From positions 1-51,192 of the forward strand of contig JAFWIM010000048.1 of assembly GCA_017514845.1 (NCBI GenBank): a stretch of 51,192 nt of DNA, read 5' to 3'. The notes under the pieces were generated by a model. It ran no database searches, was not told the DNA's origin, and saw only the letters and a program-made list of their open reading frames with translations. Source of the DNA: Lachnospiraceae bacterium. GTDB lineage: Bacteria > Bacillota > Clostridia > Lachnospirales > Lachnospiraceae. The position numbers were made by a program, and so were the translations under genes. How positions within the stretch are numbered: position 1 is the first letter of the stretch; each line of letters starts with the position of its first letter. Below, piece by piece: positions 1 through 51,192 of this stretch.

Positions 1-100
1 GGCGCAGGGGTACGGTAAATTTCAAAATGAATTCACGACCTCGGCGGGCGACCTTGCTTACTCCCTATAGGGAACCTGCTGTCTTCGGCTTGATGCTTCA
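1..100 (-). promoter_or_regulatory. Ribosomal protein L10 leader (rplJL autoregulation)
   Basis: Read on the minus strand, this stretch contains the two conserved blocks of the L10 leader: CCGAAGACAGCAGG and, about 30 nt later, GCCGAGGT. A variable stem, TCCCTATAGGGA, lies between them. It sits directly after a promoter and after rplA, where rplJ-rplL are expected; those genes are beyond the left edge. In this known family, L10(L12)4 binds the leader and represses its own operon. The leader is cut by the window edge. Confidence 0.8.
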
Positions 101-103
101 TGA

Positions 104-132
104 TATTAACACGCGCGGTTACGCGATGTCAA
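104..132 (-). promoter_or_regulatory. Promoter of the rplJL transcript
   Basis: On the minus strand there is a consensus -35 TTGACA (132-127), a 17-bp spacer and -10 TTAATA (109-104). Transcription would start at about 97 and run straight into the L10 leader, so rplJL can be transcribed separately from rplKA. Confidence 0.8.
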
Positions 133-151
133 GCTTTATACTAAGTTTATC

Positions 152-841
152 TCAGATCTTTGTCGGGTTGACGCGGACGCCCGGGCCCATTGTGGAAGCC
201 AGGGTGATGGTTCTCAAATACTGACCCTTTACAGCTGCCGGACGGACCTTGATGAGCTGATCAAGGAGAGTCTTGAGGTTCTCGGAAAGCTGCTCTTCTG
301 TGAAGGAAGCCTTGCCGATCGGGCAGTGGATGATGTTGCTCTTGTCAAGACGATACTCGATCTTACCGGCTTTGATTTCCTTGACTGCCTTAGCGACATC
401 CATGGTAACTGTTCCGGCCTTCGGGTTCGGCATGAGGCCTTTCGGTCCAAGGATACGGCCGAGACGGCCGACAACACCCATCATATCCGGTGTAGCGACA
501 ACAACGTCAAAATCGAACCAGTTTTCTTTCTGGATCTTTGTGACAAGATCCATCTCGCCGACATAGTCAGCTCCGGCTTCTCTTGCTTCATCAGCCTTTG
601 CGCTCTTTGCAAATACGAGAACACGGACAGACTTGCCTGTGCCGTTCGGAAGAACGACAGCGCCACGGACCTGCTGATCTGCATGACGTCCGTCGCAGCC
701 TGTGCGGATGTGAGCTTCGATTGTCTCATCAAATTTTGCGATTGCGGTCTTTTTTACGATTTCAACAGCTTCAGCCATGTCATACAGGTTCTGGCGATCA
801 TAAACCTTCAAGGCCTCTGTATACTTCTTGCCATGTTTCAT
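152..841 (-). CDS. rplA: Ribosomal protein L1
   Basis: A 229-residue large-subunit protein that forms the mobile L1 stalk at the E site and in many bacteria represses its own operon. The family signature [18 protein letters not shown] is at residues 124-141, and the length is normal. An upstream in-frame start exists, but the ATG at 841 is chosen because it is preceded by a good ribosome binding site (GGGAGG, about 9 nt upstream) and gives the usual MKHGKKY start. It follows rplK by 51 bp in the standard secE-nusG-rplK-rplA order. Translation ends just before the rplJL promoter. Confidence 0.97.
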
Positions 842-892
842 TTTATATAACCTCCCTGTGGTACTATCGGGTTTTGTCCCTTCCACTCATTA

Positions 893-1321
893 TCAGTCTT
901 CAGCTACTACAACGCCCATGCTGCGGCATGTGCCTGCGATAATGCTCATTGCAGCTTCAATGCTTGCAGCGTTAAGGTCCGGCATCTTTTTCTCAGCGAT
1001 CTCTCTGAGCTGTGCCTGTGTGATCGTTGCGACTTTCTTCTTGTTCGGTTCGCCGGAACCGGACTGAAGATTAAGGGCCTTCTTGATCAGAACTGCTGCA
1101 GGCGGAGTCTTTGTGATAAATGTGAAGCTTCTGTCCGCATAGACTGTGATGACGACCGGGATGATGTAGTCGCCCATAGCTGATGTGCGGGCATTGAACT
1201 GCTTCGTGAAGTCCATGATATTAACACCGTGCTGGCCGAGAGCCGGGCCTACCGGCGGAGCCGGAGTTGCCTTGCCGGCCTGGATCTGCAGTTTGATATA
1301 GCCTGTTATTTTCTTTGCCAT
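893..1321 (-). CDS. rplK: Ribosomal protein L11
   Basis: A 142-residue protein of the GTPase-associated centre of the 50S subunit, needed for factor binding and for sensing uncharged tRNA in the stringent response. The N-terminal block [13 protein letters not shown] (residues 20-32) is diagnostic, and the C-terminal RNA-binding domain is complete. The start at 1321 is set by GGAGGA a few bases upstream; the longer open frame to 1378 runs through a structured leader and is not used. It lies upstream of rplA in one transcript. Confidence 0.97.
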
Positions 1322-1339
1322 GACTTTGTTCCTCCTTAC

Positions 1340-1373
1340 GTGGTAAATGTCGGGCCCGTTTCGCCCTTCCACC
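1340..1373 (-). promoter_or_regulatory. Candidate L1-binding hairpin in the rplK leader
   Basis: In the 97-bp nusG-rplK gap the minus strand reads GTGGAAGGGC, a short loop, then GGGCCC...TTTACCAC. This can form a GTGG/CCAC stem with an asymmetric internal loop, resembling the L1 target on 23S rRNA and on rplKA mRNAs. The position just ahead of the rplK ribosome binding site fits autogenous control by L1. The call rests on shape and position only. Confidence 0.45.
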
Positions 1374-1418
1374 TTCAAGACATCCTGTGTCTTAAACTAT
1401 AACTATTTGCAAATGATT

Positions 1419-1958
1419 TTACTTCTTTTTGACTTCGCCGAAACTTATTTCGACCGGAGTCGGACGGCCAAACATGTCTACATTGATCGTCACGGTCTGT
1501 TTCTGAGCATTGACAGCGGTGACCATTCCTGTCGTGCCTTCCCATGCGCCGGCGAAGACAACGATCGTATCGCCGACCTCGAAGTCCACGAGGTATTTCT
1601 GCTTCGGTGCGGGCTCGACCTTGCCGCCGCCGATACCGAGGTTGCGCATCTCATCCGGTGTAAGCGGGACCGGCTTGCTTCCCGGTCCGACAAATCCCGT
1701 AACGCCGCGGGTATTGCGGACGACATACCAGGTATCATCATTCATGATCATGTTGATCAGCACGTAGCCCGGAAACAGTTTCTTCTTCGTCGTCTTTGTG
1801 ACGCCGTTCTTTGTCTCCTGAACATCGGTCAGCGGGACCTTGACTTCAAGGATCTGCTCCTCGAGGTGGCGGTTCTCGATCGTCTTCTCGATGTTGGCCT
1901 TGACTTTGTTCTCATAACCTGAATACGTATGTACTACATACCAGTTCGATTCTGACAT
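1419..1958 (-). CDS. nusG: Transcription termination/antitermination factor NusG
   Basis: A 179-residue elongation factor that binds RNA polymerase through its N-terminal NGN domain and links it to Rho or the ribosome through a C-terminal KOW domain. The NGN domain begins WYVVHTYSGYE and contains LFPGYVLI. The KOW segment (FEVGDTIVVFAGAWEGTTG) follows near residue 123. Length is typical. It is transcribed after secE (43-bp gap) in the conserved cluster. Confidence 0.97.
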   Translation of the reverse strand: MSESNWYVVHTYSGYENKVKANIEKTIENRHLEEQILEVKVPLTDVQETKNGVTKTTKKKLFPGYVLINMIMNDDTWYVVRNTRGVTGFVGPGSKPVPLTPDEMRNLGIGGGKVEPAPKQKYLVDFEVGDTIVVFAGAWEGTTGMVTAVNAQKQTVTINVDMFGRPTPVEISFGEVKKK

Positions 1959-2001
1959 CTGCTACCTCTCAATACATTTTCTGCCGTGGACAATGGACAT
2001 G

Positions 2002-2217
2002 TCAGATTGACATCAGCCAGTTGACCAGCTGCAGAGCCGCACTGTCAATAATAGTAATGATAACGCCCATAAGGACAGAGATGACGACGACAAGTCCGGT
2101 CTGCTTCTTCAGGTCATCGACCGTCGGCCACTGGATCTTGTTCCACTCCTGCTTTACACCTTTCCAGAAACTCTGTTTCTTTTTTTCCTTCGGTGCCTTC
2201 TTGGAATTATCTGCCAT
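2002..2217 (-). CDS. secE: Preprotein translocase subunit SecE
   Basis: A 71-residue single-span membrane protein that clamps SecY in the general secretion channel. It has a lysine-rich cytoplasmic N terminus, the motif FWKGVKQEWNKIQWPT and one transmembrane helix at about residues 42-64, the layout of short Gram-positive SecE. It lies between rpmG (22 bp upstream) and nusG, the usual place. Confidence 0.95.
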   Translation of the reverse strand: MADNSKKAPKEKKKQSFWKGVKQEWNKIQWPTVDDLKKQTGLVVVISVLMGVIITIIDSAALQLVNWLMSI

Positions 2218-2239
2218 TTAAATCACCTGTTCCCCTTAA

Positions 2240-2389
2240 TTACTTAGTCTCTTTGTGGATCGTGTGTTTGCGGCAGAACTTGCAGTACTTCTTCGTCTCC
2301 ATTCTTTCGGGATGTTCTTTCTTATCCTTCTTAGTGTTGTAGTTACGCTGCTTGCATTCTGTGCACGCTAAAGTTATCCTTGTACGCAC
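2240..2389 (-). CDS. rpmG: Ribosomal protein L33
   Basis: A 49-residue protein reading [17 protein letters not shown]... with zinc-binding cysteine pairs at C9/C12 and C36/C39, so this is the zinc-containing (C+) form of L33. It starts with GTG at 2389, preceded by GGAGGTG at ideal distance, and ends with TAA at 2240. It is first in the rpmG-secE-nusG-rplKA cluster, as in many Firmicutes. Confidence 0.95.
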
Positions 2390-2455
2390 GGTTTTTCACC
2401 TCCAATGATAATCTTGCGGCCTTCCTAGATTCCCCCGTTCTTAAAAAACGGGAGC

Positions 2456-2512
2456 AAAAAAAAAGGACCTGTTTCTTGTCGCCATTAGATAATAGCATGA
2501 AGAAACAGGTCC
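2456..2512 (-). terminator. Rho-independent terminator of the dgk-phasin-UbiB operon
   Basis: A 13-bp perfect stem (GGACCTGTTTCTT at 2465-2477 with its complement at 2500-2512) is followed on the minus strand by a run of nine T (2464-2456). It lies just after the stop of the membrane protein at 2526 and separates that operon from rpmG. A second small hairpin, CCCGTT/AACGGG, lies at about 2433-2452. Confidence 0.9.
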
Positions 2513-2525
2513 GTCAAGTTCAATA

Positions 2526-3422
2526 TTATTTTTTCGAAGCAGCATTCCCGTCAGAATCAAAATAACCTTTTACATCGGCAGATGTATCCTGCTTTGTGAC
2601 GATGAACCGGCTCATAATGCCGAAATCTCCCCGCTTCGTTCGCAGGGCGAAATATCCGAAGACGGAGAATACGAGCGCCCCTATAAAATTGACGAACAGG
2701 TCTTTCATCGTATCGATGAGCCCCACATCCAGATAGCCGTTCACCGGCAGGGCCCGGCCGTTCACCGTGACTTCCTTTATATTTCGAATCACCTGAGGGA
2801 TCTGCCTTCCCTGCTCATTCAACATAATGCTGCTGATCACCGGTACGACAGTATCCTTCTGCATGTCAAAGAGAAAGACGTGATCCATCGTGAACTCAAA
2901 GAACTCCCACATGACACCGATCGTCATAGAAAAGCAGAACGCGACGAGGGCCAGATAACCCGGATCAAGGTCAAAGATAATGCTGTCATTCTTATCGAGC
3001 AGCATGACCATCGAAAATCCCACCGCTGCGGCAAGGAACCCGTTCAGCGTGTGAAGCATGGTGTCCCAGACCGGTATTGCAGTATAGTAACTGTTGACCT
3101 CCCCAAGGATCTCCGCCGCGTAGATAAAGCAGTAGATAATGATCTGCAGAGACTGCGGAAGGGCGACCCTGAACCTGACTTCAATCACGCTGGGCAGAAA
3201 GAGAAGGATCAGAGTGAGTATGCAGAGCATGAAGGACTCAAAGTTTCCGAGCACGAACTGGCGGATCATTGTCGCAATGACAAGAAGACGAAGCACTGAA
3301 AAGACGACAAATGATCGCCTGTGTTCCCTGAGCTGTACTCTGACTTCATCTAAGAAGCTCTTCCTTCGCATGCGGCGATCCAGTTTTCTTATTTGTCTCT
3401 CTTCTCTGTTCTTACGGCTCAA
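2526..3422 (-). CDS. Polytopic membrane protein, YjdF/DUF2238-like
   Basis: A 298-residue membrane protein with a basic N terminus and about six or seven hydrophobic segments. The combination WDTMLHTLNG followed by SMTIGVMWEFFEFTMDH resembles the DUF2238/YjdF family, where an Asp, a His and a Trp-Glu pair lie at helix ends; the function is unknown. The track start is TTG at 3422 (TTG AGC CGT), preceded by AAGGGAG about 10 nt upstream; an ATG at residue 18 is an alternative. It overlaps the 3' end of the upstream hydrolase by 11 bp, so it is the last gene of a translationally coupled operon. The family name is a moderate-confidence inference from motif spacing. Confidence 0.7.
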   Translation of the reverse strand: MSRKNREERQIRKLDRRMRRKSFLDEVRVQLREHRRSFVVFSVLRLLVIATMIRQFVLGNFESFMLCILTLILLFLPSVIEVRFRVALPQSLQIIIYCFIYAAEILGEVNSYYTAIPVWDTMLHTLNGFLAAAVGFSMVMLLDKNDSIIFDLDPGYLALVAFCFSMTIGVMWEFFEFTMDHVFLFDMQKDTVVPVISSIMLNEQGRQIPQVIRNIKEVTVNGRALPVNGYLDVGLIDTMKDLFVNFIGALVFSVFGYFALRTKRGDFGIMSRFIVTKQDTSADVKGYFDSDGNAASKK

Positions 3423-4404
3423 ATGAGATGAACTCCCTTCTTAAACACTTCTCTTTGGCATAGCTGCCATTTTCTTGTTCAAAACGTGCATCAAGCCAGT
3501 CCAGCAGATACTGATAGACTTCTTTGCGATCCAGCTCATTCAGTATCTCATGCCGGTCTCCCTCAAAGAAACGCATCTGCACATCCGAAAGACCGGCCTT
3601 CTTCATATCATTATACGCGGTCTTTACGCCCTTCGTGAAACTGCCGACCGGGTCCATCGTTCCCGAGACGAGTAGAATCGGAAAATCTTTCGGTATCCCC
3701 GCTATACGTTTTCTGTCCTGGGCTTTTTCTATGGCCGTGAACATCGAGTAGTACCCGTTGACTGTAAAGGCGAAGGTGTCAAGCGGCTCAGACGCGAATC
3801 TGTCGACTATGCTCTCATCCCTGCTGAGCCAGTCATACGGAGTGCGCAACGGTTCGAACGCCTTATTATAAGAACCTTTGGCAATACCCTCAATGAGACG
3901 GCTCCTGTAATGCCAGTTTTTCATCATGGCGCGGCATCGGCACAGACCTTTTCCGAACTTGATCACCGCGCGCGGGTAACTTCCGGTGCCCATAACAATG
4001 ACACCCGCAAGCTCTCCGGCATACATTTCCATATACTGCCTGACAAGAAAGGATCCCATGCTGTGACCGAGCATAAAGTAAGGAACCTCCGGATACTTTT
4101 TCTTCATAATAATATGAAGTTTCCTCATGTCGGAGATCAGGGCTCCGTCCCCATCCTTCTCCCGGAAAAACCCGAGCTGTCCCTCTTCGGTGACTGATCT
4201 GCCGTGTCCGAGGTGATCATTTGCACAGACCACATACCCATGTTCTGCCATAAAAGCTGCAAATTCATCGTATCTCTCTACAAACTCGCACATGCCGTGA
4301 ACGATCTGCAGGACTCCGCGGATCTCGCCCTCCGGCATCCATAAAAGTACATGTATATCCGTCTTCCTGTCGCTTGACCGGAATGTTCTCTCAAGTCTTA
4401 TCAT
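3412..4404 (-). CDS. Alpha/beta hydrolase, lysophospholipase/monoacylglycerol lipase-like
   Basis: A 330-residue serine hydrolase of the Hydrolase_4 (PldB-like) group. The oxyanion region is QIVHGMCEF. The nucleophile elbow GHSMGS places the catalytic Ser at residue 115. The acid Asp is probably in SGTMDPVGS and the His in EGDRHEILNE, the order and spacing of this family. No signal peptide is seen, so it is cytoplasmic and likely acts on lysophospholipids or monoglycerides. It follows the UbiB gene by 17 bp. Its place in an operon with diacylglycerol kinase supports a role in lipid turnover, which is inference. Confidence 0.85.
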   Translation of the reverse strand: MIRLERTFRSSDRKTDIHVLLWMPEGEIRGVLQIVHGMCEFVERYDEFAAFMAEHGYVVCANDHLGHGRSVTEEGQLGFFREKDGDGALISDMRKLHIIMKKKYPEVPYFMLGHSMGSFLVRQYMEMYAGELAGVIVMGTGSYPRAVIKFGKGLCRCRAMMKNWHYRSRLIEGIAKGSYNKAFEPLRTPYDWLSRDESIVDRFASEPLDTFAFTVNGYYSMFTAIEKAQDRKRIAGIPKDFPILLVSGTMDPVGSFTKGVKTAYNDMKKAGLSDVQMRFFEGDRHEILNELDRKEVYQYLLDWLDARFEQENGSYAKEKCLRREFISFEP

Positions 4405-4421
4405 AACGCTCTTCTTCCGTA

Positions 4422-6053
4422 TTATTTCTTCTTTTTAAAATATTTTCTCCAGAAGTATCTGATAAAGAAATACAGGGTGGAACAGAACGCCGTCACATAA
4501 CCGATCACCCCGAGGACCGGTATTCCAAGCAGTCTGGGCTCCATATCCGTGAGACACAGAATACTGGACCCTATGAGCAGCGCGACAATGCACATGCCTA
4601 TGACCAGATTTCTCACCGCCGAAGCCACCATCATCTCAAGCTCGGGCGAGGTCTCGAGCTTGAGGTTGACTCTGGCCTGCCCTTCCAGATACTCCTGCAT
4701 GATATCCGCGGCAAGCAGCGGGATATCGATGCCTTTTCTCAGTGATCTGACCATATGACGGCCGGTCCGCTGCAGTTCACCCTTCCAGTCTATATCCCTG
4801 AGGGTCGTGTCAGCCACTGACGTCGCCGCAATCTGTATCATATTGATGTCCGGACTGATCTCCGCCAGGACACCCTCCATATGTGCCATGCCCCGGGCAA
4901 GCATCGTGAGACCGTGTGGCATTCCGATTTTGTTTGCTTTCATGACCTCCATTATGGCCTGCAGAGTCTCAGCGACATCTACCTGCCCCATTGAGACTGT
5001 TCCGAACTCCTCGATGAATTCTCTCAGATCCCTGTACAGCTGGTCCCTGTCCGGTTTTCCCCAGAACTTTCCCAGGTCGAGGACCGCGTCCGTCACCATC
5101 GTGACGTCTTTCATCCCGATACCCTGAACGCCTCTCACCATGATTTTCCGCTCGCGCTCCGTGAGCCGTCCCATCATGCCCATATCGAGCCATACGATCT
5201 TGCCATCCCTTACTTTGACGTTGCCGGGATGCGGATCCGCATGGAAAAAGCCGTCATCCATGATCTGGTGAATGTAATTATTGACAAATTTCGTTCCGAT
5301 CTCATCGAGATCATATCCCTCCGCAATCAGCTTCTCCTTGTCATCGATATCGATTCCGTCGACATATTCCATGACCAGGACGCGCTGCGTCGTGTGTTCG
5401 CGGTAAAGCTTGGGGACATAAATATAGCGGAACTGCGCATTATTGGCAGAGAATTCCTCAATATTCGCAGCCTCCTTGAGAAAATCCATCTCCTCCTGCG
5501 CGACCATCCACATCTCATCGAGGACCATGTCGAGGTCCACGATGTTGCGCAGATTTCCCACCGGCGGCAGACGTCTTACGGCGTTGTGCATAAGACGAAT
5601 ATCTCTCGCCATCGTATCGTAGATGCCTTTCCTCTCGACTTTGACGACGACATCCTGCCCGGTGCGCAGTTTAGCACGGTGGACCTGGGCGATCGACGCC
5701 GAGCCGAGCGGTTCCCTGTCCACAGACTCGAACACTTCATCCCAGGGTTCTCTGAAAGACCCTTTGATGACTTCCTCGACCTCCGAAAACGGCATCGGGG
5801 TGACATTCGAGTTCAGCTTCATGAGTTCATCGCAGTATGCCTTCGGCAGTATATCCGAGTGCAGGGACATGATCTGACCGAGCTTAATGTAGGTCGGCCC
5901 CAGTTCCTCAAGAATCACGCGCAGCTTTTCCGGAGAAACGCCGCGCGTGATCTTGTTTCTTGACAATACTTCCCGGATCTCCCTGAAGCGTGCGTCATTT
6001 TCAGCCTTCTGCCTGGCTGCTTCTTCTTTTGATCCAGGCTTATTATCACTCAT
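4422..6053 (-). CDS. ABC1/UbiB-family atypical kinase (AarF)
   Basis: A 543-residue UbiB-family protein. The family-specific KxGQ motif is at residues 57-60 (YIKLGQ). The Ala-rich nucleotide loop is GSASIAQVH, the catalytic block is FFHADPHPGN, and the metal-binding DFG-equivalent is WLDMGMMG. Two transmembrane helices close the C terminus, as in UbiB/Coq8. Such proteins are ATPases that support isoprenoid-lipid (quinone) metabolism; the lipid served here is unknown. The start shares one base with the stop of the phasin gene (TAATG), indicating coupling. Pairing with a phasin-like gene is common in Firmicutes. Confidence 0.92.
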   Translation of the reverse strand: MSDNKPGSKEEAARQKAENDARFREIREVLSRNKITRGVSPEKLRVILEELGPTYIKLGQIMSLHSDILPKAYCDELMKLNSNVTPMPFSEVEEVIKGSFREPWDEVFESVDREPLGSASIAQVHRAKLRTGQDVVVKVERKGIYDTMARDIRLMHNAVRRLPPVGNLRNIVDLDMVLDEMWMVAQEEMDFLKEAANIEEFSANNAQFRYIYVPKLYREHTTQRVLVMEYVDGIDIDDKEKLIAEGYDLDEIGTKFVNNYIHQIMDDGFFHADPHPGNVKVRDGKIVWLDMGMMGRLTERERKIMVRGVQGIGMKDVTMVTDAVLDLGKFWGKPDRDQLYRDLREFIEEFGTVSMGQVDVAETLQAIMEVMKANKIGMPHGLTMLARGMAHMEGVLAEISPDINMIQIAATSVADTTLRDIDWKGELQRTGRHMVRSLRKGIDIPLLAADIMQEYLEGQARVNLKLETSPELEMMVASAVRNLVIGMCIVALLIGSSILCLTDMEPRLLGIPVLGVIGYVTAFCSTLYFFIRYFWRKYFKKKK

Positions 6054-6364
6054 TATTCTTTCGTCTCCGCCTTAAGTATAGCTTCTTTGAGGGCAGCAAG
6101 GTCATCCGCGGAAAGACCGGATATCATATCCGCAAAATTTTTCTTTGGTTCCTCCGCCTTCTTTTCCTCCGAGGCCTCCCGGGTCTCACGCATCTTGTGC
6201 TTAAGCTCCTGATTGAGCGTCTTTCCCTGCTCAACTGTGAGTTCGCCGCGGTCGACCAGATCCTTCAGGATCTCCTGAGATTTGTCGACCGTGAGGGCGG
6301 CTGCGCCGACGCCGGCCAGCAGCAGTGTTCGAAGTCCGTCTGTAATGATCTTGTTGTTATCCAT
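6053..6364 (-). CDS. Phasin-like protein (PhaF/COG3937 type)
   Basis: A 103-residue, mostly helical, highly charged protein. The N terminus (about residues 8-25, TDGLRTLLLAGVGAAALT) is an amphipathic or hydrophobic helix. Then comes KSQEILKDLVDRGELTVEQG, typical of phasin-like proteins, and a Lys/Glu-rich coiled segment. The start at 6364 is supported by AAAGGAGG; the longer frame to 6427 has no such site. It overlaps the UbiB start by one base, so the two products probably act together, perhaps at a membrane or lipid surface. No polyhydroxyalkanoate synthase gene is nearby. Confidence 0.75.
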   Translation of the reverse strand: MDNNKIITDGLRTLLLAGVGAAALTVDKSQEILKDLVDRGELTVEQGKTLNQELKHKMRETREASEEKKAEEPKKNFADMISGLSADDLAALKEAILKAETKE

Positions 6365-6423
6365 TTTGTGTCCTCCTTTACTACTTACATTTGCATAAGA
6401 TTCAAGTCTCGCTCTATAGTTCA

Positions 6424-6801
6424 TCACCCGGCAATCAGATGAATCATCTCAAATAGCCGGGGGATAAAGATCAAGAGACCGATGATCGCCGCCAGGATCG
6501 CCGACACCAGGACGGCGCCGGCCGCGGCATCCTTGGCTTTCTTTGCCAGCGGCTTCCACTCGTCTGTCGCCACATCTACCGCCGCTTCGAGAGCTGTGTT
6601 GACAAGTTCAAGGCTCATGACCTGGCCGAAAAGGACAAGGCAGAACAGCCACTCGATCTTTGATATCCTGAAAATGAATCCGGCAATGATGACGCACACA
6701 GTGAAGCCCAGGTGGATCTGCATATTACGCTCGCTCTTCACGGTATTCCATATACCCTCGAATGCGTAACCGAAGCTTCTGTCTAGCGGCTGTTTCTTCA
6801 T
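6424..6801 (-). CDS. dgkA: Diacylglycerol/undecaprenol kinase (DgkA family)
   Basis: A 125-residue membrane kinase with an N-terminal amphipathic part, three transmembrane helices and the family signature ELVNTALEAAVD, followed by AKDAAAGAVLVSA. Gram-positive members phosphorylate undecaprenol or diacylglycerol, recycling the cell-wall carrier lipid or lipoteichoic acid by-products. The ATG at 6801 is chosen because GAAGGAG lies 6 nt upstream; the open frame reaches 6822 through a TTG. It is the first gene of the five-gene operon and has a structured leader. Confidence 0.9.
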   Translation of the reverse strand: MKKQPLDRSFGYAFEGIWNTVKSERNMQIHLGFTVCVIIAGFIFRISKIEWLFCLVLFGQVMSLELVNTALEAAVDVATDEWKPLAKKAKDAAAGAVLVSAILAAIIGLLIFIPRLFEMIHLIAG

Positions 6802-6840
6802 TCCCGTCTCCTTCGCGCACAAATAGCCTGTACCTGTTAC

Positions 6841-6940
6841 TTATCGAAACCGCTTCGCGAATCCAACTGTCGAAACGCGGGCGATTTCATCGCCCTTTTA
6901 TCGGGAGTTGCATGCGAGGCTTCCGATAAACTATATTATA
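6841..6940 (-). promoter_or_regulatory. Promoter -10 and structured 5' leader of the dgk operon
   Basis: On the minus strand a TATAAT box lies at 6940-6935; the matching -35 is poor. About 5 nt later the transcript would begin with an inverted repeat (TTTATCGG...CCGATAAA, 6930 to about 6898). A second hairpin, GGGCGATgaaATCGCCC (about 6896-6880), and further GC-rich pairing follow before the dgk ribosome binding site. This accounts for much of the 380-bp gap between dgk and the divergent regulator. The second hairpin could also terminate on the plus strand (CGCCCTTTT). Confidence 0.45.
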
Positions 6941-7121
6941 CACTTTTTCCCCTGTGATTGACACGGTATAAGTACATTTGCAATAACACTTTTTCACCAG
7001 GCCGCATTGGCATCTTTTATGTTCGCAACAGCCGAGAAAGGCTGATCGTTCAGTACGTTTTCGGCAGCAAAGCCTGTCAAAATTGTACAAAAATACAGCA
7101 TTTCAGTGCATTTGTGAAGAC

Positions 7122-7150
7122 TTGAAATAGCAGTTCGATTATGGTATGCT
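7122..7150 (+). promoter_or_regulatory. Promoter of the DtxR-family gene
   Basis: TTGAAA (7122-7127), 17 bp, TATGCT (7145-7150). The start point falls near 7157, giving a short leader before GGAGG and the ATG at 7182. The in-frame ATG at 7146 lies inside the -10 box and so cannot be the real start. A further TTGACA at 6958-6963 has a weaker partner. Confidence 0.7.
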
Positions 7151-7181
7151 AATTGTGAATTCCGATGTCGGAGGTAACAAT

Positions 7182-7604
7182 ATGAATTATAATGAATCAT
7201 CTGAAGATTATCTCGAGTCAATCCTGATGCTCAAAGAGCAGCTCGGCAAGGTCCGCTCAATTGACATTGTATATAAACTTGGCTATTCAAAGCCCAGCAT
7301 CAGTATAGCAATGAAAAAGCTTCGCGAAAAAGGTCTCATCCATATGGATGCCGACGGCTATATCACGCTGACAGATGAGGGAGCCAAAATCGCCCGCCAC
7401 ACCTACACACGCCACAAAGTTCTGACCAATTTCTTCGAGAGCATCGGCGTAGGTCACAATAACGCCGAAGCGGATGCATGCAAGATCGAGCATGATATCA
7501 GCGATGAGACATTCAAGCGCCTCAAGGAGCATATGCATAGACTCCAGGAGCTTGACATCTCTCTCAAGGCTGCAGCGCCGGGAAACATATCCGATGCTGA
7601 CTGA
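7182..7604 (+). CDS. DtxR/MntR-family metal-dependent transcriptional regulator
   Basis: A 140-residue repressor with an N-terminal winged helix (residues 1-65, SSEDYLESILML, then the recognition helix with KPSISIAMKKLREKGL) and a dimerisation/metal domain; no SH3 domain, as in MntR. Metal ligands are readable: Asp/Glu in EDYLE, His in YTRHKVLTNF, and C-x-x-E-H in DACKIEHDIS. The Cys is the DtxR/IdeR (iron) residue, while the early Asp is the MntR (manganese) residue. It is a single gene with its own promoter and terminator and has no transporter beside it. Its target operons cannot be seen here. Confidence 0.92.
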   Translation: MNYNESSEDYLESILMLKEQLGKVRSIDIVYKLGYSKPSISIAMKKLREKGLIHMDADGYITLTDEGAKIARHTYTRHKVLTNFFESIGVGHNNAEADACKIEHDISDETFKRLKEHMHRLQELDISLKAAAPGNISDAD

Positions 7605-7616
7605 AAGCAAAAGCAA

Positions 7617-7652
7617 GGGACGCAGCACATGGCAGTGCGGCGTCCCTTTTTT
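7617..7652 (+). terminator. Terminator of the DtxR-family gene
   Basis: GGGACGC and GCAC pair with GTGC and GCGTCCC (7617-7646), followed by TTTTTT, 12 bp after the stop codon. It runs directly into the left arm of the repeat element that starts at 7651. Confidence 0.95.
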
Positions 7653-7745
7653 ATCTCAGTGGGGAAGACCCCCGCTTCTGTAAGCGGTGGGTAAATCAAT
7701 ATCCTGCTTGTCTCAGTGGCGGGTCACAATCCCCCACTGAGATAA
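7651..7745. repeat. Multi-arm palindromic element, copy 1 (family C)
   Basis: The ends are a perfect 14-bp inverted repeat (TTATCTCAGTGGGG at 7651, complement ending 7745). Inside are a hairpin CCGCTTctgtAAGCGG and a second hairpin TCTCAGTGGcGGG...CCC...CCACTGAGA that repeats the outer arm. The reverse complement of 30907-31008 has the same arrangement with different arm sequences. It resembles ends of IS200/IS605-type or PATE elements, but no transposase is present. It lies between two convergent genes. Confidence 0.6.
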
Positions 7746-7760
7746 ACGCTCCGCGAGGAT

Positions 7761-7815
7761 GCGCAGGGATTCGGTTGGGAATTATGTCAGCTGGCGCTGC
7801 CCCGAATCCCGCGCC
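7761..7815 (-). repeat. GGCGCGGGAT hairpin repeat, copy 1 (family B)
   Basis: On the minus strand it begins GGCGCGGGATTCGG and ends CCGAATCCCTGCGC, with GACATAAT in the loop. The segment at 20803-20856 matches it along its whole length. The inner arms read ATTCGG/CCGAAT here and ATCCGG/CCGGAT there, so a change on one side is matched on the other. It lies directly beside the family C element and before the end of the Nudix gene. Confidence 0.65.
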
Positions 7816-7853
7816 AAGTCTCGCGAGCGAGACTTGAAGTTCGAATCCCGCTC

Positions 7854-8357
7854 CTATTGCGTGCGGGCATAACTCGAGTGGAAATCAAGATCCTGTCCGT
7901 TCAGCGCAGCGCGCACAAGCGTGTCGCCGCCGTCGTAGACCAGTTTCAGCGAAAAGAACGGGATCCCCTCATTGAGAAGGCGAAAGAATATTTTATCTCC
8001 TTCCCAGATGTTGAGATCAAATACCGCATCCCGGTCGACCCAGCAGAGCTCCCCCTCATCGCAGTCATGGGGTTCACCTGTAAACGCGTCCGCCGTGAAG
8101 AGAGACATATACTCTGTCACCCCTCCGCCGGAAACAAATGTCACCAGTCCCCGGTACGCATAACTCGTCAGCGTGTAACCGGTCTCCTCGAAGACCTCCC
8201 TGAGAACACACTCTTCCGGGCTCTCGTCCTGTTCAAAGTGCCCGCCGACTCCGATCCATTTGTCTTTATTCACATCGTTCTTCTTCACCGTACGATGAAG
8301 CATCAGATATTTACCGTCTTTTTCGATATAGCAAAGCGTGCTGAGTGATGCGTTCAT
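7854..8357 (-). CDS. Nudix hydrolase, MutT/8-oxo-dGTPase-like
   Basis: A 167-residue Nudix protein. The Nudix box is intact at residues 39-61 (GHFEQDE, seven residues, REVFEETGY), giving the Mg-binding glutamates that hydrolyse nucleoside diphosphate-X bonds. The N-terminal pattern TLCYIEKDGKYLMLHR and the context fit MutT-like house-cleaning enzymes annotated as 8-oxo-dGTP diphosphatases; the exact substrate cannot be fixed. GGAGGA lies at ideal distance from the ATG. It starts 41 bp after the antiporter operon and may be its last cistron. Confidence 0.88.
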   Translation of the reverse strand: MNASLSTLCYIEKDGKYLMLHRTVKKNDVNKDKWIGVGGHFEQDESPEECVLREVFEETGYTLTSYAYRGLVTFVSGGGVTEYMSLFTADAFTGEPHDCDEGELCWVDRDAVFDLNIWEGDKIFFRLLNEGIPFFSLKLVYDGGDTLVRAALNGQDLDFHSSYARTQ

Positions 8358-8398
8358 GCGCTATCCTCCATAGTATGATCCGGATTTAACGTTTCCTG

Positions 8399-10612
8399 TT
8401 ACGGCAGCATATAATACATGAGACAGCCCAGAATCAACAGGATTCCGATGCAGGTCATGAGCAGGGCGAACGAGAAATTGGCAAACAGCGGCACGACGGC
8501 ATCTTCTGTCTGCCGCATGAAGATTTTCAGCCTGCCCTGTCTGCCCGGACCGGCCCCTTTTACAGGTCTTTCCCTCACTACCGTCTTTCTGAGCAGGACA
8601 ACAGCAGCATCCAGGCTGTCAGAGAGCACACGGCCTATAAACGTACCGGCTAAGACCGCCGCGCGGGCGAGCGGCACAAGAACCAGGTCCTCGCCGAAGA
8701 CGGACGCGGCCATGCCGAAGACTTTCGGAATCTGTCTGCAGATCGGGGTAAGGATCCGGTTCTCGCCGAAGATCCGCGCAATTTCACCGAAAATATTCGG
8801 CAGCCAAACAGTGAGCATCGGACGATACAGAAGATCCTCGAGATCCAGCTTTTCCGGCCAGAGGTTCACGTAGCGCCCGTTCCTTATGAAGACATGCCTT
8901 ACAAGCGCGAGGTAGATGAAAAGACCGATCAATATGGAAATTCCGCCGCCCTTCAGGTTTCCGAATGTGAACGCGTGGAATTCCAGGATCTCCTCTTCTC
9001 CTGTCATAAACGCCGCAAGGTTCTTCATAACTGCCGGAACACCGAGAAGAACCATGTAGACCGAGCCGCCGCAGACCGCGATTTTTGAAGCGGTGTTCAT
9101 GCAGTAATCATCCGCGTCGAAAAAGGCCTGCCTCACAGGATCCTCATTTTTCTCAACGAACACGCAGATAAAAAGTTTAAGCATGTATGCGCAGGTAAGT
9201 CCGCCCGAGATGAGGAATATCCACTCCGCACATTGAAGCAGACCGACTGCTCCCGAAAGCGCCGGCAGTTTCTCTTCGATCATCTCGTAGAGCACTACAA
9301 TACCCTCGTGCAGCATCGTCTTAGATACGTAGCCGTTAAAGAGCGGGACACCCCCGATGCCCACCGCTCCAAGAAGAAACGCGATCTTAAGGGGCAGTTT
9401 GTTCCTGCCGTAGCCCCGGATCGCATTGAGATCCAACGCGTGGATATTCATGACAACTGTTCCGGCGCACATAAAGAGGACCAGCTTGAGCAGAGAATGG
9501 TTCACCATATGAAGCATCGTTCCGGAGTACGCGAGAACAAAAGCCTCTCCGCCTTCCCGAAACAGGGACTTCGCAAGGACACTGCTGCCGATGCCGACCA
9601 GAATAAATCCGATCTGGGACATAGACGAACACGCGAGTGTGCGCTTCAGATTGACGGAAAAGAGCGCAAGGAGGGCTCCGAGGAACATTGTGACCACGCC
9701 CAGAGAAAAGATAATACTGCCGAATGTCAGGTTCGTGACCATTGCTCCTGTCGCTGTCATCAGGATCCCGAACACTCCGACCTTGGTCAGGATGCCCGAA
9801 AGCAGAGCGGATGCCGGCGACGGAGCAACCGGGTGGGCTTTGGGAAGCCAGACATGTACCGGGAACATGCCCGCCTTGGCTCCGAAGCCGATCAGAATAC
9901 ACACGCCGGCTGCAAGGATCCTGCGCTTACATGCTGCGGCACTGAGAATTATTGCCGCCCCGCCGGCAGGTGAGACGCCTCCCTCTCCCGCCGTGCTCGA
10001 GGACACTCCCTCTGTCACGGCAAGCTCAATGGCGCTCCTCATATCCGCAAAGTACAGCGTTCCGACAGTTCCCTGCATGAGAAGAAGCCCCATAAAGAGG
10101 ACGAGTCCGCCGATGATCGCAATAAAGAGATACGTGTAGGCGGCGCGGATCGCGCCCTTTGTCTCCTCATGGATGACCCATGTGAAGGATGTGAGTGACA
10201 GGATCTCAAAGAACACGAACGTTGTCATGAGATCGGCTGAGAGCATGACGCCCTGCGTCGCACCCAGGGTGAGAATGACGAACAGCCAGTAGCGGGAAAG
10301 GCCTTCCCTCTCGTGCCTGAAGTATTCTTTAGCGAACAGCGTAGTCCCGGCCCACATCACAGAAGTGATAATGCTGTAGATCGACCGGAATCCGTCCACG
10401 TAAAAATGAAGACCGCCCCAGAATATCACCGGGATGTCAAGGGCGGCTCCCCCCGTGATGATCACCCTGTGGACAAGCAGCAGGGATAGAGCCAGCTCGA
10501 AGAACGTGAGTTCGATCGCGCAGTTATCGCGCAGGTCCTCATTCCGGATACCAAGTATATAAAAGAACGGCGATATGATAATCGGAATAAATACCAGAGC
10601 CGCAATTACCAT
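8399..10612 (-). CDS. Mrp/complex I antiporter-like subunit, NuoL/MrpA-type
   Basis: A 737-residue polytopic protein with the proton-pumping NuoL/M/N fold. The TM5 Glu is in FFEILSLTSF. The TM7 Lys is in KAGMFPVHVWLPKAHP, and the next helix reads ALLSGILTKVG. About 150 residues follow the 14-helix core: a soluble stretch, a second amphipathic region and a final transmembrane helix, like the lateral-helix extension of NuoL/NdhF. It is the last and longest of four such subunits in the operon. Its predicted role is ion/proton translocation at the distal end of the complex. The ribosome binding site GGAGG is 5 nt from the ATG. Confidence 0.88.
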   Translation of the reverse strand: MVIAALVFIPIIISPFFYILGIRNEDLRDNCAIELTFFELALSLLLVHRVIITGGAALDIPVIFWGGLHFYVDGFRSIYSIITSVMWAGTTLFAKEYFRHEREGLSRYWLFVILTLGATQGVMLSADLMTTFVFFEILSLTSFTWVIHEETKGAIRAAYTYLFIAIIGGLVLFMGLLLMQGTVGTLYFADMRSAIELAVTEGVSSSTAGEGGVSPAGGAAIILSAAACKRRILAAGVCILIGFGAKAGMFPVHVWLPKAHPVAPSPASALLSGILTKVGVFGILMTATGAMVTNLTFGSIIFSLGVVTMFLGALLALFSVNLKRTLACSSMSQIGFILVGIGSSVLAKSLFREGGEAFVLAYSGTMLHMVNHSLLKLVLFMCAGTVVMNIHALDLNAIRGYGRNKLPLKIAFLLGAVGIGGVPLFNGYVSKTMLHEGIVVLYEMIEEKLPALSGAVGLLQCAEWIFLISGGLTCAYMLKLFICVFVEKNEDPVRQAFFDADDYCMNTASKIAVCGGSVYMVLLGVPAVMKNLAAFMTGEEEILEFHAFTFGNLKGGGISILIGLFIYLALVRHVFIRNGRYVNLWPEKLDLEDLLYRPMLTVWLPNIFGEIARIFGENRILTPICRQIPKVFGMAASVFGEDLVLVPLARAAVLAGTFIGRVLSDSLDAAVVLLRKTVVRERPVKGAGPGRQGRLKIFMRQTEDAVVPLFANFSFALLMTCIGILLILGCLMYYMLP

Positions 10613-10675
10613 GAAAGCCTCCTTTCACAGAGTAAAAATCACTCCCTGAAGCGGGACGAAAGTGTGTCAGTTGAT

Positions 10676-12139
10676 TTACATGAGTCCAGCCGAGATACGT
10701 CCGATAAAATCCATGACCGGTCCCGACCATACACCGAACAGAATGTTGAGGAAGGCAAAGAAGCCGATCGGCACGAGCATGAACAATCCGGCCTCCCTGA
10801 TACCGGACGGATAGCTGTCTGTCCCGCTCATAGGGAAGAAGGCCCTTACGCTGACAGTCAGCGTGTACATCGCGCAGAGAAAAGCCGCAGCGATGAGGCA
10901 TACGTCTCCGATCACGCCGACCACTGTGCCGGAGGCGGCTCCCGCAAGCAGCAGACGCCATTTGCTGATAAATCCGCAGAACAGCGGTATGCCGGTCAGG
11001 GACAGGGCACCCAGAGTGTAGAACGTGAAAGTCAGCGGCATGCGCCGTCCGACGCCGTTCACCTCATAAATATACTCATTGCCCGTCACATGCATGAACG
11101 CGCCGGCGCAGAGGAACAGCGACATCTTGATGACCCCGTGGAACAGCATATGGGCCATGCCGGCAAGCAGCCCCTCCGGAGTCATCAGCATAATGCCGAA
11201 GAGCATGTAGGACAGATTGCTCACAGTCGAGTAGGCCAGCCTCCTTTTAAAATGACGCTCCTTGAGAGCACCGACCGCGGCAAATACCAGCGTAAACGCT
11301 GCAATCAGCACGCAAAATTCCTGTATTCCGGAGCCGAGCAGAAATTTCGGGCCATAAGCGTACCAGGCAAGACGCATGACGGCATATACGCCGGAGTTGA
11401 CGACAGCTACCGCGTGAAGAAGGGCTGTGACCGGAGTCGGAGCGACGCCGGCAAGGGGAAGCCACCTGTGCAGCGGAAAAACGGCGGCCTTGGTCCCGAA
11501 TCCGAAGAATCCGATGAGAAATACGACCCGCATCAGAGTGTCGGAGAACACATCTCCGAGGTTCCCCCCATACACAAACTCTCCCCCGCCGTCCAGAGTG
11601 GCCATGACCACGGCAAAAAAGCCCAGCGACGCGCCGCCGATACAGTATGCGGCATAGTGCCTTGCGGCGAACAGGCTCTCATGGTCTTCGTAGAATCCGA
11701 CCAGTGGGATCGTGACCAGAGTCAGCATCTCAAAGAACACATACATCGTGACAAGATTGTGGGCAAAGGCCACACCGAGTGTGATCCCGTAGGTCATCAC
11801 GTAAAACGCAAAGAACATGCTCTTGCGAGCGGCATGCGCCATATATTCGAACGCGTAGAGGAGAACGAACGGCCACATGACCGATATCATACCCGCAAAG
11901 AGCATAGCCGGCCCGTCGATCCTGAATGACATTGAAAAGCCCTCGATAAAGCTGTAGACTATGGCCGTTTCTCTCGAACAGAAGGCGAGAGCGATCCACA
12001 CAGAGGCACTGGTCAGGATCGCGACAGTCTCCGCATAGATGTTCCTCATGCGGTCGCTTCGAAAGTTAAGCGGGATAATTAGCGCCCCTCCGAAGACAGC
12101 GAGCCCTATGGGCACAAGTATAAATAAAGGTGAAAGCAT
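10676..12139 (-). CDS. Mrp antiporter-like subunit D (NuoM/N-type), third paralogue
   Basis: A 487-residue 14-helix subunit. It has the TM5 Glu (FFEMLTLVTIP) and TM7 Lys (KAAVFPLHRWLPLAG). The following helix reads ALLHAVAVVNSGVY, with a His as in NuoL and an Asn where MrpD proteins usually carry Lys; the two neighbouring paralogues have Lys there. This suggests a different proton path. Its stop is 63 bp before the NuoL-like gene, and it starts 9 bp after the upstream paralogue's stop. The start is supported by GAGG. Confidence 0.87.
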   Translation of the reverse strand: MLSPLFILVPIGLAVFGGALIIPLNFRSDRMRNIYAETVAILTSASVWIALAFCSRETAIVYSFIEGFSMSFRIDGPAMLFAGMISVMWPFVLLYAFEYMAHAARKSMFFAFYVMTYGITLGVAFAHNLVTMYVFFEMLTLVTIPLVGFYEDHESLFAARHYAAYCIGGASLGFFAVVMATLDGGGEFVYGGNLGDVFSDTLMRVVFLIGFFGFGTKAAVFPLHRWLPLAGVAPTPVTALLHAVAVVNSGVYAVMRLAWYAYGPKFLLGSGIQEFCVLIAAFTLVFAAVGALKERHFKRRLAYSTVSNLSYMLFGIMLMTPEGLLAGMAHMLFHGVIKMSLFLCAGAFMHVTGNEYIYEVNGVGRRMPLTFTFYTLGALSLTGIPLFCGFISKWRLLLAGAASGTVVGVIGDVCLIAAAFLCAMYTLTVSVRAFFPMSGTDSYPSGIREAGLFMLVPIGFFAFLNILFGVWSGPVMDFIGRISAGLM

Positions 12140-12148
12140 CGTTTAACC

Positions 12149-13618
12149 TCAGATGATCATAGTGACAAGATTTGTTCCGAATACGCCGACTAAGAGGGCT
12201 GTAAGGCAGAGGACGATCATCGGCACCCACATGAGGGGCGTCGGTTCCCTGCTGCCCGAGGCAGGCTCCTCCGCCTTCTTCTTTGTGTGCTCACCATGAC
12301 CCTCCTCGTCGTGGCCTGGGAAGAAGGCATCGACCACTACCGGGAGCAGATATCCCGCAGTCAGCAGCGCGGATATGAGCAGAATAACAGGGGGCAGTAC
12401 CGCATAGACACCCATGCCGTCGCCGATGGCGGCCAGGGCGATATGCCATTTGCTTGTAAATCCTCCCATCGGCGGAATGCCGACGAGAGACAGGGAAGCG
12501 ATGAGGAAGCACCACATTGTGATCGGCATGAGCCGGCCGATCCCCCGCAGTTCACTGACCCTCCTCTTGCCGAGCTTGTAGATAAAGACACCTGCACAGA
12601 GGAAGAGGCAGCCCTTCGAGGCTGCATGGGCCGCGACGTGAAGCAGCCCTCCGCGGAGACCCTCGAGGCTGAGAAGCGACAGGCCGAGATTAATGTAGGA
12701 TATCTGACTGATCGTAGAGTAAGCCAGTCTCTTTTTTGTGACCTTCTCCCTGAAGGCCATCATGGATCCCATGAAGATCGTCAGCATGCACAGGGTCATC
12801 CACGCATACTGGACCCAGGTACCCCGGATGAAATCCGGGCCGACAGAGAAATAGACCAGCCTTATGACCGCAATGACACCGGCTTTGGCGATAATACCGG
12901 AGAGCAGGGCCGATGCGGGTGCCGGAGCGATCGGGTGGGCGGTCGGCAGCCAACCGTGCATCGGATACATACCGGCTTTCGTACCGAAACCGACAATCCC
13001 GAGAAAGATTATGAAGAACAGGACTTTTTCATTGGCCGAGGCTCTGGCTGTGTCGAGCACGCCCCCGAAGGCGAACCGGGCTTCACTGCTGTAGTAGGTG
13101 ACAAAGAACACGGCCAGGAGACCGAGCAGCGCGCCGCCGATCGAGTAGAAGAGATATTTGAGGGCCGCGTTCACAGCGTCCTTTGTCATCTCATGAAGGA
13201 CCAGCGGCATCGATGTGAGTGTCGCCATCTCAAAGCAGAGATACATGGTGACCAGATTGCCCGCCATGCAGACCGCCAGCAGCGCGCCGAAGGAGACAAT
13301 GAAGAAGGCGAAGAACACATTCTCCCTCTCCTCCATCTGCATATACTCGAACGCGTAAAAAATGACGCACGTATAGAGAATCATGACCATAACCATGAAA
13401 AATTTGCCTATGGCGTCAATTTCAAAATAGAGATCGATCCCTTCGGCAAATGAAAACAGCCGGAGCGAGCTCCCCGACACCATGGCCAGAATGCCCAGAA
13501 TGTCCGTCGCAATGATCGTGGCAGCATACCACGGATGCCGGGCTTTATCCTCCATTTGCAGCACAGATATAATAATGCCCGCAATGACCGGCACAAGAAC
13601 AGTCGCTGAAATAAGCAT
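12149..13618 (-). CDS. Mrp antiporter-like subunit D (NuoM/N-type), second paralogue
   Basis: A 489-residue membrane subunit with the antiporter signatures CFEMATLTSMP (TM5 Glu), KAGMYPMHGWLPTAHP (TM7 Lys) and ALLSGIIAKAGV (TM8 Lys). The C-terminal loop (about residues 440-465) is short, charged and His/Glu/Lys-rich (HDEEGHGEHTKKKAEEP) before the last helix. Such subunits exchange Na+ or K+ for protons within a larger complex. It lies between two paralogues in the same operon, with GGAG upstream of the ATG. Confidence 0.9.
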   Translation of the reverse strand: MLISATVLVPVIAGIIISVLQMEDKARHPWYAATIIATDILGILAMVSGSSLRLFSFAEGIDLYFEIDAIGKFFMVMVMILYTCVIFYAFEYMQMEERENVFFAFFIVSFGALLAVCMAGNLVTMYLCFEMATLTSMPLVLHEMTKDAVNAALKYLFYSIGGALLGLLAVFFVTYYSSEARFAFGGVLDTARASANEKVLFFIIFLGIVGFGTKAGMYPMHGWLPTAHPIAPAPASALLSGIIAKAGVIAVIRLVYFSVGPDFIRGTWVQYAWMTLCMLTIFMGSMMAFREKVTKKRLAYSTISQISYINLGLSLLSLEGLRGGLLHVAAHAASKGCLFLCAGVFIYKLGKRRVSELRGIGRLMPITMWCFLIASLSLVGIPPMGGFTSKWHIALAAIGDGMGVYAVLPPVILLISALLTAGYLLPVVVDAFFPGHDEEGHGEHTKKKAEEPASGSREPTPLMWVPMIVLCLTALLVGVFGTNLVTMII

Positions 13619-13637
13619 TGCCTAAGCTCCTTTCACG

Positions 13638-15200
13638 TTAATCAAACATCATGAGGCCGCGCTGTATGAGATCCGCCACCGCGGACGAATTGAGCCCCAG
13701 GATCAGGTTGGCGGCCACAAGGATCAGCATGGGTATCCAGTACTCCAGATGACCCGCCATTGTCTCGACGCGTTCCCGGGAATCCGGGACATCCGACTCG
13801 AGATTGTGCATATGCGCGAACTGCTGCGGAGCTGATATATCCGCCCCTCCTCTTCCGCTGGAATATATGCGGATCAGCGTTCGTATAAAATACATCGCGT
13901 TCAGGACGGAACTGATCGCCAGTGCCGTCATGGTAAGGAACAAAATCCTCAAATTATCGGAGTCCGCCGCCGCGAGGGCGAAGAACAGTTTTGCGGAGAA
14001 TCCTGCAAATATAGGAATGCCCACCATTGAAAGCGCCCCCACCAGAAAGTAAAGACCGGCATCTTTGCGGCGCAGACCGCTGCCCTGCAGATTCTTGAAC
14101 AGAAGGCTGTCGCCGGAGACCTCCGCCAGGCGGGGTGTGGTCAGGAACAGCAGGGATTTTGTGAACGCGTGGGCGAGGATCTGGAACATAGCCGCGGCAT
14201 ATCCCAGCGTTCCACCGATACCGATGCCCATATAAATATAGCCGATCTGGGCTGCGGACGAGAATGCGACCATGCGGTTGATGCTCTTCTTACGCATCGC
14301 GGATATGGAGCCGAAGATCATGCTCATGATACCAAGGATAAAAATGATCTTTCTGATCGGAAGCGTCTCAAAGATCTGCGGACCGACCACCCTGTAATAG
14401 ATTTTGAACAGAAGAAAGATATAGGCTTTCGAGACCAGCGCGGACAGGACCGCTGCCGATGTCGGTGTTGCCCAGCCGTACGTGTCCGGCATCCAGAAGT
14501 TGAACGGGAAAAGTCCGCTCTTTATGGACAGACCGATCGTCAGAACGCCCAGGGCAAGAGTGACCGGCTTCATAGCCGCGTCTGAGTAAAAAATCTCCGC
14601 GATTGTCGCGTGCATGGGCACCATGAGGAGGTGACCCGTGATGTCGTAAAGGAGCACGACACCGAGGAGAAAAAGACCCGAGCCCAGAAGATTCAGGCAC
14701 ATATAGCGGACTGCGGCCAGTGTCGTCCGCCCAATCTCCCTGACAATGAGAATCCCGCAGGAAGTCAGAGTCAGTATCTCGAGAAATACATATCCGGTGA
14801 AGATATCGTTGGTCCATATCATCGCCATGAGGGCTGCCGTCATAAGATTGATGAGCACAAAGTAGAGGTTTATCTTTGTCTCGTCAATGTCGATGACCAG
14901 GAACTTCCAGCCGGCAAGTATGCTGCACATCATAATGATCATGAAACACATTGCCATCAGGGCTTCCAGCACCCCGGCCCGTATCTCGTTGCCCCACGGG
15001 GCGGGGAACTCGCCCATGACATAGGTAAAGTCACCGTTCACCGACGTGTACACAAGGACTGCGGCGAGCATGGCAATGAGAGCCGCTTCGTACAGAAGCG
15101 TATAATATTTTGCCGTCCGCCCCTTAAGCATCGTGCACAGGACTCCGGAAAAGAGACTCAGCACGATCGTAAAAAGCGGAAAATTGCAGATAAAGTCCAT
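13638..15200 (-). CDS. Mrp antiporter-like subunit D (MrpD/MbhH-type), first paralogue
   Basis: A 520-residue subunit of the NuoL/M/N family. TM5 reads FLEILTLTSCG, TM7 KSGLFPFNFWMPDTYGWA, and TM8 LVSKAYIFLLFKIYY. The WMPDTY variant is typical of MrpD and MbhH rather than NuoL. It follows mrpC by 2 bp, the position of MrpD in canonical operons, so this is the likeliest true MrpD orthologue. A soluble loop of about 50 residues sits before the final helix. GGAGGATC precedes the start and lies inside the end of mrpC. Confidence 0.9.
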   Translation of the reverse strand: MDFICNFPLFTIVLSLFSGVLCTMLKGRTAKYYTLLYEAALIAMLAAVLVYTSVNGDFTYVMGEFPAPWGNEIRAGVLEALMAMCFMIIMMCSILAGWKFLVIDIDETKINLYFVLINLMTAALMAMIWTNDIFTGYVFLEILTLTSCGILIVREIGRTTLAAVRYMCLNLLGSGLFLLGVVLLYDITGHLLMVPMHATIAEIFYSDAAMKPVTLALGVLTIGLSIKSGLFPFNFWMPDTYGWATPTSAAVLSALVSKAYIFLLFKIYYRVVGPQIFETLPIRKIIFILGIMSMIFGSISAMRKKSINRMVAFSSAAQIGYIYMGIGIGGTLGYAAAMFQILAHAFTKSLLFLTTPRLAEVSGDSLLFKNLQGSGLRRKDAGLYFLVGALSMVGIPIFAGFSAKLFFALAAADSDNLRILFLTMTALAISSVLNAMYFIRTLIRIYSSGRGGADISAPQQFAHMHNLESDVPDSRERVETMAGHLEYWIPMLILVAANLILGLNSSAVADLIQRGLMMFD

Positions 15201-15202
15201 GT

Positions 15203-15583
15203 TCAGCGATCCTCCGTCTGATGCCTCGAGAGCAGATAAATGTCATCAAGGTCGAGCGTGTGATATCTTCGGTACAGCCGTATGGCCAGTGAGAGCATGA
15301 CCGCTGTGACCGAGACCGAGACGACAATACCCGTCAGCACAAGCCCGGCAGGGACCGGATTAATATAAGCATTCACATCCGTCACCCCGTCGGTGATGAT
15401 CGGGGCTTTTCTGCCCCGGATATAGCCCATGGAGGCGAGGAAGAGAAAGATCCCCGTATCCATAATATTCATTCCGATCAGTTTTTTTATCAGATTCCTG
15501 TGAAGCAGGAGCATCGTGAATCCTATTCCGAACAGCACGATCGCCGCCGCTTCCTCATAATTATTGAGCAGTGTCTCAAGCAT
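15203..15583 (-). CDS. mrpC: Mrp antiporter subunit C (NuoK/MbhG-like)
   Basis: A 126-residue protein with three transmembrane helices, homologous to NuoK: LFGIGFTMLLLHRNLIKKLIGMNI, then NAYINPVPAGLVLTGIVVSVSVTAV. The NP-P-ALVLTGIV-like block is the MrpC signature. The ATG at 15583 is preferred; a TTG two codons earlier is also open. Its stop codon lies 2 bp from the first MrpD start. Together with MrpB, F and G it forms the small membrane scaffold of the complex. Confidence 0.92.
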   Translation of the reverse strand: MLETLLNNYEEAAAIVLFGIGFTMLLLHRNLIKKLIGMNIMDTGIFLFLASMGYIRGRKAPIITDGVTDVNAYINPVPAGLVLTGIVVSVSVTAVMLSLAIRLYRRYHTLDLDDIYLLSRHQTEDR

Positions 15584-15634
15584 GAGCAAATGCTTCCTTT
15601 CGATTCGTCTTACCGCGCACAGAGCACCGATCCC

Positions 15635-16597
15635 TCAGGAATTGATCCTGCCGAGGGATCCCCCGATCTGTCCTCTTCTGAATAAACTGTAGAAGCCGAA
15701 CATCGTGCAGGCGACGACCAGCCCTACCGCCACATCCAGAGGAAGGATCAGACCGCCGGAGAGAATTGCTCCGGGAGTGCCTTTGGGTATGTGGTTCTCG
15801 AGACCGTTTGCGCCTGTAAAGAAAACGTAGCCTTTGGCAAAGCTGTAAAAGGACAGCGCGACAAAGGTCACGTAAGTCTGCAGCTTCAGCGTAAAGAACC
15901 TGTCCACGCGGTCGAAGCCGAACGCGGACGTGAATATTATCATCGCGGCTCCCATGATCGCGCCGCCGGAGAAGCCGCCGCCCGGGGAATTCTGTCCATT
16001 GAGCAGCACATATATACCGTAGACAAAGATGCAGGGGACAAGGAATATGCCTATTGTCCTCAGAATTGTGTCTTTCTCACTCGCAAAATAGGTCTCGCGC
16101 ATCGTGGCATAATAATCCTCAAACCCTTTCCGCTGATTCTTGCTGTCGACGCGCAGAAGGATCATGACACAGATAAGGGCGGTAAAGAGCACGTGGGATT
16201 CGCCCAGAGTATCGAAAGCACGATAATCGAGAATCATGCCCGATACGATATTGATTGCCCCGGTCTCCTCAAGTCCGTGCTCAATATAGCGCTCAGCGAC
16301 CGTTGTCGCGCGGACATTCTCCGCGCCGTAGAGCGGGAGCTGTGCGATAATGTACATAAAAACGAGTATGACCAGAACGCAGCAGATGACAGCGATCACA
16401 TCGTAGACCATTTTCAGCCCCTCTCGCTCCCTCGCGATCATGAGGACGGTCTCCCTCCGGCTGTCGATTTCACGGGCGATTTTCTTATCCCGCTCCTTTA
16501 TATCCGCTCTCGCGTGGTCATGCTCCCTTGCCGCGTCGGAGATATTCGCCATAAGGTCGATATCGCCGTCCAGCCATCTTTGGAATGCGTTTTTCAT
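15635..16597 (-). CDS. Fused MbhE-like + MrpB subunit
   Basis: A 320-residue protein in three parts. Residues 1-65 are a highly charged, probably cytoplasmic helix. Residues about 66-160 match the C-terminal domain of MrpA / MbhE, with INIVSGMILDYRAFDTLGE, a variant of the usual NVV-ILVDFRGFDTLGE. Residues about 185-320 are MrpB/MbhF (VLLNGQNSPGGGFSGGAI). In archaeal Mbh these are separate genes and in Mrp they are the MrpA tail and MrpB, so this is a fusion. It overlaps the DUF4040 gene by 4 bp (ATGA). The longer frame to 16843 is ignored because it overlaps that gene almost entirely. Confidence 0.88.
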   Translation of the reverse strand: MKNAFQRWLDGDIDLMANISDAAREHDHARADIKERDKKIAREIDSRRETVLMIAREREGLKMVYDVIAVICCVLVILVFMYIIAQLPLYGAENVRATTVAERYIEHGLEETGAINIVSGMILDYRAFDTLGESHVLFTALICVMILLRVDSKNQRKGFEDYYATMRETYFASEKDTILRTIGIFLVPCIFVYGIYVLLNGQNSPGGGFSGGAIMGAAMIIFTSAFGFDRVDRFFTLKLQTYVTFVALSFYSFAKGYVFFTGANGLENHIPKGTPGAILSGGLILPLDVAVGLVVACTMFGFYSLFRRGQIGGSLGRINS

Positions 16598-16893
16598 CGG
16601 CGACTCCCCTTTCCCTCCGCAGGTCCGGTCTCGCCGGGCTCGGCATTCTCGTCCTCTCTCCGGATTTTTTTCAGCGTCACCAGAAAAAGAAGACCGGAAA
16701 CTCCGGCTCCAACCGCCGCCTCCGTGATCGCCAGATCCGGAGACTCCATGAGTATCCAGAGCAGGCACATCACAGAGCTGTAAGACATAAAAATAATCAC
16801 AGCCTGCAGCAGACTCGGGGTCAGATTGACAGCGACCGCGCATCCGATGAGCAGGACGATCAGTATTATTTTAAAAATTTCAGAAAGATCCAT
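16594..16893 (-). CDS. MbhD/DUF4040 subunit (MrpA C-terminal segment)
   Basis: A 99-residue, three-helix protein with the signature MESPDLAITEAAVGAGVSG, found in MrpA C-terminal regions and in stand-alone MbhD. A polar tail of about 25 residues follows the last helix. As a separate gene it shows that MrpA is split here, as in Mbh-type clusters. It overlaps the next gene by ATGA and starts 12 bp after mrpG. The Glu residues of this helix pair are part of the ion path in Mbh/Mrp structures. Confidence 0.9.
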   Translation of the reverse strand: MDLSEIFKIILIVLLIGCAVAVNLTPSLLQAVIIFMSYSSVMCLLWILMESPDLAITEAAVGAGVSGLLFLVTLKKIRREDENAEPGETGPAEGKGSRR

Positions 16894-16905
16894 GACAGTC
16901 CCTCC

Positions 16906-17223
16906 TCAAAGGCGCTCCATATGATCGAAAAGCTTCGGGTTCGTGTAGTATTCTATCTGACTCAAAAAATGCGATGACACCGGGCTCGTGTTCCACATGA
17001 AAACCACGAGAAGGAAGAGCTTGGCTGCGTCCATTATGCTTCCTGCGCTCACCGCCACAGCAAGGACAACAAGAAGCAGGCCCTGGGTATCACCGACGCC
17101 GCCCGCGTGCATTCGGTTCATGACATAATTAAAACGGCAGTTTCCGATTACTCCTGCCGCAAATGATATAAGTCCACACACAAGGAGGACCGCCGTGATC
17201 CAGAATCGGATCCATTCCATCAT
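16906..17223 (-). CDS. mrpG: Mrp antiporter subunit G (MbhC)
   Basis: A 105-residue protein with three helices. VIGNCRFNYVMNRMHAGGVGDTQG matches the MrpG/MnhG pattern in which a Pro-less R-x-H-A-x-G-V-x-D block follows helix 1. A FMWNTSPVSSHFLSQ segment near the C terminus also fits (normally P-V-A-H or S). The ATG at 17223 overlaps the end of mrpF by 4 bp (ATGA), indicating coupled translation. Confidence 0.92.
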   Translation of the reverse strand: MMEWIRFWITAVLLVCGLISFAAGVIGNCRFNYVMNRMHAGGVGDTQGLLLVVLAVAVSAGSIMDAAKLFLLVVFMWNTSPVSSHFLSQIEYYTNPKLFDHMERL

Positions 17224-17591
17224 GATCGCTTTCCCCTTTCCTTTTTATTCTTCCTCGGTCTTCCGCGGACGCCGGAAGGCGCGGCTGCGTCTTCATGTCC
17301 GAAGCGTTTCCGCTTCGGTCTCGCCGGAATGTACACACTCGCAAGTACCAGGACTGTAACAAAGCTGATCATTGTATATATGAGCGCAACGTCGAGCAGA
17401 TAACTCTCCCCGAGATACGCATACAGAATCGCAATGCAGGCGATGACCATCGTCCCTATCATATTGATCGATAAAATTCTGTCTGTCACACCCGGGCCCC
17501 GGATCGATCTTATCAGCATAACCCCGATAAGGACAGCCAGAATGACCAGCGCGCCAGTGTACAGGCAGGTATAAGCTTCCCATACTGTCAT
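17220..17591 (-). CDS. mrpF: Mrp antiporter subunit F (MbhB)
   Basis: A 123-residue three-helix subunit with RSIRGPGVTDRILSINMIGT, the MrpF signature (R-G-P-x-x-x-D-R-x-x-x-x-N), and ESYLLDVALIYTMISFV. It carries an unusual C-terminal basic tail of about 35 residues rich in Arg and Lys (PKRKRFGHEDAAAPSG onward), longer than most MrpF. GGAGG precedes the ATG, which overlaps mrpE by 4 bp. Confidence 0.92.
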   Translation of the reverse strand: MTVWEAYTCLYTGALVILAVLIGVMLIRSIRGPGVTDRILSINMIGTMVIACIAILYAYLGESYLLDVALIYTMISFVTVLVLASVYIPARPKRKRFGHEDAAAPSGVRGRPRKNKKERGKRS

Positions 17592-18043
17592 ACGAACCTC
17601 CTGAGCAATTTTACAAAGCTGGATTCGCCAAGTCCCTCCGCATACTCGCGGCGCAGGGCATGAACAACAAAATGATCACCCTTCTGAAAGACCGTTATAG
17701 TCCCCGGGGTCAGCGTGATCGAATTGGCAAGGAGCACATTCAGAAATCGGCCGGGAAGGCCGGAATGAAATTCCACAAGGACCGGATCAGGTTTCGCGCC
17801 CGGAGCGAGTGCCACCCCGATCACTGTCACCGAAGCCTTAATCACTTCCCATATCAAGTTCAAAGCATATACGATACCTACAGGGAGATTTCTGGCGATC
17901 CGGACATCCATTGCGACAGAGTATCCGAGAACTTTAATAAGAAATGCGTAGATAAGCGCCGTAACGGCGATACCGAAAAGAACAATCTCGAGGGTAATAC
18001 GCCCGTTAAGAACGATCCACAACAAAAAAAACAAAATCGGCAT
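17588..18043 (-). CDS. mrpE: Mrp antiporter subunit E (MbhA)
   Basis: A 151-residue protein with two N-terminal helices and a cytoplasmic domain. LANSITLTPGTITV and the nearby HVVHALRRE block are the MrpE/MnhE fingerprint. It is the first gene of the ten-cistron antiporter operon, with GTGAGGAG before the ATG and its own promoter. Gene order E-F-G-(MbhD)-(MbhE+B)-C-D is that of Mbh/Mbx and split Mrp clusters. Confidence 0.93.
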   Translation of the reverse strand: MPILFFLLWIVLNGRITLEIVLFGIAVTALIYAFLIKVLGYSVAMDVRIARNLPVGIVYALNLIWEVIKASVTVIGVALAPGAKPDPVLVEFHSGLPGRFLNVLLANSITLTPGTITVFQKGDHFVVHALRREYAEGLGESSFVKLLRRFV

Positions 18044-18081
18044 AAACTACTCCTCACACCGGTAATAATTGCACGATCAAT

Positions 18082-18109
18082 ATTGTACCATATTTCGTAC
18101 AATTTGAAA
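18082..18109 (-). promoter_or_regulatory. Promoter and candidate operator of the antiporter operon
   Basis: On the minus strand: -35 TTTCAA (18109-18104), 16 bp, -10 TACAAT (18087-18082). The spacer and -10 form an inverted repeat, ATTGTAC-N8-GTACAAT (18103-18082), that would place a dimeric repressor over the promoter. The leader to mrpE is short. Confidence 0.6.
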
Positions 18110-18156
18110 CACCAAAAAAATGTTATACTAAAGATGAGCAGACAGACATGCAAATA

Positions 18157-18179
18157 GGGGCTGCCTGACCGGCAGCCCC
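18157..18179. terminator. Hairpin between the response regulator and the antiporter operon
   Basis: GGGGCTGCC and GGCAGCCCC form a 9-bp perfect stem with a 5-nt loop, 20 bp after the stop of the response regulator gene (minus strand). The T tract is weak, so it may be a poor terminator or an RNA-stabilising hairpin. The GGGGCTGCC sequence matches the outer arm of the family A repeats. Confidence 0.5.
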
Positions 18180-18199
18180 TGACCCCTTTAGTGACGCAT

Positions 18200-18907
18200 T
18201 CAATTGTCGCTCATCATATAACCTACGCCCCTGATATTTTTAATATATCTCGGCTTTTTGGAATCATCCTCGATTTTTTCTCTGAGATGGAATATATGTA
18301 CCATGATGGCATTCTCATAGTTGGTGTAGATCATCCCGTTGATTGCCCTGCACAGCTCTTCCTTCGAGAAGGCTCTGCCCGGGTATCTCATCATTGTGTG
18401 GAGGATTTTATACTCGTTCGGGGTTATCTGAACCACTTCCCCGTTCTTTGACAAAGTCAGATTTTCTGTGTCCAAACACAGTTCCCCGATCTGCAGAAGA
18501 TGTTCATTCTCATTATCACACCAGGCCGGATTCAGAATAAAGTATCTCCTGGTCTGAGCCCCGACACGGGCAACCATCTCAAGCGGATTGTCCGGCGTTA
18601 CAAGGACGTCATCCGCTCCGAGATCAAGGCATGCAATTTTATCACTTGCTGACAGGTCATCGGCGAACACAATGATCGGTATATTGCCGTTCTCGCGGAT
18701 CCGGCAGAGCAGAGTTTTACCGTCCATACATCGAATGTCACGATTAATCAGCACAATATCGACCGCGTCATTCAGCGACATTCCATATGCTGCATCCCCG
18801 CTTGAAGCACACAGCACACGGTAGCCGTTATTTTGCAGGCACTCTTTAAAAGTTTCCGCTTCCTTCGCATTGTGATCAGCAACTAAGACCGTATGATGAA
18901 CTGTCAT
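18200..18907 (-). CDS. OmpR-type response regulator with degenerate receiver
   Basis: A 235-residue protein with a receiver-like domain (1-120) and a C-terminal winged helix (about 140-235, ITPNEYKILHTMMRYPG and IKNIRGVGYMM). The receiver has lost its chemistry. The phosphoacceptor position (six residues before MDG) is Asn55 (VLINRDIRCMDG), the conserved Lys is Thr (VLVTPDNP), the switch Thr is Ala (IIVFADD), and the acidic pair is Asp-His. It is therefore probably phosphorylation-independent. The start at 18907 follows a weak GGGGTGAT site. No kinase gene is adjacent. An intact regulator is encoded divergently. Confidence 0.9.
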   Translation of the reverse strand: MTVHHTVLVADHNAKEAETFKECLQNNGYRVLCASSGDAAYGMSLNDAVDIVLINRDIRCMDGKTLLCRIRENGNIPIIVFADDLSASDKIACLDLGADDVLVTPDNPLEMVARVGAQTRRYFILNPAWCDNENEHLLQIGELCLDTENLTLSKNGEVVQITPNEYKILHTMMRYPGRAFSKEELCRAINGMIYTNYENAIMVHIFHLREKIEDDSKKPRYIKNIRGVGYMMSDN

Positions 18908-19029
18908 ATAATCACCCCATTTCCGATTCACGATGTCGCTGCAAAACGGATAGTTTATTTATGCACAATACGTCCATTAGTCTCTGGCAGCATCAACAGC
19001 ATTATTTTAACAGACGAATGGACACAAGC

Positions 19030-19058
19030 AGGACACAAAGACAGGGGGTTTATACAAT
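19030..19058 (+). promoter_or_regulatory. Promoter of the SARP-type response regulator
   Basis: AGGACA (19030-19035), 17 bp, TACAAT (19053-19058). A hairpin AGCGTtCC...GGgACGCT follows in the leader at about 19072-19101, ahead of the AAGGAGAG site and the ATG at 19138. The rest of the 230-bp divergent gap shows no other feature. Confidence 0.5.
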
Positions 19059-19137
19059 TTTTTTCGACTTTTAGCGTTCCGAGCCCGATTCACGGGACGC
19101 TCATGCGAATTCATTCATTTCTAAGGAGAGAACTACT

Positions 19138-19938
19138 ATGGTAATTCTGGCTGTGGACGACGAGAAGATCGCCCTCGATAACCTGATCCAGTCGATTCGA
19201 AAATGTGTGCCGGACGCGCAGATCCACGGTTTTCGAAAGGTACGCGAGGCGAAATCGTTCATTGAGACCAATCACTGTGATATTGCTTTCCTCGATATCA
19301 ATCTCAGAGGGGCGAGCGGTATCACATTTGCAAATGAACTTCGCTCCGTCAACCCTAAACTCAACATTATTTTCACGACCGGCTACAGCGAGTACACGGT
19401 AGACGCATTCAAACTGCACGCGAGCGGATATGTCTTAAAACCTGTCACCCAGGCAAAGATACAGCACGAGCTGGATGAACTGCGTTTTCCGGTATCTGAT
19501 TCGTCCCGGAAGCGCGTCCGCATCCGCGCATTCGGCAATTTTGAGATCTATGTGGACGGCAAGCCGATAAAATTCCAGTACACAAAGACCAAGGAGCTGA
19601 TCGCATATCTGGTGGACCGGACAGGCACGACCGCCACAATAAACGAGATGCTTTCGGTACTATGGGAGGATGAGTCGCGCAAAAGCCATATCTCCTACCT
19701 GAAAAATATACGCTCCGATCTTTTGTCCACGCTGGCGGATCTTGGCTGCGATGACATAATCCGGCGTGTCAGAGGAGGTCTCTCCATCGTTCCGGAAAAA
19801 GTGGACTGCGACTATTTTGATTATCTGAAGGGTATCAACAAGAACGATATTGTCAGCACTTACCGCGGAGAGTACATGTCCCAGTACAGTTGGGCCGAGT
19901 ACACACACGGACTTCTCGAGCAGAGCAGTAATAAATAA
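19138..19938 (+). CDS. Response regulator with winged-helix/BTAD-like output domain
   Basis: A 266-residue protein. The N-terminal receiver is intact: acidic pair in AVDDEKIAL, phospho-Asp in IAFLDINLRG, Thr in IIFTTGYSEY and Lys in YVLKPVT. Residues about 125-260 form a winged-helix plus helical region beginning RAFGNFEIYVDGKPI, like the SARP/BTAD-type regulators common in Clostridia. No histidine kinase gene is nearby, so it is an orphan. AAGGAGAG lies before the ATG. It ends two bases before a family A hairpin that faces the converging small membrane protein gene. Confidence 0.88.
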   Translation: MVILAVDDEKIALDNLIQSIRKCVPDAQIHGFRKVREAKSFIETNHCDIAFLDINLRGASGITFANELRSVNPKLNIIFTTGYSEYTVDAFKLHASGYVLKPVTQAKIQHELDELRFPVSDSSRKRVRIRAFGNFEIYVDGKPIKFQYTKTKELIAYLVDRTGTTATINEMLSVLWEDESRKSHISYLKNIRSDLLSTLADLGCDDIIRRVRGGLSIVPEKVDCDYFDYLKGINKNDIVSTYRGEYMSQYSWAEYTHGLLEQSSNK

Positions 19939-19939
19939 A

Positions 19940-20039
19940 GGGGCTGCCGCATAAGACGGTGTTCCGCTGTGCATTCAGCAGACATATGCAGATAGCGTCT
20001 GCTGAATGCAATGCGGACTCGCCTTAATGTGACAGCCCT
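19940..20039. repeat. Long hairpin repeat, copy 1 (family A)
   Basis: The outer arms are GGGGCTGCCGCATAAG and CCTTAATGtGACAGCCC. The inner 13-bp perfect stem is GCATTCAGCAGAC/GTCTGCTGAATGC around ATATGCAGATAGC. It lies between convergent genes and probably acts as a bidirectional terminator. It shares the outer sequence and the GCAGACAT core with copies at 36120 and 41970, while the middle arms differ but stay complementary. Confidence 0.75.
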
Positions 20040-20047
20040 CGTTCTTA

Positions 20048-20245
20048 TCAACCGGATATCATCATTAACAGAGAAACACACAGGGTGGCCAGGACGATCG
20101 ATCCAGTGAGAATAATCGCGCACGTTGTGAGCGGGATGACCGGCTTCGCGCTCTTCGGTGACAACAGAGCCAGTGTCAGGAGCAGCATACCGGCTATCAG
20201 TCCGAATACCGCCACGAACATCAGAAATATTAAAATCTGCTGCAT
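20048..20245 (-). CDS. Small two-helix membrane protein
   Basis: A 65-residue hydrophobic protein with two predicted membrane helices (about 3-25 and 38-62) joined by a short polar loop containing SPKSAKP. The ATG at 20245 is chosen because GAGGAGGAGAAGG lies just upstream. I do not recognise a family. It converges with the response regulator gene and is the only gene of its transcript; both ends carry plausible signals, so it is likely expressed. Confidence 0.6.
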   Translation of the reverse strand: MQQILIFLMFVAVFGLIAGMLLLTLALLSPKSAKPVIPLTTCAIILTGSIVLATLCVSLLMMISG

Positions 20246-20393
20246 TTCCTTCTCCTCCTCGGGAAAGTTTATCTCCACCGCGGAAGATCCCACCGGACCT
20301 TCCCGGGACCTATAGGCAACATACTACCATCTTCAATTCGTTCTGACCATTCTTTTTTTTCTGTTTCGTAATTTTTTTAAGTACCTCGGGCAC

Positions 20394-20422
20394 TTGCTGT
20401 ATTTGAGAACTTGTACTATACT
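20394..20422 (+). promoter_or_regulatory. Promoter of the XRE regulator
   Basis: TTGCTG (20394-20399), 17 bp, TATACT (20417-20422). The leader of about 70 nt leads to GGAGGTGAC before the ATG at 20497. Confidence 0.65.
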
Positions 20423-20496
20423 TTATATGTCGATAATTTAATAACGACTGTTTACAATCAGTCACAATCGGCATGCATACATGGAGGTGACATAAT

Positions 20497-20706
20497 ATGT
20501 ACGAGAAAGAGTTCTCAAAGCGACTCTGCGAACTCCGCCTTGAAAAAGGTGTTTCTGCACGTGAAATGAGTCTTTCGCTTGGTCAAAGCGCCAGCTACAT
20601 CAATCGAATCGAAAACGGCAAGATGCTCCCGTCCATGGGAGGATTCTTCAAAATCTGTGATTATCTTTCAATCACTCCCAATACTTTCTTTCAGATGAAA
20701 GATTAA
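20497..20706 (+). CDS. Small XRE-family helix-turn-helix regulator
   Basis: A 69-residue protein that is entirely an HTH_XRE domain: EFSKRLCELRLEKGVSAREM, then SLGQSASYINRIENGKMLPS (recognition helix with the N-R-I-E-N-G block) and a helix ending NTFFQMKD. There is no effector domain, so it may act as a constitutive or protein-modulated DNA-binding protein. It has its own promoter and terminator. Confidence 0.9.
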   Translation: MYEKEFSKRLCELRLEKGVSAREMSLSLGQSASYINRIENGKMLPSMGGFFKICDYLSITPNTFFQMKD

Positions 20707-20772
20707 AACGGACATTGCTGTCCGTTTTGCTGCAGTCTACAAACCACGGTCAATTTAATGCCCGTGGTTTTT
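20705..20772 (+). terminator. Double terminator after the XRE gene
   Basis: The first hairpin is AAAACGGAC/GTCCGTTTT (20705-20728), overlapping the end of the gene. The second is AAACCACGG/CCGTGGTTT followed by TT (20741-20772). Both can also work from the minus strand for the zinc-ribbon gene. Confidence 0.75.
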
Positions 20773-20790
20773 CGCATTTCCATTTTTCGT

Positions 20791-20856
20791 CCCCGCGACT
20801 AAGGCGCGGGATCCGGGCCGCGTCGTACGACATAATGACGGACCGGATCCCTGCGC
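20791..20856 (+). repeat. GGCGCGGGAT hairpin repeat, copy 2 (family B)
   Basis: A small hairpin CCCGCGactaaggCGCGGG (20792-20810) overlaps a larger one: GGCGCGGGATCCGG (20803) with CCGGATCCCTGCGC (ends 20856). The shared CGCGGG means the two hairpins exclude each other. The larger arm matches 7815-7761 (minus) with compensating base changes. It lies just downstream of the zinc-ribbon gene on the minus strand. Confidence 0.65.
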
Positions 20857-20863
20857 ATGCATA

Positions 20864-21082
20864 CTAATCAAAATCAAACTTTGTAATTCTCTGATTCATC
20901 GCGCCATAGCGGAGCCTCACCAGCTCGTTCCACTTTACGATTTTCTCTTCCGTCCCCGTGAACTGACAGCGGAGGCAGTAATACTCCTTCCTATCCCTGT
21001 CATAAAACATATCAATGTCAAGATCCCTCATGAAGCATGACGGGCATCTGTAATTCAGTCTTCCCTTTCCAGCCTGAGCCAT
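20864..21082 (-). CDS. Small zinc-ribbon protein
   Basis: A 72-residue protein with one four-cysteine zinc ribbon: CPSC (C13, C16) and CLRC (C36, C39), the second strand reading EYYCLRCQFTG. No other domain is present. GGAGGTG sits 9 nt before the ATG. The first 28 bp overlap the end of the upstream 623-residue gene in another frame, so the two are cotranscribed. Such ribbons often bind nucleic acid or act as partner proteins; the function here is unknown. Confidence 0.75.
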   Translation of the reverse strand: MAQAGKGRLNYRCPSCFMRDLDIDMFYDRDRKEYYCLRCQFTGTEEKIVKWNELVRLRYGAMNQRITKFDFD

Positions 21083-22926
21083 GTTGTAAACACCTCCTTA
21101 TCCCTGACATTCTTATTAAATCCGAGGGTAAACATCGGCGAAAATGCGTAACCTTCCCGCACGATGCCAACCGCGCCGTCCGAAGACCGCATGGAGACCT
21201 TTGTGCGGATCTGAGGAACAGATGCGCATACGGCTTTCGCCCCGGCCACCGACAGGTCACGGCACTTATACTCATAGTCAATGTATTCCGCCCGGCCTTC
21301 TCCGTCGACAGCCCCGAGCGTTATCCCTGTCATGTTCTCAGAGTACTCTGTCGTCCCGTAGCATGCAACCATGTACTCGCGGATCTCGACCTCCGCGTCG
21401 GGATCGCTCATCTCAAGAATATTTCTGTCGATCCTGATCTCACCCGTCCCCTCCTCAAACGTGATCACAGTCTGCAGTTTTACAGTCAGATCACTGAATT
21501 CTATATCAACGGGATCCAAGGTGAGAATTCTCTTTGTGCCCGCTTTGGATTTTCCGTCCGCGTCAAGGACCCTCTCCTCAGTGAAATGAGCATGCGTCCT
21601 CGTCAGGCAGAGGTCGACTTCCTCACCTCCGCGACAGATTTTCGCGCTCCTGATCGTACCCTCACCAGCATAATGTGTAAAGTAGCCTGCGCGGTACTTT
21701 TCCTGGATCAGGAATGGGTAGGACGCGTCCTGAATGTGATCGGTCCCGATACCGACCGGCCACTCAAGCTTGGCGGCGTACGGGCGAAGATCGAAAATCG
21801 CGCCTCCCTGATCCATATTGACGCCGGCTCTCATGTAGGGATCGCAGTACCAGAAAAGCTGTTTGTCCGAGCCGTAGAGAATGTCTCTCCACAGAGCGCA
21901 TTCAGGCTCCGTGTAGGATTTTTTCTGCCGGTAATAGTCTGCAAATTCAGCCATCGTGAGATCAAGGAGCTTCCCCTCTTTTTTCAGATCGCCGTAATAC
22001 CGACAGCCCTCGGAATAGGATTTCACGAGCAGTTCATACGGCGCTTCCCATCTACCCATTTTATTCATCCAGCCGGGGCCGACGAACATCATATTGTACG
22101 CGTAGCCGTTATTGTATTTTTCAAGGCTCCTGTACTGGTCGATCAGGTTGAAGAGATATGGGAACTCCCACGTCTTTGAGTCATAGATCATGCCGCGAAG
22201 AACATTCTGCGGGTGTGTGCCAAAGTTCGAACCGTTGCCGTCGTAACACGCGAGAAGGTCCCGGGACAGGTGCGGGATGGCAACGATTCCCGAGTCCTCG
22301 GCTTCGTTGGCGGCAGGCGCGTGCGTGTTGACCTTTGACGGGATCCACGGTGCCCACGGTCCTCCGTCCATGAATGTATACCAGCTGTTGTTGCAGGTGT
22401 GGTAAGCCTTCGGGCCTTCCTCCCAACAGGTTGCCACGGCGCATTTGACGGACGGGTACGTCTCCTTAATGTAGTTGATCAGTTCCGCGTCAAGGTAGTA
22501 GGACCCAGTTGACTCAGGGTAAAAGCCGAAGGCGTCATAGAACTTTTCGAACACATCATTCACTATGGCCTTTTTGTCCTCCATGGAGAACATCCATATG
22601 CAGAAGTCCTTGGTCTTATACTTCTCTCGGAACTGCTCGCAGGGCAGCCCGAGAAGCGAGAGGGCGATCTCGTCGCCGTATTTTGCATGGTCCTCCTTCG
22701 CGATCTGCACGGCCTCCTCATTGAAAAGAGACGCGTATGTCATCTGAATTGTGACCTTGAGTCCGTTCTCATGGGCAATGCGCTGCTGTGTCTTAAAAAT
22801 ATCGAGAGATTCTGTAAGCAGCTTTTTGTCCCCGATGTCCTCTTTCTTTCCGTGGCCGGTCACCGTCGCGGAATACTCCGGCACCATCTCAGGCCGATGG
22901 ATAATGTTTACAATGAAGTCGCTCAT
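21055..22926 (-). CDS. Unrecognised large protein in the galactoside locus, possible carbohydrate-active barrel enzyme
   Basis: A 623-residue soluble protein without signal peptide. Residues about 1-390 look like an alpha/beta barrel rich in aromatics, with SDFIVNIIHRPEM at the N terminus, TIQMTYASLF, FYPESTGSYYLDAE and GIVAIPHLSRDL. Its shape recalls the NodB/GH57-like seven-strand barrels, but I cannot assign a family. Residues about 420-623 are beta-rich, like an accessory sandwich. The second ATG (22926) is used because AAAGGAG precedes it. It follows lacZ, separated by a long palindrome, and overlaps a zinc-ribbon gene. A sugar-processing role is inferred from context only. Confidence 0.5.
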   Translation of the reverse strand: MSDFIVNIIHRPEMVPEYSATVTGHGKKEDIGDKKLLTESLDIFKTQQRIAHENGLKVTIQMTYASLFNEEAVQIAKEDHAKYGDEIALSLLGLPCEQFREKYKTKDFCIWMFSMEDKKAIVNDVFEKFYDAFGFYPESTGSYYLDAELINYIKETYPSVKCAVATCWEEGPKAYHTCNNSWYTFMDGGPWAPWIPSKVNTHAPAANEAEDSGIVAIPHLSRDLLACYDGNGSNFGTHPQNVLRGMIYDSKTWEFPYLFNLIDQYRSLEKYNNGYAYNMMFVGPGWMNKMGRWEAPYELLVKSYSEGCRYYGDLKKEGKLLDLTMAEFADYYRQKKSYTEPECALWRDILYGSDKQLFWYCDPYMRAGVNMDQGGAIFDLRPYAAKLEWPVGIGTDHIQDASYPFLIQEKYRAGYFTHYAGEGTIRSAKICRGGEEVDLCLTRTHAHFTEERVLDADGKSKAGTKRILTLDPVDIEFSDLTVKLQTVITFEEGTGEIRIDRNILEMSDPDAEVEIREYMVACYGTTEYSENMTGITLGAVDGEGRAEYIDYEYKCRDLSVAGAKAVCASVPQIRTKVSMRSSDGAVGIVREGYAFSPMFTLGFNKNVRDKEVFTTWLRLERED

Positions 22927-23010
22927 CACTGCTCCTTTCATATTTTTCGTTGCTGGACATTATTCCAGATAATTATTCCAGGCAATTGCAGAACTTAGCA
23001 CGGAGAGGTA

Positions 23011-23193
23011 GTGTATGTCTAATTCAAACAATCTGCACAAGCCTTAGAACTTCTTCATGAGCGAAAGATGTGAAATGAGCAAAAACCATACTGTCTGAGC
23101 GCAGCGAGTTTATGGTTTTTGCGAATGCTTCTTCACAGCTTTCGCGAATGTTAGAAGTTCTTGGCGCGGAAGCCGTTTGAATTGGACATACAC
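23011..23193. repeat. 183-bp long palindrome between lacZ and the downstream gene
   Basis: The two halves are near-complementary over about 80 bases each. Ends are GTGTATGTC...GACATACAC, then AATTCAAAC/GTTTGAATT, AGAACTTCT/AGAAGTTCT, GCGAAAG/CTTTCGC, GTGAA/TTCAC, and at the centre GCAAAAACCATA/TATGGTTTTTGC around a roughly 20-nt tip. No ORF is present. It fills the 313-bp gap with no other visible gene. It resembles a MITE or foldback element. Confidence 0.8.
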
Positions 23194-23239
23194 TTGCCTG
23201 AACGTGCGATGTTCCGCAATTGCCCGCTTGATAAGATCA

Positions 23240-26200
23240 TTAAATTCCCCGGAATGTAAAATGAAGATCCAGCGGCTTTGAGTTGTCAATCATGTACTCC
23301 GGGTGAACGAGAGCGCCCCAGGTGTCGTCGCCGCCGATACCCATCTGGGCAAGGCCGACGCGAATATATGTGTGAAGGACCGGCGGCAGCTCATTGGGAT
23401 GTAGAGCGTTGTCGATCTCGTGCGGTGTCCACGGTGAGACGGAAAGACTGAGCTTATCCCCCTCGATGCGGAGACCGCGCCCGTGCTCATCTGTCACACA
23501 TGCCCAGCGGACTTCCGTGTGGTTGCCGCTCTCCTGCGGGACCAGATAACCTGCGACCGTATCCGCGACGCTCGACCTGTATACACCGAGCTTCGCATGG
23601 TCGCGGTCCGCGTAGGTCTCAGCCGGACCACGCCCGTACCAGGTGAGCTCATTGAAATCGGCATCGACTGTAAAAATGACACTGAACTCCGGAAGCTCAC
23701 CGACCTTGTCGGACGCATCCATATGCAGATTCACATCGACGGCGCCGTCACTGTATACCTTGTAGGACAGCGCACACTGCATTGCGGGCTTTGTAGGCAG
23801 GTTATATGTATATGTGACCCTGACCTCCTCACGGTCAAATTCCGGCTCGGACGCATTTCGCCCGTGTTCTGATTTGTGAGTCACATACATACTCGCAAGC
23901 TTCCAGTCACCTGCCCGGAAGGGAAGCAGGGCCGCATTATCATTTTCCGTCATCGGCCGCCAGAAATTAGGCATCGGCATGCGGTCGAGAAGTTCTCTGC
24001 CGCCATAGCGGTAGGACACAAGACCTCCCCGGTTCTTTGAGAAGAGAATTTCGTACGCATCCCCCCTGACGCCGATATTGTCCCAGCCTTCTGTGACTTT
24101 CATGTACGCTTTTCTGTGAGCGGCAGGTCTGTATGTCCCCACAGTCGTCTGGCCGTAAGCCACCTCATGCCCGGCTCTCGCCCAGATCGTATCCTCCCTG
24201 AGTTCAAAGGACACCGTGATGGTATATTCTTCGTCCTGACCGCTTATATCGAACGGGACTTCCATGCGGCGCTCCGTCAGCGGTGGAATGTCCATCCGAA
24301 GATCTCTCCGCTCTATCAGCCTACCCTCTTTTTCCAGTCTGCAAACGCACCTGTACGCATCTGTGTTCGTGAACAGATTATTATTCTTTATGACGAGCTC
24401 TGACCCGTCGAATCTGACTTTAATGGCCTGATAATTGTACTTGACTTCCTGCATTTTCGGCGACGGAGCACGGTCCTTCCCGTACACTATGCCGTTGCCC
24501 GAGAAACTCCCGTCATGCGGTCTGTCGCCGAAATCTCCTCCATAGCCGAGGAACTCTCTGCCGTAACGGTCCTTTGTGACGACAGCCTGATCTATATAAT
24601 CCCAGATAAATCCTCCCTGATAGAGAGGCTCCGTCTCTGTGAGATCGGTATACTTGTGCATAGCGCCGCAGGAATTGCCCATCGCGTGCGCGTACTCACA
24701 GTTGATATAGGGTTTATCTCTGTTTTCTCTCAAAAATTCAATGATATCACTGACAGGGGTGTACATCGTGCTCTCTATATCGGACGTACCGGGATATCTT
24801 CTGTCCCAGGCAATTCCCTCATAGTGGACCAGCCTTGTCGGATCCCATGCACGGAAAGCCTCGTGCATTTTGAAAATATCCTCTCCGCCAAACGACTCAT
24901 TTCCGCAGGACCAGATGAGAATAGCGGGGTGGTTCTTGTCCCTCTCATACATGGATCTTGCGCGGTCGATCAGCATTTGCACATACTCCGGCCTGTTTCC
25001 GGGCACAGCGAACTCGAGCGGTTCAAGTCCCCTTCCCACCGCGTTGAACACACCGTGGGATTCAAGGTTCGTCTCATCTATCATATAGATTCCGTATTCG
25101 TCACAGAGTCTGTAAAGTTCCGTCCGGTTCGGATAGTGGCTCGTGCGGATCGCGTTGATGTTATTCTGTTTCATCGTCCTGACATCTGTCACCATATCGT
25201 CATACGTGACCACACGCCCGCTTCCGGCTGAAAACTCATGTCGGTTGACACCGCGGAACACAATTCGCTTTCCGTTCAGGCACATCACATGATCTTTTAT
25301 CTCAAATCTGCGGAAACCGATTTTCTCACGGATGAATTCGCAGGTTGTTCCACCCGCGTCAAAAATCGTGATCTCCAATCTGTAGAGAACCGGATTCTCC
25401 GCGCTCCACTTTTTCGGAGCAGTGATCGGAATGGATACCCGGGAATCGCCCCCGCCGAGGTCTGCCTTACCGCTGGCTATGATTTCAGCGCCGTCATAAA
25501 GATTCATTTCCGCCCTGCCTTCACCGATACTGTCAAGGTCCACAGAAAGCATCGCGTTGCGGTAAGAATCGTCGAGCAGAGTCTGAATCTTAAGATCTCT
25601 TATATGAACTTCCGGAATAGCGTAGAGATAGACATCCCTGAAAATGCCGGAGAACCGGAAAAAGTCCTGATCCTCACACCAGCTGCCCGCAGTGAAGCGG
25701 AAGACCTGTGCTGCCAGTTTATTCTCCCCATGAGAATCAATGAAATCTGTCAGCTCGAATTCCGACGGCGTGAAGCTGTCCTCGGCGTAGCCGACATAAT
25801 GTCCGTTCAGCCACAGGGCGAGACCGCTCTCCGCCCCCTGGAAGGACACAAAAACTCTTCTTCCTCGCATAAAGTCAGGAAGATCAAAGTACTTTACATA
25901 GCTTGCAACGGGATTAAAGCTCTCGGGAATCTCACCCGGGCGTATATCCTCATATCCATCCCAGGGATACTGCACATTTGTATACTGCGGATGACCGTAC
26001 CCCTCCATCTGGATGTGGGCGGGGACCCTGATCGTATCCCATTTTCTCGTATCGAACTCTTTTTTCCAGAAATCTGCGGGGGCCAGTTCATAATTCCTGG
26101 CATAGGCAAATCTCCAGATTCCGTTCAGACTGTACTTAAAATCTGACACTCCTGCTGCCGCTGCTTCCCTGCTGCTGTAGAACTCATGATCCGAGTGGGC

Positions 26201-26263
26201 GCTCTGCCGGTTCTGCATAAATACTTTTGGATCCTTAACAATTTCATAGCAAAATTCTGCCAT
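23240..26263 (-). CDS. lacZ: Beta-galactosidase, glycoside hydrolase family 2 (LacZ)
   Basis: A 1007-residue cytoplasmic GH2 enzyme of full LacZ length with five domains. The sugar-binding domain contains YTNVQYPWDG. The acid/base Glu is E456 in WSCGNESFGG, and the nucleophile Glu is E523 in NCEYAHAMGNS. The C-terminal Bgal_small_N-type domain includes LTWYGRGPAETYADR. It hydrolyses beta-galactosides such as lactose or galacto-oligosaccharides. The second of two nearby ATGs (26263) is preferred because AGAGGGA is then 6-7 nt upstream. A terminator separates it from the ABC permease genes, but the locus is one functional unit. Confidence 0.95.
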   Translation of the reverse strand: MAEFCYEIVKDPKVFMQNRQSAHSDHEFYSSREAAAAGVSDFKYSLNGIWRFAYARNYELAPADFWKKEFDTRKWDTIRVPAHIQMEGYGHPQYTNVQYPWDGYEDIRPGEIPESFNPVASYVKYFDLPDFMRGRRVFVSFQGAESGLALWLNGHYVGYAEDSFTPSEFELTDFIDSHGENKLAAQVFRFTAGSWCEDQDFFRFSGIFRDVYLYAIPEVHIRDLKIQTLLDDSYRNAMLSVDLDSIGEGRAEMNLYDGAEIIASGKADLGGGDSRVSIPITAPKKWSAENPVLYRLEITIFDAGGTTCEFIREKIGFRRFEIKDHVMCLNGKRIVFRGVNRHEFSAGSGRVVTYDDMVTDVRTMKQNNINAIRTSHYPNRTELYRLCDEYGIYMIDETNLESHGVFNAVGRGLEPLEFAVPGNRPEYVQMLIDRARSMYERDKNHPAILIWSCGNESFGGEDIFKMHEAFRAWDPTRLVHYEGIAWDRRYPGTSDIESTMYTPVSDIIEFLRENRDKPYINCEYAHAMGNSCGAMHKYTDLTETEPLYQGGFIWDYIDQAVVTKDRYGREFLGYGGDFGDRPHDGSFSGNGIVYGKDRAPSPKMQEVKYNYQAIKVRFDGSELVIKNNNLFTNTDAYRCVCRLEKEGRLIERRDLRMDIPPLTERRMEVPFDISGQDEEYTITVSFELREDTIWARAGHEVAYGQTTVGTYRPAAHRKAYMKVTEGWDNIGVRGDAYEILFSKNRGGLVSYRYGGRELLDRMPMPNFWRPMTENDNAALLPFRAGDWKLASMYVTHKSEHGRNASEPEFDREEVRVTYTYNLPTKPAMQCALSYKVYSDGAVDVNLHMDASDKVGELPEFSVIFTVDADFNELTWYGRGPAETYADRDHAKLGVYRSSVADTVAGYLVPQESGNHTEVRWACVTDEHGRGLRIEGDKLSLSVSPWTPHEIDNALHPNELPPVLHTYIRVGLAQMGIGGDDTWGALVHPEYMIDNSKPLDLHFTFRGI

Positions 26264-26324
26264 ATCCATTCCCTCTTAAACTGTATCTTTCCCTCATTTT
26301 CTCAAAAACTGCCTGTTTTTGCGT

Positions 26325-26364
26325 AAAAAAACAGCAGGGCATACGTGTGTGCGGCATATGCCCC
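26325..26364 (-). terminator. Terminator after the permease genes
   Basis: On the minus strand, GGGCATA and TATGCCC (26363-26337) are followed by TGCTG and seven T (26331-26325), 20 bp after the permease stop codon. It separates the transporter transcript from lacZ, which may have its own weak promoter in the next 60 bp. Confidence 0.8.
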
Positions 26365-26383
26365 GCCGACTTTGTCAGACTGA

Positions 26384-27214
26384 TTACTTAACTGCGCCGG
26401 TGATACCCTCTGTGAACTGCTTCTGCAGTACGAAGAAAATGATCATTGTCGGTATCGAGCAGAAAAGAACGCCGAGCATCAAAACACCGTAGTCAACGGT
26501 GTAGCCTGCCGCCAGGTTGGCGATCAGCATCGGCATTGTCTGGGCCTTCTTGTCCGTCATGATGACTCTCGGCCACAGATACGCGTTCCATGCGTTCATG
26601 AATGTGATAACGGCCGCTGCCGCGTAAGTGGCCTTCATGACCGGCAGATACATCTGGAAGAAAATCTGCACTTCAGAGAGACCGTCAATACGCGCTGCCT
26701 CCATGATGTCGATCGGGAAGTTTCTGGAATTCTGCCGGAACATCATGATAAGGAACGGAGTCGAAATACCCGGAAGCATGAAGCCCCACACAGTATTCAG
26801 GAAACCGAGCTTAGACATCATCTTAAAGAGCGGGATCATCGTCGCGACGCCCGGGACCATCATGGCCATAAGGAGAACCCCGAACAGGAAGTCCTTCTTC
26901 TTATCGTGGTAAAGCTCGAATCCGAAACCTGCCAGGGAGCAGATGAAAAGAGCGAGGATCGTCTGTACCAGAGCATAGACAAAAGAGTTCTTCATAGCTC
27001 CGCCGAGATCCTGGAGTTGGTTCAGCCTTGCCCAGTTCTCCATCAGATAGCTGCCGAACACGATTTTACCGCGGGCAACGTCAACACTCTTGTTCGTCGC
27101 TGCGGTGATCATCCAGTAAAGCGGGAACACTGAAATGAATGATACGATGGTGAGGAAGATGTAGGAAGGGATCAGCCTTCTCTGGATCATAGAACGATTC
27201 TTATACTCAGTCAC
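26384..27214 (-). CDS. Sugar ABC transporter permease, MalG type
   Basis: A roughly 276-residue inner-membrane permease with six helices. The cytoplasmic EAA loop reads EAARIDGLSEVQIFFQMYLP and docks the ATPase. The C terminus is the usual QKQFTEGITGAVK. The reading frame has no ATG at the junction: GTG codons at 27223 and 27214 are both possible, and the second has AGGTGA upstream. It overlaps the end of the MalF-type gene. Together they form the channel for the substrate bound by the adjacent lipoprotein. No ATPase gene is present, so a shared MsmX/MalK-type ATPase from elsewhere is implied. Confidence 0.93.
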   Translation of the reverse strand: MTEYKNRSMIQRRLIPSYIFLTIVSFISVFPLYWMITAATNKSVDVARGKIVFGSYLMENWARLNQLQDLGGAMKNSFVYALVQTILALFICSLAGFGFELYHDKKKDFLFGVLLMAMMVPGVATMIPLFKMMSKLGFLNTVWGFMLPGISTPFLIMMFRQNSRNFPIDIMEAARIDGLSEVQIFFQMYLPVMKATYAAAAVITFMNAWNAYLWPRVIMTDKKAQTMPMLIANLAAGYTVDYGVLMLGVLFCSIPTMIIFFVLQKQFTEGITGAVK

Positions 27215-28097
27215 GTGTATCACCTACTTTCAGGTTAATGATTGCAAGGATTGCAACAAGGATGAAGACGAAGAACGACATAGCCGATGCGTAACCGAAA
27301 TTCGCGACACCCTGTCCGAAGGAGTTGTTGTAAATATAGTGGGACATTGTGATCGTCGAGTTCGCAGGGCCGCCGGACGTCAGGTTGACTGACTCATCGA
27401 ACAGCTGCAGTGTGCCGTTGATGGACATAATGAATGTCATGATAATTGTCGGACGGAGAAGCGGAACCGTGATGTTCCAGAAAGTCTTCCAGCCGTTTGC
27501 GCCGTCGATCTTGGCAGCTTCATACACGGAATACTCAATTCCCTGAAGACCTGCAAGATAGAATACCATGTTGTAGCCTGTCCATCTCCAGATCAGAGCA
27601 AGGATGATGACCATCTTCGCTGTTCCTGCTGTTCCGAGGAAATTAATGTTCTGGCTCGTGATATGCAGGGCCTGCAGGATCGAGTTGATAAGACCCTGTG
27701 TGGCGAAGAGGGACTTGAAAATCAGTGAGTAGGAGACCAGAGCCGTTGCGCACGGAAGGAACACGCATGTGCGGAAAATGCCCCTGAACTTGAGGTCTCT
27801 GTTGTTCAGCAGCTGAGCCAGAAGAATAGCGAGGATCAGCATGATCGGGACCTGAACAATAAGGTAGAAGAATGTATTTACAACGGATCTGATGAACAGT
27901 TTATCCGAGAACATTCTGGAGTAGTTATAGATGATCGGACTGGCCCACTTCATATTCGCGCTGGAACCGGTCTTGAATGATGTTAAGAATGCCTGAATTA
28001 TGGGATAGAAGCTCATGATACAGATGAGAAGTGTCGCCGGTATAAGGAACAACCAGCCCCATCTTTCCTGTTTAGCAGTGACACTCTTGGATTTCAA
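27207..28097 (-). CDS. Sugar ABC transporter permease, MalF type
   Basis: A 296-residue permease with six helices; N-terminal block WGWLFLIPATLLICIMSFYP and EAA loop EAAKIDGANGWKTFWNITVP. Translation starts with TTG at 28097 behind a GGGGGG site 7 nt away; no better start is available. It lies 128 bp after the binding-protein gene, behind a stem-loop. It pairs with the MalG-type permease whose gene overlaps its 3' end. Confidence 0.93.
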   Translation of the reverse strand: MKSKSVTAKQERWGWLFLIPATLLICIMSFYPIIQAFLTSFKTGSSANMKWASPIIYNYSRMFSDKLFIRSVVNTFFYLIVQVPIMLILAILLAQLLNNRDLKFRGIFRTCVFLPCATALVSYSLIFKSLFATQGLINSILQALHITSQNINFLGTAGTAKMVIILALIWRWTGYNMVFYLAGLQGIEYSVYEAAKIDGANGWKTFWNITVPLLRPTIIMTFIMSINGTLQLFDESVNLTSGGPANSTITMSHYIYNNSFGQGVANFGYASAMSFFVFILVAILAIINLKVGDTRD

Positions 28098-28123
28098 GGT
28101 GTATCCCCCCTTTGGAATGAACA

Positions 28124-28145
28124 GGGAACCGGAATACCGGTTCCC
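28124..28145. promoter_or_regulatory. Stem-loop between binding protein and permease genes
   Basis: GGGAACCGG-aata-CCGGTTCCC is a 9-bp perfect stem with a tetraloop and no clear T tract on the minus strand. In sugar ABC operons such hairpins protect the binding-protein mRNA and reduce read-through into the permeases. That role is inferred here. Confidence 0.6.
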
Positions 28146-28225
28146 CGTTTTAATTTGTCTAAATCAATCAGCAACTATTAAGTATAAAGTTTTGTAAACT
28201 CAAGGTCCGGAACGTTATCGTCTCA

Positions 28226-29563
28226 TTACAGACCCATCTCGAATCTCAGCTGGTCCTCAGCTTCCTTCAGGGCATCCTCTGTTGAGTAGCCGTTCTGAAG
28301 TACATTGATGATTGCTGCAGCGATAAGGCTGCGGCAGCTGTAGTGATAGTCACTCTGCTCTACGACCGGAACGTTTGCGCCCATGGCAACGATATCTGTG
28401 TAGATCGGCTGGCCGTTGAAGTAGTCAACGCCTTCCTGGTAAACTTCGGACTGACCTGCGGAGATGCAGCATGTGATGACGCCGCCATCCTTCAGAGCCT
28501 TGTCATATGTAGCTGTGGAGCCGCCGAATGTCTTTGCAAGGAAATCCTTGGCAAGGTCAACATTTGCGCAGTTGCTTGTAATATACAGAGAAGATCCGCC
28601 GTTTGCAGCATATCCGCCGCCGCCGTTCAGTGTCGGGATGTTTGTGATTTCCCATTTACCGGAGTTCTCAGCTACCTGCTCAATTGTCGGGATGATCCAG
28701 TTGCCGTTCATGACACCGGCTACCATGTCGCCCTGGATTGTCTGATCTGTGTAGTCTGACCAGTCATTTGCAAGATACAGAGCATTCTTCTGAACTGCCT
28801 CAACGATAACGTTGATGATCTCGACCATTGTCTCGTTCTCGGTGATGAACGGCTCGCCGTCTTTCCACTGGGAAGCGCCCTCAGCCTGAAGCATCATGTA
28901 CGGAAGGTCATTGCCGTCGCCGTCCATGGAGAGGAGGTACTTGCCTGTCTTGTTGAATACATCTTCGCCGATCTTGATCCAGTCTGCCCATGTGCAGTCT
29001 GTAACATCGTCAAGTGTGTAGCCGGCTTCTTCAAGAAGGTCGATACGATATGCGAAAATAGCCGTGCCGTTGTCTACCGGAACACCGTAATGCTGTCCGT
29101 CGATCATGCTGTAGGAAAGTTTTTCCTCACCGAAATCGGACCAGTCAATATCAGCGCCTTCTACCGGGACCCATGCGTCCGGATAATCAGCAACGTATCT
29201 CTGAATGTAGTGATCCTGGAACAGGACAATGTCTGTCAGCTGGCTGTAATCGCCTGCACTGCCGCCTGTTGTGATGGCTGTCTCAACGTCGGAAGAACCG
29301 GAAACTTCATTGATGACCAGTTCGAAGTCCGGATCTACATTGGCCTTGTAGTCCTCTGCTGCTGCTTCGAGAGCCGGGATGTTGAAGTTGTGGTCCCATG
29401 CGGAAACTGTCAGAGTGTGCTCACCGCCGGATGTGACCGCTGCCACAGTGCTCTCACCGCCTGCCGGAGCAGCTCCGCCCGAGCTCGATGATCCACCACC
29501 GCATGCTGCCAGAGAAGCGACCATAGCTCCTACGAGCATAACTGATAAAAGTTTTTTCTTCAT
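28226..29563 (-). CDS. Sugar-binding lipoprotein of an ABC transporter (family 1 SBP)
   Basis: A 445-residue extracellular binding protein. The lipoprotein signal MKKKLLSVMLVGAMVASLAAC ends in the lipobox LAAC (Cys about 21), followed by a Gly/Ser/Ala linker and a mature domain starting EHTLTVSAWDHNFN. The C-terminal lobe has the usual SBP_bac_1 pattern (AANGGSSLYITSNCANVDLAKDFLAK). AAAGGAGG sets the start; the frame upstream is untranslated leader. Given lacZ and the AraC regulator, the ligand is probably a galactoside or galacto-oligosaccharide, which is inference. Confidence 0.93.
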   Translation of the reverse strand: MKKKLLSVMLVGAMVASLAACGGGSSSSGGAAPAGGESTVAAVTSGGEHTLTVSAWDHNFNIPALEAAAEDYKANVDPDFELVINEVSGSSDVETAITTGGSAGDYSQLTDIVLFQDHYIQRYVADYPDAWVPVEGADIDWSDFGEEKLSYSMIDGQHYGVPVDNGTAIFAYRIDLLEEAGYTLDDVTDCTWADWIKIGEDVFNKTGKYLLSMDGDGNDLPYMMLQAEGASQWKDGEPFITENETMVEIINVIVEAVQKNALYLANDWSDYTDQTIQGDMVAGVMNGNWIIPTIEQVAENSGKWEITNIPTLNGGGGYAANGGSSLYITSNCANVDLAKDFLAKTFGGSTATYDKALKDGGVITCCISAGQSEVYQEGVDYFNGQPIYTDIVAMGANVPVVEQSDYHYSCRSLIAAAIINVLQNGYSTEDALKEAEDQLRFEMGL

Positions 29564-29598
29564 AGATACCTCCTTTTTCTTTGTCTGAAGACCAAAAT

Positions 29599-29662
29599 TG
29601 CACACTAATTTGTGCATTTTGACGGTCAGCCAGACCATTCCTTTAATCTAATTGTCATTATA
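29599..29662 (-). promoter_or_regulatory. Promoter region and palindrome of the transporter operon
   Basis: A TATAAT box lies at 29662-29657 on the minus strand with no clear -35, which fits activator-dependent expression by the adjacent AraC protein. Downstream in the leader is an imperfect palindrome TGCACA-N6-TGTGCA (29599-29616), a possible regulatory site. Confidence 0.45.
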
Positions 29663-29717
29663 CTTTATTCATTTGCTAAACTCTACTGATTATCAACCCG
29701 TATTATTGCATATTCGA

Positions 29718-30671
29718 TCATTCAATCTGAAGAAATTGGAATCCCTCCCACCCTTTTTCTGTTGAAATATTGAACATTGAGAGGGGCGTTGCCGTCCCTT
29801 TCATACTTTTGAACACGCTCGGCGATACCCCCATGACGATCTTGAAATTTCGGTTGAACGTCGATGGTGTCTGGTATCCCACCTCGTAGCAGATGTCCTC
29901 AATAGAGTGCTCTCCCTTCCTTATGAGGTCGCATGCCCGCTCGATCCTGACCAGATTCAGATACTCGACCGGCTTCATTCCGACGCTCTCGACAAATATT
30001 CTCCTGAAGTGGCTCTCACTGAGCCCGCAGCTCTCGGCAAGCTGCCGAATTTTGATATCCTCAGTAAAATGTTGTCCTATATAGTCGACAGCGCTTTTTA
30101 TATACCGATTGATCCGATTGGTACGCTTTGCGCTCTCCCGCTCCTCGTCCAGACGGAGCACCTCAATAATCAGAGCATACAGGTAGCCTTTCATGCTCTC
30201 CTGACTGTATGCATCCGGTTCATGGCACTCCCTCAGTATGTTCCTGATAAGATTTCCCATAACAGGATGATTCTTCATTGACTTGAGCGTCCCCCGCTTG
30301 CTCGTAATGCGAAGAGTATCTTCCCTTGAAAGGTACTCGGATCTGAATTCGTCGCGGATGAATCCCTCCAGATTGATAAAGAGGAACTCCCAGCTGCATT
30401 TATTCCCCGGATCACTGATTGTCGTGTGCGGGACATTTTTGGGGATGAATGAATACATATTGTCACTGTAGCGGTATTCGCGGTCCTCAATAACGAGTCT
30501 TCCGCTCCCGTGATAACAGTAACCGATCTCCAGATAATTGTGAAAATGCAGCATGCCGTTCATGCCAAGTCCGTATTCCTGTTCCCACCCGGGACCGATC
30601 TTCGGCAGTACATATGTGCCGGCGGGGATATTATAATATCTGAATTCGATCTTTTCTCTCTGTTTCGGCAT
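29718..30671 (-). CDS. AraC-family transcriptional regulator of the galactoside locus
   Basis: A 317-residue regulator. The N-terminal cupin-like sensor (residues about 40-100) includes LHFHNYLEIGYCYHGSGRL and FIPKNVPHT, a sugar-sensing AraC_binding fold. The C-terminal 100 residues carry two HTH motifs: IRQLAESCGLSESHFRRIF and IEDICYEVGYQTPSTFNRNF. The start at 30671 follows GGGAG by six bases; an ATG two codons earlier abuts that site. It is encoded upstream of the binding-protein operon, reads in the same direction, and is the likely activator. Confidence 0.93.
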   Translation of the reverse strand: MPKQREKIEFRYYNIPAGTYVLPKIGPGWEQEYGLGMNGMLHFHNYLEIGYCYHGSGRLVIEDREYRYSDNMYSFIPKNVPHTTISDPGNKCSWEFLFINLEGFIRDEFRSEYLSREDTLRITSKRGTLKSMKNHPVMGNLIRNILRECHEPDAYSQESMKGYLYALIIEVLRLDEERESAKRTNRINRYIKSAVDYIGQHFTEDIKIRQLAESCGLSESHFRRIFVESVGMKPVEYLNLVRIERACDLIRKGEHSIEDICYEVGYQTPSTFNRNFKIVMGVSPSVFKSMKGTATPLSMFNISTEKGWEGFQFLQIE

Positions 30672-31008
30672 AGTCATCTCCCACTATGGTATAATACAAG
30701 CAAATCGTAAATCGCGATCTCTGATCGCGCGCGAGCTGCGCGAAGCGCAAAGCACCTTCATCATTGCGCGGCTACAAATCAAGAACGCCTCGGCGTTCTT
30801 GCCGCGCCGCGCAGGGTGCGAAGCACCTTCCCTGTTGCGCGGCTGCGATCCGCCGTGCCTAAGCATGCGTAACAATGCTCCAGTGGAGCATTGTGCAGCT
30901 GAGGCATTTAATCTCTGACGCGGGTTTGCATCCCACGTCAGAGACGGGTTTCACTTTGCACATTCATTTCACGACTAAAGTCACGAGAATTCTGCGTCAG
31001 AGATTAAA
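30672..31008. repeat. Palindrome-rich intergenic region with multi-arm element copy 2 (family C)
   Basis: This gap has no gene. At 30739-30773 and 30810-30844 there are two copies of a unit containing AGCACCTTC-N4-TTGCGCGGCT, 71 bp apart. Hairpins AAGAACGCC/GGCGTTCTT (30781-30800) and ACAATGCTCC/GGAGCATTGT (30872-30894) follow. At 30907-31008 a perfect 15-bp inverted repeat, TTTAATCTCTGACGC, encloses CTCTGACG...CGTCAGAG and a CACGACTAAAGTCACGAG hairpin; this arrangement matches 7651-7745 in reverse. IS200/IS605-derived debris is possible. Confidence 0.6.
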
Positions 31009-31123
31009 TTTATTATAGCATAAAAGTGTTATTGATATTCCAGCAGGATCGAAAAATGTATATTTCTTGCATATTCGTGCATTTAAAGTACCTTTTCCGC
31101 TTTTTAAATACCATTTGACGATT

Positions 31124-31185
31124 TTGACCGGCCCCGGTTTCTTGTTGTAATATATATGTAGAAAAACCTGCCCCCGGTGGGCAGG
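31124..31185 (+). promoter_or_regulatory. Promoter and leader hairpin of nagA
   Basis: TTGACC (31124-31129), an 18-bp spacer and TAATAT (31148-31153). The transcript then forms CCTGCCCccggtGGGCAGG (31167-31185) before the AAGGAGGA site at about 31207. The stem could be an attenuation or stability element. Confidence 0.5.
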
Positions 31186-31220
31186 CAGCATTTATAAATC
31201 CCTTTGAAGGAGGATCTGTC

Positions 31221-32384
31221 ATGATCATCAAAAATATTAAACTGTACGGAGCAGACGAAAAATTCAGCGACAGGGCACTTCGAATCGACGGTGACCGCAT
31301 TGTGGAAATCGCATCGAACGAGACAGCTTCTTCTTCGGATGAAGTAATCATAGACGGCTCCGGTGCATATGCAATTCCGGGTCTCATCGATATTCACTTC
31401 CACGGAGCGCTGGGGCTCGACGTCTGCGACGGAGGCTTTGAGACAGTCCGCCGTATTGCGCAGTACGAGGCTGCTTCCGGCATCACGGCCATCTGTCCCG
31501 CCACACTCACTCTGCCGGTCGATCGACTCTGCAGTATTCTGTCTAATATGGCCGATTTCAGGGACGCCGCTTCTAATGATCCGGAGAGCTACTCGGATTG
31601 TGCCGATCTGGTCGGCATCAACATGGAAGGTCCCTTCATCAGCGTCGCCAAAAAGGGAGCTCAGAATCCCGACTATATTATCCCGTGCGATGCCGGCACA
31701 GCCCGCAGATTCCAGGACGCGGCCAGAGGACTTGTCAAGTTCATGGGGCTGGCACCTGAGTGCAACCCGAATTACAGAGAGTACATCGCCGAAGCGAGCA
31801 GCTTCACAAACGTCTCTTTGGCCCACACTAATTCGGGCTATGATACAGCCCTGGATGCACTGTCGTGCGGAGCCTGCCATGCGGTCCACCTCTTTAACGC
31901 CATGACCGGATTCACTCACCGTGAGCCCGGCGTGCCCGGCGCCGTCGCGGACAGTCCCCATGCGAGCGTGGAAATAATCTCTGACGGCATTCACATCCAT
32001 CCGTCCATGGTGAGAGCAGCCTTTAAATTCAACGGACCGGAGCGCATGATCCTGATTTCCGACAGTCTCCGCGCGGCGGGAATGCCGGACGGTCAATATG
32101 AACTCGGCGGTCAGCCGATCACAAAGCGAGGCCGTTACTGCAGGCTGTTGGACGGAACAATTGCCGGTTCTGTCTCTAATCTCATGGACTGCCTGCGCAC
32201 CGCCGTACTCGAAATGAGAATTCCTCTCACGACAGCGGTCGCCTGCGCGACCTCTCACCCGGCCAGGGCTCTCGGAATTCTTGACAATTACGGCACTCTG
32301 GAGCCGGGCAAATACGCGGACGTGGTTCTTCTGAGTGACGATCTCACAGTCCTGCAAGTGATAAAACACGGAAGACTTCTGTAA
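31221..32384 (+). CDS. nagA: N-acetylglucosamine-6-phosphate deacetylase
   Basis: A 387-residue amidohydrolase that deacetylates GlcNAc-6-P to glucosamine-6-P, the first committed step in amino-sugar recycling and catabolism. Visible active-site motifs are the metal His pair in IDIHFHGALG (about residue 56), the Glu in GINMEGPFIS, His in NVSLAHTNSG and HAVHLFNAMT, and the catalytic Asp in ILISDSLRAAGMPDG. Length is typical. AAGGAGGA precedes the ATG. nagB is not adjacent. It converges with the tadC gene, with only 19 bp between the stop codons. Confidence 0.93.
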   Translation: MIIKNIKLYGADEKFSDRALRIDGDRIVEIASNETASSSDEVIIDGSGAYAIPGLIDIHFHGALGLDVCDGGFETVRRIAQYEAASGITAICPATLTLPVDRLCSILSNMADFRDAASNDPESYSDCADLVGINMEGPFISVAKKGAQNPDYIIPCDAGTARRFQDAARGLVKFMGLAPECNPNYREYIAEASSFTNVSLAHTNSGYDTALDALSCGACHAVHLFNAMTGFTHREPGVPGAVADSPHASVEIISDGIHIHPSMVRAAFKFNGPERMILISDSLRAAGMPDGQYELGGQPITKRGRYCRLLDGTIAGSVSNLMDCLRTAVLEMRIPLTTAVACATSHPARALGILDNYGTLEPGKYADVVLLSDDLTVLQVIKHGRLL

Positions 32385-32403
32385 ACACACTGCGCGTATC
32401 CGA

Positions 32404-33735
32404 TTACTGAAACGACATATAAGCAGGCACCATAAGGATCACGAGGACAACGCCGAGCATGAGCAGCATGGGAAACATGAGCTTGGTGCCGGCCTGCTCG
32501 CCCAGGATCCGTGCCTGCTTTTTTCTCTCCTCAAAAGCTTCCGCAGCCTCCCGCTCAAGGATGCCCGTGAGCTCGCGGCTGCCTTTTCGCATATTCTGTA
32601 CGAGCAGTGTCGAAAATGTCTTATACCGAATCTCAGGTGTGTTCTGCCCGATGTGCATGTAGGCATCAAGCTCTGACACTCCTTTTTCCATCTCATGGCA
32701 GGCCTTCGCGATGACTTCATACCCCTCTCTCACCTGCCCTCCCCCTTTGAGACTTTTTTCATAATCGATAGTAAGTCTTGCAAATGCCATGCGCATACTC
32801 ATGCCCGCATTGAGGAGAAGCACAAGATAGCTTATGACGTTTGGATAATCACGCATAAGCTGTTGTTTTCTCCTGTCCAGCTCGATTCCCCGGTTCTGCA
32901 CTCTCGAAAAGAGAAAAAGGACCGAAGTGAGCATCCCCATGATCAGGATCATGAACCCGGTCGATGAGTCAGGCAGGGACCAGTGCACAGGTCTTCCGTC
33001 AATCTCCTCCGGAAGAAGGAGCCTTTCATCCCCTGCTGTCCCTGTGTTCTCCGAATCGACAGCCCGCTCCACACTGTCACGCAGCTTTTCCGCCGCCGTG
33101 AGTTTCCTGGGATAGACCGTGACATCCATGGTGATTTCCCTCATAGAGCCATCAAGGGAGAGTTCGGCGGTGAGGCGCACGTCACTGCCCGCCGGAGACA
33201 CATCGCGGCTTATTTTTCCGTCCCAGTCGATCACAGACGGGCTGCTCGTCATCCAGGACACGGTGATTCCCTCATCACCCATACTGCCGACCAGAAGAAG
33301 GTCCCGGTCCACATGGGAGGCAGGCATGCCCCCAAGGACCAGGTCCGGAAGGTCAGCGCAGGCGGCGGCAAGGAGCGCCGAAACTTCTTCCTCCGTTCGT
33401 ACCCTCGGCGGCACTTGAAGCTCAACGCTCTCCTTTTTTCCCTCCACTTTCACTTCCAGATTTTCCGTGTATGATGTTCCGCCGTACTCTTCGCGGACCA
33501 GATAGCCGTCCCTGACAGTGCTGGATGACCATTCGCTCCAGAGCGCGCATGCGCCGAGGGCATTTGCGGCAAATACAATGAGGAGAGCCGTTCGCACCGA
33601 CCTGTCGGGAAGGTCGAGCGGGGCGAGGAACATTTTATTGATTCGGGAAGCAGCGGCTGCAAATGTGCCGCCGCTCCACACAAAAAGAACGACAAACCCG
33701 GCGCACACCGCCGCGTGGATCATCAGCATTCTCAT
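32404..33735 (-). CDS. TadC-like type II secretion F-domain protein with inserted Ig-like ectodomain
   Basis: A 443-residue membrane protein. The C-terminal half (about 270-443) is a T2SSF domain: DYPNVISYLVLLLNAGMSMR, then EMEKGVSELDAYMHIGQNT and a final pair of helices. Before it lie two N-terminal helices (about 5-25 and 48-65) and a predicted external domain of roughly 190 residues. The segment SWMTSSPSVIDWDGKISRD, then SDVRLTAELSLDGSMREITM, looks like an atrophied bacterial Ig repeat. A second half-repeat may be LLPEEIDGRPVHWSLPD. Ordinary TadC lacks such a domain. It is the last gene after tadA and tadB. Confidence 0.8.
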   Translation of the reverse strand: MRMLMIHAAVCAGFVVLFVWSGGTFAAAASRINKMFLAPLDLPDRSVRTALLIVFAANALGACALWSEWSSSTVRDGYLVREEYGGTSYTENLEVKVEGKKESVELQVPPRVRTEEEVSALLAAACADLPDLVLGGMPASHVDRDLLLVGSMGDEGITVSWMTSSPSVIDWDGKISRDVSPAGSDVRLTAELSLDGSMREITMDVTVYPRKLTAAEKLRDSVERAVDSENTGTAGDERLLLPEEIDGRPVHWSLPDSSTGFMILIMGMLTSVLFLFSRVQNRGIELDRRKQQLMRDYPNVISYLVLLLNAGMSMRMAFARLTIDYEKSLKGGGQVREGYEVIAKACHEMEKGVSELDAYMHIGQNTPEIRYKTFSTLLVQNMRKGSRELTGILEREAAEAFEERKKQARILGEQAGTKLMFPMLLMLGVVLVILMVPAYMSFQ

Positions 33736-33744
33736 ATTGACCTC

Positions 33745-34545
33745 CTAGACTCTGATGTCGACGATTTTGGATCCCCAGTAAACTGCTCCGGCATAGACGA
33801 GAAGGCAGCCCGTCATGGCCAGCATGCCGAACGTCGTCGTGTACATGACATCGAGGAAGCCCGGGGATGCGGCCTCCATATAGATAATGATCCCACAGGG
33901 CATCACCGACATAATCCTCTGCTCATATTTTTTTGCGGCAAGAGACGTCTCAATTTCCCGCTCAACATCGATTTTGTCGCTGATAATGCGCGCAGTCCGC
34001 GAAATGATCTCAACGAGACTGCCTCCGGTTCTTTTGGCCGCGGCGAACACTGCAGCAAATGACTCAATATCCTCCAGATCTGACCTGGCCGCGAAGTCGA
34101 GCAGCAGGGCTTCGACCGGGACCGAGACGAGAAGCGGTGAGTACATATAGGCAAACTCCCTCGTCATTTCTGCTTCGGGTCCCAGAATATCCGCCAGATC
34201 ACCGGCAGTCTCCCTGATCGCGTTCTCCACGGAGTAGCCTGCGCGAAGAGAGACCGAAAGGCAGCTGAGAGCCTCCCGGAACTCGCCCCTAAGCTGCCGC
34301 TTACCGGCAAGGATCCGTGACTTAATGTGCATCCGCGCAGCATAGACCCCCAGCGGGGCGAGCGGAAAAGTGACCCACCATCTCCTGTAAAAGAGAAGAT
34401 TCACGACAATGACCAGCATCGCCCCAAGGAGTCCTCCCTCCAGATACTCTCTTCTCATTCCCGCGAGAGCTCTTTTTCTGTTCGTTCCGGGTCTGTCACC
34501 GCCCGGTCCTCTGTGTTTCATTTCTCTCACCTTCTCCTGTGCCAT
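33745..34545 (-). CDS. tadB: TadB-like type II secretion F-domain protein
   Basis: A 266-residue inner-membrane platform protein. A basic N terminus (1-30) is followed by a helix pair (about 37-70), the cytoplasmic T2SSF domain (REALSCLSVSLRAGYSVENA, then FAAVFAAAKRTGGSLVEII) and two C-terminal helices. TadB and TadC together form the platform on which the TadA ATPase assembles or retracts Flp-type pili. Its start codon is 32 bp downstream of the tadA stop, and its stop is 9 bp before the TadC-like start. Confidence 0.88.
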   Translation of the reverse strand: MAQEKVREMKHRGPGGDRPGTNRKRALAGMRREYLEGGLLGAMLVIVVNLLFYRRWWVTFPLAPLGVYAARMHIKSRILAGKRQLRGEFREALSCLSVSLRAGYSVENAIRETAGDLADILGPEAEMTREFAYMYSPLLVSVPVEALLLDFAARSDLEDIESFAAVFAAAKRTGGSLVEIISRTARIISDKIDVEREIETSLAAKKYEQRIMSVMPCGIIIYMEAASPGFLDVMYTTTFGMLAMTGCLLVYAGAVYWGSKIVDIRV

Positions 34546-34576
34546 TTCCGCGACCTCTTACCTGCAGCTCCGCACA

Positions 34577-35773
34577 TCAAAAACTCTCCCCGGCTCCGCT
34601 CCGTATCAGTTTCAGGCGATGGGCAAGCTCACCGGTCTTCTCAAGTACTTCTTTCTCATCGTTCCACGTAAAAAGATTGTGGATCCTGACTTCATCTCCA
34701 TCCATGCCGTCGACCTCGGCAATCTCCAGAACTCTTCTCGAGTGATCATGAAGACGCCCCAGATGGATCAGGATGTCTACGCCCGAGGCGATCTGTCGTC
34801 GGATAGCCGCGAGCGGAAGCGGAAATGCCATGAGGACCATGGTCTCGAGACGCGAGAGCATGTCATAGGTGCTGTTGGCGTGGATAGTGCAGAGGGAGCC
34901 GTCGTGCCCTGTATTGAAAGCCTGCAGCATATCGACAGCCTCCCCGCCGCGGACCTCTCCTACGATGATTCGGTCAGGACGCATTCGAAGGCTCGATTTT
35001 ATCAGATCGCGGATCGTAATCTCCGCGTTTCCCTCCATGTTAGCCTGCTTAGCTTCCATGCGGACCAGGTTCGGGACGCCCTGAATCTGCAGCTCGGCGT
35101 TATCCTCTATAGTGATAATGCGCTCGGTCTTCGGTATATAGTTGGACAGGGCATTCAGAAAAGTTGTCTTGCCGGCGCTTGTCCCGCCGCCAATGATGAC
35201 GGAGTAGCCCGCCCGAACCATCGTTTCGAGAAATGTTGCCGCTTCCCCGGTGATACTGCCGTAACCGATCAGCATATCCATTGTGATGGGCACGTCCGGA
35301 AATCTCCGGATCGTGAGGATAGGTCCCTCGAGTGCGACCGGAGCTGTGACCACATTCACGCGGCTCCCGTCCGGCAGCCGCGCGTCGACAATCGGGCTGC
35401 TCTCATTGACAACGCGGTTCACCTTGCCGACGATCTGCTGTATGACGTCATCAAGCTTCTCCGGCGATGAAAATCCGCCGTTTACGCGCGTGAGCTTCCC
35501 CGCCCGCTCCACAAAGATGCAGTTCGGACCGTTCACCATGATCTCAGTGACCTGCCTGTCATCGATGAGGTCCTGAAGCACATCCAGCCTGCGGACGGAA
35601 TAAAAAAGCTCCCTGGAGATATCCGAGCGCGTCTTTAGAGTCATATAGCGTTCCTTTCCGGCCTCTATGACAATCTCTGTAATGATGCTCTTAATCTGTC
35701 TGTCGGTGACTTCACCCGCCAGAGCAAGACGGGCCATCAGCTCCTTTCGGAGCTCTCGGTAGAGATCCTGCAT
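34577..35773 (-). CDS. tadA: TadA/CpaF-type secretion ATPase
   Basis: A 398-residue hexameric ATPase of the GspE family. The N-terminal region carries EIMVNGPNCIFVER, and the core includes the Walker A GGGTSAGKTT (195-204), the Asp box (IITIEDNAELQI), Walker B (IIVGEVRGGEA) and the His box (GHDGSLCTIHANS). All catalytic motifs are present. AAAGGAG precedes the ATG. It heads a three-gene tadA-tadB-tadC unit with no pilin, peptidase or TadE/F genes in sight. Confidence 0.93.
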   Translation of the reverse strand: MQDLYRELRKELMARLALAGEVTDRQIKSIITEIVIEAGKERYMTLKTRSDISRELFYSVRRLDVLQDLIDDRQVTEIMVNGPNCIFVERAGKLTRVNGGFSSPEKLDDVIQQIVGKVNRVVNESSPIVDARLPDGSRVNVVTAPVALEGPILTIRRFPDVPITMDMLIGYGSITGEAATFLETMVRAGYSVIIGGGTSAGKTTFLNALSNYIPKTERIITIEDNAELQIQGVPNLVRMEAKQANMEGNAEITIRDLIKSSLRMRPDRIIVGEVRGGEAVDMLQAFNTGHDGSLCTIHANSTYDMLSRLETMVLMAFPLPLAAIRRQIASGVDILIHLGRLHDHSRRVLEIAEVDGMDGDEVRIHNLFTWNDEKEVLEKTGELAHRLKLIRSGAGESF

Positions 35774-36119
35774 GACTGCTCCTTTCCTTACATAGTTTAT
35801 CTGCTCTGTGGCAGCTGCCCGCCTATCACGATTTTGGGTACACTAATGAAACATATGGATAGAATCCATACGCATCTTATCCATGCCGCATCTGCGGCAG
35901 CCCCATTTTTTCGCGGCCGGGGTTACATATTCGATTGTCTCTGATCGGGAAAACAGGTGGAAATGCTTCTATAAAAGATAGTGTAAAAAGAGTAGCAGAT
36001 GCGGGATGTTATGTAAATGGATTTTATCAAAGTCCGTAATATCCTACCATTTTCAGGCTGATTTCCGTAAAATCTTACCATCTGTCCATGCTCTCTGATT
36101 TGCGGCGCTGATTCAAAGA
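35774..36119. other. tadA upstream region with hairpins and a direct repeat
   Basis: No gene is visible. Near tadA an inverted repeat ATGGATA/TATCCAT (35855-35884) abuts a TGCCGCA/TGCGGCA hairpin (35884-35899); GCCCCATTTTTT follows on the plus strand and is terminator-like. Further out, TCCGTAATATCCTACCAT (36033-36050) and TCCGTAAAATCTTACCAT (36064-36081) are an imperfect direct repeat 31 bp apart, three helical turns, and could be operator sites. No convincing promoter was found. Confidence 0.5.
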
Positions 36120-36214
36120 GGCTGCCGCGCGGACGGTCCGGTCAACGCCGGCAGCAGACATTTGCAAATACCGCCTGCTGCAGGCAATGACGAAGCGCCA
36201 GGTGCGGCAGCCCC
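36120..36214. repeat. Long hairpin repeat, copy 2 (family A)
   Basis: Outer arms GGCTGCCGC (36120) and GCGGCAGCC (ends 36211). The inner stem GCAGCAGAC/GcCTGCTGC surrounds ATTTGCAAATACC. It lies 12 bp downstream of the SLH-protein gene (minus strand). The core GCAGACATTTGCAAATA is identical to copy 3. Confidence 0.75.
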
Positions 36215-36225
36215 ATAAGCTGATA

Positions 36226-37788
36226 TTATTTTGCTCTGTAAAGGAAGGTCACGATCTGGCCTCTCGTGCAGTTCTCATCGATACCGAACGTCCCTTTCTT
36301 CTCTCCGGATGTATAGCCGGTCGTAATCTTCTTCTGGGCTCCCCACAGAATAGCGGTGTAGAAGACATGATTCTTCGGAACATCCGTGAACGGGGACTTC
36401 GATACTGTCTTCGGAGCGGGCTTGCCCTTGAGTCTCCACAGGAACATCATGCACTCCCCACGGCTGACGTTTCTGTTAATGCCAAACGTTCCGTCAGAGT
36501 ATCCCTTTGTGATCCCTTTCTGGGATCCCCAGAGAATAGCCTTATAGAAGGTGTGGGTCTTCGGCACATCTTTGAACGGAGATTTCGAAACTGTCTTCGG
36601 TTCCTGCTTGCCTGCATATCTCCAGAGGAACATCATCATCTCACCGCGCGTACAGGATCTGTCGATGCCGAATGTTCCATCGGGATAGCCTTTAGTAATG
36701 CCGCAGGACGCAGCCCAGTAAATGGCGTTAAAGTAGGCGTGCCTCGGATTCTGAACATCGGAAAACGCATATTGCGTCGGAGCAGGTGTGACTGTAGGTT
36801 TAACGGAAGTAAGCGTTTTGCTCGAAGTGAGCACGGGCAGCGAAGTATATGATTTCCCCGCCGCATCATACATGGTCTTAGGAAGGCTTATGGAACTGCT
36901 GCTGAGTTTCGGTGTCACCAGTTTGGCAAGCTTTCCGCAGCCGAGGAACATATCATCCGCTGTCGCCTTTGTCGCATCAAAATTTCTCAGGTCAAGCTCC
37001 GTGAGATTTCCGCAGCCTGAGAACATTGAGCTCATGTACGCCACCTTAGATGTATTAAAGCCGCTGAGATCAAGCCGGACAAGGCTCTTACAGCCGTAAA
37101 ACATCTCCTCCATGTCCGTGACGCCGGCCGTTGAAAATCCAGCGAGATTCAGTGTCGCAAGAGCACTGCATCCGTAGAACATCTGATCCATATAAATTAC
37201 TCCGGACGTGTCAAATCCGCTGAGATCGAGCTCTGTCAATTCGGAGAGGTCCGCGAACATACCGGCCATGTCAGTGACCTCAGATGTATCCGCACCCGCT
37301 AAATTTATACTCTTAAGCCCAACCATGTTCTCAAAGAGAAATGAAGAGTCCTCCGGCAGGTACATTTTTCCGCCGCTCAGACTGACGCTCTCCACTGACA
37401 GCACAGCATCTCCGATTATTTCCTTCCAGGTATCATAGAGATGTCCGTTATCAGAAATAAAATACAGGTTTCCGGAATTGATTTGTGCCTTCACATTGGT
37501 CCCGACGGTCCAGGTGGCATCCGAAACCCCTGTCATGATCTCGGACCGTTCCCGGCTCTCTTCATCGTCTCCCTGAGCCTCAGGTATCTCCGGTGATTCC
37601 GCCGCTTCATAAGAGTCCGGCACTTCTGGCGCATCAGCCACATCCATGTCATAAAGAACCTCCGCCGCATCCTCCACGACGGCGGCCTCCTCCACCGGCG
37701 AAGATGCGTATACATGTCCGGCTGCCGCCTGGAAACAGAGGATGGCTGCGCAAGCAGCAGATACGGATCTCATCAATATTTTCTTCAC
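36226..37788 (-). CDS. Surface protein with BspA/DUF285-like repeats and three SLH domains
   Basis: A 520-residue secreted protein. The signal peptide spans about residues 1-30 (RSVSAACAAILCFQAAAGHVYA). An acidic linker follows, then DUF285/BspA-type leucine-rich repeats (five or so units such as DMAGMFADLSELTELDLSGF). A Thr/Pro-rich spacer leads to three SLH domains (AFSDVQNPRHAYFNAIYWAA and two more starting SPFKDVPKTH and SPFTDVPKNH), which bind pyruvylated wall polymer. It starts with GTG at 37788 behind AAGGAG. A role in adhesion is typical of such repeats but unproven here. Confidence 0.9.
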   Translation of the reverse strand: MKKILMRSVSAACAAILCFQAAAGHVYASSPVEEAAVVEDAAEVLYDMDVADAPEVPDSYEAAESPEIPEAQGDDEESRERSEIMTGVSDATWTVGTNVKAQINSGNLYFISDNGHLYDTWKEIIGDAVLSVESVSLSGGKMYLPEDSSFLFENMVGLKSINLAGADTSEVTDMAGMFADLSELTELDLSGFDTSGVIYMDQMFYGCSALATLNLAGFSTAGVTDMEEMFYGCKSLVRLDLSGFNTSKVAYMSSMFSGCGNLTELDLRNFDATKATADDMFLGCGKLAKLVTPKLSSSSISLPKTMYDAAGKSYTSLPVLTSSKTLTSVKPTVTPAPTQYAFSDVQNPRHAYFNAIYWAASCGITKGYPDGTFGIDRSCTRGEMMMFLWRYAGKQEPKTVSKSPFKDVPKTHTFYKAILWGSQKGITKGYSDGTFGINRNVSRGECMMFLWRLKGKPAPKTVSKSPFTDVPKNHVFYTAILWGAQKKITTGYTSGEKKGTFGIDENCTRGQIVTFLYRAK

Positions 37789-38002
37789 AATTGTTCTCCT
37801 TCCGGCGCAATGCAAAATATCGGTTTTCTTCTCTTTGAGTCTCCAATCATGTGTCTTATCTCATCCGTCAATGACCCGGATCCTGCGCAAAATCAAGCAT
37901 TCGAGTCATTACCCATGGTATCATCTGGCCGGTCCTAAATCAAGGAGACATATTCCCCTCGCACTGATATCGCAAAAAACACTCTGCTTTGTCTGATATC
38001 GC

Positions 38003-38032
38003 TTGTCACAAAAGCCCCGGCGGAAGTATCAT
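38003..38032 (+). promoter_or_regulatory. Promoter of the PHP phosphoesterase gene
   Basis: TTGTCA (38003-38008), 18 bp, TATCAT (38027-38032), with a very short leader to GGAGG at 38041. Upstream, CTGATATCGC occurs twice (37964 and 37993), 29 bp apart, which could be an operator pair. Confidence 0.5.
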
Positions 38033-38053
38033 ACTCATATGGAGGAATGAATC

Positions 38054-38899
38054 ATGGTCATACACCCGGAGAGATTCATAAAACGTATGTTAGGAAAATC
38101 AAGAGCATATAAAAACGACGATCTGAAAATGGAAGCCAACTATCACACGCACACCTGGCGGTGCAGACACGCGTCGGGGACCGAGCGTGATTACATTGAG
38201 AACGCGATCGATCATGGAATCAGAATTCTTGGATTCTCAGATCACACGCCCTACCCGTTTCCCGACGGATATTCATCGGGATTTCGGATGCGGATCGACC
38301 AGCTCGACGATTATGTCATGACGCTTGAGATGCTCAGAGATGAGTATCGGGACGACATCGATATCCGCATCGGCTTAGAGGTCGAATACTACCCGGCCTA
38401 TTTCAGTGACCTGCTCCGTCTCATCGATAACTATCCGATCGAGTACCTGCTGCTCGGCCAGCATTTTCTCGGAAATGAGCGCGGCGAAGCATACAGCGGA
38501 ATGCCGACGGCAAGTGAAAAAAAGCTCGCCCGCTATGTCGAGCAGACCAAAGAAGCTATGGAGACCGGCCGGTTTGCGTATTTTGCCCATCCTGATCTCT
38601 TTAATTTCATCGGTCCCGCTGAGATATATGACAGATACATGCGAGAGCTCTGCGAAAGTGCCAAATCTCTTCACATCCCGCTCGAACTCAATTTTCTCGG
38701 TCTCTATGACGGCAGAAATTATCCTCACCCGCAGTTCTGGGAAATTGCCGGCGAAGTGGGCTGTGATGTGATCTACGGTGCCGATGCCCATGCCCCGGAT
38801 ATGGTCTGGAACCCGTGGTCCCTCGGCGAGGCACAGGCGATGACAGAAAAATACAGGCTGCATCTCATCCGGACACTCGAGCCAGATGACCATACCTGA
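38054..38899 (+). CDS. PHP-domain phosphoesterase, histidinol-phosphatase (HisJ/HisK)-like
   Basis: A 281-residue metal-dependent phosphoesterase. After a roughly 25-residue basic N-terminal extension, the PHP motifs are present: ANYHTHTWRCRHASG (HxH), LGFSDHTPYPF, GLEVEYYP, LLLGQHFLG, FAHPDLFNF and YGADAHAPDMV, all matching HisJ-type histidinol phosphatases. No other his genes are near, so the substrate could differ. GGAGG lies 8 nt before the ATG. It lies between two SLH-protein genes, divergent from one and convergent with the other. Confidence 0.87.
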   Translation: MVIHPERFIKRMLGKSRAYKNDDLKMEANYHTHTWRCRHASGTERDYIENAIDHGIRILGFSDHTPYPFPDGYSSGFRMRIDQLDDYVMTLEMLRDEYRDDIDIRIGLEVEYYPAYFSDLLRLIDNYPIEYLLLGQHFLGNERGEAYSGMPTASEKKLARYVEQTKEAMETGRFAYFAHPDLFNFIGPAEIYDRYMRELCESAKSLHIPLELNFLGLYDGRNYPHPQFWEIAGEVGCDVIYGADAHAPDMVWNPWSLGEAQAMTEKYRLHLIRTLEPDDHT

Positions 38900-38938
38900 A
38901 ACCCGATTGCCCGCAGAGCACAGCCTGCAGATCGCGCT

Positions 38939-40417
38939 TTATTTGATTCTGTGCAGGAATGTCACGATCTGACCTCGTGTGCAGTTCTTGTCTATACCGA
39001 ATGTACCGTCAGCAAAGCCCTTTGTGATTCCCTTCTGGGATCCCCAGAGAATCGCTTTGTAAAATACATGCGTTTTGGGAACATCACTGAATGGAGATTT
39101 GGCGGCCTTCTTCGGAGCCGGCATACCCTTAGCCCTCCAGATGAACATCATGATCTGTCCGCGGGTACATTGTCTGTCGATTCCGAACGTGCCGTCACCG
39201 AAGCCCTTGGTTATGCCTTTCTGCGAAGCCCACAGAATAGCCTTATAGAAGGCGCGTGTTTTACTGACATCCGTGAACGGGCTCTTCGTCTGTGCCTTGG
39301 GCTCCGGCTTGCCCATGAGCCTCCAGAGGAACATGACTGCCTCACCCCTGGTACAGGTCCTGTCAATTCCGAAAGTATTGTCACTGTAGCCTTTTGTTAT
39401 TCCCTTCGATGCCGCCCAGTATATAGCCGTATAATACGGATTTGTCGGATCCTCAACATCCGTGAAGAAAAGATACGGGATCTTGACTCTCATGTATCCG
39501 ACATCTTTGCTGAACCATAGATCACAGTAGGCATCTTCCCCGACGACCCAGTTTTCAATATCCTGCTTCACTCTCATCACAAAGTAGGTCGAGCCGACAT
39601 ACGCTCCTTTGTCTGAATACGACCACTTAAGGCTCGTGCCATCAGTGAATTTGATGTCAACAGTATAGAGATCAAGAAGCTTTTCGGGCTTGAAATCCCA
39701 CACTTCGTAATCAACGCTGCCGTCATCGTTCACGTGCCACGCACCGTCCTCGGGGCTTCTTACCGTCAGGTATCTGCCGCTTTTTAAGGTTGCTTTTGCG
39801 GACACTACTTCCTTTGTCGTCTTATTGATCCTGAATATTCCCTTGTCGACCCTGTCGGTATCAGGATATATTTTGAAGATATATTTCAGACCTGCCTTCA
39901 GACTTATTGCAATATGATACCCGTTTTCATCATAATACTCCATCCAGTCGTCTGTCTCATTCATGGAAATGGAATCTTCAGAAGTATACACAGTCCCGCT
40001 CACGCGGCCGGTCGTCTTCATCAGATCCACCCTGTACGTCCCTTCTTCTTCCGGTGTGAACATATAACAGTTATAGTCCGTTATGTTGCTGCACTTAAAA
40101 TTATACTGTGTTCCGGTCTCAATAAAGTAATACCAGTAGGAACCCGCAAGTTCCTCAGAAATCAGGGACACGCAGGCTTCGGGAGATTCTTCCTCCGCAG
40201 CTGCATTCGGCGCGACACTTTCTGTCTCCTGAGAGTTCTCCCCGGACATCTCATCCGCGGCTTTCTCTGTCTCCGAAACGATTTCCCCAGATACATCATC
40301 TGCTTCAGTAATGATCAAATCTTCACACGGTGACACAGCCGCATATACCGGCATGCTGCCCATGAGGCATACCGCCAGCATGGCCGTCAGTATTCTGATA
40401 ACACATCTGTCTAACAT
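38939..40417 (-). CDS. Surface protein with three SLH domains and beta-rich N-terminal region
   Basis: A 492-residue secreted protein. Signal peptide 1-27 (IRILTAMLAVCLMGSMPVYA), an acidic Ser/Glu-rich stretch, then about 300 residues of beta structure. Part of that (SYWYYFIETGTQY to GTYRVDLMKTTG) resembles a pre-peptidase C-terminal-like domain. Three SLH domains end the protein (FTDVEDPTNPYYTAIYWAA, SPFTDVSKTRAFYKAILWAS, SPFSDVPKTHVFYKAILWGS). The ATG at 40417 has AAAGGGG upstream; the open frame to 40498 crosses the promoter. Its SLH block is closely similar to that of the other SLH protein. Confidence 0.88.
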   Translation of the reverse strand: MLDRCVIRILTAMLAVCLMGSMPVYAAVSPCEDLIITEADDVSGEIVSETEKAADEMSGENSQETESVAPNAAAEEESPEACVSLISEELAGSYWYYFIETGTQYNFKCSNITDYNCYMFTPEEEGTYRVDLMKTTGRVSGTVYTSEDSISMNETDDWMEYYDENGYHIAISLKAGLKYIFKIYPDTDRVDKGIFRINKTTKEVVSAKATLKSGRYLTVRSPEDGAWHVNDDGSVDYEVWDFKPEKLLDLYTVDIKFTDGTSLKWSYSDKGAYVGSTYFVMRVKQDIENWVVGEDAYCDLWFSKDVGYMRVKIPYLFFTDVEDPTNPYYTAIYWAASKGITKGYSDNTFGIDRTCTRGEAVMFLWRLMGKPEPKAQTKSPFTDVSKTRAFYKAILWASQKGITKGFGDGTFGIDRQCTRGQIMMFIWRAKGMPAPKKAAKSPFSDVPKTHVFYKAILWGSQKGITKGFADGTFGIDKNCTRGQIVTFLHRIK

Positions 40418-40453
40418 AAGAAGCCCCTTTCTAATTATCTCTGCTCTGATGGC

Positions 40454-40498
40454 ATTTGCAATGCAAATCATTATAGTATTTCTCACTTTATCCGTCAA
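40454..40498 (-). promoter_or_regulatory. Promoter and palindrome of the second SLH gene
   Basis: On the minus strand, TTGACG (40498-40493), 17 bp and TATAAT (40475-40470) form a near-consensus promoter. Just downstream is a 15-bp palindrome ATTTGCA-T-TGCAAAT (40468-40454), placed where a repressor could block the start. The other SLH gene also has TTGACGGAT (from 37871) and TTTGCATTGC in its leader. Confidence 0.75.
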
Positions 40499-40580
40499 AT
40501 ACCCGTTTTTATATGGAAGGAATTTCTCGAATGTATTAAAATATAATCAGCATAATTACCAAATATCCTGAGGATTTCCC

Positions 40581-41963
40581 ATGCAGATTTACAGAACTTT
40601 TTCAGAGCTTCTTGAGGACTGGTCGCTAAGCAGCGCACCTGCTCTGCTCTACGGCGATCCCATATCCTCAATTTCATACAGCGAGCTTGCCGGACTCATC
40701 CGACGGGAAGCGGAAAACATCCGCAGTGAAAGGGCTGTGCGCCGTCTGATCGTGACAGATCACGAGGTCCGGACCATCGTCAATATTTTCGCCTGTGCCG
40801 TAGCGGGCTGCGATACGGTGCTTGCCGATGAATCTCTCAATGATGAGACGCTGGCCACCATCACAAAAATGGTATGTCCCGACAGTATTCACTGCAGCGA
40901 CAGGGATCTTTATGAGTATCTGTGTGAAAGCAGACCAAAGAAGCCGCATCCGTTCGCGCTTCCCCGTCATAAAGCCGGTGAGGAGGGCTGTCTCATCTTC
41001 TTCACGTCAGGAACTACAAGTAAATCAAAAGCAGTGGTTCTGACACCGCGGTCGCTCCTCCGCTGCACTTACTCCGGTCAGTGTATGCTGTCATGCCATC
41101 CCGACGATGTTCTGCTCTCCGTTCTGCCGTTCTCCCATGTTTTCGGCTTTGTGTGCGGCCTTCTCTGGGGACTCACTTACGGGGCGACAGTCGCTCTCGG
41201 CCGCGGGTCCAAGTACCTTCTTGCCGACTGCGAGCATTTCAGACCGACGATTCTTCCCACCGTTCCGTCGATCATCAGCGTACTTGTTCAGCGCAGGAGC
41301 CTGAACAGGGAACTCTCGACCGTACTCATCGGGGCGGCTCCTCCAAACACCGAGACGACGCTCGCCCTGGGCAACTCAGGCAGAAAAATTTACGTCGGTT
41401 ACGGACTTACAGAGACATCCAGCGGGCTGGCTATCACCAAGAACCTGTCGGAACCGAACGAACTGTATCCATGTCCGGATGTCGACATCTGTATAGAAGC
41501 TGACGGTGAGATCTCGGTGACAACGCCCTGTATGATGGAGGGTTATCTTACATTTGCACCCAAAGAGAGTTTCACTCCTGCCCACGGAAAGCGCTTCTAC
41601 ACCGGCGATCTCGGATTTCTCACAAGAGACGGCGCGCTCGTCCTCACCGGACGAAAAAAGGACCTGCTCATACTGCCGGACGGCACGAAGATCTTCTGCC
41701 CCGACTACGAGGAGGCTCTCGCGCCCATGATCGGGACAGATGACATTGCGCTGGTCCTTAGGGATCACAAGCCCGTACTGATCGTAGGCGGCATGTCATC
41801 GGACCGCTATCAGTCGATCGCCACCGTCGTTGAAGATTTCAACAGCATGAAACCGCACAGCGGGCGCATCTACGACGTCATTCTTCAGGAGGCCCCGCTG
41901 CCCCGCACCTCCGCCGGCAAGCTGCGCCGGTGGCAGGTAGATCCAGATAATAGCAATCTTTAA
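40581..41963 (+). CDS. AMP-forming acyl-CoA synthetase/ligase (ANL superfamily)
   Basis: A 460-residue adenylating enzyme. The ATP motif is LIFFTSGTTSKSKAVVL, then LPFSHVFGFV, the A5 motif YVGYGLTETSSG, the A7 Asp in RFYTGDLGFL, the hinge in LTGRKKDLLILPDGTKIF and the C-terminal Lys in PRTSAGKLRRW. All adenylation motifs are present, though the protein is shorter than most acyl-CoA synthetases. The substrate is unknown; no carrier protein or partner gene is adjacent. A TATAAT box lies at 40542-40547. It ends 7 bp before a family A hairpin. Confidence 0.88.
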   Translation: MQIYRTFSELLEDWSLSSAPALLYGDPISSISYSELAGLIRREAENIRSERAVRRLIVTDHEVRTIVNIFACAVAGCDTVLADESLNDETLATITKMVCPDSIHCSDRDLYEYLCESRPKKPHPFALPRHKAGEEGCLIFFTSGTTSKSKAVVLTPRSLLRCTYSGQCMLSCHPDDVLLSVLPFSHVFGFVCGLLWGLTYGATVALGRGSKYLLADCEHFRPTILPTVPSIISVLVQRRSLNRELSTVLIGAAPPNTETTLALGNSGRKIYVGYGLTETSSGLAITKNLSEPNELYPCPDVDICIEADGEISVTTPCMMEGYLTFAPKESFTPAHGKRFYTGDLGFLTRDGALVLTGRKKDLLILPDGTKIFCPDYEEALAPMIGTDDIALVLRDHKPVLIVGGMSSDRYQSIATVVEDFNSMKPHSGRIYDVILQEAPLPRTSAGKLRRWQVDPDNSNL

Positions 41964-41969
41964 TATCAA

Positions 41970-42068
41970 GGGGCTGCCGCGTTAAACTGCGTCACCACTA
42001 AATATGGCAGACATTTGCAAATAATGTCTGCCATATTTAGTGGTAGCGCGCCTTAATGCGACAGCCCC
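41970..42068. repeat. Long hairpin repeat, copy 3 (family A)
   Basis: Outer arms GGGGCTGCCGCGTTAA and TTAATGCGACAGCCCC. The inner stem is at least 19 bp and perfect (ACCACTAAATATGGCAGAC with its complement) around ATTTGCAAATAAT. It lies between the convergent ligase and ABC exporter genes, so it should terminate both. Confidence 0.8.
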
Positions 42069-42072
42069 ATTA

Positions 42073-44031
42073 TTATTCATACAGGCCGTCATCCCAGACG
42101 GTCCCGTCCCATCCTTTTTCCCGGTTCCCCTCCACCTCGAGGGCCTTTTTGAACTGTGTCTCGTAGAGTTCGGTGTACACACCTCCCTTTTCGACCAGGA
42201 CTTCGTGCTCACCCCGCTCAACAATCTCTCCGTCCTTGACGACAAGGATCTCGTCCGCCGCAAGAATCGTGGAAAGTCTGTGGGCAATGAGGATACTCGT
42301 GCGCGACGCGATCAGCGGATCGATTGCTTCCTGGATCTTATTCTCCGAGATAGAATCAAGCGCGGACGTCGCCTCGTCGAAGACCAGAAGCGCGGGATCT
42401 TTCAGGAGCACCCTCGCGATCGAGATTCTCTGCTTCTCGCCGCCCGACAGCTTGAGCCCTCTGTTTCCGACCATCGTGTCGAGACCGAGCTCCTGTTTTT
42501 CTATGAAGTCGTAGATATTTGCCTTTTGGCAGGCCTCAATGAGATCGGCTTCGGTCGCGTCCGGGTTGGCGTACAGGAGATTATCGCGTATCGTGCCGTT
42601 AAAGAGATAAGTCTCCTGAGATACTATTCCGATGTTTCTACGCAACCATTCAAGATCGATCCTGCGCACATCCACTCCCTCGAACTTTACGCATCCACCT
42701 GTGACATCATACATTCTCGGTATAAGATTGATCATAGTGCTTTTGCCCGAACCCGAAGGGCCGACGATTGCCACCGAATGACCGCTCTCAAGAGAGAAGC
42801 TCACATCCTTAAGGATCCTGCGTTCGGGTTCATAATAAAACTCGACATGCTCGAAATCCACCCGGCCCGTTGCCTCCTTCGGTATGACGGCGTCCGGAGG
42901 GCTCTCGATCTCCACCGGCATGTCATAATAGTCGAAGATCCTTGTGAACATGGCCATAGACCGTATCCAGTCGACCTGGATATTGAGCAGCTGGTTGACC
43001 GGGCCGTACATCTTGCCGAGCAGAGCTACTAAAACTGTGATATCACCGACAGTCAGGCTGGAGTCGTATTTCATCATGAGAATTCCGCCGACTAGATAGA
43101 GCAGCATGGGTCCGATGCTTGCAAATGTAGATATGGCCACCATGAACCACCTGCCCGCCATGCTCTCTTTGATGTTGAGACCGATCATCTTCTTATTTGC
43201 AGCCTCATATTTCTCATACTCCGCCTGCTCCTTGCCGAACAGCTTTACCAGCTGCTGCCCGCTGACGGACAGGGTTTCGTTCAGTATGCCGTTGATCTCG
43301 TCATTGCACTCCTGTGATTCCCGGGTAAGATCCCATCTGGTCTTACCGGCCCTGCGGGTGGGGATCACAAAGAGCGGAATAATCAGCACACCGACCGTCG
43401 CGAGGATCCAGTTCTCCCGGTACATGACGACGACAGCCACCGTCAGTGTGATGGCATTGGAAAGAATGCTGGTCATCGTATTCGTGATCGTGCGCTGCAC
43501 GCCGTCTATATCGCTTGTCATGCGGGTGATGATGTCGCCCTGGTTGTTGGTCGTGAAAAAGCGCTGCGACATTTTCTGCAGATGGCGGTACATTTTGTTT
43601 CGCATATCGAACGTGATGTGCTGCGCGATCCATGTGTTGAGATAGCTCTCCAGCACGCCGATCAGGTTGGCTGCAAATGTGACCGCGAGGGACAGCAGGA
43701 TCAGTCTGATCAGCGCTTCCATGTCCCTGGCAATCAGGCCTTCATCAATGATCCGTCCTGTCAGTACCGACGGAGCCAACGTAAAGATCGACGACACCAG
43801 AATGGCCGCAAGGACCAGGACCATCTGTTTCCAGTATGGCTTCAAATAGGAAAATATCCTTATTATGAGTTCTTTTGTTACCTTCGGGGCGGCCGCTTTC
43901 TCCTCCTCTGTGAGGTAGCGCCCCCCCCCTTCCTCCTCCAGGTCCTCCCGGTCCGGCCATACATTTGCCTCCCTTCTCGCAATCTGCTTCCGATCGTTAT
44001 CCCTTGCCTGCAGTCTGTTTTCGGTCACCAT
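42073..44031 (-). CDS. ABC exporter, fused membrane and ATPase domains (ABCB/MdlB type)
   Basis: A 652-residue half-transporter that works as a dimer. Six helices span residues about 65-370. The nucleotide-binding domain has Walker A GPSGSGKST, Q-loop SQETYLFNGTIRDNL, signature LSGGEKQRISIARVLL, Walker B LLVFDEATSALD and the H-loop ILIAHRLST. The N-terminal 50 residues are unusual: they span half of a 60-bp duplicated segment and a G9 run (43921-43929 on the plus strand) encoding Gly35-37. The ATG at 44031 lacks a clear ribosome binding site, so translation may be coupled to the gene 48 bp upstream. The cargo is unknown. Confidence 0.9.
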   Translation of the reverse strand: MVTENRLQARDNDRKQIARREANVWPDREDLEEEGGGRYLTEEEKAAAPKVTKELIIRIFSYLKPYWKQMVLVLAAILVSSIFTLAPSVLTGRIIDEGLIARDMEALIRLILLSLAVTFAANLIGVLESYLNTWIAQHITFDMRNKMYRHLQKMSQRFFTTNNQGDIITRMTSDIDGVQRTITNTMTSILSNAITLTVAVVVMYRENWILATVGVLIIPLFVIPTRRAGKTRWDLTRESQECNDEINGILNETLSVSGQQLVKLFGKEQAEYEKYEAANKKMIGLNIKESMAGRWFMVAISTFASIGPMLLYLVGGILMMKYDSSLTVGDITVLVALLGKMYGPVNQLLNIQVDWIRSMAMFTRIFDYYDMPVEIESPPDAVIPKEATGRVDFEHVEFYYEPERRILKDVSFSLESGHSVAIVGPSGSGKSTMINLIPRMYDVTGGCVKFEGVDVRRIDLEWLRRNIGIVSQETYLFNGTIRDNLLYANPDATEADLIEACQKANIYDFIEKQELGLDTMVGNRGLKLSGGEKQRISIARVLLKDPALLVFDEATSALDSISENKIQEAIDPLIASRTSILIAHRLSTILAADEILVVKDGEIVERGEHEVLVEKGGVYTELYETQFKKALEVEGNREKGWDGTVWDDGLYE

Positions 44032-44074
44032 CGTGCCCGCAATCTGCTTCCAGGCGCTATCCGTGCCCTCGATC
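43921..44074 (-). repeat. G9 tract and 60-bp tandem repeat at the start of the ABC exporter gene
   Basis: CGCAATCTGCTTCC occurs at 43978 and again at 44038 on the plus strand, exactly 60 bp apart, with similarity continuing about 40 bp (GTTATCC..TGCC versus GCTATCC..TGCC). Nearer the gene body a run of nine C (G on the coding strand) lies at 43921-43929. Both are features that change length easily. Confidence 0.7.
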
Positions 44075-44078
44075 TGCC

Positions 44079-46103
44079 TCAGAACTGTGGCTTTTCCTCG
44101 TCAGGGACGTCGTCGATGATCCTGCCCTTTTCGACGTTCGGGCAGATAAAGTTATTGTAAGCATACTCCCAAAGTTTCTCCGAGCCGGACTTTGAGCGCC
44201 CATTCCTCCCAAGGACCTGTGAGAGTTTCACACCGTGCTCGACCCATGAGATCCCATCCGTCGCATTGTTGAGCATAAGCGGCTGAAAATTATCCAGCGC
44301 ACGGGCGAATTTGGCTTCAGGCGTCTCCCATGCTTCGAATTCGTCCCAGATCGCCCTCATTTTCACGCCAACATCCTCCGGAAGAAGTCCGAAAATGCGG
44401 TCCGCCGCCGCAAGCTCCCTCTCCGCCTGGCTTTCTCTGGCAGCCTCATCGTAGGCGTACGTATCGCCGGCGTCTATTTCCACGAGATCGTGGATAAGGA
44501 CCATGAGCATAGTTTTTGCCACGTCGATTTTTTCATTTGCATAATCCGCAAGGAGCCATGCCATTATGGCCATATGCCACGCGTGTTCAGCGTCATTTTC
44601 CTTTCGCACACCGTCCGACAGATACGTCTGCCTGCCGATGAACTTATCCTTGTCGATCTCCAGAATAAATTTAAAGAAGCTATCCAATCTCTCCTTGTCA
44701 GCCAATTTTAAGAACTCCTTTCTGACATCTCCCATCATGTACAGCGAGCCGCAGGCTACGACCGGTCCTCCGCCCGCAAGGAGCAGAGCGCGTTTTACAC
44801 CGTCCGCGATGCTTTTTTCTGCAAATGCAGCCACTTCAAGACCACCTGCATCCCTCCGTTCGCTCCGCTTACCGGTAAGCTCCCCGGCGCGCTGCCCGCA
44901 CTGTGCGTTGCCTGCCGACATCCGGATGATGTCCGTCAGATCCTCCGCGGGAAGGGCTCTCGGATTGTCAGGCGCAACGCAGACAAAGGCCTTTGCGTGG
45001 GGGAGCAAATATTTCAGCATTTTATCGTACTCCTTATCCGCCAGGACTCCCATGAGAAATACGATCTTCTTATCCGGAAGCAATGCGGACAGGTTGTCCT
45101 CGAGGGCTTCGATGCACTGGGGATTGTGGGAACCGTCAAGAATGAAAAGCGGCTTTTCGCACAGGATCTCGAACCTTGCCGGCCACGAGACTGTGCCAAG
45201 GCCTTCTCTGACAGCTGTCTCGGGTATGCTCCAGCCCTTCTTACTCAGTTTCCCGATGATCTCAAGCACCATGACCGCATTAGATATCTGATGCCTGCCG
45301 GGCAGCGCTGTGAAAAGATTTCTGTATTCATGCCAGGAAAACATCTGTCCCTGCACTCTGCCCTTTGCTGCTTCGGTCGGCTGTCTCACCGATCCGGTAT
45401 CTGTCACCCCCTCCGGTATCACAGAATCCAGATCCGCCCTGCATAAGTAAGCTCCCCGCTCCCGGCATACGGTCCGGTAAACATCCTCCGCCTCGCTGTC
45501 CACAGGGTATGTGACCACATAGCAGCCCTTTTTAATTATGCCGGCCTTCTCAAAGGCAATTTTCTCCAGCGTATCTCCGAGGAACTGCGTGTGCTCGAGG
45601 CTCAGATTTACGATCGCGCAGACATCGGGGGCCGGAATAATGTTTGTGGAGTCAAGTCTTCCTCCCATTCCGACTTCCATGATGACGATGTCGCATCCCG
45701 CATATGCAAATGCTGCAAATGCCGCCATCGTCAATATCTCGAACTCCGTCGGCTTGTCCTCCATCTCGGAAAGACCCGGCATATCGCCGCAGACAGCTGT
45801 CCGCACCTCTTCCACCGCTCTGCAGAAGTCACTCTCCGATATATTCTGCCCGCCGATCCTGATGCTCTCGAGAATAGATTCAAGGTAGGGGGAGGTGAAC
45901 ATGCCGGTCTTATACCCCGCTGCCCGAAGAACAGATTCCAGCATGGCGCACGTGGATCCCTTGCCGTTCGTCCCCGCGACGTGGATATATCGAAGTGTAT
46001 TCTCAGGATGACCCATCCGTTCCGCCATCTCACGCATTCGCGATAGACCGAGCCGGCTTCCGTGCCACCGATTCATAAAATCCAGAGCTTCCTTAAACGT
46101 CAT
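44079..46103 (-). CDS. folC: Folylpolyglutamate/dihydrofolate synthase fused to an HD-domain hydrolase
   Basis: A 674-residue protein. Residues 1 to about 465 are FolC: ATP loop HVAGTNGKGST (41-51), GMFTSPYLESILESI, MEVGMGGRLDSTN, LEHTQFLGDTLEKIAFEKAG, LDGSHNPQCIEAL and the usual C-terminal ACGSLYMMGDVR. It adds glutamates to folates. Residues about 467-674 are an HD_3/YfbR-like hydrolase: NDAEHAWHMAIMAW (His507), MVLIHDLVEIDAGDT (His538-Asp539), acting perhaps on nucleotides. No stop separates them. An internal AAAGGAG and TTG at 44705 could also make the HD part alone. The start at 46103 is set by TGAGGA upstream. Confidence 0.88.
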   Translation of the reverse strand: MTFKEALDFMNRWHGSRLGLSRMREMAERMGHPENTLRYIHVAGTNGKGSTCAMLESVLRAAGYKTGMFTSPYLESILESIRIGGQNISESDFCRAVEEVRTAVCGDMPGLSEMEDKPTEFEILTMAAFAAFAYAGCDIVIMEVGMGGRLDSTNIIPAPDVCAIVNLSLEHTQFLGDTLEKIAFEKAGIIKKGCYVVTYPVDSEAEDVYRTVCRERGAYLCRADLDSVIPEGVTDTGSVRQPTEAAKGRVQGQMFSWHEYRNLFTALPGRHQISNAVMVLEIIGKLSKKGWSIPETAVREGLGTVSWPARFEILCEKPLFILDGSHNPQCIEALEDNLSALLPDKKIVFLMGVLADKEYDKMLKYLLPHAKAFVCVAPDNPRALPAEDLTDIIRMSAGNAQCGQRAGELTGKRSERRDAGGLEVAAFAEKSIADGVKRALLLAGGGPVVACGSLYMMGDVRKEFLKLADKERLDSFFKFILEIDKDKFIGRQTYLSDGVRKENDAEHAWHMAIMAWLLADYANEKIDVAKTMLMVLIHDLVEIDAGDTYAYDEAARESQAERELAAADRIFGLLPEDVGVKMRAIWDEFEAWETPEAKFARALDNFQPLMLNNATDGISWVEHGVKLSQVLGRNGRSKSGSEKLWEYAYNNFICPNVEKGRIIDDVPDEEKPQF

Positions 46104-46142
46104 ATTCTTCTTCCTCAGACTTCTTTGCATCCCACCGCCTTT

Positions 46143-46220
46143 AGCCGGCATGGCATCTCACCGCCCACAGCCGGCATGGCATCTCACCGCATGCAGCCGG
46201 CATGGCATCTCACACTGAGC
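46143..46220. repeat. 26-bp tandem repeat, three copies
   Basis: AGCCGGCATGGCATCTCACC begins at 46143, 46169 and 46195, each unit 26 bp; the third unit diverges at its end. A degenerate fourth unit (GCATCCCACCGCC) precedes them at about 46128. It lies in the leader between the Nudix gene and folC and rules out the longer folC start at 46151. Confidence 0.9.
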
Positions 46221-46241
46221 AGTCTTTGCACCGCTGCTGTC

Positions 46242-46802
46242 TCAGTCCTTGCTACTATCTCTGCCGATTTTTGCAGCATAGGCCATAATACCGGCTACTG
46301 TCTTCGCGTCCTGGATCTCACCCGCATAGATTTTCTCCGTGAGAATTTCGAGCGGGAATGCCTCAACATTGATCTCTTCAGCTTCATCGAGGTGCTGCCC
46401 GTCCGCGGGAACGAGATCCTCGGCAAGGTAGCCGTCGGTGAACTCGCTGCAGTAGGCGACCGCCGTCTTCAGCTTGATCAGCGGGCTGATCTTATCGCTT
46501 GTGTAGCCGGTCTCCTCGCGGAGTTCGCGGGCTGCGGTGTCGGCGGTATCCTCGGTCAGGGAATCTCTTGCTCCCGCGGGTAATTCCAGCGTCTCGCGGT
46601 CAATGGCCGGTCTCATCTGATGGATCATGAGGATCTTTCCGTCCGGCAGCACCGGCACAATACAGGCCCCACCGCGGGGGTGGTCAATAAAATCCCATTG
46701 TTCGATTTTTCCGTCCGGAAGCTCCATGGTGTCCCTGTAAAATGTGAGGACGCCGCCCTTGTAGGCCAGTTTCCTGTCGAGTCGTCTCAATTTATGTTCC
46801 AT
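46242..46802 (-). CDS. nudF: Nudix hydrolase, ADP-ribose pyrophosphatase-like
   Basis: A 186-residue Nudix protein of the NudF/ADPRase type. The N-terminal swapped strand region is followed by GGACIVPVLPDGKILMIHQMRP, LELPAGARDSLTED and RELREETGYTSD. The Nudix box has one extra residue between the first Gly and Glu (GARDSLTE rather than the usual five-residue gap); the catalytic REL-EE core is intact. Such enzymes cleave ADP-ribose to AMP and ribose-5-phosphate. No strong ribosome binding site precedes the ATG. It lies upstream of folC and may be cotranscribed. Confidence 0.88.
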   Translation of the reverse strand: MEHKLRRLDRKLAYKGGVLTFYRDTMELPDGKIEQWDFIDHPRGGACIVPVLPDGKILMIHQMRPAIDRETLELPAGARDSLTEDTADTAARELREETGYTSDKISPLIKLKTAVAYCSEFTDGYLAEDLVPADGQHLDEAEEINVEAFPLEILTEKIYAGEIQDAKTVAGIMAYAAKIGRDSSKD

Positions 46803-46837
46803 TTATGTGTCCGCAATCCTCTCTTTATATTGACAAA

Positions 46838-46914
46838 GGGGGCCGTCATCGACAGCCCCCTCATGGTCGCAAATTAAGTGTCGCTCTATGACTCTTCCTA
46901 AGGAGCAGAGTCAT
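46838..46914. terminator. Hairpins between the PPK2 and Nudix genes
   Basis: GGGGGC/GCCCCC (46840-46861) forms a strong stem with TTTG after it on the minus strand, suitable as the PPK2 terminator. A second stem ATGACTCT/AGAGTCAT lies at 46888-46914, immediately after the PPK2 stop codon. Confidence 0.65.
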
Positions 46915-46917
46915 TAT

Positions 46918-48399
46918 TTATTTTTTATTCTTGCATGCTTTGTTCAGCTCGTCGACGACGATCTGAAGCGCTTTAATTCTGGCATACTTCTTGTCGACAG
47001 ATTCAAGAATGTACCACGGAGCATTGACCGTGCTCGTCTTCTGGAGCATCTCGTTGATCGCGTCAACATAGAGATCCCATTTCTCGCGGTTTCTCCAGTC
47101 CTCATCGGTGATCTTCCACTGCTTCTCCGGTGTATTCTGACGATCTGTAAATCTCTCAAGCTGGGTCTGATTGTCAATCTGTACCCAGAACTTGATGACG
47201 ACTGCACCCCAGTCCGTGAGCTCACGCTCGAACTCATTCATCTCGTTGTAAGCTCTCTGCCAGTCGTTCTCGGTGCAGAATCCCTCGAGACGCTCTACCA
47301 TGACACGGCCGTACCAGGTGCGGTCGAAGATGGTGATGTGTCCGGTCTTCGGAAGCCTGTTCCAGAATCTCCACAGATAATGGCGGGCTTTCTCGTGCGG
47401 CTCCGGGCTGGCGATCGGCTCAACGACATAGCCGCGGGGATCCAGCGCTGCGGTGATTCTCTTGATATTGCCGCCCTTGCCGGCCGCATCCATGCCCTCG
47501 TAGGCGATGATGACCGGTATCTTCTTGCGATACAGCTTGTTGTGAAGAGCGCGAAGCTCGCCCTGCAGACGGTCGAGTTCTTTCTTGTACTCTTCGTCCG
47601 TCAAAGATTTGCTGAGATCAACTTCATCAAGAAGCGGCATCGGCTTCAGCGGGAATGTATTCTGCAGGATCGGAACAGCCAGCGAATGATTCTTGATGGC
47701 TGTGTCTATGCCCAGATTCAGGAACTGAAGGACCTGAAGCTCTGCCCACTTCTTGTTCTTGGCATCGATGATGTACCACGGAACATTTGAACGGTTCGTA
47801 TCCTCAAGGTACTTATTGTACACATCGAGGCACTTATCATAATGCTCATTCTCCCAGAGATCTTCCTTATCGACGCGCCACTTTGTATTCTTGTCCGCGA
47901 GGAGAAGATCCAGCCTCTTCTTCTGCTCCTTCTTGCTAATGTGGAAGAAGAACTTCATGACAAGATAGCCGTTGTCTGTAAGCTGGCGCTCTGTGATGTT
48001 AATGCTCTTGATTCTCTTTGCGTACGTCTCCTCGTCGATGGTCCCTTCGAGCACGCCGTCCGTGACTTCTTCCATCCAGCATGTGTCAAAGAACTTGAAC
48101 TTACCGGCTTCCGGGATTTCAAGGAAATAGCGGTACAGGAACGGTTTTCTCTTCTCCTCTTCCGTCGGTTCTGAATCCATCGTAGCTACCCTGAAGAAGC
48201 GCGGGTCGATACTCTTTATTACTTCTCCCATCACGCTTCCCTTACCAGCGCTGCCCCAGCCTTCGAAAATGACCATGACCGGGAGTTTGGCCTCCTTGAT
48301 TCTCATCTGGTTGGCAGCGAGCTTGGCCTGTTCGACCTTCAGCGCAGCTTTAACGGCTTCCTTGTCCGGCTGCGCTGACTTGACAAAATTTTTCAGCAT
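46918..48399 (-). CDS. pap: Two-domain polyphosphate kinase 2 / polyphosphate:AMP phosphotransferase
   Basis: A 493-residue protein with two PPK2 domains in tandem. The first has Walker A FEGWGSAGKGS (45-55) but FDTCWMEEV where the active motif is FDRTWYGRV. The second (from about residue 295) has YEGMDAAGKGG, EPHEKARHYLWRFW and FDRTWYGRVMVERL, all intact. This is the pattern of class II PPK2 (Pap), which phosphorylates AMP to ADP with polyphosphate; the N-terminal half is structural. GGAGG precedes the ATG. It forms a single-gene unit between dihydroorotase and the Nudix gene. Confidence 0.93.
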   Translation of the reverse strand: MLKNFVKSAQPDKEAVKAALKVEQAKLAANQMRIKEAKLPVMVIFEGWGSAGKGSVMGEVIKSIDPRFFRVATMDSEPTEEEKRKPFLYRYFLEIPEAGKFKFFDTCWMEEVTDGVLEGTIDEETYAKRIKSINITERQLTDNGYLVMKFFFHISKKEQKKRLDLLLADKNTKWRVDKEDLWENEHYDKCLDVYNKYLEDTNRSNVPWYIIDAKNKKWAELQVLQFLNLGIDTAIKNHSLAVPILQNTFPLKPMPLLDEVDLSKSLTDEEYKKELDRLQGELRALHNKLYRKKIPVIIAYEGMDAAGKGGNIKRITAALDPRGYVVEPIASPEPHEKARHYLWRFWNRLPKTGHITIFDRTWYGRVMVERLEGFCTENDWQRAYNEMNEFERELTDWGAVVIKFWVQIDNQTQLERFTDRQNTPEKQWKITDEDWRNREKWDLYVDAINEMLQKTSTVNAPWYILESVDKKYARIKALQIVVDELNKACKNKK

Positions 48400-48529
48400 A
48401 AATGCCTCCTATATTATATAAGTGTTTTTATTTGAAAAGAACAGATTCATTGTTAAAATTGTAGCATACTGTCACATCCTATACCAGTACTTTTGTGACT
48501 TTCAGACAATGCATCTTGGCGGCTGATAT

Positions 48530-48736
48530 ATATCAAATTACATTTGTGCTCGAAGCTTATACCGCATCACTGCTATGCTCCGGAAGCTGCGTATGTAATC
48601 ATGATCGAAGCCGCCACTGCTTCACGCCATATTCCGGCCGCAGCATGTGTAATCATGCCAGTCTGTACACCCGAAGATACCGCAGCGGTTCACAACTCAG
48701 CCTCCGTGCTTGTGTAATCACGCTATTCTGTACACC
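48530..48736 (-). repeat. Degenerate tandem duplications of the pyrC 3' end
   Basis: The minus strand at 48736-48711 reads GTGTACAGAATAGCGTGA, the last pyrC codons, stop and TTACACA. At 48671-48646 it recurs as GTGTACAGACTGGCATGA, also followed by TTACACA, 65 bp away, encoding the same VYR-hydrophobic-A-stop. A third, weaker copy (CATGATTACATA) ends at 48592, and the stretches between share CGAAG..ACCGCA blocks. These repeats fill most of the 318-bp gap between pyrC and the PPK2 gene; no gene is seen in it. Confidence 0.7.
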
Positions 48737-49995
48737 ACTTTACCGCCGCAGATCGTCATATGCACCCGCCCGGAAAGTTCCATACCCGTGAACGGAGAGT
48801 TTTCAGCCTTTGAAGCGTAACTGCCCGCCGTGAATTTTTCATTTTCATCAAAAATCACAAGATCGCAGGGTCCGCCGGGAGCGATATAGCCGGCGTCGAA
48901 ATGATACAGGCATGCAGGCCCGTAGGACATGCGCTCGAGTAGAATCCGCATGGTGAGATGACCCTTGTGGACCAGCTCCGTTATGCCGAGGGCCAGAGAA
49001 GTCTCGAGACCGATAATACCGCTCGGGGCTTCCGTGAGCTTTCTCTCTTTCTTCTCCTTAACTGTGTGAGGTGCATGGTCGGTTGCGATGATATCGATTG
49101 TTCCGTCAGCCAGTCCTTCGATGATGGCCATTCGGTCCGCCTCCTCGCGGAGCGGCGGATTCATCTTTGCGTAAGACCCATATAGAATTGCGGCATCCTC
49201 GGTCAGGGTAAAGTGATGCGGTGTCGCCTCCGCGTGTATATTTCCGAAAGGCGCTTTTGCCCTGGCTCTCCGGACCAGTTCCACTGCCTCTTTGGAGCTG
49301 ATGTGCTGTATTTCGATGCTGGCTCCGGTCTCAAGGGCGAGCGCAAGGTCCCTCTCCACCATGACGATTTCCGCCATCCTGTCGGAGCCTCCTATATGAT
49401 AGAAGTCGCTGGCCTTTCCGTGATTAATGCCATTATTTTCAATATAGTCCGGATCCTCCTCGTGAAAGCTGATCGGAACTCCCAGATCTCTCGTGCGGAT
49501 CATGGCCTCCTTCACGATCTCAGGGTTCCTCAGCGGGATACCGTCATCCGTGAAGCCCACCGCCCCTGCGCGTTTCAGTTCCTCCATGTTCGTGAGTATT
49601 TCACCCATCATGCCGCAGGTCACATTGGCGCACGACATGACGTGGATCCCCGTTGTCGCTCCCTTTTCAAGGCAGTAGACAAGCGTGTCGACCGAGTCAA
49701 TGGTCGGCCTGGTGTTGGCCATCATGACCACCGTTGTAAAACCGCCGGCTTTGGCAGCCGCCGCCCCGGTGATGATGTCCTCTTTTGATGTGAAACCAGG
49801 GTCCCTGAAGTGGACGTGCACATCGATGAGGCCAGGTGCTACAGTGAGTCCCTTCGCGTCAATGATTTCACAGCCCGCCGGCGCTTCAATTTTCTCCGCA
49901 ATCTCAGTGATTCTCCCGTTCTCCGAGAGAATGTCATAGTTACCTTCCATGCCCGATTTCGGGTCGATCATGTATCCGTTCTTAATAAGCAGCAT
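48718..49995 (-). CDS. pyrC: Dihydroorotase
   Basis: A 425-residue amidohydrolase of the longer (PyrC type I) class that closes carbamoyl-aspartate to dihydroorotate in pyrimidine synthesis. Motifs: DVHVHFRDPGFTSKED (metal His pair and substrate Arg), ANTRPTID, ISFHEED, IEIQHISSKEAV, AEATPHHFTLTED, IIATDHAPHT (catalytic Asp) and the C-terminal TICGGKVVY. The second ATG (49995) is preferred since GAGG is then well spaced. No other pyr genes are adjacent, and a TATAAT box lies at 50104-50099 with a roughly 90-nt leader. Confidence 0.94.
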   Translation of the reverse strand: MLLIKNGYMIDPKSGMEGNYDILSENGRITEIAEKIEAPAGCEIIDAKGLTVAPGLIDVHVHFRDPGFTSKEDIITGAAAAKAGGFTTVVMMANTRPTIDSVDTLVYCLEKGATTGIHVMSCANVTCGMMGEILTNMEELKRAGAVGFTDDGIPLRNPEIVKEAMIRTRDLGVPISFHEEDPDYIENNGINHGKASDFYHIGGSDRMAEIVMVERDLALALETGASIEIQHISSKEAVELVRRARAKAPFGNIHAEATPHHFTLTEDAAILYGSYAKMNPPLREEADRMAIIEGLADGTIDIIATDHAPHTVKEKKERKLTEAPSGIIGLETSLALGITELVHKGHLTMRILLERMSYGPACLYHFDAGYIAPGGPCDLVIFDENEKFTAGSYASKAENSPFTGMELSGRVHMTICGGKVVYRIA

Positions 49996-50098
49996 ACTCA
50001 TACCTCACTCTCGTGCCGTCAGCAGGTCTCGCTGTGTTCTAATCGATTCCCGCCCCCGGAAACAATTTCGTCTCATCATTCAAGTCTCGCTTGAAACC

Positions 50099-50104
50099 AT
50101 TATA
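50099..50104 (-). promoter_or_regulatory. Candidate -10 box of pyrC
   Basis: TATAAT on the minus strand (50104-50099), about 95 bp before the pyrC start. No good -35 is visible at 16-18 bp. The leader contains AGCGAGAC twice but no attenuator structure that I recognise. Confidence 0.4.
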
Positions 50105-50144
50105 CATCCCTAAGGCGCCGGATTATAGTAAAAAATGAGCCGCC

Positions 50145-50367
50145 GCAGCGGTGCGGCAGCCCATACATTGTCGGCAATCATAGTATGCTGTCTGCCCCTG
50201 ATCTTGGGCGACAGTTCAGGCTGGCTGCTTTTGTACATCGGTGCCGGCGCAAAACATCTATCTTCGTGAGAAAAACATTACAGGTCCGACCGAAGAAATC
50301 AAAAGATGCGAATGCATCTTTTAAGTTCTGAGGGTAGGACCTGTGTTTTTCGATGAAGATGATGTTT
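50145..50367. repeat. Nested hairpins between the sugar permease and pyrC genes
   Basis: From left to right: GCCGC/GCGGC (50150-50167 region), GTCTGCCC/GGGCgAC (about 50190-50213), and a long imperfect palindrome at 50252-50367. The palindrome has AAACATC..ATCTTC..GAAAAAC on one side, GTTTTTC..GAAGAT..ATGTTT on the other, an inner ACAGGTCC/GGACCTGT and a perfect AAAAGATGC/GCATCTTTT tip. It lies 48 bp after the permease stop and can terminate that operon. No gene is seen in the 414-bp gap. Confidence 0.7.
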
Positions 50368-50415
50368 GAGCCGGGTATTAAAGCCCAGGTGCAGCCAGTA
50401 TGAACTGTATCAGCC

Positions 50416-51192
50416 TTAGCCCTTGACGGCACCCGCCGCAACGCCTCCGACGATATACTTCGACAGGAGCAGATAGACAACAATGACAGGGAAGATCGAG
50501 AACGCAATCGCTGCGTAGACCTGGCCCATATCAAACTTCAGCCAGTCAGCCGCACGGAGCTGAGCGATCAGGATCGGCAGCGTCTTCACATTCTCCTTGT
50601 GGAGAATGAGGGCCGGTGTGAAGTAATTATTCCAGCTCGAAACGAACGAGAAAATTGCCTGGACCGCAATCGCCGGCTTCATGAGCGGGAGGACGATCCT
50701 GTTGAAGATAAAGAACTCACCCGCTCCGTCAATCCGGGCAGCCTCCAGAAGAGACATGGGAAGGTTTGCTTCCATGTACTGCTTCATATAGAAGAAGGTG
50801 ACCGGTGAAGCGATGGCCGGGACGATAAGCGGAATAAAATTATTCTCAAGTCCCATCTTATTAACGAGCTGTACAAAACCGAGTGCAGTGACCTGCGTCG
50901 GGATCATCATAATCGCCAGGATGAAGCTGAAGACCGCCTGACGTCCCCGGAAGGGATAGGCTTGAATGGCAAATGCCGTCATTACCGAGAAATACGTGCA
51001 GCACAGCGCTGTGAATGAGGATATGACCAGTGAATTCCTCATTCCCTTGACCATGGGAAGCGTCCCGTGGAAGACATTTCTCATGTTCTCAATAAGATGT
51101 GTGCTCGGGATGGCAGTGAAGCCCCTGCCGAGCTCGCCATTCGATCTCGTCGCGTTGATGAACAAAACATAGAACCAGAACAGGCAGAGGAA
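50416..51192 (-). CDS. Sugar ABC transporter permease, MalG type (5' end outside window)
   Basis: At least 258 codons; the frame stays open to the right edge (FLCLFWFYVLFINATRSN continues upstream of the first internal start), so the N terminus with the first helix is cut off. The EAA loop reads EAARIDGAGEFFIFNRIVLP, and the C terminus is YIVGGVAAGAVKG. It is a second, distinct carbohydrate permease, only loosely similar to the one at 26384. The rest of its operon would lie to the right. Substrate unknown. Confidence 0.93.
   Translation of the reverse strand, partial: FLCLFWFYVLFINATRSNGELGRGFTAIPSTHLIENMRNVFHGTLPMVKGMRNSLVISSFTALCCTYFSVMTAFAIQAYPFRGRQAVFSFILAIMMIPTQVTALGFVQLVNKMGLENNFIPLIVPAIASPVTFFYMKQYMEANLPMSLLEAARIDGAGEFFIFNRIVLPLMKPAIAVQAIFSFVSSWNNYFTPALILHKENVKTLPILIAQLRAADWLKFDMGQVYAAIAFSIFPVIVVYLLLSKYIVGGVAAGAVKG

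Follow-up and report, generated by a model that had tools for sequence, protein, structure and literature searches.

A ten-gene operon in a Lachnospiraceae genome combines an Mrp/Mbh-type membrane module with four antiporter-like pumps, and the question it raises is whether such an assembly runs on an ion gradient or on electrons delivered by a redox arm encoded elsewhere. The operon lies in the window, the whole stretch of 51,192 nucleotides analysed here, which belongs to a metagenome-assembled genome that is 83% complete. A preliminary description left open both a stand-alone antiporter and a membrane arm with its redox partner at another locus; the first is now the most likely reading, and searches of the genome itself and of its congeners speak against the second. 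The operon probably encodes a stand-alone group 3 Mrp (CPA3) cation/proton antiporter with a four-pump arm powered by the proton motive force.

Composition of the operon

The cluster spans positions 8399-18043 and consists of ten open reading frames on the minus strand, none of them broken (Table 1). Their order is E-F-G-MbhD-MbhE/MrpB-C-D1-D2-D3-L, the last four being the antiporter-like pumps. All ten subunits match Pfam families of the Mrp/Mbh membrane module. The gathering score is exceeded for each of MNHE, MrpF_PhaF, PhaG_MnhG_YufB, MbhD, MbhE with MnhB, and Oxidored_q2 (MrpC/NuoK), and by each of the four pumps for Proton_antipo_M; the window's genome contains exactly four PF00361 matches, all within the operon. 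Adjacent genes share 4 bases or are separated by 63 at most, which makes a single operon the simple reading. A scan of positions 8200-18400 returned 12 promoter-like sites (8.0 expected) and 18 terminator-like sites (10.2 expected).

Table 1. Genes of the operon, with the residues of the proton pathway in the four pumps.
Gene product	Position	Strand	Evidence	Pathway residues
MrpE (MbhA-like)	17588..18043	-	PF01899, E 6e-24	
MrpF (MbhB-like)	17220..17591	-	PF04066, E 3e-11	
MrpG (MbhC-like)	16906..17223	-	PF03334, E 5e-20	
MbhD (first part of MrpA C-terminal region)	16594..16893	-	PF13244, E 1e-19	
MbhE-MrpB fusion	15635..16597	-	PF20501 and PF04039; alignment	
MrpC (NuoK-like)	15203..15589	-	PF00420, E 1e-22	
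D1, pump 1, first position	13638..15200	-	PF00361, E 8e-40; tree; residues	E141, K227, K258, K404
D2, pump 2	12149..13618	-	PF00361, E 2e-52; tree; residues	E130, K214, K245, K390
D3, pump 3	10676..12139	-	PF00361, E 3.5e-50; tree; residues	E137, K217, H242, N248 (Lys lost), K393
L, pump 4, last position, C-terminal extension	8399..10612	-	PF00361, E 9e-44; model, fold matches; residues	E136, K246, K277, K431

For the MbhE-MrpB coding sequence, 16597 is the most probable start, giving a 4-base overlap with MbhD. The N-terminus of its product is extended by a conserved stretch of some 65 residues, and the MbhE acid motif, DYRAFDTLGE, is invariant in 26/26 aligned rows; the AlphaFold model of the fusion is of low confidence (mean pLDDT 55).

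The operon is conserved among rumen and gut Lachnospiraceae; one carrier, Lachnospiraceae bacterium AD3010 (locus L101), is apparently an isolate, to judge from the title of its record. The complete ten-gene set was present in 57 of 80 fetched loci, the other 23 starting at a contig end. Since the same ten-gene order, with four pumps, recurs in all 57 complete loci, a chance arrangement is excluded. Among the open reading frames flanking these 57 loci, no family recurs in more than 11. The ten-gene, four-pump cluster of the preliminary description thus stands.

Relationship to known Mrp-type systems

By published definition, the operon is a stand-alone group 3 Mrp and not an Mbh, Mbx or complex I. 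According to the definition given in PMC8415708, group 3 systems have no single fused mrpA and at least one mrpD-type gene. Here, homologues of MrpB, C, D, E, F and G occur in one cluster, and no single mrpA gene unites MbhD, MbhE and the four D-type proteins. No single MrpA joins a NuoL-like core to an MbhD/MbhE part, as group 1 and 2 systems would require. A profile search of the window's own genome found no match to PF00346, PF00146, PF01058 or PF00374, bearing out the earlier claim that the cluster has no redox module. The genome thus contains no recognisable energy-input module at 83% completeness: the NuoD/MbhL-type (PF00346) and NuoH/MbhM-type (PF00146) proteins of Mbh, MBS, Mbx and Ech are absent. 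Complex I would have NuoB, NuoCD, NuoH and NuoI, and PF01058, PF00346 and PF00146 are each absent.

As described in PMC8415708 and PMC5703873, other group 3 systems (the stand-alone Mrp of P. furiosus and the cyanobacterial mrpCDCDEFGBB) likewise contain E, F, G, B, C and D with neither a single mrpA nor a redox module, and mrpD is found "sometimes with multiple copies". However, these examples have one or two D-type subunits and the present operon four, together with an L that has an MrpA-like C-terminal extension and an MbhE fused to MrpB. The Mrp cluster on plasmid pHTUR04 of Haloterrigena turkmenica shares the order E-F-G-DUF4040-B-C-D-D-D and, in the 17 kb shown, the lack of any Nuo- or hydrogenase-type gene. 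It differs in having three pumps, a separate MrpB, a DUF4040 protein in which the MbhD and MbhE parts are, by length, apparently joined, and a 2Fe-2S ferredoxin-domain gene nearby on the other strand. With the same order in this haloarchaeal Mrp, the gene order, earlier taken as that of Mbh/Mbx complexes, is not diagnostic of them.

The Pyrococcus MBH and MBS complexes have a homologous membrane module, and MbsE is likewise a fusion of MbhE and MbhF (MrpB) type (PMC8415708), but in them it is joined to an arm of hydrogenase or sulfane-reductase type, and the pumps are fewer. Complex I variants with extra pumps (Nitrospira 2M, rhizobial green and the five-pump form of Manganitrophaceae; PMC9040806) also place more pumps in a row than usual; these have a full quinone/NADH arm, whereas the present operon must run on an ion gradient. 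D3 is 36.6-38.0% identical to a D-family protein of rhizobial records, two of which place it in Nuo clusters with two D-type genes, NuoM and NuoN that presumably represent green complex I. Group 1 Mrp (Bacillus MrpABCDEFG) has the same fold and pathway residues, and the L fold matches its MrpA, but it has two pumps and a fused MrpA. In the open-access literature searched, titles and abstract openings mention no stand-alone Mrp with at least four pumps.

Possible association with Rnf

Mrp might instead partner a soluble or different redox protein, for example Rnf, or one docking on the MbhE N-terminal extension, to form an Rnf-Mrp unit. The conserved extension is consistent with this, as is a functional pairing of Rnf and Mrp described in PMC10553843; moreover, 4 of 33 related loci have an Rnf-type operon immediately before the Mrp genes, upstream (Pfam-confirmed for one, L192). 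No Rnf was found, however, in G027, a single-contig genome that has the operon; the 57 complete loci show no recurrent Rnf neighbour, and adjacency is explained no less easily by an ion circuit in common than by a physical complex. Such a unit is unlikely.

The four pumps

The preliminary description had called for a trace of the conserved Glu/Lys path and for a tree of the paralogues. The path is intact in all four pumps: GluTMH5, LysTMH7 and LysTMH12 are kept in every aligned row of D1 (64/64), D2 (70/70), D3 (73/73) and L (81/81), except for one gap at GluTMH5 of L. In the tree, D1 falls on the MrpD/NuoN/MbhH side, D2 and D3 are sisters (SH-aLRT 100), with D3 apart from NuoL/MrpA, and the fixed positions are D1 first and L last. 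D2 and D3 arose by duplication of one middle pump.

D3 has H242 in 73/73 rows and N248 in 71/73, the latter being the rows in which LysTMH8 is lost. The histidine fits the NuoL/MrpA-type pattern, lying on TMH8 at the pi-bulge with the lysine absent as in NuoL, and the asparagine occupies the site of the lost LysTMH8, as threonine does in NuoL. This likeness is a shared residue pattern and not orthology, because the tree makes D3 the sister of D2; the idea, drawn from its PDB hits, that D3 is a true NuoL/MrpA orthologue was rejected on the same ground. The two residues first noted in the third paralogue are therefore real, but their reading as a hint of ion specificity does not hold: histidine is a known TMH8 residue of MrpA/NuoL-type subunits (PMC7419157), and what distinguishes this group is solely that the lysine next to it has been lost.

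That loss, and the capacity of duplication to yield extra copies, could suggest that D2, D3 or L is redundant or regulatory and that antiport is carried out by a two-pump Mrp made up of D1 and one other. This is improbable, given that four pumps are kept in 57/57 complete loci with almost invariant Glu/Lys residues, and that NuoL, itself a functional pump subunit, has histidine but no lysine at TMH8 (PMC7419157).

NuoL/MrpA-type subunits consist of a core of 14 transmembrane helices followed by a lateral helix and a last transmembrane helix. The last pump does have the C-terminal extension reported earlier. Over residues 1-617 of its model, L agrees in fold with MrpA of B. pseudofirmus, a match that reaches the first part of the lateral helix. 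Beyond residue 610 the AlphaFold model is of low confidence (residues 611-720 mostly below pLDDT 50), and the rest of the extension is only tentatively modelled as lateral helix and final transmembrane helix.

Search for a redox arm

The remaining alternative is that the operon supplies the membrane part of a pump of Mbh, Mbx or Ech-like type that is driven by redox chemistry, with its hydrophilic arm elsewhere in the genome. Mbh and Mbs have the same membrane module (PMC8415708), and some congeners have redox-type complexes: PF00346 occurs in 13 of 42 genus genomes, and 4 of 31 operon-bearing ones (G002, G011, G032 and G037) have NuoD-type genes alongside the operon. However, both PF00346 and PF00146 are absent from the other 27, counting G016 as lacking since its PF00146 match falls below the cut-off; G020, G025, G027 and G035 had no match to either. 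A redox arm elsewhere is unlikely because NuoD-/NuoH-type genes are absent from nine of the 12 operon-bearing congeners that are 90-100% complete, including single-contig G027. The NuoH-type connector is missing as well, and the hydrogenase clusters read in G026 and G011 carry their own EFG-MbhD/E-B-C set and one pump. This alternative is accordingly very improbable. There is a slight chance that the species from which the window comes encodes an Ech at another locus, because a near relative, G003 (64% complete), has adjoining PF00146 and PF01058 genes that may be Ech-like.

Across the genus, NuoD/NuoH-type genes were present in 4 and absent from 27 operon-bearing genomes, against 8 and 1 of those lacking the operon (Fisher p 5e-5; G003 and G038, both of which have a partial operon, left out). 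A kinship-aware check used a tree of 37 of the 42 genomes and counted G003 and G038 among the operon carriers. Its supported branches yielded only 4 independent pairs, of which an average of 2.9 went against and 0.4 with the redox genes (sign test, median p 0.25). Mutual exclusion of operon and redox genes is thus unsupported; the tendency of the operon toward genomes without NuoD/NuoH-type complexes loses significance when kinship is taken into account, and is suggestive only.

Proposed function and implications

For the stand-alone Mrp, the most likely function, judged from sequence, is Na+(K+)/H+ antiport, perhaps at a higher H+/Na+ ratio. MrpE, F, G, B and C with MbhD and MbhE would form the cation-translocating and coupling end, and D1-D2-D3-L the proton-conducting arm, probably in gene order with D1 beside MrpC and L outermost. 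The proton motive force rather than electrons would drive the complex: proton entry through the pumps would expel Na+ (or K+), or the reverse, and so could link the Na+ circuit (Rnf, where present) to the H+ circuit. Rnf occurs in 33 of 37 genus genomes; against this, it was found neither in the window's own genome (83% complete) nor in operon-bearing G027. For the stand-alone group 3 Mrp of P. furiosus, Na+ is described as the likely coupling ion (PMC8415708). The ATP synthase includes a V-type c subunit.

Among 33 related loci, operons have 2, 3, 4, 5 and once 7 pumps, a variation new here. It raises a tentative proposal, to which we give rather less than an even chance: that the stand-alone Mrp is a variable-gear exchanger in which duplicated pump modules in series (2, 3, 4, 5, perhaps 7) set the H+/Na+ ratio. 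The lateral helix was considered as a ruler for pump number and rejected, as the length of the last pump behind LysTMH12 shows no such trend (332-388 residues with 2 pumps, 202-316 with 3, 249-353 with 4 and 284-287 with 5).

The number of protons moved per antiporter-like subunit of complex I, and the coupling of subunits in a row, are disputed. In these operons, evolution has altered pump number with no electron transfer attached. If the proposal is correct, such a series would directly measure the protons moved per complex I antiporter-like subunit, and H+/Na+ ratios across the 2-, 3-, 4- and 5-pump versions would bear on one-proton-per-module coupling. A four-pump complex could then hold a steep Na+ gradient on a weak proton motive force, as would suit, for example, an acid-stressed fermenting cell. 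For rumen Lachnospiraceae, the operon would bring a further ion exchanger into the energetic picture.

Composition and conservation of the operon

The ten-gene cluster with four pumps reported in the preliminary description is present, with every ORF intact (Table). The pumps D1, D2, D3 and L comprise 520, 489, 487 and 737 residues, and adjacent genes either overlap by 4 bases or are separated by 2 to 63 bases. No PF00361 match beyond these four was found in the window's genome, an assembly of 3.18 Mb in 259 contigs that is 83% complete.

Relatives were collected by a contig scan with L as query, which yielded 109 confirmed loci. The best 80 of the 109 come largely from rumen and gut MAGs labelled Lachnospiraceae, Clostridiales or Blautia. 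Among these 80, the complete ten-gene set occurs at 57 loci, with four pumps, never more or fewer, and in identical order throughout; at no fewer than three of them (L086, L113 and L122) the last operon gene reaches a contig end. At the remaining 23, a contig end lies no more than 330 bases from the start of the first operon gene detected. When the longest non-overlapping flanking ORFs were clustered, even the commonest family recurred at no more than 11 of the 57. By eye, its members look like scattered ABC ATPases; eight of the 57 operons are followed by a Nudix-like gene, likewise named by eye. Within the genus, D1 was detected in 31 of 42 genomes. One of these, G023, carries D1 on contig C17 and a second D1-like copy in two adjoining pieces, which may be either a second operon copy or contamination.

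Coordinates of the operon, its flanking genes and comparison loci (window positions, or genome:contig:positions)
Location	Strand	Feature	Observation
8399..18043	minus	Antiporter operon	MrpE, MrpF, MrpG, MbhD, MbhE-MrpB fusion, MrpC, four Proton_antipo_M proteins (Pfam)
16400-16597		MbhE part, N-terminal extension	Charged, conserved, ~65 residues, WLDGD motif
18200-18931	minus	OmpR/PhoB-type response regulator (by eye)	156 bases upstream of mrpE
7146-7604 and 7854-8357		DtxR/MntR-like regulator and Nudix-like gene (by eye)	Just downstream of operon
G023:C50:19636-21062		Second D1-like copy	Two adjoining pieces
G003:C329:5151-6395		PF00146 and PF01058 genes	Adjoin each other
G026:C1:338000-356000		L166, Mbh-type hydrogenase cluster, window's genus	Separate Mrp module: EFG, MbhD/E, B, C, single pump
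G011:C74:1-20000		L167, Mbh-type hydrogenase cluster, window's genus	Separate Mrp module, as in L166
G743:C14:35201-55200		L187, Mrp cluster with seven antiporter-like genes	MrpB, MrpC and one pump precede E-F-G; stretch stops within its last pump gene
G440:C1:2651401-2671400		L194, five-pump Mrp cluster	One pump upstream of mrpE

Search for a redox module

The genome search for redox genes proposed in the same description left NuoD-type (PF00346, including hydrogenase large subunits), NuoH-type (PF00146), PF01058 and PF00374 proteins unmatched in the window's own genome. PF00346 and PF00146 are also missing from 27 of 31 operon-bearing congeners, a count that treats a PF00146 match below the cut-off in G016 as absence. 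Among the 12 operon-bearing genomes that are 90-100% complete, nine lack both families, including the single-contig genome G027; the other three (G002, G011 and G037) have both. PF01058 was unmatched in all but one of eight genomes searched; PF00374 gave no match in eight of eight, by a weak search whose control was positive in only 5 of 14 genomes. The PF01058 exception, G003 (64% complete), is very closely related to the window's genome, and its PF00146 and PF01058 pair is taken for part of a putative Ech; a more complete relative, G025, has neither gene. Across the genus, the operon and NuoD/NuoH-type genes tend toward mutual exclusion ([[4,27],[8,1]], Fisher p 5e-5). The tendency is not significant once kinship is taken into account, with a tree covering 37 of the 42 genomes leaving only four independent pairs.

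Pump number across related operons

Pump number was compared at 33 loci from 32 genomes, all from outside the window's genus: four order-level genomes, 12 of 17 other class-search matches (the remaining five being left out), and 17 loci chosen among the 137 phylum-level genomes (of 398) in which MbhE was matched. The count omits two group-1 operons, three hydrogenase clusters and two loci of the window's own genus, and takes in those pump ORFs of a cluster that have at least 380 residues. In this non-random sample, which includes some stretches truncated at an end, two pumps occur at 2 loci, three at 17, four at 10, five at 3 and seven at 1. Redox neighbours were sought across the sample solely through similarity to E. 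coli Nuo and Hyf proteins. One of the 33 loci, L194, lies beside an iron-only hydrogenase: its Mrp cluster adjoins iron-only hydrogenase and molybdopterin oxidoreductase genes, assigned by Pfam, and a formate- or hydrogen-driven Mrp complex without a NiFe hydrogenase is possible. A haloarchaeal plasmid Mrp cluster has the gene order of the window's operon but three pumps. The 17 kb of plasmid covered include no gene listed as Nuo- or hydrogenase-type, though about 1.2 kb upstream of the cluster, on the opposite strand, there is a gene with a 2Fe-2S ferredoxin domain.

Group 3 Mrp is defined as lacking mrpA and having mrpD, at times in multiple copies (PMC8415708). Complex I with additional pumps, up to five, is already known (PMC9040806). 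Neither a stand-alone four-pump Mrp nor a graded series of pump number was found among the titles and abstract openings listed by searches of open-access literature.

Origin of the four pumps

In the tree of pump paralogues that had likewise been proposed (120 proteins, quick search, SH-aLRT supports), a branch sets the rows of each of the four pumps, D1, D2, D3 and L, apart from the rest; the placement of its long branches (E. coli Nuo/Hyf and Mbs) is uncertain. D1 groups with all other first-position pumps of clostridial-type operons and the extra copies of five-pump loci (SH-aLRT 99), inside the half of the tree containing MrpD, NuoN and MbhH (97). L groups with other last-position pumps of such operons, those with two pumps included (100). 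Since D2 and D3 are sister groups (100), and the lone middle pump of the three-pump operons L173-L175 falls just outside them (97), D2 and D3 derive from duplication of one middle pump. Judged from the same tree, L177 and L188 came to four pumps by a different route, and L164 and L165 five pumps through additional D1-type copies. The MbhE-MrpB fusion is common to the four-pump relatives L162, L163, L170, L171, L172 and L196; in L173-L176, L177 and L188, MbhE and MrpB are still two genes.

Pathway residues and the MbhE part

GluTMH5, LysTMH7 and LysTMH12 are invariant in all four pumps (64 rows for D1, 70 for D2, 73 for D3 and 81 for L, with one gap at the L Glu), as is LysTMH8 in D1, D2 and L. 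The TMH8 motif of D3 is ALLHAVAVVN. Its His is common to MrpA, NuoL, HyfD, rhizobial MrpD1 and haloarchaeal D2, the middle pumps of L173-L175, and the second pumps (p2) of L177, L181, L184 and L188; D2-type pumps and L193 p2 have Ser at this position. Asn replaces LysTMH8 in 71 of 73 D3 rows, the exceptions being the deeper relatives L121 and L129; outside D3, the position is Asn in L184 p2 and Tyr in L181 p2. According to PMC7419157, MrpA has a His added at TMH8, and NuoL keeps this His alone, presumably in place of LysTMH8. As D3 likewise keeps the His and replaces the Lys, it has arrived at a NuoL-like TMH8 state independently.

The MbhE motif DYRAFDTLGE is unchanged in 26 of 26 rows. Its second Asp and its Glu lie four residues apart, a spacing that suggests a likeness to D792 and E796, which are described as the cation exit of MrpA (PMC7419157). 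The N-terminal extension of the MbhE part, which the separate MbhE of L188 lacks, could be a cytoplasmic docking element.

Proposed function and the link to Rnf

The four-pump complex is most likely a Na+ (or K+)/H+ antiporter. The cation route would be formed by MrpE, F, G, B and C together with MbhD and MbhE, and four proton modules would be linked by Glu/Lys contacts, extending the two-module scheme outlined in PMC7419157. That model has two protons exchanged per Na+; were one proton to pass through each module, the stoichiometry of the four-pump complex would come to about four H+ per Na+.

Of the 37 genus genomes in which Rnf was sought, 33 have it; the four without it are the window's own incomplete MAG, G027, G013 and G026. 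Four of the 33 sampled loci (L190, L192, L193 and L195, all of the same phylum) have a two- or three-pump Mrp operon immediately preceded by an Rnf-type operon, as called by Pfam at L192 (RnfC, D, G, E, A, B) and by a matching ORF pattern at the others. A pairing of Rnf and Mrp has already been proposed in print (PMC10553843). In these bacteria, the physiological role of the four-pump complex would be to join the H+ circuit to the Na+ circuit made by Rnf.
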